A stretch of 41,318 nt of DNA from Anaerolineae bacterium. GTDB lineage: Bacteria; Chloroflexota; Anaerolineae; Aggregatilineales; Phototrophicaceae. The DNA lies in contig JAJDZQ010000154.1 in NCBI GenBank assembly GCA_022824565.1, positions 1 through 41,318 on the forward strand, given 5' to 3'. The notes under the pieces were generated by a model. That model searched no databases, was not told the origin of the DNA, and saw only the letters and a list, made by a program, of their open reading frames with translations. Positions 1-41,318 of the stretch are shown here, in pieces (within the stretch, counting starts at the first letter, position 1; every line of letters begins with the position of its first letter). The translations under genes were made by a program, and so were the position numbers.

Positions 1-855
1 CAGGATTATGCGCTCTTCCCCCATCTTACGGTCGAGCAGAACATCATGTTCGGCTTGCAGATGGAAGGCGTTGAGAAAAAAGAGGCGCAAAAACGCGCGC
101 TGGAATCGTTGGAGCAGGTGCGGCTGCCCGGCGTTGGAGCGCGCCGACCGCATCAGCTTTCTGGCGGGCAGCAGCAACGGGTCGCTCTGGCGCGGGCGCT
201 GGTCAAACAGCCGGCTGTGCTGCTGCTGGACGAGCCGCTGGGCGCGCTGGATTTGAAACTGCGCAAGAATATGCAGGTCGAATTGAAGGCCTTGCAGCGG
301 GATGTGGGCATCACCTTCATTTATGTCACGCACGATCAGGAAGAAGCCATCACCATGGCCGACCGCATCGCTGTGATGAACCATGGCGAAATGCTGCAAG
401 TCGGCACGCCCAAAGAAATTTATGAGCGGCCCGGCACGCACTTCGTGGCCGATTTTATTGGCGAGACCAACTTCGTCGATGGCATACTGCTGGAGCGCGG
501 CGCTGACGGTTTTGGCCTGGTCAAATTGATGAACGACGCAGTCATCCGCGCCCAGCTTTCCGACACATTGGCAGCCACCGACGGTCCCGTGCTGGTGGCA
601 ATTCGTCCCGAGCGCATCAGCATCAGCCGCGCCGACGCCGGACCAGCTGGAGCGGGCCAGACAGCGCTTTCCGCCAGGCTGGTCGAAAGCCAGTACATCG
701 GCACAGATACGCGCTTCACTTTGCAAATCGGCGAGAACATCGAGCTGGTGGCGCGCATGCAGAATCTAGACGATCTGCCCAAAGCCGCCTTTGCTATCGG
801 GCAGGCAGTCACAGCCAGCTGGGGCGAGACCAGCACAACAATTTTGGATCACTGA
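1..855 (+). CDS. PotA-like ABC transporter ATP-binding protein (5' end outside window)
   Basis: ATPase subunit of a spermidine/putrescine-type (or related Fe/sulfate/sugar-type) ABC importer. The frame is open from base 1, where it reads QDYALFPHLTV, the Q-loop of this family, so the Walker A and true start lie upstream. Visible in order: signature LSGGQQQRVALARAL, Walker B LLLDEPLGALD, the switch histidine in YVTHDQEEA, and a C-terminal TOBE-like domain after about residue 150 (LVAIRPERISI), which is typical of PotA/MalK-like subunits. 284 residues are visible. The next gene starts 7 bases after the stop, so it probably heads or continues an operon with the dehalogenase-like gene. The substrate cannot be read from this subunit. 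Confidence 0.93.
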   Translation, partial: QDYALFPHLTVEQNIMFGLQMEGVEKKEAQKRALESLEQVRLPGVGARRPHQLSGGQQQRVALARALVKQPAVLLLDEPLGALDLKLRKNMQVELKALQRDVGITFIYVTHDQEEAITMADRIAVMNHGEMLQVGTPKEIYERPGTHFVADFIGETNFVDGILLERGADGFGLVKLMNDAVIRAQLSDTLAATDGPVLVAIRPERISISRADAGPAGAGQTALSARLVESQYIGTDTRFTLQIGENIELVARMQNLDDLPKAAFAIGQAVTASWGETSTTILDH

Positions 856-862
856 GGCGGCT

Positions 863-2083
863 ATGTCTGAGAGCCTGCTCGCCCCCGACCAGATCCCCAC
901 CATCGAGGGCGGCGCTCGTCAGCTACTCGATGCCAAGACGGGCTTCGTGGTCACAGACGAATTCGAGCGCTTTAACCAGAAGTACGACATGTTCAACCGC
1001 GCTGTTTGGGATGATGAAGTGCGCTCGCAGCGGGCGCAAAAATTCTTCGAAAGCTACTACACCGATCTAGCGCAATTTCGCAAGGTCGAGGGCTTTCAAC
1101 ATCGTGATTATGCCCTGCGCAACGCCGCCTGGTACATCGCCGATTTCACCGCCGACCTGCTGGAACTTTCCGACGACCGCAAAGAAGGTTTTCTGGACAG
1201 CTATACCCTGTTCCGCGAAGGCGCGACTCGGCAACAGATCGCCCCGCCCGAGCAGCACAGCGCCGAGTTGAAACGAGCCGCGAAATTCCTGGGCTGCGAT
1301 GCGGTAGGCATTTGTGAATTCGACGAGCGCTGGGTCTATACGCACAATTACAGCCGCCAGTTGCTGCGCGACAAAGAGCTGGACCTGCCCGCTGGCTTGA
1401 CGCATGTGGTCGTCATCGTCAACGAGATGGATCATGAAACCATCCAAACGGTGCCATCGGCGTTGAGCGGGGCGGCAACGGGGCAAGGGTACAGCCGCGA
1501 TATCATCGGCGCGCTTTCGGTGGCGCAGTACATCCGCAATCTTGGTTATCGCGCTGTCGCCAGCCTAAACGATACGGCGCTGTCTATCCCACTGGCGATC
1601 CAGGCTGGTCTGGGGCAATACGGGCGTCACGGCTTGCTGATCACGCCGCAATTTGGTCCGCGCGTGCGCATCGCCAAAATCTTCACCGATCTGCCGCTGC
1701 TGGCTGACGAACCCATCGACTTTGGCGTTACAGAAACCTGCCACATCTGCCGCCGCTGCAGCGATGGCTGCCCGGTCAAGGCGATACCGGCCGGGGCACC
1801 GGCTTTCGAAATGCCCAACAGCATCTCGCACCTGCAAGGCGTCAAAAAATGGACGATCGATGCCCGGCGCTGCTTTCAGTTTTGGGCGAATCAAGGCACC
1901 GATTGTTCGATTTGCATCCGCGTCTGCCCCTACAACAAAGACTTCAGCAAGCCCTTCAACCGTCTCCTGGGCTGGATGTTGGGCAATCGCTGGCGGCGGC
2001 TGGCGCTGTGGCTGGACGAAAAACTGAAGTACGGCGGACGCAAAACGGCGGGCTGGTGGTGGCGGCGGACTGCTGATGAATAA
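863..2083 (+). CDS. Reductive dehalogenase-like corrinoid/iron-sulfur protein, no Tat signal
   Basis: 406 aa. The C-terminal two thirds match the catalytic core of reductive dehalogenases (RdhA): an ATGQGYSRD stretch, NDTALSIP, GLGQYGRHGLLITP and FGPRVRIAKIFTDLPL, followed by two 4Fe-4S motifs. These are C293-x2-C296-x2-C299-x3-C303-P, and C337 with C348-x2-C351-x3-C355-P. Members of this family bind a base-off corrinoid and two 4Fe-4S clusters and remove halogens reductively; QueG (epoxyqueuosine reductase) is a distant relative. Classical respiratory RdhA has an N-terminal twin-arginine export signal; here the N-terminus has none, so the protein is probably cytoplasmic and perhaps not respiratory. 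The ATG at 863 is chosen because it lies just after the upstream stop. The last codons overlap the VanZ-like gene by 8 bases. The family is clear; the substrate is unknown. Confidence 0.85.
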   Translation: MSESLLAPDQIPTIEGGARQLLDAKTGFVVTDEFERFNQKYDMFNRAVWDDEVRSQRAQKFFESYYTDLAQFRKVEGFQHRDYALRNAAWYIADFTADLLELSDDRKEGFLDSYTLFREGATRQQIAPPEQHSAELKRAAKFLGCDAVGICEFDERWVYTHNYSRQLLRDKELDLPAGLTHVVVIVNEMDHETIQTVPSALSGAATGQGYSRDIIGALSVAQYIRNLGYRAVASLNDTALSIPLAIQAGLGQYGRHGLLITPQFGPRVRIAKIFTDLPLLADEPIDFGVTETCHICRRCSDGCPVKAIPAGAPAFEMPNSISHLQGVKKWTIDARRCFQFWANQGTDCSICIRVCPYNKDFSKPFNRLLGWMLGNRWRRLALWLDEKLKYGGRKTAGWWWRRTADE

Positions 2084-2495
2084 GTGGCTGGCGCTGGCGC
2101 TGCGTGGCTGCCTGGCGCTCGGCTGGACGGCGCTGCTCTGCCTGCTGCTGCTCCAGCCCGAAGCCGATCCGCTGCTCGATCTGGGCATCCCAGAAGGGGA
2201 TAATACCCTATGGCGCGAGTTGGCCTTCGGCGCGGTGCATCTGGCCGCCTTTGCCTTTACCTGCAGCCTGTGGACCTGGGCGCTTGTGGCGCGCTTCAAT
2301 CTGCAAACCAGCCTGCTCGCAGCTGTCGCCATTTCACTTGCGCTGGGTTGCTTCACCGAGTTGGCGCAAAGCTATACGCCCGACCGGCATGCCTCGTGGC
2401 TGGATATCGGCGCGAACATCGCCGGCACGTTGATGGCCGCGCGTGTGCTTTGGCGGCAAACAGATAGGGGCGGGGCACCGACTCGCCCAGGCTAG
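2076..2495 (+). CDS. VanZ-like membrane protein
   Basis: 139 aa with about four hydrophobic segments (near residues 5-27, 48-70, 78-95 and 108-125). The C-terminal signature E-L-A-Q-x5-R-x-A-S-x-L-D-I-G-A-N-x-x-G is the conserved E/R/D/N pattern of the VanZ-like family. Family members are small membrane proteins of mostly unknown biochemical role; VanZ itself gives low-level teicoplanin resistance. The gene overlaps the dehalogenase-like gene by 8 bases, so the two are translationally coupled. A membrane partner for an RdhA is normally RdhB, and this protein is not an obvious RdhB, so a functional link is only inference. Its stop shares a 4-base overlap with the stop of the convergent acetyltransferase. 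Confidence 0.8.
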   Translation: MNKWLALALRGCLALGWTALLCLLLLQPEADPLLDLGIPEGDNTLWRELAFGAVHLAAFAFTCSLWTWALVARFNLQTSLLAAVAISLALGCFTELAQSYTPDRHASWLDIGANIAGTLMAARVLWRQTDRGGAPTRPG

Positions 2496-3136
2496 ACCGC
2501 GCGATAATCCGGATTTTCCCAGACAATCAAGGTCGCCCAGTTGTCGCTGGCTTCGTCCACGATATAGTCGCGCAGCAAGCCCCGCACAACGAAGCCGCGT
2601 CCCAGCTGAAAAGACAAGGTGTTATCGCGCAGTTGGCCCTGCACCACCTTGTCGACATAGTCTTGCGGCGTCATGGCTTGTTTGTGCGCTGCGAAGCCGG
2701 GGATCAGCCCGCCCGCCACAATGCCACGCCGGTTGAGCCGCTGGACGATGCCCTTGCGCGCCGCATACAGCCGCGAGCCAACGCCGCGCCGCCGATAATC
2801 CGGATGCACGCTGATGTCGCCGCCGTAATACCAAGCGCCGGCCGGGTCATGACGACTGTACCATCCGCCGTCGATGATCTCCTGGAAGTTGTGCTGGGCA
2901 TCATCAAAGTCGAAGTCGGTCAAAAAGCCGGAGCCCAGGCCGATAACCCGCTCGTCCGCCAGCGCGACGAAATTGCCCTCGGGGAAGAGGCGACAGTGGT
3001 TGCGAAAATGCCGGGCATTCATCAATTCGCTATCCGCCAGCGTGGGGAAACAGGCGCGCTGCAACTGCTCTAGCGCGGTGGCATGACGCGGCTCTATCGT
3101 CTCGATGCAGATTTCATTCATAATTGGCGGCTGCAC
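2492..3136 (-). CDS. GNAT family N-acetyltransferase
   Basis: 214 aa. The acetyl-CoA-binding motif A of the GNAT fold is visible as DISVHPDYRRRGVGSRLY (R-R-x-G-V-G/A loop), preceded by a beta strand with FVALADERVIGLGSG. The acceptor substrate is unknown. I chose the GTG at 3136 because GGAG sits five bases upstream of it; an ATG at 3121 (MNEICIE) and a TTG at 3163 are alternatives. The gene is convergent with the VanZ-like gene and their stop codons overlap on CTAG, so there is no room for a terminator between them. Confidence 0.85.
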   Translation of the reverse strand: MQPPIMNEICIETIEPRHATALEQLQRACFPTLADSELMNARHFRNHCRLFPEGNFVALADERVIGLGSGFLTDFDFDDAQHNFQEIIDGGWYSRHDPAGAWYYGGDISVHPDYRRRGVGSRLYAARKGIVQRLNRRGIVAGGLIPGFAAHKQAMTPQDYVDKVVQGQLRDNTLSFQLGRGFVVRGLLRDYIVDEASDNWATLIVWENPDYRAV

Positions 3137-3224
3137 AGAATCTCCAATGGTGCAATGCGACAAGTATTGCCCTATACCTTCCTGAAATCAACAATTTGGG
3201 GGAGTGTCAAATTGTGTGGGCACG

Positions 3225-3433
3225 ACAATCATGCCCCCATCCCCCGGCCCCTTCCCCCAGAACGAGGGAAGGGGAGTCTTCAGCGATGTCAGCAGGTTAT
3301 GAAGCCCTTCCCTCATATTGGGGTCGCGTAGACACTGACCCGCCGGGGAGGGGTTTGGGGTGGGGGGCAGCCCCTCCCTCATCTTGGGGTCGCATAGACA
3401 CTGACCCGCCGGGTGGGGGGTGGGGGGATAGCA
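3225..3433. repeat. C/G-rich intergenic repeat with a tandem duplication (copy R1)
   Basis: This lies in the 409-base gene-free stretch between the acetyltransferase start and pdxS. It opens with CCCCCATCCCCCGGCCCCTT, also found at 10251 and in variant form at 27265. Two imperfect direct repeats of about 61-66 bases follow (3305-3370 and 3371-3431), each running from a CCCTCAT-TTGGGG block through TAGACACTGACCCGCCGGG to a G-run block. It belongs to the dispersed family seen at eight other sites in this window. The rest of the stretch holds only the putative pdxS promoter. Confidence 0.85.
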
Positions 3434-3475
3434 GCGCGCATCCAGCAAGTTTGTCACGCTAAAATTGGACTGCAA

Positions 3476-3505
3476 TGGACATAACTGGTTCGGCTGGCGT
3501 ATATT
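3476..3505 (+). promoter_or_regulatory. Putative sigma-70-type promoter of pdxS
   Basis: TGGACA (3476-3481), an 18-base spacer and TATATT (3500-3505), about 40 bases before the pdxS start. It is the best -35/-10 pair between the repeat and the gene. This is a sequence match only. Confidence 0.45.
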
Positions 3506-3545
3506 AGCATGAATGCCAGCGCGAAAATAGCAACGAGGTGAAGAT

Positions 3546-4451
3546 ATGGCTACCAATGGCCAGCAACCGACTCCCAATGCGACCGGAACAGACAAGGTGA
3601 AGCGCGGCCTGGCGCAGATGCTCAAGGGTGGGGTGATCATGGATGTGGTGACTCCCGAGCAAGCCAAAGTCGCCGAAGATGCCGGCGCGGCGGCTGTCAT
3701 GGCGCTGGAGCGAGTGCCCGCCGATATCCGCGTGCAGGGTGGCGTGGCGCGCATGAGCGACCCCGACATGATCGAAGGCATCATCGAGGCAGTATCGATC
3801 CCCGTCATGGCGAAAGCGCGCATCGGGCACTTCGTAGAAGCGCAAATCCTCGAGGCGCTGGGCGTCGACTATATCGACGAGAGCGAAGTGTTGACCCCCG
3901 CCGATGAAGAGCATCACATCAACAAGTGGGGTTTCTCTGTGCCTTTCGTTTGTGGCTGCCGCAATTTGGGCGAGGCGCTGCGCCGCATCAACGAGGGCGC
4001 GGCCATGATGCGCACCAAAGGCGAGGCTGGCACCGGCGATGTCGTCGAAGCCGTCCGCCATGCCCGCGCTGTCAATGGCGAAATCCGCCGCATCAGTTGC
4101 ATGGACGAAGCCGAACTCTACACCTATGCCAAAGAGATTCGCGCGCCATACAACCTCGTCAAAGAAACAGCCGTGCTGGGGCGGCTGCCGGTGGTCAACT
4201 TCGCGGCCGGTGGTGTGGCCACGCCCGCCGATGCCGCGCTGATGATGCAGTTGGGCGTGGATGGCGTCTTTGTCGGCAGCGGCATATTCAAAAGCGGCAA
4301 CCCGGCCCAACGCGCCAAAGCCATCGTCAAAGCGGTCACGCACTTCCAGGACGCGCAGATTTTGGCGGATGTCAGCCGCAACCTGGGCGAAGCGATGGTC
4401 GGCATCAATGTGACGCCGGATGAGGTGATCCTGGGCAAGCGCGGCTGGTGA
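3546..4451 (+). CDS. pdxS: Pyridoxal 5'-phosphate synthase, PdxS subunit
   Basis: 301 aa, normal length. This is the TIM-barrel synthase subunit that makes PLP from ribose 5-phosphate, glyceraldehyde 3-phosphate and ammonia supplied by the glutaminase PdxT. The two catalytic lysines are visible: K90 in [10 protein letters not shown] and K158 in [10 protein letters not shown]. They are 68 residues apart, as are K81 and K149 of Bacillus subtilis PdxS. The phosphate-binding loop [13 protein letters not shown] and the C-terminal [11 protein letters not shown] are also present. No pdxT is adjacent, so it must lie elsewhere. The stop TGA overlaps the GTG start of the following PLP-enzyme gene. Confidence 0.97.
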
Positions 4452-5512
4452 GCGAAACGATGCAAGGCCAATCCATCGACGCGCTGGAAACGCCCAGCGT
4501 GCTCATCGACATGGACATCATGGAGCGCAACATCGCGCAGATGCAGAAACGTTGCGACCAACTCGGCATCAGCTTTCGCCCGCATATCAAAACGCACAAG
4601 ATCCCCGATATCGCGCGTCGGCAGTTGGAAGCGGGAGCGGCCGGCATCGCCTGCCAAAAGGTTAGCGAAGCAGAAGTTTTCGCCGCGGCCGGCTTCCACG
4701 ATATTCAAATCCCCTATAACATCGTGGGCGCGCGCAAAACGCAGCGACTGGCAGAATTGGCGCGGACTGCCCATATCAGCGTGACGATCGACAGCCGCGC
4801 CGTGGTCGATGGCCTGGCCGCAGCCGCACAGCAGGCCCGAACGCATATCGAAGTGCTGGTTGAGCTGGTCTCGCTGGGCAAGCGCACAGGCACCACGCCC
4901 GCCGACGCGCTGATGCTGGCGCAGCATATCTCGGCAACCGACAATCTGGGTTTCGCTGGCTTGATGATCTACCCTTCCGATGCCGCCATCCGCCCGCGCC
5001 TGTTGGAAACGCTGGAGATGCTGGCAGCGGCTGGCATCCCGGCCAAGACGATCAGCGGCGGTGGCAGCGGCGCTATCAGAGACGCGCATTTGCTGCCCGA
5101 GCTGACCGAAATGCGCGTGGGCACCTATGTGTTTTATGACTGGAACAGCGTCAGCCAAAGCTATACGACCTTTGAACATTGCGCCATGCGCGTGCGAGCC
5201 ACGGTCGTCAGCGCCAACGAAGCCAGCCGTGTCATCCTCGATGCCGGCAGCAAGTCGATTCAATCAGAAACAGTCGGCGGGCGGTTTGGCTACATAGAAG
5301 AGTTCCCCGATGCGCGTTTGCACCAGGTCAACGAAGAGCATGGCTATGTCGATTTCAGCGCCTGCGCGGCCTGCCCCGCTGTGGGCGATATCCTGCATAT
5401 CATCCCCGTGCACACCTGCGTGGTGACCAACCTGCACAATCGGCTCTTTGGCGTGCGTGGCGGCGTGATTGAGCAAGTGTGGGAGGTGGCCGCGCGTGGA
5501 TTGGTCTGGTGA
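4448..5512 (+). CDS. D-threonine aldolase / D-serine dehydratase-type PLP enzyme
   Basis: 354 aa, fold III (alanine racemase N-terminal) PLP enzyme with a DSD-like C-terminal domain. The PLP lysine is K48 in RPHIKTHK. The phosphate-binding glycines are in SGGGSGA. Near the C-terminus H322-x-C324 (PVHTCV) forms the expected divalent-metal site. H-x-C is the pattern of zinc-dependent D-serine dehydratase, whereas D-threonine aldolases usually carry H-x-D, so a D-serine dehydratase-like activity is possible. The start is the GTG overlapping the pdxS stop (coupling); an ATG at 4460 is the alternative. It sits directly behind the gene making its cofactor. Confidence 0.85.
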
Positions 5513-5537
5513 GATGGAGGCAAGCTAGGAGGCCCCG

Positions 5538-6614
5538 ATGCTGGTGATAGACGGACACCTCGATCTGTCTTTGAATGCGCTGCAGTGGAATCGTGATCTG
5601 CGGCAGTCGGCGTATACCATCCGCGCCAACGAGGCGGGCGTGCCAGGCAAAGGCCGCGCCAAAAACACGGTCGCGCTGCCAGAGATGCGGCGTGGGCGGG
5701 TCGCGCTGTGCTTTGCGACGCTGTTGGCGCGCTCGACTGGCCACAAGGTGGAGCACATGGATTATGAATCGCAGGCGCAAGCCTATGGCATGGCCCAGGG
5801 GCAACTGGCCTATTACCGCGCGCTGGAGCTGGCTGGACATGCGCGCCTCATTGAAAGCGCCGAATGCCTGCGCGCGCATATCGCCGAGTGGCGTGCCTGG
5901 GAAGTAGCGGGCGCAGATCACAGCACAGCGCCGCCACTGGGCTTCGTCATCAGTATGGAAGGCGCAGACCCCATCCGCGAGCCAGATCAGCTGGCGGCTT
6001 GGTGGGGGGCCGGCTTGCGGCTGCTGGGACCGACGCACTACGGACCAGGCCGCTATGCCGGCGGCACTGGCACCGAACTCGGGCTGACCGGGCTGGGCGC
6101 GCCTTTGCTGCGCGAGATGATGCGCCTGGGCGTGGCTTTGGACATGACGCACCTGAGCGACCAGGCCTTTTGGGAAGCCGCGCATCTTTATGAAGGACCG
6201 TTGCTGGCGAGCCACAACAATTGCCGGGCGCTGGTGCCCCATCAGCGGCAGTTCAGCGATGAACAGCTGGCTTTCATCATCGAGCGCGATGGCGTGATCG
6301 GCGCGGCCTTTGATGTGTGGATGCTGCTGCCCGGCTTCGTGCGCGGTGACAGCAATCAGGCGGTGGTCATCGACACAGTGGTCGATCATATCGACCATAT
6401 CTGCCAGTTGGCGGGCAACAGCAAACATGCCGCCATTGGCAGCGATCTGGACGGCGGATTCGGGCGCGAGCAATCTCCCAGCGACCTGGATACCATCGCC
6501 GACTTTCAGCAATTGCCGGGCAAACTGGCTGCGCGCGGGTACACGGCGGACGATATCGCCGACATATTGCACGGCAATTGGCTGCGCCTGTTGTTTGGGG
6601 CTTGGGACAGCTAA
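5538..6614 (+). CDS. Membrane dipeptidase (renal dipeptidase family, peptidase M19)
   Basis: 358 aa zinc dipeptidase of the amidohydrolase superfamily; the family cleaves dipeptides, including those with a D-residue at the C-terminal position. Visible metal ligands are H7-x-D9 (IDGHLDLS), the bridging glutamate in ISMEGADP, the histidine in LLASHNNCRAL, and the following histidine in VPHQRQFSDEQL. IGSDLDGGFG is also typical. It has no signal peptide, so it is probably cytoplasmic. A strong GGAGG lies 6 bases before the ATG at 5538. It follows the PLP enzyme by 25 bases in the same direction. A role in D-amino-acid or peptide turnover with its neighbour is inference. Confidence 0.93.
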   Translation: MLVIDGHLDLSLNALQWNRDLRQSAYTIRANEAGVPGKGRAKNTVALPEMRRGRVALCFATLLARSTGHKVEHMDYESQAQAYGMAQGQLAYYRALELAGHARLIESAECLRAHIAEWRAWEVAGADHSTAPPLGFVISMEGADPIREPDQLAAWWGAGLRLLGPTHYGPGRYAGGTGTELGLTGLGAPLLREMMRLGVALDMTHLSDQAFWEAAHLYEGPLLASHNNCRALVPHQRQFSDEQLAFIIERDGVIGAAFDVWMLLPGFVRGDSNQAVVIDTVVDHIDHICQLAGNSKHAAIGSDLDGGFGREQSPSDLDTIADFQQLPGKLAARGYTADDIADILHGNWLRLLFGAWDS

Positions 6615-7765
6615 CGCAGCAGCGGTCGCATTTGTTCCAGCGCGCGTTCCAGCACCGACAGGTCTGCGGCATAACACAAACGCAAGTAGCCCTCGCCCTG
6701 GGGACCAAAAGCTGCGCCGGGAGCCAGGCCGACCCCACATTCGAGCAGCAGCCTGCGCGCGAATTCAAAGCTGTCTGTCACGCCATCCACCGCGAAAAAT
6801 GTATAAAAGGTGCCGCTGGGCAGTGGGCAAACGACGCGGGGCAACCCGGCGAAAGTCTCTGCCACCAGGTCGCGCGCGGCACGATAGCGCAGCAGCGACT
6901 CGCGCAAGAAAGCCTCGCCTTCGCCCAGCGCTGTGATGCCGGCAATCTGCGTGGGCGCGAATATGCACGAGAAGTTGAACTCGGAAACCATCTCCAAGGT
7001 CTTCATCAGCGAGCGCGGACCCGTCAGCCAGCCCAGACGCCAACCGGTCATCGCCCAGGATTTGGAAAAGCTGTTGATGATCAAGTATTTGTCATCTTCG
7101 TTGACTTTGTCGGCGAAGCTGGGCGCATAAGCCCGGTCATAGACGATGCGCGCATAGACTTCATCGGCGATCAGCCAGATGTCGCGTTCGCGGCAGAAAT
7201 CGAGGATGCGCTGCTGCTCGTCATCTTCCAGCATCCAGCCGGTCGGGTTGTTGGGCGAGTTGAGCAGCAGGGCGCTGGTGTTGGGCTGGGCGGCTGCAAA
7301 GAGCTCATCCAGATCGAGCCGCCAGGCATCATCACGCGGACGCAGCGATACGCGGATGATCTGCGCGCCCAGGATCTCGGCGGCGGCCGGCAAGTTGGGC
7401 CAAACGGGCGAAGGCACGAGCACGCTGTCGCCACCGGCCACAATGCACTGCAGCGCCAGCGACAACGCCGTCATGCCCGAGGGAGTCACGCCGACATTGT
7501 CTGCGGTCAAGCGCAGGCTATAGAGGTCATTCATGTAATTCGCAAGCGCTTCTCGCAGCGGTGGGATGCCCAGGTTGGGCTGGTAGAAAGTCTGGCCCTC
7601 GTCGATAGCGTCCTTGGCAGCTTCGCGAATGAAAGCCGGGGTCGGTTTGTCTGGCTCGCCAAACCACAGTGGGATGACATCGGCGCGATTCATGGCGGCA
7701 TTCGCCAATTTTCGGATCAAGCTCGGCTGCAGCGCCTGCACTGTCGGTCGATTTGGACTCACCAT
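6611..7765 (-). CDS. Class I/II pyridoxal-phosphate aminotransferase
   Basis: 384 aa, fold type I aspartate-aminotransferase superfamily. The PLP lysine is K235 in NSFSKSWAMTGWRLGW; NSPNNPTG and ADEVYARIVYD (cofactor-contacting Asn, Asp and Tyr) are also present. The amino donor and acceptor cannot be told from sequence. It is the last gene of the minus-strand transporter operon, 5 bases after the permease stop, which suggests its substrate relates to what the transporter imports. Its stop overlaps the dipeptidase stop (CTAA). Confidence 0.93.
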   Translation of the reverse strand: MVSPNRPTVQALQPSLIRKLANAAMNRADVIPLWFGEPDKPTPAFIREAAKDAIDEGQTFYQPNLGIPPLREALANYMNDLYSLRLTADNVGVTPSGMTALSLALQCIVAGGDSVLVPSPVWPNLPAAAEILGAQIIRVSLRPRDDAWRLDLDELFAAAQPNTSALLLNSPNNPTGWMLEDDEQQRILDFCRERDIWLIADEVYARIVYDRAYAPSFADKVNEDDKYLIINSFSKSWAMTGWRLGWLTGPRSLMKTLEMVSEFNFSCIFAPTQIAGITALGEGEAFLRESLLRYRAARDLVAETFAGLPRVVCPLPSGTFYTFFAVDGVTDSFEFARRLLLECGVGLAPGAAFGPQGEGYLRLCYAADLSVLERALEQMRPLLR

Positions 7766-7770
7766 GGCTG

Positions 7771-8745
7771 TTAGTCGCCTTCCTGTTTGTAGAGCGCCAC
7801 AGCCGCCACGATGATGACGCCCTGGATCAGCCCTTGAATAAATTGGCTCACGCCCAGCATCACCAGCAGGTTGGCGGTGATGCCCAGCAGCAGCACGCCG
7901 CCCAAGGTCCCCAGCACACTGGCGCGCCCGCCAAAGAGACTGGTGCCGCCGATGATGACTGCCGTGATCGTTTGCAGTTCAATGCCATCGCCGATAGCCG
8001 GGTCGCCAACGCCCATGCGCGACAGCCACAGCAAACCGGTAACCGCCGCCGTCAGGCTGCAGATGACATAGACTCCATAGCGCGTCCGCTTGACCGGCAC
8101 ACCCGACAAATGCGCCACCTCGACATTGCCGCCCACCGCCACCAGGTGCTTGCCAAAGACCGTATAGCGCAGAAGCAGCATGGTCAAGATTACCAGCACA
8201 AAGAACATCAGCGCGATAACAGGCAGCGGACCCACCTTTTGCACATAAAACATCATGACTTCGCGGCTGGCTTTTCCCACTGGCGACGACGAAATCGTCA
8301 GCCCGATGCCTTTCAAGATCACCAGCGATGCCAGGGTGACGATAAAAGGGGCGATGCGCAACTCGTTGATGAGAAAGCCGTGAACCAGCCCGACCAGCAC
8401 GCCCAGCGCCAATGTCGCCAAGATGGCCGGCACGACATTGGCGCTTTCGCCATTCATCACGATGGCAGAAACGAGGATGGACACCTTGACCAGCGACCCA
8501 ACCGACAAATCGATGCCCGCGGTGAGAATGACCAGCATCTGCCCCAGCGCGACTATGCCCAGAAATGCCGATTGCCGCGCCACATTCGCCAGGTTGCGTT
8601 CGCTCAAGAAGCGCTCGGATTGCGTCGCCCCGATGACAACCAACAGCAATATGAAGGCATAGACCATGATGAGGGGACCGTTGCGCCGCAAAAACAGCGC
8701 CCGCCCGCCCGCCCCCCTGCGCATGCTGCCGCCCAGCGCACTCAT
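7771..8745 (-). CDS. Sugar-type ABC transporter permease (RbsC-like), first of two
   Basis: 324 aa, about 8-10 membrane segments, family of ribose/simple-sugar (CUT2) permeases. Visible: LGQMLVILTAGIDLSVGSL near the N-terminal third, and the loop GDGIELQTITAVIIGGTSLFGG, both hallmarks of the BPD_transp_2 family. It overlaps the upstream ATPase gene by 4 bases (ATGA), so it is coupled to it. A second, different permease of the same family lies four kilobases upstream in the operon, suggesting a heterodimeric channel. Substrate unknown. Confidence 0.93.
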   Translation of the reverse strand: MSALGGSMRRGAGGRALFLRRNGPLIMVYAFILLLVVIGATQSERFLSERNLANVARQSAFLGIVALGQMLVILTAGIDLSVGSLVKVSILVSAIVMNGESANVVPAILATLALGVLVGLVHGFLINELRIAPFIVTLASLVILKGIGLTISSSPVGKASREVMMFYVQKVGPLPVIALMFFVLVILTMLLLRYTVFGKHLVAVGGNVEVAHLSGVPVKRTRYGVYVICSLTAAVTGLLWLSRMGVGDPAIGDGIELQTITAVIIGGTSLFGGRASVLGTLGGVLLLGITANLLVMLGVSQFIQGLIQGVIIVAAVALYKQEGD

Positions 8746-10250
8746 GCCGATTGCGCCTCTGCGCCGCCCAGAGTCGCCAGCTCGATGATTCGTTCTTCAT
8801 CGGCATCTTCGCGCAAGAGCTGGCCCGCCACCCGGCCATCATTCATGACCAGGATGCGGTCGCTCATGCCGATAATCTCTGGCAGTTCGGACGAAATCAT
8901 GATGATGGCGATGCCGCGATCGTTGAGCTGGCGCATCAGCTTGTAGATTTCGAACTTTGCGCCGACATCGACGCCGCGCGTGGGTTCGTCCAGGATGATG
9001 ACAGCCGGCGCAGTTTCCAGCCACTTCGCCAGTACGACCTTCTGTTGATTGCCGCCGCTGAGGTATTGGGTCTCTTGCTCTGGCGAAGTCATGACGATGG
9101 ACAGCCGTTGCTGCGCGTCGGACACGACTCGTTCTTCTCTGGCGCGGCGCACGATGCCCAGCCGGCTTAGGCGCGAGAGGATGGGAATCGTGATATTGAT
9201 GCGCACGGATAAGGCCGTGAATAGGCCCTGCGACTTGCGGTCTTCGGGCACCAGCGCGACCCCGGCGCGAATGGCTTGCGAGGGCGTCTTCCAGTGTGGT
9301 GCCTCCCCGACCAGCCGCACTTCGCCGCGCGTCAAGGGGTCTGCGCCAAATAGCGCGCGCGCCAACTCTGTGCGGCCGCTGCCCACCATGCCAGCGATGC
9401 CCAAGATCTCGCCTGCATGCAGCCGCAAACTGACGCCATCGAGGATGGTGTCTGTCGCGATATCGTCGGCAATAAGCGCCAGATCGCCTTGTTCATGGTC
9501 GGTCTGCGGGAAGATCTCGTCCAGCGAGCGCCCGACCATCAACCTGACCAAGGTGTGGCGGTCCAACTGCCCGATGGGCCGGCTATCGACCACTTCGCCA
9601 TCTTTCAGCACGGTTACTTCGTCGGCGATGCGAAAAACTTCTTCCAGCCGATGCGAAATATAGATGATGGTTACACCCTGCGCTTTCAGGGCAGCGATGA
9701 TGTCAAAGAGCTGGTCGAGCTCGCTGCCAGCCAAGATGGCCGAAGGTTCGTCCATGACGATCAGGTCGGCAGCTTGCGAAAGCGCCTTGGCGATTTCTAC
9801 CAACTGTTGTTGGGCGATTGTCAATTGGCTGACCAGCGAGCGGGTATCCAGCGCCACCCCCAGGCGCGATAGCAGTTGGTCAGAGCGCGCGTGCAGCCGC
9901 CCAAGATCGAGCAGGCCCAGAGAAGTGCGCGGCTCGCGACCCAAGAAGATGTTTTCTGCGACGGACATCTGTGGCACCAGCGCCAATTCCTGATAGATGA
10001 TGCTGATGCCACTAGCGATGACTTCGCCAGTCGAGGCGGAAAGGCGAGGCTGCCCCTTGTAGATGATGTCGCCAGCATCGGCTTTGTATACGCCCGCCAG
10101 GATCTTCATCAGGGTGGACTTGCCGGCGCCATTTTCGCCAACCAGTCCATAGACCAAGCCCGCCTGACAGCGAAAAGACACCTTGTTGAGCGCCTGCACG
10201 CCAGCGAAGGATTTGGAAATGCCGCGCATCTCCAGAATGGGTTTGCTCAT
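8742..10250 (-). CDS. Sugar-type ABC transporter ATP-binding protein (RbsA-like, two ATPase domains)
   Basis: 502 aa with duplicated ATPase domains, as in RbsA/MglA/XylG. N-terminal domain: Walker A GENGAGKST and Walker B IVMDEPSAIL, with a degenerate signature (LTIAQQQLVE). C-terminal domain: relaxed Walker A GMVGSGRTEL, good signature YLSGGNQQKV and Walker B IILDEPTRGVD. I chose the ATG at 10250 (MSKPILEM); a second in-frame ATG lies at 10259. The region just upstream is the G-rich (minus strand) end of repeat R2, which therefore supplies the bases in front of the start codon. It is coupled to the following permease by a 4-base overlap. Confidence 0.94.
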   Translation of the reverse strand: MSKPILEMRGISKSFAGVQALNKVSFRCQAGLVYGLVGENGAGKSTLMKILAGVYKADAGDIIYKGQPRLSASTGEVIASGISIIYQELALVPQMSVAENIFLGREPRTSLGLLDLGRLHARSDQLLSRLGVALDTRSLVSQLTIAQQQLVEIAKALSQAADLIVMDEPSAILAGSELDQLFDIIAALKAQGVTIIYISHRLEEVFRIADEVTVLKDGEVVDSRPIGQLDRHTLVRLMVGRSLDEIFPQTDHEQGDLALIADDIATDTILDGVSLRLHAGEILGIAGMVGSGRTELARALFGADPLTRGEVRLVGEAPHWKTPSQAIRAGVALVPEDRKSQGLFTALSVRINITIPILSRLSRLGIVRRAREERVVSDAQQRLSIVMTSPEQETQYLSGGNQQKVVLAKWLETAPAVIILDEPTRGVDVGAKFEIYKLMRQLNDRGIAIIMISSELPEIIGMSDRILVMNDGRVAGQLLREDADEERIIELATLGGAEAQSA

Positions 10251-10297
10251 TGCCCCCATCCCCCGGCCCCTTCCCCCACTAGGAGGGAAGGAGAGAT
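10251..10297. repeat. Short C/G-rich repeat copy R2
   Basis: It holds CCCCCATCCCCCGGCCCCTT followed by CCCCCACTAGGAGGGAAGG, nearly identical to the start of the copy at 3233. It lies inside the operon, between the binding-protein stop and the ATPase start, abutting the ATPase start codon. Confidence 0.8.
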
Positions 10298-10366
10298 TTG
10301 TCGCGGATGCGTTTCGATAAAGTCCACTCCCAAATGACGACGGACTTGGATTGGCTGCGGGAGCGG

Positions 10367-11524
10367 CTAGCCCTCGTCGTCCATGACTTTGAAGCCCAGT
10401 TCTTCCAGCTTCTCATCGGGCATGGTGATGGGACCATGCACATCGTCGCTCCAGTCTTCGCGGAAGTAGTCGGCACCCTCGACATCGGTGAAAGGCTCGC
10501 TGTTGGGGATGACGCCAGAAAAGTCTATGAAACGCGGGACCGGTTCGCCAGCCAGGATCTGCAGGGCGGCATCAATGCACATGGTGATCATGGCGTTGGG
10601 ATATTGCCAGGCGAGGTATTCGATTTCGTGCTCCAGCGCCAGGCGCAAGAAGCCATTTTGCCACTCGCCGCCACCGATGGGCGGGATAGCCAAGCCCGCA
10701 TCCAGATAGGCGCTGATGATGCCTTGCGACATCTGCGCGCCGCCCGACCAGATTCCGTCAATGTCGTCGCCATATTGCACCAGCCAGGTTTCCATGATGC
10801 CTTTGGCGTCTGCGGGCGACCAGAAGCCAGGCTGCTTGTCCAGCACATTGATGCCCGGGTTGGCGGCGAAGACGGCATCCGCGCCTTCTTCCATGATATC
10901 TGATGTCGTAACGCCGGGGATGCCCGTCATGATGACGATATTGCCTTCGCCATCCAGTTGGTCGACGACATACTGCGCCAGGCTCGCGCCGACCACCCAC
11001 AGGTTCGTGCCGACTTCAGTGACAAAATTGTCGGTTTCGACAGCGCTGGCGCACAAGACCACCGGCACACCCTGCATCATGGCGCGCTCGACCGGGGCAG
11101 ACAAGGCGGCCGCGCCCATGGGCACCAGGATCAGCGCATCGGGCTCTTGCGCCAGCAAGTCTTCGACCTGGGGAACCTGGACATCGGCGCTGGCCTGGGC
11201 ATCGCCATACAGCAGCTCGCTGACGACATCCTCGCCCAAATGATCGACATACCAGTAGGCATGCGCGTCCATCAATGCCGACCAGGCGTTGCTTGTGCCT
11301 TGCGCCGCGAAGGCGATGCGGTAGGGACCATCTTTGGCGAAATCGCTGGTGTCATAGCTTTGGTCGAGGCGAGAAAGCACACTTTGCAGATAGGGCGAGG
11401 CGGCAATCTGCTCTTCGGTGAAATCAAAGCTCATGCCGCTCATATCATCATCTTGCGCCAGCGAAACCGCGCCAACAACAAGCGCCAGCGAGATTGCCAG
11501 CAACAGCGTAAATAGCTTCTTCAT
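10367..11524 (-). CDS. Sugar-type ABC transporter periplasmic substrate-binding protein
   Basis: 385 aa, type I periplasmic binding protein fold. Residues 1-25 form a Sec signal peptide (MKKLFTLLLAISLALVVGAV, then SLAQ before cleavage). The mature part starts with an acidic stretch, then YRIAFAAQGTSNAW, PDALILVPMGAAALSAP and GEGNIVIMTGIPGV, the alternating strand/helix pattern of RbsB-like proteins. The start at 11524 is supported by AAAGGA about 8 bases upstream. It lies between the two permease genes, 129 bases after the first. The ligand is not predictable; ribose-like sugars, sugar alcohols or nucleosides are possible. In that 129-base gap I see TTGACA but no good -10. Confidence 0.88.
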   Translation of the reverse strand: MKKLFTLLLAISLALVVGAVSLAQDDDMSGMSFDFTEEQIAASPYLQSVLSRLDQSYDTSDFAKDGPYRIAFAAQGTSNAWSALMDAHAYWYVDHLGEDVVSELLYGDAQASADVQVPQVEDLLAQEPDALILVPMGAAALSAPVERAMMQGVPVVLCASAVETDNFVTEVGTNLWVVGASLAQYVVDQLDGEGNIVIMTGIPGVTTSDIMEEGADAVFAANPGINVLDKQPGFWSPADAKGIMETWLVQYGDDIDGIWSGGAQMSQGIISAYLDAGLAIPPIGGGEWQNGFLRLALEHEIEYLAWQYPNAMITMCIDAALQILAGEPVPRFIDFSGVIPNSEPFTDVEGADYFREDWSDDVHGPITMPDEKLEELGFKVMDDEG

Positions 11525-11653
11525 GATCTGTTCCTTTCTGTTCCTAAGGGATGCCAACGATGTGCCTTGTACTGTGCAAGCTGTCAATACTGTCGTCTCC
11601 TTTCCACAGATTATGAGCCGGCCTCAACCGCCGGGATTTCCCCGCTTGCCCGG

Positions 11654-12637
11654 TCAGGCATCGGTCGCAGCGACGCTATAGAGCGTTACCGCGCCCAGGA
11701 TGACCAAGCCTTTGATGATGAACTGCACTTCTACATCCAAGCCCAGCAACACGACCATGGTACTGAGGATCTGGATGATGAGCACGCCAGCGATCGTACC
11801 CAGCAAGCCGCCGCGCCCGCCGATGAAAGCAGTGCCGCCCACCACCGCCGCCGCGATGGAATCCAGGTCAAGCCCGCTGCCAATGAACCGATCGACATAG
11901 AGCACATAGCCCGTCAGCACGACGCCCGATACCACCGCGAAGAGGCTGCCCAGCACATAAACGGAGATGCGGATGGCGTCAACGGAGATGCCCGATAGGC
12001 GCGCCGCTTCGATATTGCTGCCTACGGCATAGACCCGGCGTCCATAGCTCGTGCCGCGCAGCACAAAGATGAAAATGGCATTCAGCCCCAGCCACAGCGC
12101 CAAGGGCACAGACAGCACAAACCACGATTGATTCACGATGCCCAATGCCTCGGGCACGAATCCACCCGGCACGCCGCGTGTATAGGCTTGTGTCGCGCCT
12201 TTGACCAACACCAGCATGCCCAACGTGGCGACAAAAGGCGGGACGCGCCGCTTGGTCACCAGCAGGCCATTGCCCAAGCCCACCAGCGCGCCCAGAGCCA
12301 GCGCGGTCAAGATGGCGGGCACGATCATCTCGTTGCGGCCGTTGCCCACTTCGGCCACGACAACCGAAGTCATGATGAAGATGCCGCCGACCGACAGATC
12401 CAAGCCCGCCACCAGCAGCACCATAGTCTGCCCGATGGCCACGATGCCCAACTGCGCTGCCTGGCGCATGACCACGGCGATGGTTTCGACCGCGAAGAGC
12501 TTGGGAGTCAACACCGCCGCCACCAACAGCAAGATCGCCAGCGCGATATAGACGCCAAAGTCAGCCACGAACTTGCGCAGCCGCCAGCGATTATCTCGAG
12601 AAAGAGCCAAGCCCGATTTGCGCTTTGCCAGTACCAT
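11654..12637 (-). CDS. Sugar-type ABC transporter permease (RbsC-like), second of two
   Basis: 327 aa, CUT2 permease family with about 8-10 membrane segments. It contains IGQTMVLLVAGLDLSVGGIF and, later, GSGLDLDSIAAAVVGGTAFIGG, matching the same landmarks as the other permease in the operon, but the two are clearly diverged. The start is 18 bases after the stop of the PNPOx-like gene, so it is cotranscribed with it. Two non-identical permeases with one double-domain ATPase and one binding protein make a complete importer, as in Lsr or rhamnose systems. Confidence 0.93.
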   Translation of the reverse strand: MVLAKRKSGLALSRDNRWRLRKFVADFGVYIALAILLLVAAVLTPKLFAVETIAVVMRQAAQLGIVAIGQTMVLLVAGLDLSVGGIFIMTSVVVAEVGNGRNEMIVPAILTALALGALVGLGNGLLVTKRRVPPFVATLGMLVLVKGATQAYTRGVPGGFVPEALGIVNQSWFVLSVPLALWLGLNAIFIFVLRGTSYGRRVYAVGSNIEAARLSGISVDAIRISVYVLGSLFAVVSGVVLTGYVLYVDRFIGSGLDLDSIAAAVVGGTAFIGGRGGLLGTIAGVLIIQILSTMVVLLGLDVEVQFIIKGLVILGAVTLYSVAATDA

Positions 12638-12655
12638 CAGCGCTATACCCAGCAG

Positions 12656-13147
12656 CTATTCATCCAGGTACTTCGCCGCCCACTCCACGCCTTCCCAAGA
12701 AATCGTCTTTTCGGGGACGATCTTGACCAGGTAACGCGGACGCACGCGCGAGGGCTCGAGGTATTCGGGTCCGCGCTCGCCCAGATAACGCACAGCCATG
12801 CGCCGGGCGATCTCCAACCATTCGCCATGCATCAGCGCCGGACCTGCGACGATCTCTGCGCCGCCACGAAAGAGCACGCGCGTATAGGGGCTGCTATCTT
12901 TGGCGCAAGAAACCGAACAGCGGGGGAAGCGGATGAGGTGCCGGGCGAAGATGGTCTTTGCCCGCGGGATGACCCACATGGCCTCGCCGTCCCATTCTTG
13001 CCAGACTGGCGTCACATAGGGATCGCCTTGGCTGTCGACGGTGGCGATGCGCGCGACCACCGGTCCATCAAGAAACTCTTGCAACTCATCAGCATAGAGG
13101 GCGCGCATCTTGCCCATCCATTCAGGATATTTTCGTGCTTCGCTCAT
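12656..13147 (-). CDS. Pyridoxamine 5'-phosphate oxidase-like flavin/F420-binding protein
   Basis: 163 aa, split beta-barrel fold of the PNPOx-like superfamily: EFLDGPVVARIATVDSQG, then DPYVTPVWQEWDGEAMWV and LIRFPRCSVSCAKD follow the usual strand order. Members bind FMN or F420 and many are not true PdxH. I chose the ATG at 13147 (MSEARK), with AAGGA about 7 bases upstream; an ATG directly before it at 13150 is also possible. It is the first gene of the minus-strand transporter operon. Because pdxS and several PLP enzymes lie nearby a B6 link is tempting, but full PdxH signatures are not evident. Confidence 0.75.
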   Translation of the reverse strand: MSEARKYPEWMGKMRALYADELQEFLDGPVVARIATVDSQGDPYVTPVWQEWDGEAMWVIPRAKTIFARHLIRFPRCSVSCAKDSSPYTRVLFRGGAEIVAGPALMHGEWLEIARRMAVRYLGERGPEYLEPSRVRPRYLVKIVPEKTISWEGVEWAAKYLDE

Positions 13148-13282
13148 CATCTGTCCTTCCTGCAAGCTTCGTATTTTGCCAGTTCAACATAGTCGCGTGC
13201 TGCAGCGCCGCTTCGGCAAAAAGTATAACCAAAATCAGCTCGCTTGCCAAAATGCGCGGGATTTGAGGCAGTGGTGATTTTG

Positions 13283-13575
13283 TGGATATGTCACCATTGC
13301 GCCCCCACCCCAAACCCCTCCCCCATAGAGACCTGAGGACAGGCCAGGTTTTTCTACCCCATCCCCGGCCCTTCCCCATATCAATGGAGAAGGGTGACTC
13401 GTCGATTACCCTGTGCGGTCATTGCTAATCTGTAAGAAATCGTACATCCGTATTCACCTGCTCTGAATGCGCTCCCCCTCCCTGATGCTTCGGGGAGGGG
13501 GTTGGGGGGTGGGGTAGCCCCTCCCCAACAGGTAGGAGAGGGTAGCCAGAGCCTGCTTCTCCCTGACCTGTCGGG
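13283..13575. repeat. Composite C/G-rich repeat copy R3 (core on the minus strand)
   Basis: It fills most of the 497-base gap between the divergent PNPOx-like and PhyH genes. Read on the minus strand it contains the block order shared with the copies at 23640, 27260 and 41145: GAAGCATCAGGGAGGGGGAG, a middle segment with GATTTCTTACAGATTAGCAA and TCGACGAGTC, hairpin CTTCTCCATTGATATGGGGA, then GGGATGGGGTAGAAA and CTGTCCTCAG. Flanking C-rich blocks extend it on both sides. I see no gene in the rest of the gap. Confidence 0.88.
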
Positions 13576-13644
13576 GTGATCTTGCCCGCAGGCGTATTTG
13601 GCGATATGTTTGGCAAAAAGCAATCATGCGCAGAGGTGGCGGAA

Positions 13645-14508
13645 ATGAATGAGTTGGAACTTCAGCAATATCTTTTTGATTTGCAGGGCTATGTGGTCAT
13701 CGAAAATGCGCTGAGCCAGGCAGAAGTGGCCGACATCAATCGGCTGATTGACGCGCAGAATCTGCCGCCGCCCGGTGAATCGCCCCGTTTTGGCAGCGCG
13801 CCGACCATCGCGTCATCCATGATCATGCCGGACAACTTCCCCGAAAGCCGCATGAAAGCAGACCGGGACGCGCCGGTGGGGGCTGGCTTCTTGGAATGGG
13901 GGCAAGCATTCTGCGACCTGCTCGACCACCCGGCAATCATGCCCGTACTTCGTCTGCGCCTGGGCGACTGCTTCCGACTCGATCGCCTGTACGGGATGCT
14001 TATGCGCCAAGGCATGGGCTATGGCGAACTGCATGCCGATTATGGCGCGTCTGCCCCGCAATCAAACATGCAGCCGGGCGAGTATTACGCTTTCCGCAGC
14101 AACCAGATTTATGAAGGCTTCATCGTGGTCGCCTGGGCGCTCACCGACGCGGGAGCCGAGCACGGTGGCTTCTGCTGCATCCCTGGCAGCCACAAGAGTC
14201 ATTACCGTCTGCCCCGGCACATCGCCGATACCTTTGAAGACTCGCCACATGTCGCCATCCCGAAGCTGCCAGCTGGCTCTGTGATCCTGTTTAGCGAATC
14301 GCTCACGCATGGTACCGCCTTGTGGCGCGCCAGCCACGAAAGACGTGTTCTGCTCTATAAGTATTGCGTCTCGTCCCTGGCCTGGACGTCAAAACGGGTC
14401 GAGCCGCCGGTCAGCAGCGAGCTTACACCCAGGCAAAAGATTCTACTGCGCGAGCCAGGCGACCCGCTGCGCCACTTTCCATCGCTCTTCGCAGAGGCTG
14501 CGGTCTGA
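13645..14508 (+). CDS. Phytanoyl-CoA dioxygenase (PhyH) family Fe(II)/2-oxoglutarate oxygenase
   Basis: 287 aa. The iron facial triad is visible: H130-x-D132 in GELHADYGA and the distal H222 in SLTHGTALW. A downstream arginine in SHERRVLLYKY could bind 2-oxoglutarate. WALTDAGAEHGGFCCIPGSHK is a typical PhyH segment. The start at 13645 (MNELELQQ) is supported by GAGGT 7 bases upstream; the reading frame is open farther upstream into the repeat, but that part looks non-coding. The substrate is unknown; the family hydroxylates lipids, halogenated or small natural products. It stands alone, divergent from the transporter operon. Confidence 0.9.
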   Translation: MNELELQQYLFDLQGYVVIENALSQAEVADINRLIDAQNLPPPGESPRFGSAPTIASSMIMPDNFPESRMKADRDAPVGAGFLEWGQAFCDLLDHPAIMPVLRLRLGDCFRLDRLYGMLMRQGMGYGELHADYGASAPQSNMQPGEYYAFRSNQIYEGFIVVAWALTDAGAEHGGFCCIPGSHKSHYRLPRHIADTFEDSPHVAIPKLPAGSVILFSESLTHGTALWRASHERRVLLYKYCVSSLAWTSKRVEPPVSSELTPRQKILLREPGDPLRHFPSLFAEAAV

Positions 14509-14644
14509 GGGCTGTTGCTCTTCTGCCCCCAATCCATAATTCGTCTCTACGCAGGCGCTCGTACACATTCTAGGCGGGCAGAACAGCCAAATCGCTGGCT
14601 AGGCGGCAGCGCAACGAAGCAGGCAGTTGTCACCAAACAGGGCA

Positions 14645-14673
14645 TTGCCGCCTATCGCCCCATCTGCTACACT
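14645..14673 (+). promoter_or_regulatory. Putative promoter of the rpsB-tsf cluster
   Basis: TTGCCG (14645-14650), a 17-base spacer and TACACT (14668-14673), about 130 bases before rpsB. The leader that follows contains the 10-base palindrome CCGCTAGCGG (14732-14741) and a strong GGAGG (14754-14758). The rest of the gap after the PhyH gene shows nothing else I recognise. Confidence 0.45.
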
Positions 14674-14803
14674 GCCGCGCGGCGCTTTTCGCCAACAAAT
14701 TCCACACATCAGGACTCTCGGTGGGTGTTGTCCGCTAGCGGCGGATTTGCACCGGAGGATGAATGATGTGCGAGCCTAAAACACCACCAACAGGAGTATC
14801 CTT

Positions 14804-15676
14804 ATGCCTTCAGCAGTACGAATGCGAACTTTGCTCGAAACCGGCGTGCACTTCGGGCATCGCACCAACAAGTGGAATCCCAAGATGGACGAGTTCATCT
14901 TCACGCATCGCAACGGGATCCACATCATCGACTTGCAGATTACGCTCCGCAACCTGCACAGCTTTCATGACATGATAGCCAATATGGTAGCGGGCGGCGG
15001 CAATGTGCTTTTCGTCGGCACCAAACGTCAGGCGCAGGAGATCGTCCAGCGCGAAGCCACTCGTTGTGGCATGCCCTATATCAATTATCGCTGGCTGGGC
15101 GGCACATTAACCAACTGGAAAACCATCCGCAGCCGCATTGACACCCTAAAGCAGTTGGAAAAGCGGCGCGATGCCGGCGAATTTGACCGGCTGACCAAGA
15201 AAGAAGGCCTGGTCTTGCAGCGCAAAATTGCCAAGTTGCAGTTGCGCCTGGGTGGCATCCGCGAGATGAAGAGCACACCCGAATTGCTGGTCGTCGTCGA
15301 TGCCGAACGCGAGCATACGGCGGTCAAAGAAGCCAACATTCTCAAGATCCCCGTGCTGGCTCTCGTCGATACCAATGCCAATCCCGACCTGGTCGACCAT
15401 ATTCTGCCCGCCAACGATGATGCCATGCGCTCCATCCGCCTGTTGATCGGCGCGTTGGCAGATGCGGTGATGGAAGGGCACAACCTGCGTCAATCGGCCG
15501 GTATCGAGGACGACGAAGCGCAACAGGTCGCCGATGTCTATGATGACGACCTTTCTGATGAAGAGTTGCTGGGCGAATCGACCCTGGCGAAGTTGCGAGA
15601 TTCCAGCCTGTTTGACGATGGCGAAGACGCAGCGAGCGCAGAAGCAGCCAGCGAAGAACCAGCCAGCCAGACCTAA
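14804..15676 (+). CDS. rpsB: 30S ribosomal protein S2
   Basis: 290 aa. The N-terminal landmarks of S2 are plain: LLETGVHFGHRTNKWNPKM, NVLFVGTKRQAQEIV, YINYRWLGGTLTNWKTI and the C-terminal VPV-type segment ILKIPVLALVDTNANPDLVD. Residues after about 230 form an acidic, alanine-rich tail (many Asp/Glu) beyond the 241-residue E. coli length. AGGAG lies about 8 bases before the ATG. It is followed by tsf after 66 bases, the usual order. Confidence 0.98.
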   Translation: MPSAVRMRTLLETGVHFGHRTNKWNPKMDEFIFTHRNGIHIIDLQITLRNLHSFHDMIANMVAGGGNVLFVGTKRQAQEIVQREATRCGMPYINYRWLGGTLTNWKTIRSRIDTLKQLEKRRDAGEFDRLTKKEGLVLQRKIAKLQLRLGGIREMKSTPELLVVVDAEREHTAVKEANILKIPVLALVDTNANPDLVDHILPANDDAMRSIRLLIGALADAVMEGHNLRQSAGIEDDEAQQVADVYDDDLSDEELLGESTLAKLRDSSLFDDGEDAASAEAASEEPASQT

Positions 15677-15742
15677 GCCAGCCGTTCATCGGCATGGGAA
15701 CAGACAAGACAAGACGAGCGAACGAGGGAGACATACGTTGAA

Positions 15743-16348
15743 ATGGCAGTAACGGCAAAGCAAGTCAAGCAACTGCGAGACAAAACCGGTGCCGGACCAC
15801 TGGATTGCAAGAATGCGCTGGTCATGCACGACGGCGATATTGACGCGGCGGCCGCATTCTTGCGCGAAAAAGCGCTGAAAGACGGCATCAAGCTGCAGGG
15901 CAAGGGACGCAGCGCCAACGAAGGGGTCATCGGCAATTATGTGCACTTTGACAATCGGCTGGCTGTCATCGTGGAGGTCAATTGCGAGACAGATTTCGTA
16001 GCCGCCACCGCGCCATTTAAATCCTTCGCCAAAGATATCGCCATGCATATCGCCAACATGAACCCGCGCTATGTGCGGCGCGAGGATGTGCCTGCCGATG
16101 TGGTCGCGGCAGAAAAGGGTATCCAGCTAGAGCGCGCGCTGGACGAGGGCAAACCACCGCATATCGCCGACAAGATCGTCGCTGGCAGAATGAACAAATG
16201 GTACGAAGAGTTCGTTTTGCTCGAGCAAGACTTTATCAAGGACGATGACAAAACAGTCAGCCAGGTTCTGCAAGAGACGGTTGCCGAGGTGGGCGAGACC
16301 ATCAACATCGGCCGCTTCCAGCGCTTTGCCATCGGCAGCGACAACTAA
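15743..16348 (+). CDS. tsf: Translation elongation factor Ts
   Basis: 201 aa, the GDP/GTP exchange factor for EF-Tu. The N-terminal UBA-like module KQVKQLRDKTGAGPLDCKNAL and the EF-Tu-contacting core (VNCETDFVA) are present. It is short compared with the 283-residue E. coli protein and similar to the compact form known in Thermus and Chloroflexota, so this is not a truncation. The C-terminal EF-Ts signature VAEVGETINIGRFQRF is intact. It is followed after 47 bases by the MerB-like gene in the same direction. Confidence 0.97.
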   Translation: MAVTAKQVKQLRDKTGAGPLDCKNALVMHDGDIDAAAAFLREKALKDGIKLQGKGRSANEGVIGNYVHFDNRLAVIVEVNCETDFVAATAPFKSFAKDIAMHIANMNPRYVRREDVPADVVAAEKGIQLERALDEGKPPHIADKIVAGRMNKWYEEFVLLEQDFIKDDDKTVSQVLQETVAEVGETINIGRFQRFAIGSDN

Positions 16349-16395
16349 GCGCGCAGCCAGCCGATAGTCGAGCAAATAGCCCAGCTGGCTGGCGT

Positions 16396-17079
16396 ATGAG
16401 CTTGCCGCCTACCGAAAGCGATTGGCAGATCCGCCAGGTAATCTATGCGCGCCTGGTCGCAACCGGTTGCGCGCCCGATATTCGTGACATCGCCGCGCGG
16501 TTTGGCCTGCGCCCCGCGCAAGCACAAGCCGCTTTGCAACGGTTGCACGACGCACATGCCCTGGTGCTGGCTGATGACGGCGCTGTGCTGATGGCGCATC
16601 CGCTTGCGGCTGTGCAGACCGATTACCGCGCGCGCATCGCTGGGCGCTGGCTCTATGCCAACTGCGCCTGGGATTCGCTGGGCATACCTGCCATGCTCGG
16701 GGCTGACGCACAGATTGAAGCGCTGCATCCTTTGACGCGCCAACCCATACGCTTTGCCATTAGCGGCGGGCAACTGGTCGGGGCAGCCGGCGGTCTTGTG
16801 CATTTCGCCCAGCCATTTCGCCATTGGTATGATGATATTGTAGAAACCTGAGCAGGCATCTTGCTCTTCCGGTCGGACGAGGAGATCACAAGCTGGTTGC
16901 AGCGCACCTGCCAAAATCGGGGAGCCGTCTTGAGCTTGCAACGCCTTTGGGCATTGGCAAAAAGCTGGTATGCCGATCGCATGTCGCCGGCTTTTCGCGG
17001 TCGGACGACTGACGAGGCGCAAGCCATCTTCCGCCAGCTGAACCTGACAGGAGAATTCTGGGGCGATGCGCGGTCTTGA
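16396..17079 (+). CDS. MerB-like (alkylmercury lyase family) protein with in-frame TGA, putative selenoprotein
   Basis: Read through the TGA at 16849-16851 the product has 227 residues. Residues 10-65 form a winged-helix domain (IRDIAARFGL). C90-A-W-D93 in RWLYANCAWDSLGIP matches the catalytic Cys96-x2-Asp99 of plasmid MerB (RLYAWCALDTL). The TGA is codon 152, 62 residues after C90; in MerB Cys159 lies 63 after Cys96. After the TGA, F at +6, S at +8 and W at +15 match MerB without gaps, and the frame stays open for 75 codons (SLQRLWALAKSWY). A hairpin resembling a bacterial SECIS follows. Selenocysteine at the mercury-attacking position is therefore likely; a nonsense mutation (TGC to TGA) is the alternative. 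It sits between tsf and pyrH. Homology to MerB does not prove that mercury is the substrate. Confidence 0.82.
16864..16881 (+). promoter_or_regulatory. Putative bacterial SECIS hairpin
   Basis: CUC-U-UCC pairs with GGA-C-GAG (one U/C mismatch) around the apical loop GGUC at 16871-16874. The loop begins 20 bases after the TGA. E. coli fdhF has an apical loop with GGUC beginning 19 bases after its UGA. A competing weaker stem, GAGCA (16850-16854) with TGCTC (16862-16866), could form instead. The stem is short (3+3 pairs), so this needs an RNA-structure test. Confidence 0.6.
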
Positions 17080-17175
17080 TTGCCAGCCCGCGGTCTTTTG
17101 CAGGGATGCAGAGAGCAACAAAGTTTGCCTGAATTGAGCTGAACGGCGCTGGTCTATACAAAGCAAGGAGCGAGC

Positions 17176-17904
17176 ATGATGCAACGCGATGCCCTGACCT
17201 ATCGGCGCATATTGCTGAAGCTGAGCGGCGAGGCGCTGGCTGGCAATGGTGGCGCCGGCATCGATCCCGATAAAGCCGCCTATATCGCCCAGCGCGTGCA
17301 CGAAGTCTATGAGCTGGGTATGCAAGTGGCGATTGTGATCGGCGGCGGCAACCTGTGGCGCGGCGAGCCAGCTGCCCGTCTGGGCATGGACCGCAGCACC
17401 GCCGACCACATGGGCATGATCGCCACGGTAATGAATGGCCTGGCGCTGCAAGATGCCATCGAGCGCCTGGGCATCGTCACGCGCGTGCAAACCGCCGTCG
17501 AAATGAACAGCGTGGCCGAGCCTTACATCCGCCTGCGCGCCATCCGCCACCTGGAAAAAGGGCGTGTGGTTATCCTCAGCGGCGGCATCGGCAGCCCCTA
17601 CTTCACGACCGACTCGGCAGCGGCCTTGCGCGCCAGCGAAATCCACGCCGATGTCATCGTCAAAGCCACCAAGGTCGATGGTGTCTATGCTGCCGACCCC
17701 ATGCAAGAGCCAGATGCGCAACGATATGAACGGCTTCGCCACCAGGATGTGCTTGATCAGCAATTACGGGTGATGGACACCACCGCTTTCACACTTTGTC
17801 AAGAAAACAATATGCCCATCATCGTGCTGAACTTCTGGAATCCCGCCGACCTGGTCAAGGCGCTGCAGGGCGATTCCAGCGTGGGCACCTTGATCTGCGA
17901 CTAG
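17176..17904 (+). CDS. pyrH: UMP kinase
   Basis: 242 aa, amino-acid-kinase fold; phosphorylates UMP to UDP in pyrimidine nucleotide synthesis. Motifs: LLKLSGEALAG, IGGGNLWRG, STADHMGMIATVMNGLALQ and GSPYFTTDSAAALRA (UMP-binding region), ending in DTTAFTLCQEN and a C-terminal GTLI. AAGGAG lies 5-6 bases before the ATG at 17176. It is normally followed by frr; here a glycosyltransferase follows after 17 bases instead. Confidence 0.97.
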   Translation: MMQRDALTYRRILLKLSGEALAGNGGAGIDPDKAAYIAQRVHEVYELGMQVAIVIGGGNLWRGEPAARLGMDRSTADHMGMIATVMNGLALQDAIERLGIVTRVQTAVEMNSVAEPYIRLRAIRHLEKGRVVILSGGIGSPYFTTDSAAALRASEIHADVIVKATKVDGVYAADPMQEPDAQRYERLRHQDVLDQQLRVMDTTAFTLCQENNMPIIVLNFWNPADLVKALQGDSSVGTLICD

Positions 17905-17921
17905 CTGCGCGAGCAACCGCC

Positions 17922-19352
17922 ATGGCGCAAGGCAAACATATCGCCGTCTTTTCCATGACGCCGCTCTTCCCCGAATTTGTCATGGGCGGCGGGCAGGCGC
18001 AGCTGAAAAAAGTTGCGCTGCATCTGGGCGAGCTGGGGCACAAGCTGACGATTTTGTCGACGCGCCGCGAAGGTTCGCAGACGCCCTTCCGCTGGCACGA
18101 AAATGTCGAGATTCTGCCCAGCCTGCGCTTCAAGCAGCCCTATCCCGAGCCCTACTTCACACCGCTTTATCATATTGCCAATGCCATGCGCTATGTGGGC
18201 GCAGCCATCGATGCCGCCGATGTACATTACAGCCATGATGGCGGTTTGATCTTTCCTTATGTGTATCAGCGCAAGCCGACTGTGATTTCGCTGCGCAGCA
18301 TCATTTATCCCGAGACCATGCAATGCGCCTTTCTGTTTCAAGGCGATGCCTGGATTCTGCCATCAGAGCATACGCGCGACAGCTATCACGCGGCGGTTGC
18401 GCAATTTGCCCCGGCGGTCGGCGAGCGCATGCACGCCATTCACAATGGCTTCGATTGGGATTTCTTTCAATACACGCCGCCGGCCTCCATCTTCGAGTTT
18501 ATTCCGCGCAGGGTGGCCGGGCATCCCACACTGCTATTCCCACATCGTCCCGAAGAGGCAAAAGGCATTTACGAAGTTGTGCAAGTCGCGCAGAAGCTGG
18601 TGCACGAGCGCGGCTGGCACGATCTGCGAATATTGCTGCCGCGCTGGCTGGATGCCGATACCGCGCCGGCCAACCGCGATTATTACGCCAAGCTGCGCCA
18701 AACCATACACGAAGCCGCTCTGGACGATCATTTTGTCTTTCATGACTGGATTAACGAAGCGCAAATCGCCGAATATTACAGCCTGGCGGATGCGACATTG
18801 TGCATCGGCAGTTGCGTAGAGACCTTTGGCAACACAGTCTTTGAGTCGCTGGGCTGTGGCACGCCAGTGATTGCCGCGCGGGTGGGGCCTTATCGCGATC
18901 TGCTGCCCGACGAGCATATCAGTCGCGTCGATTATGGCGATATTGATGCCGCCGCCGAGCTGGCCGATCAGTTGCTGCGAACGCGCCGCCGCACATCGGC
19001 TGCCACACAGGCCCATTTGCGCGCGCATTTCTCTTTGGAGAAGATGGTATCGCGTTATGCCGATGTCATCGTGAACGCGCGCAAGCTGCCGCCGCTGGAC
19101 TTTCGAGCGCCACGGCTGGACGAATCCACGCACTATCGGCTGGCACCTTGGTGTTCTGTGTCTGGCCCGCGCGGTCTATTTCACGACTTCCGCAGCGATT
19201 ACACAGTTGACGAGACGTTGCTGCGCTTGTCGCGCGAGCATCCAGATGGCTTCGCGGGCGCAGCGGCCGACGCAGAAAGCTTGCGCAATTGGCTGGACGA
19301 AGGCTTTGTCGTGCCCATCCCGCGCCACAACTCCTTGAGGCTGGCGAAATAA
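17922..19352 (+). CDS. Glycosyltransferase, GT4 family
   Basis: 476 aa, GT-B fold. The N-terminal acceptor domain starts with a Rossmann strand and the glycine loop VMGGGQAQLKK; the C-terminal donor domain has FVFHDWINEAQIAEYYSLAD and the E-x7-E nucleotide-sugar motif around CVETFGNTVFESLGCGTPV. The last ~90 residues are an extra tail after the GT core. The ATG at 17922 (MAQGKHIAVF) is chosen because the hydrophobic strand follows immediately; no clear ribosome-binding site is visible. It directly follows pyrH. The sugar and acceptor are unknown. Confidence 0.9.
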   Translation: MAQGKHIAVFSMTPLFPEFVMGGGQAQLKKVALHLGELGHKLTILSTRREGSQTPFRWHENVEILPSLRFKQPYPEPYFTPLYHIANAMRYVGAAIDAADVHYSHDGGLIFPYVYQRKPTVISLRSIIYPETMQCAFLFQGDAWILPSEHTRDSYHAAVAQFAPAVGERMHAIHNGFDWDFFQYTPPASIFEFIPRRVAGHPTLLFPHRPEEAKGIYEVVQVAQKLVHERGWHDLRILLPRWLDADTAPANRDYYAKLRQTIHEAALDDHFVFHDWINEAQIAEYYSLADATLCIGSCVETFGNTVFESLGCGTPVIAARVGPYRDLLPDEHISRVDYGDIDAAAELADQLLRTRRRTSAATQAHLRAHFSLEKMVSRYADVIVNARKLPPLDFRAPRLDESTHYRLAPWCSVSGPRGLFHDFRSDYTVDETLLRLSREHPDGFAGAAADAESLRNWLDEGFVVPIPRHNSLRLAK

Positions 19353-19397
19353 CCCATGTTATACTGATTTGAATCTGGCTGGAGGGGGTCTGCACAA

Positions 19398-20231
19398 GTG
19401 GCGGTCATCAGCGAACTCATTGACAGCGGACTGCGTCTGAAGCAGCAGCGAAAATTGCGCGGCGCGATTGAGCACTTCCGCCAGTTGCTTGCGACCTACC
19501 CGGAAAATGCGCGCATCCAGTTTGAGTTGGCGAATTGCTGGCTGGCCTTTGGCGTGCCCGAAAAAGCCCTGCCCCATTACCGCGAACTGCTGGCGCTGCC
19601 CCAAGCGAAAAGCCTGCCGCCCAAAGACTTGCCACGTTTGTATACCCAGCTCTGCGCGACCTTGCACCAGCTGGACGAAAATCAGGAGGCGTTGGAAATC
19701 GCCCAAGCGGGATTGCAGCTGTATCCGAATTATCGTCCGTTGCGCGCCTGGCAGATCTTCGCGCTGGAAGCCACAGGCGCGCAGCAAGCGGCAGTGCTGG
19801 ACGCGCTGGAGTTGATGCTGGAGTCACTGGCGCCTTCGCGGTGGGATATCTTCGAAGACGATATCAAGCAGGTGGTGCGGCAGATGCGCGCGAGGTCGCA
19901 GAAGGCAACCCCCCTCAGTCCCCCCGACAGGTCAGGGGGAGGCAAGGCACACGCGGATTCTGTTGCCGGGTCGGAGAAGGCGACCCTCCTCGAATATAGT
20001 GGCAAACAGCGCATCGCCGTGAGCGCTGTAGAAGAACCTGCTGCCACCGAGACCGTGGAGCATGAGGTCGAAGTCGCCGTGCGTCCGCGGGCCAGGCAAG
20101 CCGCTCGCCGCCGCCTATTGCCACAGCTTGGTAAGCGATCGGTGCGGATTGATATCAGCTCGGGCGATGACGAGCCAGCCGCAGACGATCCGCCCGCAGC
20201 AGCCGCCTACAGAATCCCTGTCGACGATTAG
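19398..20231 (+). CDS. TPR-repeat protein with repeat-derived linker
   Basis: 277 aa, no signal peptide. Residues 5-120 contain three to four tetratricopeptide-like helix pairs (RGAIEHFRQLLATYPENARI, then EALEIAQAGLQLYPNYRPLRA), a protein-interaction scaffold. Residues ~170-198 are encoded by a member of the C/G-rich dispersed repeat (19907-19990). The C-terminal ~75 residues are charged and probably disordered. The start is GTG at 19398, 7 bases after a GGAGGGGGT run. The stop overlaps the stop of the convergent ABC-F gene (TTAG). The function is unknown. Confidence 0.78.
   Translation: MAVISELIDSGLRLKQQRKLRGAIEHFRQLLATYPENARIQFELANCWLAFGVPEKALPHYRELLALPQAKSLPPKDLPRLYTQLCATLHQLDENQEALEIAQAGLQLYPNYRPLRAWQIFALEATGAQQAAVLDALELMLESLAPSRWDIFEDDIKQVVRQMRARSQKATPLSPPDRSGGGKAHADSVAGSEKATLLEYSGKQRIAVSAVEEPAATETVEHEVEVAVRPRARQAARRRLLPQLGKRSVRIDISSGDDEPAADDPPAAAAYRIPVDD
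19907..19990. repeat. C/G-rich repeat R4 inside the TPR gene
   Basis: It contains AACCCCCCTCAGTCCCCCC-GACAGGTCAGGGGGAGGCA, which matches 21957 (CAACCCCCCTCGGTCCCCCC...) at nearly every position. It is read in frame as TPLSPPDRSGGGKAHADS. This is the only copy of the family in this window lying inside an evident gene. Confidence 0.8.
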
Positions 20232-21874
20232 ACCGGCTCGATGATTAGTTGGCCAGCGCGCAGATGCCAAATGGTCGTAGCGACTTTTTCGATAAAAGCG
20301 CGGTCGTGCGTGGCTGCCAAAATCGCGCCGGGAAAAGCCAGCAGCGCCCGTTCCAGCGCTTCCAGGCTCAACAGATCGAGGTGATTGGTCGGCTCGTCCA
20401 GCAGCAGCAGATTGGCACGGCTGTGAATCAAGCAAGCCAGCCCCAGTTTGCGCCGCTGCCCCAGGCTTAGCTCGGCGACTGATTTGCCAGCCAGGTGGGC
20501 GTCGCGGAAAAGCCCGCTGCGATGTAGCAAAGTCAAGAGACTGTCGGGCGAGTCGCTGCCGATTGCGTGCAGCAGGTCGACTACATTGCGGTTTTCATCA
20601 AGAGAATCGCCGGTTTGGTCGAGGTAACCGAGTGTCACGCCGGGCATGATGGTGACAGCGCCATTGCTGGGCAGCAGCTCGCCAACCATCAGACGCAGCA
20701 AGCTGGTTTTGCCGCCGCCATTGGGCGCGACCAGGGCAACGCGCTCGCCCTTGCGCAACACGGCTTTCGCTTCCGCAAAGATCTCCTGCGAGCCAAAATG
20801 CAAAGCCAGGTCATCCAGACGCAGCGGTTCTTGGCTGGTCAAGGGCAGCGGGTCGAAGTCAAATTCAATATGCCAGACATGGCGCGGATTCTCCAGCGCA
20901 TTTGCCTCGAGTTGCTGCAGCTGGGTTTTGGCGCTGCGCACAGCTTTGCCAACCGTGCGCGCGACTTGCTGCTGGGCGGTAAACTTGATCCATTTGTCGC
21001 CATCGTCGGGGCGTTTTGGGCGGCGGTGTCCATGCGTTTCCTTTTTGATGCGCGTCCGCAGCGCCTTCATCTGGTTGAGCTGCGCGTGATAGGCAGCGAC
21101 CTGGCTTTCATACTGCGTTTGCCGCTGCGTCAGGTAATCAGCGTAGTTGCCATGATAGGCGGTCAGGCTGTGCGTCACCGCGGATAAATCCCATATGCAG
21201 GTCGCCAGCCGATTGATGAAGCGCCGGTCATGCGTGATCATCAGCAAGGCATGCGGATAACCCAGCAGGTAGTCTTCCAGCCAGGTCAAACCGGCGAAGT
21301 CCAGGTGATTGGTCGGCTCGTCGAGGATGAGCAGATCGGGCGCTTGCAGCAACAGCGCAGCCAAGCCCACGCGTGTTTGTTCGCCACCGCTAAGTGACAT
21401 CATGCTGCGGCCCGGCTGGATATGTTCCAGAGCCAAGCCGGCGAAGATCTGCTCGAGTCGAGCATCCAACGTATAGCCGCCACGCGCCTCGAAGCGCTCT
21501 TGCAGCCGACCATATTCGTCCAGCAAGTCGTCCAGATCGCCGCCCTCGCCCATCTGCCTTTCCAGCTCGTGCAGGCGGTCGCGCATGCTGTGCAGCTCGC
21601 CGATGCGCGCTTCGATGTAGTTGCCCACGCTGAGCTGGTTGGAAGCCGGCACTTCTTGTGGAAGATAAGCCACTTGCGCGCCGGGCCTCAGCCAGATCTC
21701 GCCGCGTTCCGCCTCTTCCTGCCGCAAGATGAGCCGCGCCAGGGTCGATTTGCCCACGCCATTTTCGCCAACCAGCGCTGCCCGGTCGCCACGATTCAAG
21801 CTGAGGCTCACCTCGTCCAGGATGAGCTTAGCGCCGTAATACTTCTGCAACTGGTTTACGCGGAGGATCTGCAT
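20228..21874 (-). CDS. ABC-F family ATPase (ribosome-associated type)
   Basis: 548 aa with two ATPase domains and no membrane segments. Domain 1: Walker A GENGVGKST, signature SLSGGEQTRV, Walker B LILDEPTNHLD. Domain 2: Walker A APNGGGKTS, signature ELSLGQRRKLG, Walker B LLLDEPTNHLD. DEPTNHLD twice is the ABC-F hallmark. The inter-domain linker (about residues 235-320, rich in Lys/Arg/Gln) is the part that contacts the P-site tRNA in this family. Roles range from translation-factor (EttA-like) to ribosome-protection antibiotic resistance; which applies is not decidable here. Start ATG at 21874 (MQILRVNQL); the longer open frame upstream runs through the repeat and is rejected. Confidence 0.94.
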   Translation of the reverse strand: MQILRVNQLQKYYGAKLILDEVSLSLNRGDRAALVGENGVGKSTLARLILRQEEAERGEIWLRPGAQVAYLPQEVPASNQLSVGNYIEARIGELHSMRDRLHELERQMGEGGDLDDLLDEYGRLQERFEARGGYTLDARLEQIFAGLALEHIQPGRSMMSLSGGEQTRVGLAALLLQAPDLLILDEPTNHLDFAGLTWLEDYLLGYPHALLMITHDRRFINRLATCIWDLSAVTHSLTAYHGNYADYLTQRQTQYESQVAAYHAQLNQMKALRTRIKKETHGHRRPKRPDDGDKWIKFTAQQQVARTVGKAVRSAKTQLQQLEANALENPRHVWHIEFDFDPLPLTSQEPLRLDDLALHFGSQEIFAEAKAVLRKGERVALVAPNGGGKTSLLRLMVGELLPSNGAVTIMPGVTLGYLDQTGDSLDENRNVVDLLHAIGSDSPDSLLTLLHRSGLFRDAHLAGKSVAELSLGQRRKLGLACLIHSRANLLLLDEPTNHLDLLSLEALERALLAFPGAILAATHDRAFIEKVATTIWHLRAGQLIIEPV

Positions 21875-21950
21875 TGGAGTTTGGACTCTAGCTTCGGGGG
21901 GGATTGCTCGCGATGAATTAGACCACAGAGCGCGCTGCAGACACAGAGGC

Positions 21951-22082
21951 AAGCGCAACCCCCCTCGGTCCCCCCGACGGGTCAGGGGGAAGCAGGTTTT
22001 GGCTACCCTCTCCGTCCTGACAGGGAGGGGCTGGGGGAGGGGTTTGCTACCCTCTCCAACCTGACGGGGAGGGGTTAGCAAG
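21951..22082. repeat. C/G-rich repeat copy R5
   Basis: It contains CAACCCCCCTCGGTCCCCCC with GACGGGTCAGGGGG (as at 19907), then two related blocks of CTACCCTCTCC plus CTGACRGGGAGGGG. It fills most of the 289-base gap between the divergent ABC-F and small membrane-protein genes. A degenerate pair of CACAGAG words lies just before it (21921-21947). Confidence 0.82.
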
Positions 22083-22163
22083 ACACCCAGCCAGGTCGCC
22101 CCGTGCAGGATGGCTGCTTTGCGCATATAATTTGCGGCGTTCGCCCATTTAGTGGATGTGCAG

Positions 22164-22340
22164 ATGCCTCCGATATTGGCGCATGGCGCGTTGGGACCCT
22201 ACGATGAGATCATCTTTCTGGGCATCGCTGTTGCCTTCCTGGGCATGATGGGCGTCAGTTGGCTGCGCAGCCAGCAGATAGACGACCGTACCGAAGGCGA
22301 CCGGCTCGAAACCGACGGCGAACATGTTGAATTGGAATGA
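22164..22340 (+). CDS. Small single-span membrane protein
   Basis: 58 aa from the ATG at 22164; an in-frame GTG at 22152 would add four residues. A single hydrophobic segment (EIIFLGIAVAFLGMMGVSWL) follows a short N-terminus and precedes an acidic tail (DDRTEGDRLETDGEHVELE). No known family recognised. Its stop overlaps an upstream start candidate of the VOC gene (ATGA at 22337), which supports real translation and coupling. It heads a short plus-strand run with the VOC protein, the 96-residue protein and dtd. Confidence 0.55.
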   Translation: MPPILAHGALGPYDEIIFLGIAVAFLGMMGVSWLRSQQIDDRTEGDRLETDGEHVELE

Positions 22341-22372
22341 AACACGACAATCTGGCAGAAAGCGAGACAACC

Positions 22373-22762
22373 ATGCGAATGGAACACATAGCCTTTAATG
22401 TGCCCGATGTGCAGGCGCTTGCAGAGTGGTATGTCGCCAACCTCGACATGCAGATCGTGCGCGCTGTTGACGAACCACCCTACATTCACTTCTTGGCCGA
22501 CAGCGCCCGCAAGAGCCTGATCGAAGTCTACAGCGATGCCGATGGCAGCTTGATTGACTATGCGCAGCACCATCCCGTAACTTTCCATTTGGCTTTTGCC
22601 GCCGATGATATCGAGGCGAAACGCGAAGAACTGGCAAAAGCCGGCGCAACTTTGGATGGCGACATCAACAACCGGGCGAATGGCGACCGATTGGCTTTTC
22701 TGCGCGACCCCTGGGGCTTCACCATTCAACTTGTGCAACGCCGTCAAAAGATGATCGACTGA
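22373..22762 (+). CDS. VOC (glyoxalase/bleomycin resistance-like) family protein
   Basis: 129 aa, beta-alpha-beta-beta-beta paired folds. Landmarks: MEHIAFNVPDVQALAEWY (metal His after the first strand), IEVYSD (glutamate), VTFHLAFAADDIEAKREEL opening the second half, and the terminal LRDPWGFTIQLVQR with the usual D-P-x-G motif. Members are metal-dependent lyases, dioxygenases or drug-binding proteins; the substrate is unknown. Starts at 22337 (overlapping the previous stop), 22373 and 22379 are all possible; 22373 is chosen since the fold begins right after. Confidence 0.88.
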   Translation: MRMEHIAFNVPDVQALAEWYVANLDMQIVRAVDEPPYIHFLADSARKSLIEVYSDADGSLIDYAQHHPVTFHLAFAADDIEAKREELAKAGATLDGDINNRANGDRLAFLRDPWGFTIQLVQRRQKMID

Positions 22763-22763
22763 C

Positions 22764-23054
22764 ATGCTGCAAATCGAATTCGACCTGCGCGCCGAGGGGG
22801 ACGAACTGCCCGATGCCTTTTTGGATTCGACCGAGCTGGAGTTGATGTTGGCCGGCACGCGGCGCTCGACTGGCGATTCGCTAAGGCGCAAGTTTGCGGC
22901 TGTGGTTTGTGGCGAACACGGCAGCGCGCCCAAGTTCACCATCAGCGGCGTATATGACCGCGCTACCGAGCAGATGGACCTGCGCTATCATGTCGATACT
23001 TGTTGCCAAAACTTCCTGCTGCGCGTCATGCAGATTCTCAACCAGCGCGAATAA
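22764..23054 (+). CDS. Uncharacterised 96-residue protein with Cys/His residues
   Basis: No family recognised. It starts one base after the VOC stop, so it is coupled. Residues: an acidic N-terminal half (FDLRAEGDELPDAFLDSTEL), then VVCGEHGSAPKFTISGVYD and a YHVDTCC motif followed by a short helix. The C, H and C-C positions could bind a metal, but this is inference. No signal peptide or membrane segment. Codon use looks like the neighbours and dtd follows after 23 bases. Confidence 0.65.
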   Translation: MLQIEFDLRAEGDELPDAFLDSTELELMLAGTRRSTGDSLRRKFAAVVCGEHGSAPKFTISGVYDRATEQMDLRYHVDTCCQNFLLRVMQILNQRE

Positions 23055-23077
23055 CGCGAAAAAAGAAGGGATAGACC

Positions 23078-23527
23078 ATGCGCGTTCTATTGCAGCGGGT
23101 AACTTCAGCGTCTGTCTGCGTCGCTGGCAACCTAAGCGGCGCGATTGGTCCCGGACTGGTGGCGCTGGTCGGCGTGACGAAAGGTGACACAGCAGAAACA
23201 GCCCGGCGACTGGCGCAAAAAACAGCCAACCTGCGCATCTTCAGCGATGCGGACGGCAAGCTGAATTTGTCGCTGCTGGATGCGGGTGGCGGCGCGCTGG
23301 TGGTATCGCAATTCACGCTATATGCCGATGCGCGAAAAGGTCGCCGACCCAGCTATATTGCTGCCGCACAACCCGAACTGGCAGAGCCGCTGGTGCGCCA
23401 CTTTGCAGATTGCCTGGCCGAGGCGGGGGTGCAAAGCATCGAGCACGGCGTGTTTGGCGCCTATATGCAAGTGGAGATTCACAACGATGGGCCTGTGACG
23501 ATCTGGCTGGACAGCGCCGAGTTGTAA
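23078..23527 (+). CDS. dtd: D-aminoacyl-tRNA deacylase
   Basis: 149 aa, normal length. It hydrolyses D-aminoacyl-tRNA (and Gly-tRNA-Ala) to proofread chirality. The catalytic/active-site motifs of DTD are present: [17 protein letters not shown] (SQFTL motif) and [11 protein letters not shown] (Gly-cisPro motif GPVT). AAGGG lies about 7 bases before the ATG at 23078. It is the last plus-strand gene before a long repeat-filled gap and the convergent ammonium transporter. Confidence 0.96.
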
Positions 23528-23559
23528 GCACCCCCAGTCTCCACAACAACTGCGCATTG

Positions 23560-23845
23560 AGGCGCGGCGATGACCCGACCCTTTGCCCCTCTCGATACCC
23601 CTCAACAGGTCAGGTTTCAAAGAGAGCGCATGTGAGGGTCTACCCCACCCCCCAACCCCCTCCCCGAAGCATCAGGGAGGGGGAGCGCATTCAGAGAAAA
23701 TGAAATCTGATGCTCAATTTCTTGCAGATTAGCAAGGTTTGCACTGGTATCTCGACGAGTCTCCCTTCCCCATTGATATAGGGAAGGGTCCGGGGATGGG
23801 GTAGAAAAAACTGGCATGTCCTCAGCCGCTTGAGGAGAGGCGCTG
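23560..23845. repeat. Composite C/G-rich repeat copy R6 (core on the plus strand)
   Basis: It fills the 341-base convergent gap between dtd and amt. Core from about 23640: CTACCCCACC, GAAGCATCAGGGAGGGGGAG, a TCTGATGCTC block, TTTCTTGCAGATTAGCAA, TCTCGACGAGTC, the hairpin CCCTTCCC...GGGAAGGG (23763-23788), GGGGATGGGGTAGAAAA and TGTCCTCAG. GCATCAG (from ~23670) and CTGATGC (~23710) can pair. The hairpins could also serve as transcription stops, but there is no T-run. Confidence 0.88.
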
Positions 23846-23868
23846 GTTGTTGGGAGGATTGCCTGGCG

Positions 23869-25299
23869 CTAGCTTTGATCGCCCTCTTCGCGCAGGGGCA
23901 GCACATTGGGCCACACCGATGCGTGGTGCTCGTAGGCGTCGATGCCGATTTGGTCGGCCGCAGGGTCCACATGCAGGACATTTAGGCTGTTCAGCACGGT
24001 GAACATGATAAAGCTGGTGATGCCTGTCCAGATCGCCACAACGGCCACGCCCAGAATTTGCGTCCCCAGCGTATCAAAGGTGCCGCCGTCAATGATGCTG
24101 GGCGCGCCGAGAGCCGCTGAGCCGACCACGCCTATCATCAATGTGCCAAAAGCGCCGCAAGCGCCGTGCACAGAAAATGCCCCCACAGCATCGTCGATTT
24201 TCATATTCTCAACGATGCGAATGGATGCCACCAGCACGGCACCAGAAAGCGCGCCGATGACGATGGAAGCGACTGGGGTTACCCATGCGCAGCCGGCTGT
24301 GATGCCCACCAAACCTGCCAGCGATCCGTTCAAGATGAAACTGACATTCCAGTTGCCAGTCAAATAGTGCTTGAGGAACATCGCGCCCAATGCGCCAGCC
24401 GTGGCCGCCAAAGTGGTATTCACGGCGACAAGCCCAAGTTGGTTGACATCGCCCGCGCCCAACGTAGAGCCGACATTGAAGCCATACCAGCCGACCCACA
24501 AGATGAATGTGCCCAAGGCGGCGATTGCCAGGTTGGAGGCCTCTGGCGGCCGCCCGAAGACTCGTCCAGCGCGAGGACCCAGCACATAGGCGCCGACCAA
24601 AGCCACGACGCCACCGGTCATATGCACGATGGTCGAGCCGGCGAAGTCCATAAAACCCTGCTCGGCGAGCCAGCCGCCGCCCCAAGTCCAAAAGACCACC
24701 ACAGGATAAATGATCGCGCCCAAAATCGCGCTATACAGCAGCTTGCCGACGAAGTTGGTGCGCTCGGCCATCGCGCCCGTGGCGATCGTCGCCGCTGCGC
24801 CCGCAAAGGCAAACTGGAAGAAGAAACCCACCAGGATCGCGCCATCACCAGGCTGGCTGCCATCTGCGCCATCCAGCAGCAGCGCGATGTGCTCTGGCAA
24901 CAGGCTGCCGCCTTCCAGCCCGGCGTCATAGGTCCCATAGGCGATGCCGTAGCCAACAAGGAAGAATACGATGCCCGTGACACAGGCGTCCATGAAGTTT
25001 TCCGCGAGCGAGTTGACCACCCCCGTTTCGCGGATCATGCCGCCTTCGAGCATGGCAAAGCCAGCCTGCATGAAGAAGACCAGGAAGCCCGCCAACAATA
25101 TCCAGACATGGTCGAGGTTGTATTGAACTGCTTCTGCCTTTGCGAAGGCAGCGGCGGCGGTCATTTCAACCGTCTCGACTGCGGCAGCTTCTTCGGCAGG
25201 CGGATCGTCTTGTGCGATTGTGCCAAAGCCAAAGCTATAGAGAATGCCTGCTCCGATAAATATGGAAATCAGTCGGTAGACGAACTTGCGTTTGTTCAT
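23869..25299 (-). CDS. amt: Ammonium transporter (Amt family)
   Basis: 476 aa. N-terminal signal-like hydrophobic segment (residues 8-28) and a Glu/Ala-rich linker, then about 11 membrane segments. Landmarks: FFMQAGFAMLEGGMIRE, GFMDFAGSTIVHMTGGVVAL (the conserved Asp and pore His), VGWYGFNVGSTL and GALSVHGACGAFGT-like second pore histidine (VHGACGAFGTL). It carries ammonium/ammonia into the cell. The ATG at 25299 follows GGGGAGG by 6-7 bases. No glnK/glnB is next to it in the window, unlike many amt loci. Araβ-type kinase lies upstream in the same direction, 229 bases away. Confidence 0.94.
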   Translation of the reverse strand: MNKRKFVYRLISIFIGAGILYSFGFGTIAQDDPPAEEAAAVETVEMTAAAAFAKAEAVQYNLDHVWILLAGFLVFFMQAGFAMLEGGMIRETGVVNSLAENFMDACVTGIVFFLVGYGIAYGTYDAGLEGGSLLPEHIALLLDGADGSQPGDGAILVGFFFQFAFAGAAATIATGAMAERTNFVGKLLYSAILGAIIYPVVVFWTWGGGWLAEQGFMDFAGSTIVHMTGGVVALVGAYVLGPRAGRVFGRPPEASNLAIAALGTFILWVGWYGFNVGSTLGAGDVNQLGLVAVNTTLAATAGALGAMFLKHYLTGNWNVSFILNGSLAGLVGITAGCAWVTPVASIVIGALSGAVLVASIRIVENMKIDDAVGAFSVHGACGAFGTLMIGVVGSAALGAPSIIDGGTFDTLGTQILGVAVVAIWTGITSFIMFTVLNSLNVLHVDPAADQIGIDAYEHHASVWPNVLPLREEGDQS

Positions 25300-25377
25300 G
25301 CCAGCCTCCCCATGCAGTCGCAATCGCTGCAAAATGCGATGTTTGCCTAGTCTACGGCTGCCCGCGAGCAGTCGGTA

Positions 25378-25405
25378 AGCATAATTGTATCCCAATTTGC
25401 AGCAA
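25378..25405 (-). promoter_or_regulatory. Putative promoter of amt
   Basis: On the minus strand TTGCTG (25405-25400), a 16-base spacer and TATGCT (25383-25378), about 80 bases before the amt start. This is a sequence match only. It implies amt can be transcribed separately from the upstream kinase gene. Confidence 0.35.
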
Positions 25406-25528
25406 TTGTTTTGGCTAGTTCTTACAAATCGCAGGGAATCGCTCGCGGGTTGCACGGGAGAAAGGCAGTTAAGGGCGCGCATTCACCAGTCTGTGGCGCG
25501 CTGCCAGTGGCGAATTTGTATATTTTTA

Positions 25529-27187
25529 CTAGCCCTGCCTTTCGCTCAACGCATCGTGTTTGAGCGCTTTCAGGCGCTTCATCACATCGTTTGCGCCGCG
25601 TCCAAAATAGTCGTAAAGCGTCTTGTATTCGGCGAAGAGCTTGTCATATTGGCGCTGGTTGGCGGCGATGGGCGTCACGACCTGGTCTTTGAGCTTGCCC
25701 ATCTTCTCGGCGGCGGCATGAATATCGGGATAGATGCCAGCAGCGACAGCGGCGTGCATGGCTGCGCCCAGCGCCGGCGCTTGGGCAGAACCCGCCAACT
25801 TGAGTGGCCGGCCCGTCACATCGGCAAAGATCTGACAGAGCAGCGCGTTCTTTTCGGGCAGGCCGCCCGCCGCGACGAGCTGGTTGACCGGGATGCCTTG
25901 CGCATCGAAAGCGTCGATGATTTCGCGCGTGCCATAGGCAGTCGCTTCGATCAAAGCGCGATAGATATCGGGCGGGCGCGTTGCCAAATTCATGCCCAGC
26001 ATCAAACCCGTCAAGTCGACATCGACCAAGGTGCTGCGGTTGCCATTCCACCAGTCCAGCGCGACCAAGCCATGCTGCCCAACGGCTTGTTGCGCCGCCT
26101 CGCGCTCCAAAAAACTGTGCAGATTAAGCTTGGCATCGGCAGCCGCGCGGTGATAGGCCGGCGGTACAGCATGGTCTACATACCAGCCGAAGATATCGCC
26201 CACAGCGCTTTGACCCGCTTCGTAACCATACAAGCCCGGAATGATGCCGCCTTTGACCACGCCGCACATGCCGTCCACCACTTGCAGCTGCGTGCCAGAG
26301 AGGATGTGGCAGCAGGATGTGCCCATGACCATGACCATGATGCCCGGGTCGGTCGCCTTGACAGCCGGCGCGGTAACATGGGCGTCTACATTGGCAACCG
26401 CCACGGCAATGCCAGCGCGCAAGCCCGTCAACGCCGCCAGCTGCGGTGTCAATTCGCCAGCTTTATCGCCCAGTTCGGCGAATTTTCGGCCGACTTTTTC
26501 GTCAACGACCTGTTCAAAAGCCGGGTCGAGCGCTTTGAAATAGGCGCGGCTGGGGAAGTCGCCCTCTTGCACCATCGCCTTGTAGCCGGCTGTGCAGGTA
26601 TTGCGCGTTTCTGTGCCGGTCAGCTGCCAGATGACCCAATCGGCGGCCTCGACAAAGCGGTCGATTTTGGCATAGATATCCGGGCGCTCTTGCAAGATCT
26701 GCAGCAGCTTGCTGAAGAACCACTCGGAAGAGATCTTGCCGCCATAACGAGGCAGCCAGCTTTCGCCCATCTGGCGAGCAGTTGCGTTGATGAGGTCGGC
26801 TTGGCGCTGGGCAGCGTGATGCTTCCACAGCTTGATATAGGCGTGCGGCTCGTCGACCAGCTCGGGCAAATAGCAGAGAGGCGTGCCATCGCTGGTGGTG
26901 GGCATGGGGGTGCTGGCGGTGAAGTCGATGGCGATGCCCACGACATCCGCCGCAGCGATGCCGCTTTGTCGCAGCACAGCCGGCACCGTGTGACTCAAGA
27001 CATCGATATAATCCTGTGGATGCTGCAGCGCCCAGTCTGGCGGCAGCTTCGTGCCAGAGGGCAGTTGGCTGTCCATGACGCCATGTGGATAGTCGAATAC
27101 CGACTCGGCGATCTCTTCGCCAGCGCGCGTGTCGACCAATACGGCGCGTCCCGAAAGCGTTCCAAAGTCCAATCCGATCGTATACAT
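25529..27187 (-). CDS. FGGY carbohydrate kinase, ribulokinase (AraB)-like
   Basis: 552 aa, the length of L-ribulokinase. Sugar kinase/Hsp70-actin fold: N-terminal phosphate-1 motif TIGLDFGTLSGRAVLVD, GIAIDFTASTPMP (AraB has the same DFT-x-CT region), GKISSEWFFSKLLQI, MVMGTSCCHIL (phosphate-2) and the FGGY-C motif LVAAGGLPEKNALLCQIFAD. It probably phosphorylates L-ribulose or a related ketopentose/ketose. Start ATG at 27187; upstream frame is repeat-like. No araA or araD in the window, so the pathway assignment is family based. The transporter operon at 7-13 kb could supply sugars but no direct link is visible. Confidence 0.88.
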   Translation of the reverse strand: MYTIGLDFGTLSGRAVLVDTRAGEEIAESVFDYPHGVMDSQLPSGTKLPPDWALQHPQDYIDVLSHTVPAVLRQSGIAAADVVGIAIDFTASTPMPTTSDGTPLCYLPELVDEPHAYIKLWKHHAAQRQADLINATARQMGESWLPRYGGKISSEWFFSKLLQILQERPDIYAKIDRFVEAADWVIWQLTGTETRNTCTAGYKAMVQEGDFPSRAYFKALDPAFEQVVDEKVGRKFAELGDKAGELTPQLAALTGLRAGIAVAVANVDAHVTAPAVKATDPGIMVMVMGTSCCHILSGTQLQVVDGMCGVVKGGIIPGLYGYEAGQSAVGDIFGWYVDHAVPPAYHRAAADAKLNLHSFLEREAAQQAVGQHGLVALDWWNGNRSTLVDVDLTGLMLGMNLATRPPDIYRALIEATAYGTREIIDAFDAQGIPVNQLVAAGGLPEKNALLCQIFADVTGRPLKLAGSAQAPALGAAMHAAVAAGIYPDIHAAAEKMGKLKDQVVTPIAANQRQYDKLFAEYKTLYDYFGRGANDVMKRLKALKHDALSERQG

Positions 27188-27259
27188 GCGCGCGCCTGTC
27201 ACTTGGTGGATGCTGGCGGAATTATGCCGAAGTCGCCTGCAGATGGCAAATGGCAAAAA

Positions 27260-27548
27260 GCGCCCCAACCCCCGGCCCCTTCCCGCAGAACGACTGAAGA
27301 CAGGACAGATTTTCTACCCCATCCCCGGTCCTTCCCCATATCATTGGGAAAGAGTGCCTCGTCGAGAAACCAGTGCAATACTTGCAAATCTGCAAGAAAT
27401 TGAGCATCAGATTTCATCTTCTCGAATGCGCTCCCCCTACCTGATGCTTCGGGGTGGGGGTTGGGGGGGGGGGTAGACCCTCAAGGGATTTTATCAGCGA
27501 TTTAGTTGGTTTATTATGCCCCTCCCTTATATTGGGGTGGAGGCATAG
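27260..27548. repeat. Composite C/G-rich repeat copy R7 (core on the minus strand)
   Basis: It fills the 430-base divergent gap between the araB-like and P450 genes. On the minus strand it has the same block order as at 23640 and 41145: GAAGCATCAGGTAGGGGGAG, AATCTGATGCTCAATTTC, TTGCAGATTTGCAA, TCTCGACGAGGCACTC, CCCAATGATATGGGGAAGG, GGGGATGGGGTAGAAAA, CTGTCCTGTCTTCAG. Next to it, ATCAGCGATTTAGTTGGTTT and CCTCCCTTATATTGGGG match blocks in R1. Confidence 0.88.
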
Positions 27549-27617
27549 CAGCGCAAGCCCAAAGACCCGGCGACTTCGTGTATAATGCGGGCTATGCACG
27601 CGGAACAAGGATGCGCA

Positions 27618-29006
27618 ATGCCCAGCGAATTCCCGCCTGGTCCCACCGAGATGGGCGAAGGCAAATGGCAGAATTACCTGTTCTATCGCAAGTTCTTCAA
27701 GGACCCGTTGGACTATGTCACGCGCTGGATGGAAACTTACGGCGATGTCTGGCATTACAAAGTGGGCGATACGCACAATTACTCGGTCGCCAATCCCGAC
27801 ATGGCATACGAGCTCTTGGTTCGTCAAGCGAAGATCTTCATCAAAGGACCTGCCTATACCAGCCGCAAGTCGGGGCTGGCGCGTTTCATGGGCGAGGGGC
27901 TGGTAACCAGCAACGGCGACTTCTGGAAGCGGCAACGGCGCTTGGTGGCACCGGCTTTTCATGCCATGCGCGTGCATGCCTACGCCGATACCATGGTCGA
28001 CTATACCTTGAAACGGCTCGCGAGCTGGCAGGCAGGCGCGGTTGTCGATGTCGACGATGAGATGATGGAACTGACGTTGAATATTGTCGCGCGCACGCTT
28101 TTTGACGCCGATGCCTCGAGCACAGTCAGCCAGGTAAAAAGAGCCGTCGCGGTTGTGCAGAAAGCCAACAACACCGCCAGCATCTTGCCGCACTGGATTC
28201 CCACGCCGCTGCGCCTGCGTTCGTGGCGCGCCAACGAGGCTCTCGACAAGATCGTCTATGGCTTCATCAACGAGCGGCGCAAAACCGGCGAAGATCGCGG
28301 CGACCTGCTATCTATGCTGTTGCTGGCAGAAGATGCCGATGGCGAGCGCATGACCGACCTGCAAGCGCGTGACGAAGCCGTTACGCTCTTTTTGGCCGGG
28401 CACGAAACCACCGCCAATACGCTCAATTGGACTTGGTGGCTGCTGGCCCAGCACCCTGAGGTCGAAGCCAAATTGCACGCCGAGCTGGACGCTGTGTTGG
28501 CTGGACGCGCGCCCAAGCTGGCAGACCTGCGCAGCCTGCCCTATACCGATATGGTTATCAAAGAAGCCTTGCGCCTCATGCCGGCGGTTTGGTCGGTCAG
28601 CCGCACCGCCAGCGAAGACACCGAAGTTTGCGGTTATCCCATGCCGCGCGGCACCGCTGCCCAAATCATGATTTATCTGCTGCATCGCCATCCCGAACAT
28701 TGGCAGCAGCCCGAGGCTTTCTTGCCCGAACGCTGGGCAGACCCAGAGATTGAAAACCGGCACAAATATGCCTATGTGCCTTTCGCCGCCGGTCCACGCA
28801 TCTGCATTGGCAACAGCTTCGCCAGCATGGAAGCCAACTTGCTGCTGGCGACGATCGCCCAGCGCTATCAGCTGCGGCTTTTGCCGGGCCTGGCAATCAA
28901 GCCCGCGGCGCTGATTACCATGTACCCGCGCGACGGCTTGCCCATGCGCTTGGAGAAGCGAGCAAGTTGCGCGGCAACCGCCCCAGAAGCCCGCCCATTG
29001 CATTGA
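27618..29006 (+). CDS. Cytochrome P450
   Basis: 462 aa, soluble bacterial-type P450 without an N-terminal membrane anchor. Motifs in order: I-helix LFLAGHETTANTL (residues ~256-268), ExxR in KEALRLMP (~314-321), and the haem loop F389-A-A-G-P-R-x-C396-I-G. Monooxygenase; substrate unknown, though the sequence resembles CYP102/CYP4-like class rather than known steroid or camphor enzymes. ATG at 27618 has AAGGA 8 bases upstream; a TATAAT at 27581-27586 suggests a transcript starting about 25 bases before it. It is followed after 15 bases by the M42 peptidase gene. No ferredoxin or reductase is adjacent. Confidence 0.95.
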   Translation: MPSEFPPGPTEMGEGKWQNYLFYRKFFKDPLDYVTRWMETYGDVWHYKVGDTHNYSVANPDMAYELLVRQAKIFIKGPAYTSRKSGLARFMGEGLVTSNGDFWKRQRRLVAPAFHAMRVHAYADTMVDYTLKRLASWQAGAVVDVDDEMMELTLNIVARTLFDADASSTVSQVKRAVAVVQKANNTASILPHWIPTPLRLRSWRANEALDKIVYGFINERRKTGEDRGDLLSMLLLAEDADGERMTDLQARDEAVTLFLAGHETTANTLNWTWWLLAQHPEVEAKLHAELDAVLAGRAPKLADLRSLPYTDMVIKEALRLMPAVWSVSRTASEDTEVCGYPMPRGTAAQIMIYLLHRHPEHWQQPEAFLPERWADPEIENRHKYAYVPFAAGPRICIGNSFASMEANLLLATIAQRYQLRLLPGLAIKPAALITMYPRDGLPMRLEKRASCAATAPEARPLH

Positions 29007-29021
29007 TACGAGAGGAAAGCC

Positions 29022-30344
29022 ATGCCCGTCCCAACGACTCACCCACTCATGCAGCTCATCGTCCGTATATTGCGCGAGGCTGGCGAGCCCATTACGACCC
29101 GCCAATTTGACCAACAAGTCATAGACCAGCTCGGCGACAGGTACAAGCGCTCCGAGCATATCAAGCTGCTCACTTTCCGCACCGCCTTGAAGAGCGCGGG
29201 CATCGTAGCGCATCCCAGTCGGGGACTTTGGGGCTTGACGCCAGATGCAGACACGCGGCTGGCAGAACTAGCTGGCACCGATGTATGGGCTATGCATATG
29301 CAAATGCGCGACGCCAGAAAGCAAAAGGAAAAAATCGCAGCGCCACCACCGATAGCAGACCGGGAGCGCCTGAGTGCATTGACGAAGCAACTGGTCGAAT
29401 GCTGGGGACCACCCGGCTATGAGCATCGCATCCGCGGGCTGATCCATGACGAGGTGCGCGGGCTGGCGGACGAAATCTGGACAGACGGCTTGGGCAACTT
29501 GATCTGCCGCGTGGGGAGTGGCGGGCCAAAAGTGCTGGTCGCGGCGCACATGGACGAGATCGGTTTGATGGCCAATTATCAAGAGCCAGAAAGTGGCTAC
29601 CTGCGCTTCAGCAGCCTGGGCGGCTTGCGGCACGACACGCTCAATGGCAATCGCGTCCTTTTTGAAGATGGCACGATCGGCGTCATCGCGGTGCACACGG
29701 GCGGCGGAAAATCGCTGGGCGACTTTTACATTGATGTGCAAGATGGCAATGGCAGCGCCACGCGAGTCGGACAGCCAGCCGGCTTCATGCGCGAGATGCA
29801 ACTGCGCGGCGACCGCATCATCGCCAAGTCGCTGGACGACCGCATCGGTTGCGTGGTCGCGATTGAAGCCATGCGCAAGCTCGCCAGAACGACGCCAAAT
29901 GAATGCTACTTTGCCTTCACCGTGCAAGAAGAAGTCGGCTTGCGCGGCGCAAAAACCGCGGCTCAAGGCGTGCAGCCCGAGGTCGGCATCGCCATTGATG
30001 TGACTGGCAGCGGCGACCAGATCCGCGGGCACAAGATGCGCATCAAGCTGGGTGACGGCGCAGCTATCAAAGTGCACGATCCGGGCTTGGTCGTTCCAGT
30101 CGCCATCAAAAACTGGATGGTCGCTCGCTGCGAAGCCGATGACATTGCCTATCAGCTGGAATTGCTGGCGGGAGGCACGACAGACGCTTCTGCCATCCAG
30201 CTGACCCAAGCCGGCGTGCCCAGCGGCTGTATCTCTATCCCGACTCGCTACCTGCACACCACCAGCGAGACGGTCGATATGCGCGATGTGCGCGCGTGCA
30301 TTGATTTGCTGGCGGGCTTGCTCGAAAACCCAATCGAGCTCTAA
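29022..30344 (+). CDS. M42 family metallopeptidase with N-terminal winged-helix (Mrr_N-like) domain
   Basis: 440 aa fusion. Residues 5-75 look like the Mrr N-terminal winged helix (ALKSAGIVAHPSRGLWGLT is its characteristic end). From ~115 the M42 aminopeptidase/endoglucanase fold follows with all metal and catalytic residues: AAHMDEIG (H-x-D), SLDDRIG (bridging Asp), VQEEVGLRG (Glu-Glu), AIDVTGSGD and YLHTTSET (final His). Normal M42 proteins are about 340-360 residues, so the extra ~100 at the N-terminus is a real added module. Typical members cleave N-terminal residues from peptides. GAGAGG precedes the ATG. The next gene starts 1 base after its stop. Confidence 0.88.
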   Translation: MPVPTTHPLMQLIVRILREAGEPITTRQFDQQVIDQLGDRYKRSEHIKLLTFRTALKSAGIVAHPSRGLWGLTPDADTRLAELAGTDVWAMHMQMRDARKQKEKIAAPPPIADRERLSALTKQLVECWGPPGYEHRIRGLIHDEVRGLADEIWTDGLGNLICRVGSGGPKVLVAAHMDEIGLMANYQEPESGYLRFSSLGGLRHDTLNGNRVLFEDGTIGVIAVHTGGGKSLGDFYIDVQDGNGSATRVGQPAGFMREMQLRGDRIIAKSLDDRIGCVVAIEAMRKLARTTPNECYFAFTVQEEVGLRGAKTAAQGVQPEVGIAIDVTGSGDQIRGHKMRIKLGDGAAIKVHDPGLVVPVAIKNWMVARCEADDIAYQLELLAGGTTDASAIQLTQAGVPSGCISIPTRYLHTTSETVDMRDVRACIDLLAGLLENPIEL

Positions 30345-30345
30345 G

Positions 30346-31320
30346 GTGCGCGCTGTCCTGTGTACTCAATATGGCGGGCCCGAGGCCTTGGTCGTCGCCG
30401 ATGTGCCTGCGCCGGTTGTCGGTGCCGGGCAAGTCAAGATTCGCGTGCGGGCGGCTGGCGTCAACTTCCCCGATGTGCTGCTGGTGCAGGGAATGTATCA
30501 GCTGAAGCCGCCGCTGCCTTTCAGCCCGGGCTTGGAAGTCGCCGGTGAGATCATTGAAGTTGGCGCAGGTGTCGAACCATCGCGGCTCGGCGTGCGCGTG
30601 ATGGCGATATTGCCTTATGGTGGCTTCGCTGAAGAGGTCGTCGTGCCGGCGAGCGCGCCCCTGCCCTTGAGCGACTCGATGTCCGCTGAAGTCGGCGCAG
30701 GATTTTCTCTGGTCTATGGGACGGCGCATGTAGCTCTCGTGCAGCGCGGTCATCTCCAAGCCGGCGAGACCTTGCTGGTGTTGGGCGCGGCCGGTGGCGT
30801 GGGCTTGGCGGCTGTCGAGCTGGGCGCATTGCTGGGCGCTCGCGTGATTGCTGCGGCCAGCACAGACGAAAAGCTGGCGCTGGCGCAACGCCAGGGCGCG
30901 TCAGAACTTGTCAATTACAACAGCGAAAATCTGCGCAACCGCCTCATTGAATTGACAGACGGACGCGGCGCAGATGTCATCTTCGATCCTGTCGGCGGCG
31001 ACCTGTTCGACCAGGCAGTCCGGCGCATCGCCTGGGAAGGCCGTTATCTGGTCATCGGCTTCGCGAGCGGGCGAATTCCTGCCCTGCCTGCCAATATCGC
31101 GCTGCTCAAAAATGCGTCGCTGGTGGGCGTCTATTGGGGCGCGTACTGGCAACATGATGCCGCTGTGGCGCGGAAGTCGCTTGCGCAGCTACAAACCTGG
31201 TACGCGGACAACCGGCTGCGCCCGCACATCCAGCAGAACTTCCCGCTGGAAGAAGCGCACCAGGCGCTGCGTATGCTGATGGAACGGCGCGCAAAAGGCA
31301 AAATCGTGCTGACGCTCTAG
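30346..31320 (+). CDS. Zinc-free NADPH:quinone oxidoreductase (MDR superfamily)
   Basis: 324 aa. GroES-like N-terminal half, then the Rossmann NADPH loop LVLGAAGGVGLAAVELGALLGARVIAAAS and GADVIFDPVGGDLFDQAV, as in Qor/zeta-crystallin. The structural and catalytic zinc cysteines of alcohol dehydrogenases are absent. Reduces quinones or enones with NADPH. The GTG at 30346 starts one base after the M42 stop, so translation is coupled. Whether it passes electrons to the P450 is unknown; it is not a flavin/ferredoxin reductase. Confidence 0.92.
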   Translation: MRAVLCTQYGGPEALVVADVPAPVVGAGQVKIRVRAAGVNFPDVLLVQGMYQLKPPLPFSPGLEVAGEIIEVGAGVEPSRLGVRVMAILPYGGFAEEVVVPASAPLPLSDSMSAEVGAGFSLVYGTAHVALVQRGHLQAGETLLVLGAAGGVGLAAVELGALLGARVIAAASTDEKLALAQRQGASELVNYNSENLRNRLIELTDGRGADVIFDPVGGDLFDQAVRRIAWEGRYLVIGFASGRIPALPANIALLKNASLVGVYWGAYWQHDAAVARKSLAQLQTWYADNRLRPHIQQNFPLEEAHQALRMLMERRAKGKIVLTL

Positions 31321-31426
31321 GCGGCCCGGGCTCCCCCCTGCGCAAATATGTTCTAGTGCTATCGCCCGCTGCGGCAGATTGTGCTATTCTCTAGACAGCC
31401 TGTACACACAGCCAACAGGTTGCCGT

Positions 31427-34400
31427 ATGGCAAATCGGCGCGATGACGAGCCGGAATACATTGAGGACGATGACTTCTTCGACCCCGAGTCGGTTGGTGG
31501 GCGCACGCGGGTATTGGGTGGCAGTGGATCGCAGCAGCCGCGCGAATTCAGCCAGCCGCCAGAAGATGTTGCTGCCGCGCGTCAGCCGAGCGCCAAACGG
31601 CGACCTGAAAAAGCTGCCAAGCCAGCGCGCAATCCGTCGCCTCCGCCGACCAGCGACCAGGAACGCCGCGACCGACTGGCTGGCAAGCACGATGTCCATA
31701 AAAAACGCCCGCCCAGCATGCGTGAAGAACCGCAGGCGTCCGTGCATCCGCAAGCCGAATCGGGGCGGTTTGGCAAGCTGCGCGCCCGCTTCAGCCACAG
31801 CCAGGGAGAAGCCGGGCGCAGCAAATTGCCCGCGCAATCCAAGCAAACATCGCGTTTGGCAGCGCTTCGCCAGGGGGTTGGCGGTTTGCGCTCGCGCTTC
31901 GGCAGAGGCAACGGTTCCGAAGAAGCGCCACAGCGACCTCCGCCGTTCCAGCAGCGCCCATCTGAACGACCGAGCCGCGCCCCAAAGCTCGCTTCCAGCG
32001 ACTGGCTCGACCTCGACCGCAAGCTCGACCTGGTCGGTGTGGCGCTGGTTTTTGGGGCGATCCTTTTTATCATCAGCGCGCTTTCTGCAGAGCAGGCGGC
32101 CATCGGCGCGCTTCACATTTTTGTAGGGCAGTTGCTGGGCTGGGGCGCGGTGGCCGCTCCCTGCGCCATGTTCGCCAGCGGCCTGTGGTTGATTGTTCGC
32201 CACTTTGGAGACGAGCCGCCCATCATTGATCCGCTGCGACTGGCTGGCGCTGCCTTGGCATTTCTGGGCGGGCTGGTCTTGCTGCAATATGTTGATAGCC
32301 TGGGCTACATCGCCGTCATGCCGTCCATTCCCGCTTGCACAGATGCGACTTCGTCCGCATGCATGGAAGCGCTGGTGCAAGAATCGTATCAACAGGCGCG
32401 CGGCGGCGGTGTGATTGGCGGCTGGCTATACAGCGCGCTCGTCAACATGCTGACCGAGCTGGGCGGGTTGGTCGCTGTGGGCTTGGGGCTGACTGTCGGC
32501 ATCATGTTGATTACCCGTGCCAGCGCGACCGAACTGGCGCAGGCAGGCATCAGCTTATGGCGTGGCGCGCGCACCAGAATCGGTCAATATGCTGCTGCAA
32601 TGCGCGCTGCCCGCATGCAAGCGCAGCAGCCGCTGGCTCAAGCGCACAGCCAGCCGCCCCTGCATATCCGCAAGCCGGCTGCGCCCCGCCTGGATGCTGT
32701 GGGGCAAACTGCGCCAGCCTTGCCCGAACCGCGCAGCGATTGGATGCCCATACCAGCTCGCTTGCGGGCCTTATTCCGCCGCCGTCAAACAGCCGCTGCA
32801 CACGCCGACAGGCAACACGCCGAGGTCCCACCAGCGCCCGCTCAATTTAGAGCGCCTATCGAAAGTCCCTATGCAGCGCCAAACCAGGCGCCACCTGCTA
32901 GGCGGCCGGCAGCGCGGACAAACCGCTTGGAACGGGTTGGCAAGCCGGGCGATGATCGGCCCGCCCCACCTGCGAGAACTGCCCCGGTCAGTCGCCCCCA
33001 GACCGCCCCGCCCCGCCCAACATCAGCGCGTGTCGAGGCGCCTCCCCCACAGCCAGAGCCGGTCCCTGTGGCTGCAGCGCCAGCGCGTCCCGTGTGGGAA
33101 CTGCCAGATCATCAAGACTTGCTCGACAGCGCCAGCGCCAAAGACCTGGAGCAGGAACCGCTGTTGCAACAAGCCCAGATTATCGAAGATACGCTGGCGG
33201 CTTTTGGCGCGCCGGGCAATGTCATCGAGATCAACAGCGGGCCCGTCATCACACAATATGGCGTGGAACCGCTGCAGCAAACGGCCAGCACAGGCAAACG
33301 CAGCCGTGTCAAAGTGGGCGATATCGCCAAATTGGACAAGGACTTGCAGCTGGCGCTGGGCGCAAAGTCCATACGCATGGAAGCGCCCGTGCCCGGCAAA
33401 GGCTATGTGGGTATCGAAGTGCCAAACCCGCTCGCGGCGCGAGTCAGCCTGCGCGATGTGCTGGCATCGGAAAGTTATCGCAAGCTGGATTCGCCGCTGA
33501 CGATTGCCTTGGGCATGACGGTGGATGGCACGCCGGTGGCTGCCGACCTGGCGCAAATGCCGCATTTGCTCATCGCCGGGGCAACCGGAGCCGGCAAGTC
33601 TGTCTGTGTCAACGCCATCATCAACAGCATCTTGCTGCGCAACTCCCCAGAAACAGCCAAGTTCATCATGATCGACCCCAAGCGCGTCGAATTGACCAGC
33701 TACAATGGCTTGCCGCACCTGGTGGCGCCGGTGGTGGTCGAGCTGGAACGGGCAATCGGCGTTTTGCGCTGGGTCACTGCCGAGATGGAAAAGCGCTATC
33801 AGACGCTCTACCAGGCTGGCATGCTCAACATCATCGACTACAACAAGACCCTCGACCCAGATTTGCCGCCCATGTCCTATATCGTTGTCATCATCGACGA
33901 ATTGGCGGATTTGATGATGCTGGCGCCGAAAGAGATCGAGCTCATTGTTCGCCGCATCGTGGCGGTGGCTCGCGCGACCGGCATTCATATGATCCTGGCG
34001 ACTCAGCGGCCATCGGTCGATGTGGTCACGGGCGTGATCAAAGCGAATTGCCCCGCGCGCATCGCTTTTTCAGTCGCAAGCGGGGTCGACAGCCGCGTTA
34101 TTCTGGGCACGCCGGGCGCAGAACGGTTGCTGGGCAAGGGCGATATGCTTTATTTATCGGGCGATGCTCCCGCGCCCAGGCGGATGCAAGGCGTTTTCGT
34201 TTCTGAAGATGAGAAACAGCGCATCGGCCAATTCTGGCGCATGCGCAGCGCTGGCATCGAACCAGTCGACCCCATCCCGCCGCCCCAAGCTTCTGGCGAT
34301 GCTGCGTCTGCGCTGCCATCGGCCACAAGCGCAAACAAAGCCAGCGAACAAGCGGCCTTCTGGGAGATCCCGCAGCCCGATGCCCAAGAGCCAGCCAGCT

Positions 34401-34600
34401 CGGCCGAAGACGATCTGTATCAGACAGCGGTGGAGATGGTGCGGCGGCTGGACCGAGCCTCTATATCGCTGCTACAGCGGAAAATGCGCATCGGCTATGG
34501 GCGGGCGGCGCGCCTGATGGACATGATGGAAGACCGTGGCGTGGTTGGCCCTGCCAAAGAAGGCAGTTCCAAGCCGCGTGATGTGCTTCCGCTGGAGTGA
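31427..34600 (+). CDS. ftsK: FtsK/SpoIIIE DNA translocase
   Basis: 1057 aa, a septal DNA motor that moves chromosome ends at division. Residues ~1-190 are low-complexity, basic and proline-rich; about four membrane segments lie at ~195-365 (starting VGVALVFGAILFIISAL); a long Pro/Ala/Arg/Gln linker spans ~390-565. The alpha/beta motor follows: Walker A GATGAGKS (718-725), Walker B IIDELADLMM (~822-831), RRIVAVARATGIHMILATQRPS. The gamma (KOPS/DNA-binding) winged helix is at ~1000-1057 (SISLLQRKMRIGYGRAARLMD). AGGT lies 8 bases before the ATG at 31427. It is preceded by a 106-base gap with no clear promoter pair. Confidence 0.97.
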   Translation: MANRRDDEPEYIEDDDFFDPESVGGRTRVLGGSGSQQPREFSQPPEDVAAARQPSAKRRPEKAAKPARNPSPPPTSDQERRDRLAGKHDVHKKRPPSMREEPQASVHPQAESGRFGKLRARFSHSQGEAGRSKLPAQSKQTSRLAALRQGVGGLRSRFGRGNGSEEAPQRPPPFQQRPSERPSRAPKLASSDWLDLDRKLDLVGVALVFGAILFIISALSAEQAAIGALHIFVGQLLGWGAVAAPCAMFASGLWLIVRHFGDEPPIIDPLRLAGAALAFLGGLVLLQYVDSLGYIAVMPSIPACTDATSSACMEALVQESYQQARGGGVIGGWLYSALVNMLTELGGLVAVGLGLTVGIMLITRASATELAQAGISLWRGARTRIGQYAAAMRAARMQAQQPLAQAHSQPPLHIRKPAAPRLDAVGQTAPALPEPRSDWMPIPARLRALFRRRQTAAAHADRQHAEVPPAPAQFRAPIESPYAAPNQAPPARRPAARTNRLERVGKPGDDRPAPPARTAPVSRPQTAPPRPTSARVEAPPPQPEPVPVAAAPARPVWELPDHQDLLDSASAKDLEQEPLLQQAQIIEDTLAAFGAPGNVIEINSGPVITQYGVEPLQQTASTGKRSRVKVGDIAKLDKDLQLALGAKSIRMEAPVPGKGYVGIEVPNPLAARVSLRDVLASESYRKLDSPLTIALGMTVDGTPVAADLAQMPHLLIAGATGAGKSVCVNAIINSILLRNSPETAKFIMIDPKRVELTSYNGLPHLVAPVVVELERAIGVLRWVTAEMEKRYQTLYQAGMLNIIDYNKTLDPDLPPMSYIVVIIDELADLMMLAPKEIELIVRRIVAVARATGIHMILATQRPSVDVVTGVIKANCPARIAFSVASGVDSRVILGTPGAERLLGKGDMLYLSGDAPAPRRMQGVFVSEDEKQRIGQFWRMRSAGIEPVDPIPPPQASGDAASALPSATSANKASEQAAFWEIPQPDAQEPASSAEDDLYQTAVEMVRRLDRASISLLQRKMRIGYGRAARLMDMMEDRGVVGPAKEGSSKPRDVLPLE

Positions 34601-34621
34601 GCGGCGAAGTAAACAAAACTC

Positions 34622-34854
34622 GACACAGAGAACACAGAGAACACCGAGAACACCGAGAGCACAGAGAAGCGCTTTTTGTTTACCGAAGCGTGTCTGGAAA
34701 GTCGCCCGCATAGCAACGAGGATTCACGCCTGTTCTGCCAGAGCAGATCAGTCTCAATTTAAGACAATACAGTATGGGTTGAACAACCTGAACCACTGAA
34801 TACGCCGACTAGAATGAGAACACAGAGAGAATGAGTTCTCTGTGCTCTCTGTGT
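34622..34854. repeat. Inverted-repeat element with CACAGAG 9-mer repeats
   Basis: It lies in the 366-base gap after ftsK. GACACAGAGAACACAGAGA at 34622-34640 is matched by GACACAGAGAGCACAGAGA on the minus strand at 34854-34836 (18 of 19 bases), enclosing about 195 bases. Inside the left arm are five tandem 9-base units (ACACAGAGA, ACACCGAGA type; 34623-34667). A hairpin CACAGAGAGAATGAGTTC-TCTGTG sits at the right end. I see no reading frame or target-site duplication. Confidence 0.75.
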
Positions 34855-34966
34855 CAAATTGACAATTCAATGCGTTTGCCCAGGTGAGCGAGGCAGGCGC
34901 AGGAAAGCAAGTCCGCGTCTGTGCTACAATTGACGCCTGCCATCCTACAAGAAAGGATTCTACGCA

Positions 34967-35944
34967 ATGAAATATGCGAATATCCCCGGCGTCGCCAAGC
35001 CGGTGGCGCGCCTGTTGCAGGGCACGGTCATGCTCACTGCCGATGCTCGCGACAGCAACTTCCGCCTGCTGGATGCCTGCTATGAAAACGGATTCAATAC
35101 TTTTGATACCGCGCACGGCTATGGCGGCGGCGTCTGCGAACGCGAGCTGGGCGCCTGGATCAATGCGCGGGGCATCCGCGACCAGGTGGTCATCCTCACC
35201 AAAGGCGCGCACCCGTACCAGGGCGAGCCCGACCGCGTCGCCCCAGAGTTTATCCGCCGCGACCTGGAAGAATCGCTGGAACGGCTGGGGACCGATTATG
35301 TCGAGCTCTACCTGCTGCACCGCGACAGCCGTGATATGCCGGTGGGCGAGATTGTCGATGTGCTGCACGAATCCAAAGAACAGGGCCATATCGGCGTGTA
35401 TGGCGGCTCGAACTGGCTGGCCGATCGGGTAGCGGCGGCAAATGCCTATGCGGCCGACAATGGCAAAACACCCTTTGCCGCCAGCAGCCCACAATTCAGC
35501 ATCGCCGAGATGATCGAGCCACCCTGGGCTGGCTGCATCAGCGTCAGTGGCGTGCAGGGCGAAGCCGACCGGCGTTGGTATGACGACAACGAAATCTCGC
35601 TCTTCACCTGGTCGAGCCTGGCCGGCGGATTCATGACGGGCAAGTTCACGCGTGACAACCTCGCCGAGTTCAGCAATTACTGGGACACCAACCCGATCGG
35701 CGCTTATGCCTATGAAAGCAACTTCCAGCGCCTCGACCGCACCCTGGAGCTGGCGGCGGACAGGGGAGTCAGCCCGGCGCAGATTGGCGTTGCCTATGTG
35801 CTGTCCAACAACCCGCGCTACCATGCTATCGTCGCCAATTGGGAAACCGGGCAAATCCCCGAAAATGCCGCGGCGGCAGACATCCAACTCACACCCGACG
35901 AAATCGCCTGGCTGGAGCTGAAGACGGAGGACAAACCGCAATGA
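34967..35944 (+). CDS. Aldo/keto reductase
   Basis: 325 aa, TIM-barrel NADPH-dependent oxidoreductase. The catalytic tetrad is visible: Asp and Tyr in NTFDTAHGYGGG, Lys in VVILTKGAH and His in ELYLLHRDS. The LGTDYVELYLLHRD segment is typical of the family. Substrate unknown. AAAGGA lies about 11 bases before the ATG at 34967. Its stop overlaps the start of the Gfo/Idh/MocA gene (ATGA), so the two form a two-gene operon, a pairing often seen in sugar or inositol catabolism. Confidence 0.95.
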   Translation: MKYANIPGVAKPVARLLQGTVMLTADARDSNFRLLDACYENGFNTFDTAHGYGGGVCERELGAWINARGIRDQVVILTKGAHPYQGEPDRVAPEFIRRDLEESLERLGTDYVELYLLHRDSRDMPVGEIVDVLHESKEQGHIGVYGGSNWLADRVAAANAYAADNGKTPFAASSPQFSIAEMIEPPWAGCISVSGVQGEADRRWYDDNEISLFTWSSLAGGFMTGKFTRDNLAEFSNYWDTNPIGAYAYESNFQRLDRTLELAADRGVSPAQIGVAYVLSNNPRYHAIVANWETGQIPENAAAADIQLTPDEIAWLELKTEDKPQ

Positions 35945-36930
35945 GCGACAAAATCAGATGGGGCTTGCTGGGCTTGGGCGCGATCTCGAGCAAGTTCGCC
36001 ACCGGCTTGAGCTTCTTGCCCGATGCAGAGATCCAGGCTGTTGGTTCGCGCTCACAAGCCAAAGCTGACGAATTCGGCGCGAGATTTGGCGCGACCAAAG
36101 CCTATGGCAGCTATGCAGCGCTGGCGGCCGACCCCGAAGTTGATGTCGTGTATATCGGCACGCCCCATACCTACCACATGCCCAACACCCTGCTCTGTCT
36201 GCAGGCCGGCAAGCATGTGCTTTGCGAAAAACCCTTCGCCGTCAACGCGGACGAAGCAAAAGCCATGATCGACTGCGCGCGCGCAAATGGCCGCTTCCTG
36301 ATGGACGCCTTTTGGACGCGCTTCTTCCCAGGTATGGTCAAGCTGCGGCAGCTGTTGGCAGACCAAGCCATCGGCGATGTCATGCTGGTGCAAGCCGACT
36401 TTGGCTATCGCACCGGGCAAGTCGTCCCAGAAAGCCGCATCTACAATCCAGCGCTGGCGGGCGGCGCGCTGCTGGATGTCGGCTCCTATTGCGTTCAGTT
36501 GGCTTCCATGGTCTATGGCCGGCAGCCCAGCGAAATCTGCAGCCAGGTCACCATTGGCTCAACTGGCGTTGACGAGCTGTCGGTTTCGGTATTCAAATAC
36601 AGCGACTACGAGATGGCGACCCTCACGACTGCCATCCGCCTGAATACGCCACACGAAGCGCGCATCTTGGGCACAGGCGGCAGAATCTCCATCCCCAATT
36701 GGTGGATGCCCAGCGAACTGACGGTGGCTGTCCAGGGCGAAGAAGCCGAGACCTTGCGCTTCGACAATGTGGGCAATGGCTTCAACTACGAAGCGGCGGC
36801 AGTGGGGGAGTGCATCCGCGCGGGCAAGACCGAAAGCGACATCATGCCGCTGGACGAGACCCTGGCTATCATGCAGACGCTGGATCGAATGCGCGCCCAA
36901 TGGGGTTTGCGCTATCCATTTGAAAGCTAA
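35941..36930 (+). CDS. Gfo/Idh/MocA family NAD(P)-dependent oxidoreductase
   Basis: 329 aa. N-terminal Rossmann fold (WGLLGLGAISSKFATGL), then the family motif HVLCEKPFAVNADEA with the catalytic-region lysine (E-K-P), and a C-terminal alpha/beta domain (DVGSYCVQLASMVYG). Members oxidise or reduce sugars, inositols and related polyols; the exact substrate is unknown. The ATG overlaps the stop of the aldo/keto reductase gene by 4 bases. No transport genes are next to it. Confidence 0.95.
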   Translation: MSDKIRWGLLGLGAISSKFATGLSFLPDAEIQAVGSRSQAKADEFGARFGATKAYGSYAALAADPEVDVVYIGTPHTYHMPNTLLCLQAGKHVLCEKPFAVNADEAKAMIDCARANGRFLMDAFWTRFFPGMVKLRQLLADQAIGDVMLVQADFGYRTGQVVPESRIYNPALAGGALLDVGSYCVQLASMVYGRQPSEICSQVTIGSTGVDELSVSVFKYSDYEMATLTTAIRLNTPHEARILGTGGRISIPNWWMPSELTVAVQGEEAETLRFDNVGNGFNYEAAAVGECIRAGKTESDIMPLDETLAIMQTLDRMRAQWGLRYPFES

Positions 36931-36956
36931 GTATAGGCAAGCCAGTCATGCGAAAA

Positions 36957-37072
36957 TGGGCGGTGCTGCCCCCACCTTACATCCCTCCCCCATAAAGAGG
37001 GAGGGACATCAAAAACCTGGCAGCGCTCCCTTCCCCATTGATATGAGGAAGGGCCGGGGATGGGGGCAGGGA
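36957..37072. repeat. C/G-rich repeat copy R8
   Basis: It contains CCCCCACCTTACATCCCTCC, AAGAGGGAGGGACATC, AACCTGGCAGCGCTCCC, then TTCCCCATTGATATGAGGAA and GGCCGGGGATGGGGGCAGGG, sharing the CATTGATAT hairpin and GGGGATGGGG blocks with the composite copies but lacking the middle segment. It lies 44 bases before the -35 element of the B12 operon. Confidence 0.8.
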
Positions 37073-37115
37073 TGTCAACTACACGCTTTTAACCACGCTT
37101 ATTTTGGCAAAGCGC

Positions 37116-37144
37116 TTGACAGCCTCCGCAGTCTGCGCCATAGT
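37116..37144 (+). promoter_or_regulatory. Promoter of the B12 uptake operon
   Basis: Perfect TTGACA (37116-37121), a 17-base spacer and CATAGT (37139-37144). The expected start near 37151 lies just before the riboswitch, so spacing and context both fit. Confidence 0.65.
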
Positions 37145-37159
37145 AGTGTTCATTACCAA

Positions 37160-37281
37160 TCTAGGTCTCGGGGTGCCCATAGCCTGGGCGTGCAACTGGG
37201 GAAGTCGGTGAGAATCCGACACTGTCGCGCAGCGGTGACTGGTGTGTAGCCAGAAGTCCGAATACCAGCCCAAGACTTAGC
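37160..37281 (+). ncRNA. Cobalamin (B12) riboswitch
   Basis: Aptamer landmarks in order: GGTGCCC, the core GGTGAGAATCCGACACTG with TCGCGCAGCGGTGA, and the B12-box equivalent AGCCAGAAGTCCGAATACC. P1 can be drawn as CTAGGTCT (37161-37168) with AGACTTAG (37273-37280), eight pairs including one G-U. It senses adenosyl- or other cobalamins and sits between a good promoter and the B12-type binding-protein gene. Its 3' strand overlaps an antiterminator segment (see terminator entry). Confidence 0.95.
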
Positions 37282-37336
37282 TCAGTCTACTTTCCGCGTA
37301 AAGAGGGAGACGAGCATGGACTACAGTACCTCAATC

Positions 37337-37359
37337 CGCCCACGGTCTTGGGCGTTTTT
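37337..37359 (+). terminator. Riboswitch-controlled intrinsic terminator
   Basis: CGCCCA (37337-37342), loop CGGTCT, TGGGCG (37349-37354), then TTTTT. The segment GTCTTGGGC (37345-37353) is perfectly complementary over 9 bases to GCCCAAGAC (37268-37276), which overlaps the 3' strand of P1. Without cobalamin the antiterminator can form; with cobalamin P1 holds its partner, the terminator folds and the operon is off. Confidence 0.88.
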
Positions 37360-37403
37360 GTTGTCTGCGCGCCCTCCTTCGCCCAGCCCAAAGGAGGGAC
37401 ACC

Positions 37404-38597
37404 ATGAAGACCGCACTGCTGGCAGTCATGCTGCTGCTCATCAGCACCGCCCCAACAGTCGCGCAAGACGCCAACCTGACCAGCGGCTGCATCACTGATT
37501 TCGACGCCGCTGTCGATTACTTCCCGCAGAAAGCCGAAGTTGTCGATGCCGAAAACATGACCATTTCGTATCATGGTCATTACAAGCTGGTGAGCGTCGG
37601 CGATGCCTATGCTGGCGCGCCGCCTTTCGACTATGTGCTGGTGCAATGTGGCGCGCCGGCCCCGCCTGTCGAAGACTTCGCCGAAAATGCGCAATTCATC
37701 GAAGTCCCGGCCGGCAAGATAATCGCGCTTTCTACCACGCAGTTGTTCGCGCTGTCCCAGCTGGGGATCCTCGACCAACTTGTGGCGGTGGATAGCGGCT
37801 TTTACATCAACACCCCAGAAGTGCTCGAGAAGATCGAAGCGGGCGAAATCGTCGAGGTCGGTTTTGGCTCGGAAGTGAATGTCGAGTTGGCGCTGGAGCT
37901 GGCGCCCGACCTGGTGTTGAGCTATGGCTACAACCCCGACACCGATGCGCACCCGGTCTTGCTGGAAGCCGGCATATTCACGGCGCTTGATGCCAGTTGG
38001 CGAGAAAATTCGCCGCTGGGGCGGGCTGAATGGCTGAAGCTGCCGGCGCTCTTTTATAACCTCGAAGCCCGCGCCAACGAGGTCTATGCCGATATCCGCG
38101 ATCAATATGCAGCGGTGAGCGACCTGGCTGCTGGCATTCCCGAAGAAGAGCATCCTCGCGTGCTGCTCAATTCATTCCTGGCCTATGCCGACGCCTGGTA
38201 TAGCCCGGGCGCAGACACCTATGTCGGGCAGCTGCTGCACGATGCCGGCGCAGAACTGATCCTGGAAAGCGCAGACCCCACAGGCAGCCAGCCGTATAGC
38301 TTCGAGGCTGCCTATGAACAGGGCTGGGATGCCGATATCTGGCTGGTCGATACCTTTGCGGTCAAGACAGCCGCCGACTTGCTGGCGCTGGACAGCCGCT
38401 TTGCCGATTTCGCTGCCTTCCAGTCGGGCGACATGTGGAACAACAACCGCGATGAGAACCCCAATGGCGGCAACAATTATTACGAATTGGGCGTCACTAA
38501 TCCACAGCTGGTGCTGGCAGACTTGCTGGCGATCTTTCATCCGCAGCTGTTGCCCAATCACGAGTTCACCTTTTACCACCAGTTGAGCGAGGCTTGA
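37404..38597 (+). CDS. Cobalamin/iron-complex ABC transporter substrate-binding protein (BtuF-like)
   Basis: 397 aa. Signal peptide at residues 1-20 (MKTALLAVMLLLISTAPTVA). Helical-backbone periplasmic binding protein fold (Peripla_BP_2): FIEVPAGKIIALSTTQLFALSQLGILDQLVAV and LELAPDLVLSYGYNPDTD, with a long inter-domain helix and C-terminal NPQLVLADLLAIFHPQL. Such proteins bind cobalamin or ferric siderophores; control by the upstream B12 riboswitch and the downstream cobO make cobalamin/corrinoid the likely ligand. No lipobox cysteine is seen right after the signal. AGGAGG lies at good spacing before the ATG. Confidence 0.88.
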   Translation: MKTALLAVMLLLISTAPTVAQDANLTSGCITDFDAAVDYFPQKAEVVDAENMTISYHGHYKLVSVGDAYAGAPPFDYVLVQCGAPAPPVEDFAENAQFIEVPAGKIIALSTTQLFALSQLGILDQLVAVDSGFYINTPEVLEKIEAGEIVEVGFGSEVNVELALELAPDLVLSYGYNPDTDAHPVLLEAGIFTALDASWRENSPLGRAEWLKLPALFYNLEARANEVYADIRDQYAAVSDLAAGIPEEEHPRVLLNSFLAYADAWYSPGADTYVGQLLHDAGAELILESADPTGSQPYSFEAAYEQGWDADIWLVDTFAVKTAADLLALDSRFADFAAFQSGDMWNNNRDENPNGGNNYYELGVTNPQLVLADLLAIFHPQLLPNHEFTFYHQLSEA

Positions 38598-38598
38598 T

Positions 38599-39684
38599 AT
38601 GCTGCGCCTGGCGCATTTGCCTAGCGCTTTTTATGCCTGGCGGGGGCGCGAATATGCCGGCGCGCGAAGTTGGCTGCTGGTCGCGCTGGCGCTGTTGCTG
38701 TGCCTGCTGATGATGCTGAGCCTGGCGCTGGGCTCGGCATCTATCCCGCTGGAGCAGATCATCGCGACGCTGTTGGGTGGAGAAGCGGAGAGCGCCGCCT
38801 GGACGAATATCGTTCTCAAGTTTCGCTTGCCCAAGACAGTGACGGCGATGCTGGCGGGCATGGCGCTGGGAGTTAGCGGGCTGCTGATGCAGACCTATTT
38901 TCGCAATCCGCTGGCCGAGCCTTTTGTGCTGGGTGTGTCGTCGGGCGCGAGTCTGGGCGTGGCGCTGGTGGTGCTGGGCGCTGGCGCGGCTGGCGGCCTG
39001 TTGCTGGGTGGGCTGAACCTGGCTGGCGATCTGTTGCTGACGGCGGCGGCCGGGCTGGGCGCGGCCTTGACGATGACCTTGGTCTTGCTGGTGGCGGCGC
39101 GCATCCCCAACGGCGTCACCCTGCTCATCCTGGGGCTGATGTTCGGTTATCTGGTATCGGCGCTGGTCAGCCTGCTGCTCTACTTCGCCTTGCCCGAGCG
39201 CATCCAAGCCTACATCAACTGGACTTTCGGCTCGTTCAGCGGCGTAACCAGCGCGCAGTTGCCGGTTTTGGCGTTGATTGTCGTCGCGGGATTGCTGCTG
39301 GCGGCGGCGCAAGTCAAAGCGCTCAATGCGCTGTTGTTGAGCGAGGACTATGCGCGCAGTCTGGGCGTGCCCATGCGCAAGACGCGGCTGGGCATCGTGC
39401 TGGCGACAGCTCTGCTGGTCAGCGCGGTCACCGCATTTTGCGGACCCATCGCTTTTATCGGCATCGCCGTGCCGCACATGTGCCGCGGTTTGCTGGGTAG
39501 CTCCGACCATCGTTTGCTGCTGCCGGGCACGATCCTGGCGGGAGCTTGCGTGGCGCTGGCGGCCGGGCTGATCGCCGAATTGCCGGGCAGCCATATCGTG
39601 CTGCCGCTGAATGTGGTGACTGCCTTGCTGGGCGCGCCGGTGGTGATGCTGGTCGTGCTGCGGCAAGCGCGAGGATTGTCCTGA
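38599..39684 (+). CDS. Cobalamin-type ABC transporter permease (FecCD family, BtuC-like)
   Basis: 361 aa with about ten membrane segments. Typical FecCD/BtuC segments: ALGVSGLLMQTYFRNPLAEPF, VLGVSSGASLG, SFSGVTSAQLPVL and FCGPIAFIGIAVPHMCRGLLG (the ATPase-coupling loop region before the last helices). The start is one base after the binding-protein stop. The stop TGA overlaps the ATPase start (TGATG), so all three transporter genes are coupled. Substrate assignment follows the riboswitch and cobO context. Confidence 0.92.
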   Translation: MLRLAHLPSAFYAWRGREYAGARSWLLVALALLLCLLMMLSLALGSASIPLEQIIATLLGGEAESAAWTNIVLKFRLPKTVTAMLAGMALGVSGLLMQTYFRNPLAEPFVLGVSSGASLGVALVVLGAGAAGGLLLGGLNLAGDLLLTAAAGLGAALTMTLVLLVAARIPNGVTLLILGLMFGYLVSALVSLLLYFALPERIQAYINWTFGSFSGVTSAQLPVLALIVVAGLLLAAAQVKALNALLLSEDYARSLGVPMRKTRLGIVLATALLVSAVTAFCGPIAFIGIAVPHMCRGLLGSSDHRLLLPGTILAGACVALAAGLIAELPGSHIVLPLNVVTALLGAPVVMLVVLRQARGLS

Positions 39685-40505
39685 TGAAGGCGCTGGAAAC
39701 GCGAGCGCTGACAATCGGTTATCGGCGGCGGCGGGGCGATATCGTGCTGGCGCGCGACCTGAACTTGGCGCTGCAGCGAGGCAGCCTGGTCGGCATATTG
39801 GGCGCGAATGGCGTCGGCAAATCGACCTTGTTGCGCACGTTGGCTTGCATGCAAGCGCCGCTGGCTGGTCATGTGCTGCTGGCTGGCGAAGAGGCCGCCC
39901 ACCTGCTGCCGCTCGAAGTAGCACGGCGGCTGTGCATCGTGTTGACGGCCGCGCCCCAAGTCAGCCTGCTCAATGGCTATGCGCTCGTGGCTCTGGGCAG
40001 ATACCCGCACAGCGACTGGCTGGGCAGGCTTAGCAAGTCCGACCACGCGCAGGTCGCCTGGGCATTGCAGGCGGTGGGCGCGACAGACCTGGCGGAACAG
40101 CGCGTTGCCCGGCTTAGCGATGGCCAGCGGCAAAAGTTGATGATTGCGCGCGCATTGACACAAGATTGCCCGCTGATGTTGCTGGACGAACCGACCGCCT
40201 TTCTGGATTATCCGCGGCGGCTGGAAACATTGCGCTTGCTGCGGCGGCTGACGCGGCAGGCCGATCGCGCCATTCTGGTTTGCACGCACGAGCTGGACCT
40301 GGCGCTGCGTTATTGTGATGAATTGTGGCTGATGAGCAAAAGCGGGGTGACAGTTGGCTCGCCGGCAACAATCCTGCGAGACGGCAGCCTGCATGCGACG
40401 TTCGGCATCGATGGCTCCAGCTTTGGCGTCAATGGTGGCAGCCGTTTCTTTGATGACGCGCAGCTCTCGCAGCCGCTGGAATGTCAGGAGGACAACCTAG
40501 TATGA
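39684..40505 (+). CDS. Cobalamin-type ABC transporter ATP-binding protein (BtuD-like)
   Basis: 273 aa. Walker A GANGVGKSTLL, signature RLSDGQRQKLMIARAL, Walker B LMLLDEPTAFLD, switch His in VCTHELDLAL. It forms the FecE/BtuD-type ATPase of the importer. The start ATG at 39684 overlaps the permease stop by one base. Its stop codon overlaps the start of cobO (ATGA at 40502), so the adenosyltransferase is translated with the importer. Confidence 0.94.
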   Translation: MKALETRALTIGYRRRRGDIVLARDLNLALQRGSLVGILGANGVGKSTLLRTLACMQAPLAGHVLLAGEEAAHLLPLEVARRLCIVLTAAPQVSLLNGYALVALGRYPHSDWLGRLSKSDHAQVAWALQAVGATDLAEQRVARLSDGQRQKLMIARALTQDCPLMLLDEPTAFLDYPRRLETLRLLRRLTRQADRAILVCTHELDLALRYCDELWLMSKSGVTVGSPATILRDGSLHATFGIDGSSFGVNGGSRFFDDAQLSQPLECQEDNLV

Positions 40506-41038
40506 GCGAGCGAAAGCCAAAACCTGGTTTGGTGCTGGTCAATACCGGCGATGGACGCGGAAAATCGACCTCGGCCTTCGGGGTCATCTTGCGCATGCTC
40601 GGACGCAAGAAACCAGTCGCGTTGATCCAATTCCTCAAACACGAGACCGGGCAATGGGGTGAGGTTCGGGCGCTGCGGCGGCTGGGCTTGCAGCCTATCA
40701 AAACGGGCGATGGCTTCACCTGGACGAGCAAAGATCTGGATGAAACACAGGCGCGTGCATTGCACGGCTGGCAAAAAGCGCAGGCGATCATCGTCTCCGA
40801 TGAGTATGAACTCGTCGTTTTGGACGAATTCACCTACCTGCTCGATTTCGGCTGGCTGGATGTCGACGAAGTGATCGACTGGCTGCGAGCCAACAAGCCA
40901 CAGCGGCAACATCTGCTCATCACCGGGCGGAATGCGCCGGCCGCCTTGGTCGACTATGCCGATACCGTCACCGAGATGGTCAAGGTCAAGCACGCCTTTG
41001 ACGCCGGCATCAAAGCGCGGGCTGGCATCGAGTTTTGA
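40502..41038 (+). CDS. cobO: Cob(I)yrinic acid a,c-diamide adenosyltransferase
   Basis: 178 aa, CobO/CobA/BtuR family. The P-loop NTGDGRGKSTSAFG (binding ATP in reverse orientation), GRKKPVALIQFLKH, ELVVLDEFTYLLDFGWLD and HLLITGRNAP are all characteristic. The enzyme adds the adenosyl group to cobalt of (salvaged) corrinoids. CAGGAGG lies upstream of the ATG at 40502, which overlaps the ATPase stop. With the riboswitch and importer this completes a B12 salvage operon. Also named btuR/cobA. Confidence 0.96.
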   Translation: MSERKPKPGLVLVNTGDGRGKSTSAFGVILRMLGRKKPVALIQFLKHETGQWGEVRALRRLGLQPIKTGDGFTWTSKDLDETQARALHGWQKAQAIIVSDEYELVVLDEFTYLLDFGWLDVDEVIDWLRANKPQRQHLLITGRNAPAALVDYADTVTEMVKVKHAFDAGIKARAGIEF

Positions 41039-41089
41039 CGAGCGCAGGCTGCTGTTAGCTGTCCAGGTGTGGCCTGGGTATTTGCGCTT

Positions 41090-41318
41090 CCTCCTGACCT
41101 GTCGCGGGGACAGGATAGATTCCCGAGGGCGTGCATGTGCGGGTCTACCCCACCCCGAAGCATCAGGGAGGGGGAGCCATTCGGAGAAGCTGAATTCTGA
41201 TGCTCGATTTCTTGCAGATTAGCAATAAACGCACAGGTTTCTCGACGAGTCACTCTTCCCCATTGATATGGGGAAAGCCCGGGGGATGGGGCAGAAAAAC
41301 CTGTCCTGTCCTCAGCCT
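41090..41318. repeat. Composite C/G-rich repeat copy R9 (core on the plus strand, runs off the window)
   Basis: After cobO: GACCTGTCGCGGGGACAGG, CTACCCCACCCCGAAGCATC, AGGGAGGGGGAG, TTCTGATGCTCGATTTCTTG, CAGATTAGCAA, TCTCGACGAGTCAC, CCCCATTGATATGGGGA, GGGGATGGGGCAGAAA and CTGTCCTGTCCTCAG. The order is the same as at 23640; the end lies beyond the window. Bases 41039-41089 hold no gene. Confidence 0.87.

Follow-up and report, generated by a model that had tools for sequence, protein, structure and literature searches.

The window, meaning the whole stretch of 41,318 nucleotides analysed, holds a reading frame that resembles the organomercurial lyase MerB and is interrupted by one TGA codon. The question is whether this codon marks a broken gene or is read as selenocysteine (Sec), and what the product would do. 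The reading that we favour, at a probability of about 0.8, is that 16396-17079 encodes a 227-residue selenoenzyme with Sec at the position of MerB Cys159, likely cleaving carbon-mercury or other carbon-metal bonds.

The reading frame and its catalytic positions

The gene and its catalytic codons are located as follows:
16396..17079, + strand: MerB-family gene interrupted by an in-frame TGA; read-through product of 227 residues (Pfam MerB, PDB MerB alignment)
16663..16665, + strand: Cys90 codon, corresponding to MerB Cys96; TGA at this place in ten relatives
16672..16674, + strand: Asp93 codon, corresponding to MerB Asp99 (PDB MerB alignment)
16849..16851, + strand: TGA, codon 152, predicted selenocysteine codon at the MerB Cys159 position

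The frame starts with ATG and ends with a terminal TGA stop at 17077-17079. Against the Pfam MerB profile (PF03243, curated cut-off 27 bits), the front half alone scored 57.9 bits (profile positions 3-76) and the back half alone 19.4 bits (positions 88-125), below the cut-off, while the joined frame reached 92 bits, above it. As the two halves match adjoining parts of the profile, the original prediction of a single MerB-like frame split by the TGA was confirmed. Both NCBIfam MerB equivalog models stayed below their cut-offs (NF009710, 62.4 of 193 bits; NF033555, 49.5 of 200 bits), and the model of the related selenoprotein SaoL, NF040728, gave 36 bits against a cut-off of 140. Because of the scores on NF009710 and on the SaoL model, the protein is placed by profile comparison in the MerB superfamily, outside both curated families (MerB equivalog and SaoL).

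In MerB, Cys159 and Cys96 bind the metal and Asp99 protonates the leaving carbon. Alignment to the PDB MerB chains sets residues 90, 93 and 152 of the window protein against Cys96, Asp99 and Cys159, and Phe, Ser and Trp at +6, +8 and +15 counted from the TGA agree with MerB; the MerB landmarks used for the prediction were therefore correct. The position of Cys117 is occupied by His in the same alignment. The MerB signature, in the available text of PMC8261052, comprises Cys96, Asp99, Cys159 and also Cys117; compared with it, the window protein retains Cys96 and Asp99, has UGA, predicted to be read as Sec, at Cys159 and leaves Cys117 unmatched. The MerB of plasmid R831b and its kin, which are alkylmercury lyases (PDB 1s6l, 3f0o and 3f2g), share Cys96, Asp99 and the fold with the window protein, which differs from R831b MerB in the UGA replacing the Cys159 codon, the His for Cys117, an identity of about 20% and a genome whose MerA match lies below cut-off. 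MerB2 (PDB 5c17) keeps Cys159, and in the alignment its residue 99 is Ser instead of Asp. In three relatives (L099, L100 and L103), positions 96 and 159 are both Cys codons, and Asp99 is replaced by a third.

In the proposed mechanism, SelB with Sec-tRNA would bind a GGUC hairpin beyond the UGA, and Sec would be inserted. The metal of an organometal would be bound jointly by the selenolate of Sec152 and the thiolate of Cys90, and Asp93 would protonate the leaving carbon. Selenols are more acidic than thiols and softer as ligands, and a selenol at 152 would speed metal capture. We infer carbon-mercury cleavage as the function; organomercurial lyase activity is predicted as the somewhat favoured case.

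Genomic context and predicted function

The neighbouring genes are:
14804..15676, + strand: rpsB, ribosomal protein S2 (TIGR01011, 326.5 bits)
15743..16348, + strand: tsf, elongation factor Ts (TIGR00116, 185.3 bits)
17176..17904, + strand: pyrH, UMP kinase (TIGR02075, 308.7 bits)

The MerB-family gene is thus flanked by tsf and pyrH in a housekeeping operon setting. The order rpsB-tsf-merB-pyrH is conserved in L017, L018 and L019, from assemblies labelled Anaerolineae or Chloroflexi, and was not found at the other fetched MerB loci, many of which are only about 3 kb long. The window genome has no MerA above cut-off (best match 321.3 against 454.45 bits), and mer genes were absent from 19 scanned neighbours of 11 TGA-bearing relatives, a sample of some neighbours for each relative, several of them without any Pfam hit. 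Further along the window, a cobalamin riboswitch was detected at 37153-37287 on the + strand (60.4 bits).

These results favour in part a selenoprotein that is not an organomercurial lyase and that acts on another metal (tin, lead or arsenic) or on a carbon-heteroatom bond, as proposed for SaoL. The lack of MerA above cut-off and of mer genes among the scanned neighbours, the housekeeping operon, the unreached curated MerB cut-offs and the His for Cys117 all point that way. However, the protein keeps all three catalytic positions and the entire MerB fold, and MerB without MerA is recorded in 895 genomes in the available text of PMC8261052, and we consider this alternative rather unlikely. The structural matches ranking under MerB were weak and lay mainly over the N-terminal winged helix. 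A metal-sensing regulator, with this winged helix as DNA-binding domain and the Cys/Sec site serving for metal binding alone, is improbable.

Comparison with SaoL

SaoL (NF040728) is listed in Table 1 of PMC13188914 as a MerB-like organometallic lyase selenoprotein with one Sec and the motif CU, and an alkylmercury lyase MerB-like selenoprotein is already catalogued in the available text of PMC9312934. The window protein shares with SaoL the MerB-like fold family, and each has a single predicted Sec. They differ in score: beside the 36 bits of the window, the best of ten individually scored relatives gave 56.4 bits and none of the ten reached 140, the best E-value among 46 relatives on the SaoL model being 7e-18. 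They also differ in the motif, which is CU in SaoL and T-U-A in the window, a comparison made with the SaoL profile and its tabulated description rather than with a SaoL sequence. Membership of SaoL was rejected on the score below the 140-bit cut-off and on the lack of the CU motif. Since the score lies far below that cut-off, the Chloroflexota Sec-MerB is judged to be a new branch distinct from SaoL, set apart by profile score and motif description. Only the alignment of L061 (24.6 bits) extends to the end of the SaoL profile, the last position of which meets the Cys159 column, and for this reason the Sec of SaoL may lie at the same place.

The locus had been put forward as a probable new selenoprotein. 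The selenoprotein reading is strongly supported; as SaoL is already in print, in the table cited, novelty holds for the Chloroflexota branch and not for the idea of a MerB-like Sec protein. A term search for MerB gave no hit in the searched text of PMC12013277, PMC2398784 and PMC5029168. Sec in a MerB relative is known, whereas the present branch, its distribution among Chloroflexota and the forms with two Sec are absent from those parts of the literature that were examined. Likewise, no report of a double-Sec MerB or of a Chloroflexota Sec-MerB was found in the literature searched, the scope of which did not extend to the Haft papers on SaoL.

The codon at the Cys159 column

The column was read at three taxonomic levels. 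For the phylum, 400 Chloroflexota genomes were drawn, of which 59 had a MerB match; the loci of this draw, the window and L017-L019, with duplicates removed and the Cys159 column covered, gave 72 loci (the match G207:C82 was left out). Of these, 31 carry TGA as the Cys159 codon and 41 carry TGC or TGT, with no other codon present. The homologues thus have only Cys codons or TGA at this column, as had been anticipated, and the coincidence of the TGA with the catalytic Cys exceeds chance (72/72). With the window in the set, the 31 TGA loci come from 24 draw genomes (24/400) and L017-L019. L072 and L089 (G008 and G280) gave no match on the locus search and are in no count.

At the order level, 50 of 154 genomes had a MerB match, and the loci read, including the window, have TGA in 40 of 48 cases and a Cys codon in eight; these 48 share the window, L018 and probably L019 with the phylum set. 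In the congener G496, the sequence past the TGA equals that of L018. The second G461 match, five of the six G431 matches, G477 and G474 were left out. Within the genus, a match was found in 30 of 34 genomes, and 29 of the 34, the window's own included, have a single TGA, at the Cys159 column. The thirtieth match, L136 (G515:C5:440500-445000), is decayed, with a TAA and a broken frame, yet the TGA is still present.

Among the 120 protein database homologues listed, from 254 found, 117 end exactly at residue 151, and the remaining three extend over the full length and have Cys at 152. Gene callers truncate this MerB-like Sec family at the UGA. The expected split into two short genes was accordingly seen for the 151-residue front piece, which is in the database; the back piece was not seen among the listed entries. 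The MerB survey in PMC8261052 requires Cys159, in the part of its text that was available, and a Sec form cut at the UGA loses the very residue that this survey requires. It is conceivable, and we propose it tentatively, that Chloroflexota hold a large hidden class of Sec-dependent organomercurial lyases, including Sec-Sec metal clamps, which degrade methylmercury in nature, are held in databases as 150-residue fragments and are missed by surveys requiring Cys159. Provided that they are active, these proteins would give Chloroflexota an additional, Sec-dependent way of breaking down organomercury compounds.

Selenocysteine machinery

The four genes whose presence had been named as a check, selA, selB, selC and selD, were all found in the window genome: a tRNA-Sec (selC) with the anticodon UCA, selB (341.9 bits), selA (547.5 bits) and selD (390.1 bits). 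The selD match (L022, G000:C177:31986-32921) has one TGA within its own frame, and because of it SelD of this genome is probably a selenoprotein too.

All 24 draw genomes with the TGA form have a selA match (weakest E-value 3.3e-114), and selB is above cut-off in 23 of the 24, G246 having a partial match of 183 bits. As selA is above cut-off in 321 of the 400 draw genomes, its presence in every TGA genome is a consistency check more than a proof. Among 66 tree rows of known status, 27 have TGA with selA, 32 Cys with selA, seven Cys without selA and none TGA without selA; after correction for kinship, the association of Sec with selA rests on three pairs only and is not significant. The closest fetched Cys loci, L073, L074, L076, L077 and L083, come from four genomes with neither a selA match nor selB over cut-off; G363 was counted as lacking selA by its absence from the list of selA matches. 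No selB was above cut-off in seven Cys-only genomes (0/7), which is no unbiased rate because all seven were chosen for want of a strong selA.

The predicted SECIS hairpin

16864..16881, + strand: upper hairpin of the predicted SECIS; its apical loop, GGUC (16871-16874), lies 19 nt beyond the TGA

The SECIS of E. coli formate dehydrogenase is a hairpin just past the UGA with a GGUC apical loop. The element of the window resembles it in the hairpin after the UGA, the GGUC loop and a similar spacing, here 19 nt; the stem is different, and of 64 distinct TGA segments four have a GUGA loop on the same stem and five others deviate. The bacterial model in the available text of PMC13188914 asks for a loop of 3-9 nt that has G as its first or second nucleotide, a distance of 16-37 nt to the UGA, and at most -7.5 kcal/mol; the window has a 29-nt hairpin of -9.0 kcal/mol with the GGUC loop at 19 nt, which lies within these bounds. 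The stem has one mismatch, and the 52-nt fold of the window is not unusually stable (z -0.91).

A GGTC loop 19 nt past the TGA occurs in 55 of the 64 TGA segments vs 1 of 49 Cys segments, and the three inner stem pairs are formed in 61/64 vs 5/49, the control Cys segments being mostly from more distant relatives. The pair at the loop base is C-G in 58 segments, U-A in five, all of them double-Sec segments, and G-U in one. Of the five covariation measures used in all, two were reached by some shuffles: pairs changed on both sides and pair types were equalled by 34 and 51 of 500 shuffles. The covariation score was 0.210 vs 0.130 in shuffles (0/500 as high), and slid versions gave at most 0.158. 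RNAalifold on the 64 sequences returned no consensus structure. The stem shows a stricter codon choice than the remainder of these genes, with Phe TTC in 61/61 (65% elsewhere), Arg CGG in 52/56 (21% elsewhere) and Ser TCG in 51/57 (29% elsewhere). L071 (G080:C11:161300-171300), a TGA-bearing MerB of which the C-terminal part matches only, has the loop AGTC, not GGTC.

Sec insertion at codon 152 is accordingly predicted with high confidence. The UGA might instead be read as another amino acid, by genome-wide stop reassignment, near-cognate read-through or insertion of Cys, the last of which would agree with the Cys seen at this column in homologues. Nevertheless, the terminal stop of the gene is itself TGA, so UGA is not reassigned throughout the genome, and the genome holds tRNA-Sec (UCA), selA, selB and selD together with a downstream hairpin that is SECIS-like in loop and spacing. 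Stop reassignment was rejected on the terminal TGA and the Sec machinery, and another amino acid at this codon is very improbable.

Selection beyond the TGA

In 29 congeneric sequences, pairwise differences averaged 0.29, 0.24 and 0.53 at the first, second and third codon positions before the TGA and 0.30, 0.25 and 0.52 after it; the 90 nt beyond the stop, compared without alignment, gave 0.70, 0.69 and 0.70. The median dN/dS was 0.27 before the TGA (225 pairs) and 0.30 after it (164 pairs), taken from those of the 406 pairs with dS of 0.05-1.5. L136 was excluded from the codon-usage and selection counts. From these substitution patterns we conclude that purifying selection past the TGA is the same as before it and that the tail is translated.

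A plain nonsense mutation or sequencing error in a decaying MerB gene has some footing in the genus, where L136 is decayed and four of the 34 genomes lack a match, but it was rejected as having almost no probability, as TGA recurs at one column in 29/34 genus genomes, which makes sequencing error very unlikely, and in 31/72 phylum-set loci, never as TAA or TAG, and the codons past it are constrained like those before.

Phylogeny and double-TGA relatives

The tree of 72 proteins omits three partial sequences, L071, L090 and the second L040 match. On it, a minimum of seven changes between Cys and Sec at 159 is required, four of them forced by well-supported branches. The window falls in a supported clade of 11 rows with eight Sec and three Cys forms. 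Column 159 has, as judged from this tree, switched repeatedly between Cys and TGA. L059, L086 and L088, which carry TGA at column 159, sit in branches whose other members are Cys forms; they may represent separate origins of Sec, and the hairpins downstream of their TGA are different.

In ten loci (L062-L068 and L139-L141), TGA occupies the Cys96 column as well as the Cys159 column, and the seven of them in the tree form two separate groups. None of five individually scored double-TGA relatives reached the SaoL cut-off. The Cys-Cys, Cys-Sec and Sec-Sec forms are a natural series of one active site, which offers a direct test of selenium versus sulphur in carbon-metal cleavage. One and the same hairpin, CCCUU-CGUGC-AAGGG, lies 26 nt beyond the first TGA in five of the ten double-TGA loci (L063, L067, L068, L140 and L141).
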